6,250 nucleotides of DNA, taken from Candidatus Hodarchaeota archaeon (GTDB lineage: Archaea; Asgardarchaeota; Heimdallarchaeia; Hodarchaeales; YT1-039). Numbering within the stretch: position 1 is the first letter of the stretch; each line of letters starts with the position of its first letter. Below, one piece after another: positions 1-6,250 of this stretch. The position numbers and the translations under genes are program-made. The notes under the pieces were generated by a model. That model made no database searches. It saw nothing but the letters and a program-made list of their open reading frames with translations, and was not told the DNA's origin. The DNA is taken from positions 1 through 6,250 of the forward strand of contig JAEOTF010000414.1 in the NCBI GenBank assembly GCA_016840025.1. The letters run 5' to 3'.

Positions 1-500
1 ACACCTGATGACCCAGTTGCATCCACAACAATTTTGGCTTCTAACCTCTTTATTTCTTTGTCCTTCTTACTTTTGACATTAACTCCTGTAATTTTGGCTT
101 CATCTACAATCAAACCATGTACTTGTACTTCATCAAACATATTTACTCCTGCATCCAGTGCATAACCTAGGAGTCTCTGCCCAAAGAGATGTCTGTCAAT
201 GATAAACCCTTCCTGATCCCCTCCGATCAGTCTCATCTTGTTTTGTTTATCAGGGGAGAATAAGTCTAATCCTTTTACGATTTTTTGTAATTCTGCTCCA
301 GTAGGGCAAGGAATTTCTAATTCTTCATGTGCATTTGTAAAATGAAATTCAGCAATCGCATCTCCACAAACTTTTCGTCCGATATCTTTCTGAGTTTTTC
401 TATCAAGTAAAGCAACATTCAATTTTCGTTTCTTAGCAAGCATAATTGCTGTGATACACCCCGCTGATCCTGCTCCACAAATTACAACATCAAATTTCAT
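1..500 (-). CDS. Geranylgeranyl reductase family FAD-dependent oxidoreductase, N-terminal part (cut by window edge)
   Basis: The reading frame is open from an ATG at 500 to the left edge, giving about 166 residues without a stop. The product begins with a Rossmann FAD-binding motif, G9-x-G11-x-x-G14 (VVICGAGSAG), with an acidic residue (D33) at the end of the second strand. Next comes KVCGD at residues 43-47, a hallmark of the geranylgeranyl reductase family. A segment reading GFIIDRHLFGQRLLGYALDAGV and a later VVDATGSSG also fit this family of flavoproteins. Family knowledge: in archaea these enzymes reduce the double bonds of geranylgeranyl chains in membrane ether lipids, using FAD and a reductant, at the membrane face. 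A related FAD oxidoreductase of another specificity cannot be excluded because the substrate-binding half is missing. The gene is divergent from the CinA-like gene, with 80 bp between the starts. A weak purine-rich site (GGTAAGGAA) lies just before the ATG. Confidence 0.85.
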   Translation of the reverse strand, partial: MKFDVVICGAGSAGCITAIMLAKKRKLNVALLDRKTQKDIGRKVCGDAIAEFHFTNAHEELEIPCPTGAELQKIVKGLDLFSPDKQNKMRLIGGDQEGFIIDRHLFGQRLLGYALDAGVNMFDEVQVHGLIVDEAKITGVNVKSKKDKEIKRLEAKIVVDATGSSG

Positions 501-550
501 ATTTCCTTACCTTTTTCTGTGAATAATGATCGATATCTAACTAAGAACTG

Positions 551-558
551 ATAAAAAA
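551..558 (+). promoter_or_regulatory. Candidate archaeal TATA box for the CinA-like gene
   Basis: The A-rich run ATAAAAAA is centred about 26 bases upstream of the ATG at 581. This is the expected TATA-to-start distance for a leaderless archaeal transcript. No Shine-Dalgarno-like sequence is visible before this ATG, which agrees with a leaderless mRNA. AT-rich DNA gives such matches by chance, so this is an inference from spacing. Confidence 0.4.
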
Positions 559-580
559 GTGAAGTTGAAAAACCGCTTTT

Positions 581-1381
581 ATGTCCTCTCTGCCAATTGT
601 TGAAATTATTAATTTTGGAAACGAACTTCTCAATGGTAGAACCACGAATACCAATGCAACATTTCTTGGGAAGCATTTAGCTGCAGCTGGTTTTCATATA
701 TCGCGCATTCAGATGATTGAGGATTCTAAAACCACTGATATAGCTGCTATTAAAGAAACGATTCAACGAAAACCACGTGTTTTGATTATAACAGGTGGGT
801 TGGGTCCTACATGGGATGATATCATTGCTGAATGCTTGTCAATTGCTATTGATCGGCCTCTTACACGAAATCTTGAAGCTGAGAAGCTAATGAAAGACGC
901 TTATGCACGTTTCAACCTAAATATTAAACCTGAAGCATATAAAATGGTTGATTTACCCGAGGGAGGAACACCAATCCCTAATTCAGTGGGTACCGCCCCA
1001 GGCATTCATGTAAGTTTCCCCGACATCGATATTTTTGCCCTACCTGGCGTTCCTAGTGAGATGAAGGCGATGATTACTGAGGAGGTAACTCCACGGATTC
1101 AAGGCTTATCTTCCTCTCATTTCTTCGAAGAGCGTTTTTTAGTGGAAGGGGTTCCCGAGTCCTATCTGGCAGAAACCATAAAGAAAATCAGAGATGAATT
1201 TAATCCAGTGTGGGTTAAAAGCCACCCCATGGGCACAGAAGGAACACCTCGAATCGAATTCCAGCTTACATTGAATTCAACAAATGTAGAAGATTATAAA
1301 TTAGTACAAAATGCTGTAACACGACTTAAAGCTGCCATAAAAAAGAAATTCAAGGATTCAGCAATTATTAGCTCCACCTAG
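581..1381 (+). CDS. CinA N-terminal-type protein (molybdopterin-binding-like domain, COG1058)
   Basis: This 266-residue protein is the stand-alone MoCF/molybdopterin-binding-like domain seen at the N-terminus of bacterial CinA. Visible motifs are GNELLNGRTTNTNA at residues 13-26, TGGLGPTWDD at 71-80, the NSVGTAPG stretch at 134-141, and LPGVPSEM at 154-161. These occur in the expected order for the family. The C-terminal nicotinamide-nucleotide amidase (PncC) half of bacterial CinA is absent, which is usual for archaeal members of about 250-270 residues. Family knowledge: full-length CinA proteins have been linked to ADP-ribose hydrolysis and pyridine-nucleotide salvage. The role of the stand-alone archaeal form is less certain, and no molybdenum-cofactor genes are near. 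The ATG at 581 is chosen because family homology begins within the first ten residues. It is divergent from the lipid reductase gene and convergent with the membrane protein gene. Confidence 0.88.
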   Translation: MSSLPIVEIINFGNELLNGRTTNTNATFLGKHLAAAGFHISRIQMIEDSKTTDIAAIKETIQRKPRVLIITGGLGPTWDDIIAECLSIAIDRPLTRNLEAEKLMKDAYARFNLNIKPEAYKMVDLPEGGTPIPNSVGTAPGIHVSFPDIDIFALPGVPSEMKAMITEEVTPRIQGLSSSHFFEERFLVEGVPESYLAETIKKIRDEFNPVWVKSHPMGTEGTPRIEFQLTLNSTNVEDYKLVQNAVTRLKAAIKKKFKDSAIISST

Positions 1382-1439
1382 TCTTCCATAAAACCACTGA
1401 TAGTTTTTCCTCTATTTATCCGCGTGGGTGGAGGAAGAC
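1381..1439. terminator. Inverted repeat between convergent genes, possible terminator region
   Basis: GTCTTCC at 1381-1387 is perfectly complementary to GGAAGAC at 1433-1439. A second 7-bp pairing, CTCCACC (1372-1378) with GGTGGAG (1427-1433), overlaps it, so only one can form at a time. The loop contains a T-rich run (TAGTTTTTCC, 1401-1410). The repeat fills almost the whole gap between the stop codon of the CinA-like gene and the stop of the facing membrane protein gene, as expected of a shared terminator. Archaeal termination relies mainly on U-tracts, so the hairpin itself may be incidental. Confidence 0.35.
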
Positions 1440-1440
1440 A

Positions 1441-1764
1441 TCAGTCGATTTCCAATAATAATGAAGCTCCAAACAGACTTTCTCTAATTTTTTTTCGGAC
1501 ATATGCGAAATAACTGAGCATTCCGCCGACCATACCCAAAGAATTTCCGAGTATTATTAATATTAATCCGAGAAAATAGTTGTCTATCCATATTCCCAAT
1601 ACATTTGCGGAATGGTCTGTTCCAAGACCTTGTTTTGGTGTAAAAAAACTTAAATAGCTCCCAAGAATAAAAAAACATATTCCTGGGATAACTAGTCCTA
1701 CACCAAAGATTCGTAATAATTTATCAATATTTTTGTATTGGTTTCTTGGTATTTCTGAAATCAA
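1441..1764 (-). CDS. Small membrane protein of unknown function, two predicted helices
   Basis: I do not recognise this 107-residue protein. It has two strongly hydrophobic segments, at about residues 19-41 (GVGLVIPGICFFILGSYLSFF) and 63-89 (FLGLILIILGNSLGMVGGML within it). They are joined by a short polar loop with TPKQGLGTDHS. A basic patch, RKKIR at 90-94, follows the second helix and suggests that this end is cytoplasmic. The start is TTG at 1764. An in-frame TGA lies only two codons upstream, and the next in-frame ATG is at residue 78, inside the second helix, so TTG is the sensible choice. The gene begins 15 bases after the cupin stop on the same strand, so the two are probably one operon. 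No enzymatic or transport motif is visible. Confidence 0.6.
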   Translation of the reverse strand: MISEIPRNQYKNIDKLLRIFGVGLVIPGICFFILGSYLSFFTPKQGLGTDHSANVLGIWIDNYFLGLILIILGNSLGMVGGMLSYFAYVRKKIRESLFGASLLLEID

Positions 1765-1779
1765 GATGACTCATTCTTC

Positions 1780-2124
1780 TTATTTTAATTTGGGAATCAT
1801 GCACAAGAACTCGACTGTCTCATTACCATTATTCTCATACCCATGAAGTTCATCGGAAGGGACATAAAGAGTGTCACCTGCAGATACGATTAATTCATCC
1901 CCTTTATCATTAAAGACTCGACAAGTGCCTGAAAGGAAGTAAATTTCATGTTCTTGAGGATGATTATGTAATCCAATAACTCCGCCTGCTTCAATAGTGA
2001 ATCTGCGCATAAAAAAGTTCGGAACGTCATCCTTCGGTCCCCAAAGCCACTGAATTGAAGTATTAGTAGAGCCGTAATCTGTTACCTGATCAGAATCGAT
2101 TTCTTTACTTGTCTTTTTCTGCAA
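1780..2124 (-). CDS. Single-domain cupin (Cupin_2-type) protein
   Basis: This 114-residue protein is a compact one-domain cupin. Motif 1 spans about residues 47-66 and contains H53-x-H55-x4-E60. Motif 2 spans about 83-98 (GDTLYVPSDELHGYEN) and contributes H94. These four residues are the classical metal ligands, so metal binding is likely. The small-domain architecture occurs in isomerases, dioxygenases, sugar-binding and regulatory proteins, and the specific substrate cannot be read from the sequence. The start is TTG at 2124. An in-frame TGA lies two codons upstream, and a good ribosome site (GGTGAT) sits five bases before it. The next ATG, at residue 39, would cut into the barrel. The gene probably heads an operon with the small membrane protein downstream. 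Confidence 0.82.
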   Translation of the reverse strand: MQKKTSKEIDSDQVTDYGSTNTSIQWLWGPKDDVPNFFMRRFTIEAGGVIGLHNHPQEHEIYFLSGTCRVFNDKGDELIVSAGDTLYVPSDELHGYENNGNETVEFLCMIPKLK

Positions 2125-2485
2125 GATAAATCACCAGTTCACATATAGCATAATTAGATTACAAATTTTTATCTTTTATTAATAAAGAATACAAAAAATC
2201 TAATGGTTTTCTGTGTCGTTGAGGTAATCTGCGATAATTGAAAGATTTTTTCAATATTTCCATTTATCTCGTTGATTTTGACTCTTCTATGCCGCAACCA
2301 CTGCTTGAATATCTTAACTTATCCTGATAATTTAGTCACTTTATCTGTCAATCTATTATTATCATTAAAATAATCAAAAATAACCTCTCTTTACAAACAT
2401 TTTGGGACCTTTTTGACCGTATTATTTCCACCCTATACACTCCCATTCAATACGATTTTTCAAGTCCGCTGAAAATTGTATTTTC
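2125..2485. other. Divergent intergenic region, AT-rich, no gene seen
   Basis: This 361-bp gap lies between the divergent cupin gene and the 123-codon gene and should hold both promoters. On the minus strand, AT-rich candidates for the cupin promoter are TGCTATATGT (2150-2141) and TTTATTAATAAA (about 2186-2175). The second fits better if the transcript includes the GGTGAT site. For the plus-strand gene only a weak TATA-like stretch (ACGATTTTT, about 2452-2460) lies at leaderless spacing. I see no RNA gene, strong hairpin or convincing open frame. The length is generous for two promoters. Confidence 0.45.
2130..2135 (-). promoter_or_regulatory. Ribosome binding site deciding the TTG start of the cupin gene
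   Basis: GGTGAT on the minus strand is complementary to the archaeal 16S tail core (AUCACC) and lies five bases before TTG 2124. It supports translation from this non-ATG codon. It also implies a leadered transcript. Confidence 0.6.
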
Positions 2486-2857
2486 ATGTCATTAGAGTTG
2501 ATTAATAAGAAGATTGAGGAAGCTAAAGCTAAATTTGAGCTTCTTCAAACCGACGAAAGTTCACTCGATTTTTCCGAACCCATCACACTACTCCAAGATG
2601 CATTCAATGAAAGTCAGAAACTAAAAATACTCGATTATCCTATCCAAGCGGAAATTCTTACTCTTCTCGCTGATTCGTTCGGTTTAGAGGGAGAACGTGC
2701 ACAAGATCCTGATAAGCTAAAATCAGCAATCTGGCAGGGTGAGAGACTTTTTCGTATCTATGACAACAAGCTTACTTCGTTAGAATATTATCCAAAACGG
2801 ACAGAGATCCGCCAAAAAATCGTGAAATGGAAAGATCTGCGACTTAGCCTTTTATAA
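2486..2857 (+). CDS. Hypothetical helical soluble protein, 123 residues
   Basis: I do not recognise this protein. It is highly charged, has no signal peptide or membrane segment, and its composition suggests an all-helical fold. One helix runs through INKKIEEAKAKFELLQ near the N-terminus. Amphipathic stretches around residues 34-70 (ITLLQDAFNESQKLKILDYP, then AEILTLLADSFGLEGERA) vaguely recall helical-repeat proteins such as TPR. No catalytic motif is visible. The ATG at 2486 has no ribosome site, so a leaderless transcript is plausible. The stop at 2857 lies only 16 bp from the palindrome marking the right end of the iscB element. The element therefore landed just beyond this gene. Whether the present C-terminus (KWKDLRLSLL) is native or was altered by the insertion cannot be judged without a homologue. 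Confidence 0.6.
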   Translation: MSLELINKKIEEAKAKFELLQTDESSLDFSEPITLLQDAFNESQKLKILDYPIQAEILTLLADSFGLEGERAQDPDKLKSAIWQGERLFRIYDNKLTSLEYYPKRTEIRQKIVKWKDLRLSLL

Positions 2858-2873
2858 GACAAAGCCAAGAAAA

Positions 2874-2898
2874 CCCACTTATCGCTTGCATGGGTGGG
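2874..2898 (-). repeat. Right-end imperfect palindrome of the iscB element, overlapping the iscB stop codon
   Basis: This 25-nt sequence begins CCCAC and ends GTGGG on the minus strand. It folds as five base pairs, two C-A mismatches, two more base pairs (A-T and T-A) and a 7-nt loop (GCAAGCG). On the opposite strand the mismatches become G-T wobbles. Imperfect subterminal hairpins of this kind are the TnpA recognition structures in IS200/IS605 elements. It matches the left palindrome in length and in its terminal five bases on each side. The last iscB codons (His-Pro-Cys-Lys-Arg) and the TAA stop at 2879-2881 lie inside it. Confidence 0.65.
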
Positions 2899-4255
2899 AT
2901 GAATTGGCTGGATCAGGTTCTATCACTTGACAAATACCTTTTCGCCAACAGATAGGTGTAACCAATGAAGTTTTAACAGGTTTTGCTAGTCCATCTAACT
3001 TAATATACAGTCCATAATTTTGTATGCCTTTCACCAGATATTTTTTACCTTGAAAAAGCACAATATCTTTGGGTTGGAACTTATACCTTTGTCTGCGGAT
3101 ATTAACCCTCCCTTTGTTTGTCTTATGACCTCTATACTTCCGTAGGTTTTCTTTATTCAGGGTCTTGTTTCTGGTTCGTCTGCCACAAAACAACTCCTGT
3201 CCACTTGCTTTCTTGCCTGTACGGGTGTCTAGGTATTTTGCGTCATAAAACTTCTGCAAAGACCGATTATTGCGTCTAATCTGCTCAAAATTCGTTGGAA
3301 TTGCGCGTTTTTGAGTTGTGCCGTTAGCAATGACAAATGCATCGTTAGTATGAGATTTTGCAAGTTTTAACCTTTTCCGTTTCATCTTGGTCAGGTAACC
3401 GTAGGTGTGATCGCAGTCTAAGGCATTGATTAATCTCCATCGCACAATAGACATGAAAGTTTCAGGTTTAAAGGACTTTAATTTTGGGTGCCAACCATAC
3501 AAAACTCCGTTTTTCTGATGATTCTTTGGTGTATGGCAGTTAATACAGAGTGTAATCAGATTGCTTGGTCTATCACTTCGATCTCCTTTCCAAAAACCGA
3601 TGTGATGAACTTCTAGGATTTTTTCTTTCTTCTGCTTCGTGCAGTTAGGATTCTGACATTCATGATGATCTCGGTGCAAAATATATTCACGTAAATTCCA
3701 AAAACCTGCTTGATTGCCTTCTTGATAGCCTGAGCCTTCAATGTCGGGATTTTTGATCTTCTGGATGTCAAAATTGGCGGCTTCGGTAGTTATGCATGTG
3801 ATCGGCAGAATAGATTTAAGTAACTCTATGAAACGGATATGAGAGTCTAACTTGTGTTGAATGGAAGGAGCTAACCACCCTTCCTTTCTATTTCTATTTT
3901 GGAATCTTGGTTTTCGGTGTCGCAATTGATTCTTTCGTTGTCTTCTGTACATGGCTCTTTCGCTTATTCTCTCTGATATACCTTCAAGAAGACGTAATAC
4001 TCCTGCAAATAGTTCTTCACCTTTTGTAATTACCGAAAAACCAATGTAGGTATAACCCGAATCAATTCCAAGTTCAATCTCTTGTTTGTAACCACTCGAA
4101 CCAAAATTGAGTTGAATTACAAACGGATCATGTCTGACAATCTTCGCTTTATTCGATTGGAGAAGTAACCGTGCCTGACGTGGAGTAGTTGGCATTATAG
4201 GTTTTCCATGTCGATTCAAGACGAAGACTTTGTTCATTATTTTTTTTACATTCAT
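2879..4255 (-). CDS. iscB: IscB, omega-RNA-guided HNH/RuvC DNA nuclease
   Basis: This is a complete IscB of 458 residues, within the usual 400-500 range. In order: an N-terminal PLMP-type domain (VFVLNRHGKPIMP at 10-22, with PIMP replacing PLMP, and the ARLLL helix); RuvC-I with D65 in ELGIDSGYTYIGF; an arginine-rich bridge helix at about 95-117 (RAMYRRQRKNQLRHRKPR); RuvC-II with E158 (TTEAANFD); an HNH domain at about 195-250; RuvC-III with H302-x-x-D305; and a basic C-terminal target-interaction region containing RYKFQPKDIV and KGIQNYG. The HNH domain shows C200/C205 and C237/C240 as zinc ligands, and H217-H218, N232 and H241. All catalytic residues are present, so the nuclease is probably active. 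Family knowledge: IscB uses omega RNA to cut double-stranded DNA beside a target-adjacent motif and is ancestral to Cas9. ATG 4255 gives the longest form. ATG 4237 (residue 7) is equally plausible because family similarity begins there. Confidence 0.95.
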   Translation of the reverse strand: MNVKKIMNKVFVLNRHGKPIMPTTPRQARLLLQSNKAKIVRHDPFVIQLNFGSSGYKQEIELGIDSGYTYIGFSVITKGEELFAGVLRLLEGISERISERAMYRRQRKNQLRHRKPRFQNRNRKEGWLAPSIQHKLDSHIRFIELLKSILPITCITTEAANFDIQKIKNPDIEGSGYQEGNQAGFWNLREYILHRDHHECQNPNCTKQKKEKILEVHHIGFWKGDRSDRPSNLITLCINCHTPKNHQKNGVLYGWHPKLKSFKPETFMSIVRWRLINALDCDHTYGYLTKMKRKRLKLAKSHTNDAFVIANGTTQKRAIPTNFEQIRRNNRSLQKFYDAKYLDTRTGKKASGQELFCGRRTRNKTLNKENLRKYRGHKTNKGRVNIRRQRYKFQPKDIVLFQGKKYLVKGIQNYGLYIKLDGLAKPVKTSLVTPICWRKGICQVIEPDPANSSHPCKR

Positions 4256-4270
4256 TATTTTTCGTTTCTT

Positions 4271-4526
4271 AAATTCTGGTCAGGCTAAAAGAAAGCCTGG
4301 CTCCCGAAAGGGAGTAGTCCACATCGCCAATGTTACTAGAGGTTTCCTTTGGTTGTCAGCAACACTTCGCCTAGCCCTGTAGCGATGTTTAATCACTGAC
4401 CGCAGAGTGTCGGACTTGTGGAGTATCCGACAGTGCCTATACATTCTCCGTAACGACAGGCTAATCAACAGGGCTTGAAATCACTTCCAAGCCCACAGAT
4501 CACTAGCGTCTGTGGGTAGTTGACAA
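4271..4526 (-). ncRNA. Omega RNA scaffold of IscB
   Basis: The segment upstream of iscB is richer in G and C than its surroundings and dense in perfect helices on the minus strand. A left-end hairpin occupies 4516-4492. A 10-bp stem with a GUGA (GNRA) tetraloop occupies 4494-4471. TGTCGGA (4432-4426) pairs with TCCGACA (4414-4408). ACATCGC (4388-4382) pairs over a long range with GCGATGT (4327-4321). CTCCC (4314-4310) pairs with GGGAG (4305-4301). CAGGCT (4299-4294) pairs with AGCCTG (4286-4281). Also, AGCCCTGT (4475-4468) is fully complementary to ACAGGGCT (4380-4373), suggesting a pseudoknot or an alternative fold. Location, length (about 240 nt) and stem density match IscB omega RNAs, which lie 5' of iscB and carry their guide at the 5' end. 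The guide would start beyond 4526. Exact RNA ends are not known. Transcription could come from readthrough of the same-strand gene at 4608-5114. Confidence 0.85.
4492..4516 (-). repeat. Left-end palindrome of the iscB element
   Basis: An 8-bp perfect stem (CCCACAGA with TCTGTGGG) encloses a 9-nt loop (CGCTAGTGA), 25 nt in total, the same length as the right-end palindrome and with the same CCCAC/GTGGG termini. In IS200/IS605 elements such a hairpin near the left end is bound by TnpA as single-stranded DNA. Here it also forms the first hairpin of the omega RNA. Its last three bases (GGG, 4494-4492) are shared with the next stem. Confidence 0.7.
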
Positions 4527-4546
4527 TACTTAATTTTCGTGGATAG
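4527..4546 (-). other. Predicted omega-RNA guide segment (element-flanking DNA)
   Basis: By the IscB rule that the guide is the host sequence just outside the left end, the guide would read, on the minus strand, about 20 nt ending in ATTAAGTA next to the element. It falls in the duplicated downstream flank of the secreted-protein gene. The position depends on the inferred boundary at 4526/4527 and on guide length. Confidence 0.45.
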
Positions 4547-4607
4547 TACCATTTCAAGGACTAAGATCTTCTAGTTCTATTATCTCCAGATAATATACTT
4601 AAGCATG
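4527..4607 (-). repeat. Duplicated downstream flank, copy 1 (pairs with 5391-5475)
   Basis: This segment, 3' of the first secreted-protein gene, aligns with the segment 3' of the second gene. Shared blocks include TTTTCGTGGA, AGTTCTATTATCTCC and ATAATAT, with scattered substitutions and small indels. The duplication unit therefore covers noncoding DNA as well as the gene. Copy 1 contains a palindrome, ATTATCT-CC-AGATAAT (4579-4594), degenerate in copy 2 (5446-5461), which might act in termination. No open frame is evident. Confidence 0.7.
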
Positions 4608-5114
4608 TCAATTTATCATTGATTTTCGCCTATATTGTATTAGAATAGCCAGCAGACTAATGATGAATGGTAATACAACAAACTCTTGCCCTTCAAACTC
4701 GGGTATATCTGGATCAGGACCTATAAAATCCCCGAGATCGGGGAATAAATCGAGAGTAAATGGATCTCCAGTCTCTACTTGGAAGAACACTGCAGGCCAA
4801 CTAAGAACATGGGGAGGAATGTCCCAGATCAATGTGTTTCCATCTACACCCGCCTCAAATTGACTGAGTTCTGTATAATCAGAACCATCTGATTGCTGGG
4901 ATAGACGTAAATAATACGAATAAGCCAGAGGTTGAGGCGTAGCTGCGTAAGTTACAACGACTGTAGCAAAGCTAGTGTCAATGTAAACGATCTCCGCTTC
5001 GAGAGGAAATCCTTCAGTTGGATTATCGTTATAATGGAAGTTTGGAATCGCATATCCAGTTATTACTAAATTTACCAACATGACTATTAATAAGAGATAC
5101 ACTAATTTTCGCAT
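4608..5114 (-). CDS. Secreted surface protein with PEF-CTERM-like tail, copy 1 of a tandem pair
   Basis: This 168-residue protein starts with a classical signal peptide: MRK, a hydrophobic core to about residue 19, and a likely cleavage after GYA (22). A beta-rich extracellular domain of unknown fold follows; the block PPHVLSWPAVFFQVET is identical in both copies. The tail has IPEFE (PEF at 138-140), QEF at 143-145, a short hydrophobic segment (about 146-159) and the basic cluster RRK (162-164). This arrangement resembles the PEF-CTERM signal, which in archaea is thought to be processed by an archaeosortase that anchors the protein to the surface. The protein might instead simply stay anchored by its C-terminal helix. 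The ATG at 5114 is preceded at four bases by AGGTGG. It is about 70% identical by eye to the next gene. No enzymatic motif is visible, so surface display or binding is an inference. Confidence 0.78.
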   Translation of the reverse strand: MRKLVYLLLIVMLVNLVITGYAIPNFHYNDNPTEGFPLEAEIVYIDTSFATVVVTYAATPQPLAYSYYLRLSQQSDGSDYTELSQFEAGVDGNTLIWDIPPHVLSWPAVFFQVETGDPFTLDLFPDLGDFIGPDPDIPEFEGQEFVVLPFIISLLAILIQYRRKSMIN

Positions 5115-5118
5115 ATAT

Positions 5119-5124
5119 CCACCT
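5119..5124 (-). promoter_or_regulatory. Shine-Dalgarno site of secreted-protein copy 1
   Basis: AGGTGG lies four bases before ATG 5114. The same site with the same spacing precedes copy 2, and the surrounding TCAAAAAT...GAT context is conserved. Both starts are therefore well supported. Confidence 0.7.
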
Positions 5125-5390
5125 AATTTTTGACATTTTTTATCTAACTATAACTTGATGGTTTAATTAATTGAATTATTAATCTTCTGTTAGGTATACT
5201 TTGTACAACTATAAAAAGGAAAACTGCTTGGGAAAAAGAATCAATGTATTGTAAAGGAAAATATGGTAACATATTTAGTAACCAGAACCGTTTTACAGGC
5301 TTTTTACGACCATAACTAACAATATACGGTAGCTTGTTTCCTTGGTTTGGGCGAACGATTGAAAACATTAATATCAAATATAATAACGTT

Positions 5391-5475
5391 TACTTAGTCC
5401 TTTTCGTGGACAGTGCCATTTTAAGGATTAAGCTCTTTTAGTTCTATTATCTCCGCATAATATCACTTAAACGTG
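5391..5475 (-). repeat. Duplicated downstream flank, copy 2 (pairs with 4527-4607)
   Basis: This is the partner of the segment downstream of copy 1. Both begin TACTTA and run through TTTTCGTGGA and AGTTCTATTATCTCC to the gene stop. Copy 2 has a short insertion (TAGTCCTTTT where copy 1 has TAATTTT) next to the position where copy 1 meets the iscB element. This copy shows the flank without the element. Confidence 0.7.
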
Positions 5476-5991
5476 TCAGTTGTTCATACATTTTCGCCGA
5501 TGCTGAACCAGAATAGCCAGTAGGCAAATGGCAAACGGTAATACAACAAACTCTGGACTTTCAAACTCGGGGAGTATATCAATATCAGGACCCACAAATA
5601 TATCTGGATCAGGACCGGGGAATAAATCGAGAGTCATACCCATTTCCCATGTCTCTACTTGGAAGAATACTGCAGGCCAACTAAGAACATGGGGAGGAAG
5701 ATACCAGATCAAGGTGTCACCATCTACAACCGCATCAATACGCATAAGTTCTGTAGGATCAAACCCATCTGGGAACTGAGATAGACGTAAATAATACTCA
5801 AAAATCGGTTCAGGCGTGAGTGCGTAAGTTACAACGACCGTACCATAGCTAGTATCAATGCTAACGATCTCCGCAGGAGGAGGAAATCCTTCGTTCGGAT
5901 TATCATCATAATGGGTGCTTGGATTCGCATATCCAGTTATTGCTAAATTTACCAACATAACTATTAATGAGAGATATACTAATTTTCGCAT
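5476..5991 (-). CDS. Secreted surface protein with PEF-CTERM-like tail, copy 2 of a tandem pair
   Basis: This 171-residue paralogue of the downstream neighbour has a nearly identical signal peptide (20 of the first 22 residues match) and likewise ends its signal in GYA. The extracellular domain is beta-rich, and its most conserved part is LPPHVLSWPAVFFQVET. A Pro/Asp-rich linker (GPDPDI, GPDIDI) leads to LPEFESPEF with two PEF motifs, at 141-143 and 146-148. The second directly abuts the hydrophobic segment (about 149-162), which is followed by RRK (165-167). This is a better PEF-CTERM-like signal than in copy 1. The gene is not recognised beyond this architecture. It is transcribed toward copy 1, with about 360 bp between them, so each copy may have its own promoter. 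ATG 5991 is supported by AGGTGG at four bases. Surface anchoring through an archaeosortase is inferred from family knowledge. Confidence 0.78.
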   Translation of the reverse strand: MRKLVYLSLIVMLVNLAITGYANPSTHYDDNPNEGFPPPAEIVSIDTSYGTVVVTYALTPEPIFEYYLRLSQFPDGFDPTELMRIDAVVDGDTLIWYLPPHVLSWPAVFFQVETWEMGMTLDLFPGPDPDIFVGPDIDILPEFESPEFVVLPFAICLLAILVQHRRKCMNN

Positions 5992-5995
5992 ACAT

Positions 5996-6001
5996 CCACC
6001 T
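5996..6001 (-). promoter_or_regulatory. Shine-Dalgarno site of secreted-protein copy 2
   Basis: AGGTGG lies four bases before ATG 5991, identical in sequence and spacing to the site of copy 1. Confidence 0.7.
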
Positions 6002-6015
6002 CATTTTTGAGAAAA

Positions 6016-6074
6016 TTTAACTATTTATCGCTTTTATTACACTATAATTTAATTATTTATCGTTTTTATCACTA
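6016..6074. repeat. Short imperfect tandem repeat in the copy 2 promoter region
   Basis: Two units of about 28 bp, at 6016-6044 and 6048-6074, share TTTAA-C/T-TATTTATCG-C/T-TTTTAT and a CACTA ending, offset by 32 bp. On the minus strand each unit contains CGATAAATA, a good archaeal TATA core. The proximal one is about 30 bases before ATG 5991, leaving room for a short leader with the AGGTGG site. The repeat may be duplicated promoter or operator sequence, or simple AT-rich slippage. Confidence 0.45.
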
Positions 6075-6236
6075 GATAATGTAACTAACACCAATTTTCT
6101 CAATTCACCGATTTTGTAAGTTACAGTCTCACACTCTACAAATCTCTTGTGTTGGATTTTTAAATGGAAGATTCTACGGTTTAGTCTGATGAGGTCTTTT
6201 TAGGTCTCAATCACCTATATAACATTCGCCTATCTC

Positions 6237-6250
6237 ATGAAACGTCTTCA
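6237..6250 (+). CDS. Possible start of a further gene cut by the window edge
   Basis: An ATG at 6237 opens a frame (Met-Lys-Arg-Leu) that runs off the right edge after four codons. CTATATAA at 6215-6222 lies upstream and could be a TATA box, though it is closer than ideal for a leaderless start. The rest of 6075-6236 shows no gene. This call is weak and needs flanking sequence. Confidence 0.15.

What the first reader, a model, noticed from the sequence alone, without database searches (positions are those of the whole stretch)
2874..4526. Archaeal IscB system: intact nuclease plus omega RNA with no transposase
All RuvC (D65, E158, H302, D305) and HNH (H217-H218, N232, H241, zinc cysteines) residues are seen, and a well-structured RNA lies directly upstream. 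No tnpA is present. The surrounding genes look archaeal, and IscB is better known from bacteria. An intact but transposase-less unit suggests either recent mobilisation in trans or retention for another role, such as element maintenance by cutting empty sites.
Basis: partly seen in the sequence, partly recalled or inferred. Interest (0 to 1): 0.8.

Follow-up and report, generated by a model that had tools for sequence, protein, structure and literature searches.

The report
Asgard archaeal IscB element lacking transposase
This is a real, intact-looking RNA-guided DNA-cutting gene and its guide RNA inside a small mobile element of a probable Asgard archaeon; lacking its own transposase is usual for this family, so it is a good new example rather than a new kind of system.

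Summary
Window 2879-4255 (-) encodes a 458-aa IscB (NCBIfam NF040563, 336 bits, cut-off 175). A full-length HEARO/omega RNA (RF02033, 107 bits, gathering score 83) lies directly upstream at 4312-4524. The named RuvC and HNH residues are invariant in 27 aligned sequences. No tnpA was found in the window. Comparison sets the ends more exactly: 2856-4524, 1669 bp, with ATAAA next to the right end at the spacing seen in autonomous relatives L025 and L027. The guide would come from the left flank, and the rejoined empty site puts that target beside ATAAA, as expected of an empty-site cutter.

The host is probably an Asgard archaeon, but 14 of the 120 listed hits are already named Asgard IscBs, and a missing transposase is usual: 17 of 155 related loci have an adjacent tnpA, and PMC9755519 reports the same. 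I read it as a non-autonomous ISC element moved in trans, its nuclease kept by selection. Own-genome copies, mobility and cleavage are untested. New member of a known kind.

The parts
2879..4255 (-). iscB, 458 aa RNA-guided RuvC/HNH endonuclease
   Evidence: NF040563 336.3 bits (cut-off 175); PF14239 RRXRR and PF01844 HNH; catalytic residues invariant in 27 rows; solved IscBs are the top fold matches of a moderate model
4312..4524 (-). omega RNA (HEARO, RF02033), full length 1-211
   Evidence: 107 bits, gathering score 83; fold z = -3.8
4485..4524 (-). left end of the element, GTCAACTACCC and subterminal hairpin; also the 5' end of the omega RNA scaffold
   Evidence: homology between multi-copy Asgard elements starts at or within about 7 bases of this G and flanks are unrelated; DNA fold z = -2.93
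2856..2908 (-). right end: GCCAATTCATC-CCCAC-loop-GTGGG-TTTTCTTGGC hairpin (2864-2908) and 8 further nt; overlaps the 3' end of iscB
   Evidence: same layout in relatives with and without tnpA; DNA fold z = -1.42 only
2851..2855 (-). ATAAA, candidate target-adjacent motif (TAM) in the right flank
   Evidence: ATAAA lies 18-23 nt behind the right-end hairpin in 14 of 31 relatives with a recognised hairpin, 3.0 expected from control bins; in the window 18 nt behind GTGGG (16 by the script, which drew the stem two bases longer)
4525..4544 (-). left flank, inferred guide part of the omega RNA transcript
   Evidence: position 5' of the scaffold, as in known IscB omega RNAs (recalled); sequence; function inferred, guide length not known

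Best explanation
The thing is a 1669-bp non-autonomous ISC-type element of the IS200/IS605 superfamily, in a probable Asgard archaeon. It carries an intact-looking IscB and its omega RNA but no TnpA. Shown: gene, RNA, ends by comparison, ATAAA beside the right end, and purifying selection on tnpA-less IscBs of another Asgard subgroup. Inferred: a TnpA encoded elsewhere recognises the two terminal hairpins and moves the element as single-stranded DNA. The omega RNA takes its guide from the left flank. IscB with this RNA then cuts the chromosome copy from which the element has left (guide target followed by ATAAA), so that repair from a sister copy restores the element. The cut favours keeping the element, not the host.
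For: IscB and omega RNA identity. Ends: flanks are unrelated while homology starts at or near GTCAAYTACCC and, in the pair L247/L252, stops right after ATAAA. The right end of tnpA-bearing relatives L025 and L027 has the same TTTTC-13 nt-ATAAA spacing as the window (read by eye). ATAAA behind the hairpin: 14 of 31 against 3.0 expected (58 of 155 loci were given to it, and some are near-copies). Rejoined flanks place the guide target next to ATAAA. Related tnpA-less Asgard elements are multi-copy: G177 has 36 HEARO matches, 28 over the cut-off, and one Y1 transposase match, which sits directly before a second long ORF that I read as tnpB (no family search). dN/dS of 12 IscBs from G175-G178 is 0.10-0.22 in all 66 pairs. 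A broken tnpA stands directly behind an iscB in Asgard genome G007.
Against: No tnpA or second copy could be sought in the window's own genome, so mobility of this copy is not shown. No empty site was found (viral contigs, 0 exact matches). The right hairpin is not strong by itself. 17 of 31 right ends lack ATAAA in the 32 nt examined, and of the stricter pattern's 7 of 58 loci two (L016, L017) show no such hairpin. dN/dS was measured in a different IscB subgroup (about 43-48% identical to the window's), not in the window's clade.
Confidence: 0.7

Rival explanations
1. Immobile relic: the element lost tnpA and no transposase in the cell can move it; iscB is intact only because too little time has passed.
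For: No tnpA in the window; in G175 and G176 no Y1 transposase was found despite many copies, so some Asgard copies may be stranded. The closest relative P0002 does not share the window's C-terminal tail, so the exact junction may be young.
Against: The iscB frame is intact with all catalytic residues. P0003-P0005, 76-78% identical, share the kind of tail that in the window is encoded by the right-end hairpin, so a tnpA-less layout seems old. IscBs of tnpA-less elements in another Asgard subgroup show dN/dS of 0.10-0.22.
Confidence: 0.16
2. Host-exapted nuclease: the unit is kept at this locus for a host role such as defence or regulation, and no longer behaves as an element.
For: Intact nuclease without transposase; exaptation of OMEGA nucleases is known for others (recalled).
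Against: Complete element ends and the ATAAA junction are retained. No conserved neighbourhood was found: the flanking 123-aa ORF had no match in 227 genomes of the phylum (an empty answer without a positive control).
Confidence: 0.08
3. Bacterial contig: the unit is an ordinary bacterial IscB.
For: IscBs of the same subfamily, about 60% identical, occur in bacteria.
Against: In a quick tree of 126 rows the window falls in a 42-row clade (SH-aLRT 98) with all 15 rows labelled Asgard and no labelled bacterium; 26 rows there carry no label. Neighbouring genes look archaeal.
Confidence: 0.04

Closest known systems
ISC transposons / IscB with HEARO omega RNA (IS200/IS605 superfamily), e.g. OgeuIscB (7xht), TbaIscB (9k30)
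   Same: IscB family and catalytic residues, HEARO RNA directly upstream, terminal hairpins, candidate TAM next to the right end
   Different: No tnpA; host is a probable Asgard archaeon; 17-28% identity to the solved IscBs and IsrB in the ten best fold alignments
Autonomous iscB-tnpA elements in L025 (Thermodesulfobacteriota) and L027 (Planctomycetota)
   Same: Same right-end layout and TTTTC-13 nt-ATAAA spacing; IscB 60% identical
   Different: They carry a long tnpA frame between iscB and the right end
Asgard IscBs already annotated by NCBI (Odin-, Heimdall-, Thor-, Hodarchaeota; P0008, P0011, P0025, P0084)
   Same: Same clade as the window, 62-68% identity

Membership tests
IscB | Scores above the curated cut-off of the IscB family model | tested here: met
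   NF040563 336.3 bits, cut-off 175
IscB | Split RuvC with inserted HNH, catalytic residues and zinc cysteines | tested here: met
   invariant columns in A1, 27 rows; HNH Pfam at 200-246
IscB | N-terminal PLMP motif | tested here: met
   present as PIMPT, M21 P22 T23 invariant; PLMP domain named in PMC9755519
IscB | Omega RNA (HEARO) directly upstream | tested here: met
   RF02033 at 4312-4524, 107 bits
IscB | RNA-guided cleavage next to a TAM | not testable with these tools
   needs purified protein and RNA
ISC / IS200-IS605 transposon | Encodes a Y1 tyrosine transposase TnpA | tested here: not met
   none in the element or window; so described as non-autonomous, not filed as an autonomous ISC element
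ISC / IS200-IS605 transposon | Subterminal hairpins at both ends, no target duplication | tested here: inconclusive
   hairpins at both ends and shared right-end layout, but right hairpin z only -1.42; no empty site held to test duplication
ISC / IS200-IS605 transposon | Mobility: copies at unrelated sites | tested here: inconclusive
   own genome not held; seen for related Asgard elements in G177
Type II-D Cas9 | CRISPR array beside the nuclease | not tested
   no array finder was run; one search lists no array-like repeat family in 2400-6250, and the protein scores as IscB

The most novel reading that the evidence does not exclude
An old IscB lineage that lives mainly in Asgard archaea has, in the window's subclade, dropped its transposase for good and persists as a family of nuclease-plus-guide elements, moved by foreign TnpA and kept in place by cutting empty sites; in some Asgard genomes related elements have multiplied, with omega-RNA-only satellites about as common as the nuclease-bearing copies.
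Probability: 0.35. Interest if true: 0.5.

Novelty: new member of a known kind. Interest (0 to 1): 0.3.

Why it matters
It adds a well-bounded archaeal IscB element with a predicted guide, target and ATAAA motif, so the empty-site hypothesis can be tested on an Asgard enzyme. Asgard genomes with tens of omega RNA copies and few or no transposases found are a natural place to ask how transposase-less OMEGA elements spread and why their nuclease stays under selection. It changes no view of what IscB is.

Tried and rejected
Own-genome search for other copies or a tnpA: not possible, no genome is held. Empty site by flanking gene: the 123-aa ORF at 2486-2857 had no match in 227 genomes, and the CinA-like gene matched 190 of 227, the matches listed at no more than 43% identity (list cut), so I found no close relative with the empty site. 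Search for the rejoined site in viral contigs: 0 exact matches. Paralogous copy as empty site: the gene at 4608-5114 is duplicated at 5476-5991 and the clear homology stops about ten bases from the left end of the element, but the sequence left of the second copy gave no repeat match to the right flank, so it is no clean empty site. Guide matching elsewhere in the window: one 3-mismatch match, which I take as chance (2 matches in all including the site itself, mean 0.23 expected, 3 of 200 shuffles with as many). Plasmid and phage collections: 84 and 24 records, all below 60% identity. AlphaFold model: moderate (pLDDT 65.8, pTM 0.57), used only to support the IscB fold. Omega-RNA-only copies 'outnumbering' iscB: a first thought, not borne out; of 21 G177 omega RNA loci checked (of 36), 10 have a full iscB, 1 a 30-residue stub and 10 none. 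Literature: of papers holding 'IscB' and 'Asgard' (8, 7 listed) I read passages of three; none of those passages treats Asgard IscB elements as such. Kapitonov 2015 is not held; Altae-Tran 2021 and Weinberg 2009 are recalled only.

Full report
What is there. The window carries on its minus strand a 458-aa reading frame at 2879-4255. It scores 336 bits against NCBIfam's IscB model, cut-off 175, and matches Pfam RRXRR and HNH. Upstream, at 4312-4524, is a full-length match to Rfam HEARO, 107 bits against a gathering score of 83; HEARO RNA is the omega RNA of IscB (PMC9755519, passages read). A predicted structure of moderate quality (pLDDT 65.8) has solved IscB and IsrB chains as its ten best matches.

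Where the element ends. In related elements the left end begins with GTCAACTACCC or GTCAATTACCCC. Among twelve regions taken from Asgard genome G177, homology between copies starts at that G or up to about 7 bases before it, and the outer flanks are unrelated (in some pairs the alignment starts a little inside). At the right end, relatives show TTCATC or TTCCTC, a hairpin, and in part ATAAA; the pair L247/L252 loses homology right after ATAAA, while by eye other G177 copies have ATGA or GTGA there. Of 58 loci examined (of 155 fetched, mostly the closest), 31 had a recognisable right-end hairpin and 14 of these had ATAAA within 32 nt, all at 18-23 nt; control bins further out gave 3.0. Some of the 14 are near-copies of each other. 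A stricter pattern found 7 of 58, two of them (L016, L017) without such a hairpin, against a shuffle rate of 0.005 per locus and 0 on the opposite strand. In the window this places the element at 2856-4524, 1669 bp, with ATAAA at 2855-2851 on the minus strand, 18 nt behind GTGGG; the script drew the window's stem two bases longer and so gives 16. ATAAA is also the motif I recall for the bacterial enzyme KraIscB-1; that comparison comes from no call.

No transposase, and this is usual. No tnpA was found in the window. With a tnpA HMM built from the fetched loci, 17 of 155 related loci (L001-L155) had a tnpA directly behind iscB: 10 long ones (L025, L027, L032, L033, L037, L083, L085, L088, L089, L103) and 7 short or broken ones (L038, L055, L087, L090, L091, L092, L151) (some loci end soon after iscB, and several viral ones are near-copies). 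PMC9755519 reports that only a few HEARO nucleases are associated with TnpA and that Altae-Tran and colleagues found them only sparsely near TnpA (passage read). In L025 and L027 the right end follows tnpA and has the same TTTTC-13 nt-ATAAA spacing as the window. The window element thus looks like such an element with tnpA taken out. In the window the right-end hairpin codes for the last residues of IscB (ANSSHPCKR); P0003, P0004 and P0005, 76-78% identical, have the same kind of tail, but P0002 (81%), P0006 and P0007 have not.

Host and lineage. The CinA-like neighbour is 66% identical to a protein from a Promethearchaeota MAG and at most 45% to the other listed hits. The gene cut off at 3-500 best matches digeranylgeranylglycerophospholipid reductase, below the cut-off (138.9 of 580 bits), as expected of a piece. 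In a quick maximum-likelihood tree of 126 IscBs (the 120 listed hits and six locus proteins; a seventh, L001, was dropped for an internal stop) the window lies in a clade of 42 rows (SH-aLRT 98) that holds all 15 rows labelled Asgard and no labelled bacterium; 26 rows there have no label. Three euryarchaeal IscBs form a separate group. In 227 genomes of the phylum of G001, a genome reached through a Hodarchaeota contig, 18 had an IscB match at E up to 0.001 (several weak) and 14 a HEARO match, 11 over the cut-off; none of 14 control genomes rang for HEARO. Only G001 held a long match like the window's (63%); the other long matches are 33-50% identical.

How it probably works. G177 has 36 HEARO matches, 28 over the cut-off, and one Y1 transposase match that sits in front of a long frame I read as tnpB. 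Of 21 of its omega RNA loci checked, 10 have a full iscB downstream, one a 30-residue stub and 10 none; two of the latter, fetched also as L251 and L255, are 94% alike over 385 bases with the same kind of ends. So in a related Asgard genome, elements without tnpA have multiplied, which asks for a transposase acting in trans. In genome G007 a broken tnpA still stands behind an iscB. Twelve IscBs from G175-G178, none with a Y1 match nearby, have dN/dS of 0.10-0.22 in all 66 pairs. They came from 18 oriented loci; the script dropped six, among them omega-RNA-only copies, the copy with a stop (L248) and L260, whose open iscB frame it missed. So the nuclease is kept by selection in that subgroup. 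Rejoining the window's flanks puts the guide target directly before ATAAA, the arrangement an empty-site cutter needs. Cleavage, guide length and mobility remain inferred.

Novelty. Fourteen of the 120 listed hits already bear an NCBI name 'RNA-guided endonuclease IscB' with an Asgard organism, and a 2026 survey mentions IscB-HEARO among archaeal hits taken for type II-D (PMC12988326, passage read). Searches for IscB with archaea, Asgard and related terms, and for Asgard with OMEGA terms, listed no paper whose title concerns Asgard IscB elements; this covers only the open-licence library. The finding is a sound new member of a known kind.

Noticed in passing
4534-5156 and 5401-6033: Tandem duplicated small secreted-like genes (168 and 171 aa, 70% identical) whose C-termini resemble PEF-CTERM sorting tails (recalled; no Pfam or NCBIfam match). 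One homologue outside the window was found (57%). The clear homology of the two copies stops about ten bases from the element's left end.
   Followed up: partly
2486-2857: 123-aa ORF without Pfam or NCBIfam match; its stop codon straddles the right-end junction (the last two bases come from the element), and the rejoined site would give the same stop (read).
   Followed up: partly
G177: L265, L266, L268, L270, L273, L275, L277, L279, L280, L283: Omega RNA copies without an iscB downstream, 10 of 21 checked in this Asgard genome; candidate satellite elements.
   Followed up: partly
L254, L246, L249, L255 against L247, L252: Within one Asgard genome two right-end types occur, followed by ATGA/GTGA or by ATAAA (by eye), suggesting IscB copies with different target motifs side by side.
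   Followed up: no
L163 / L230 (G007:C160): Asgard iscB followed by a broken tnpA, a near-complete ISC layout in an archaeon.
   Followed up: partly
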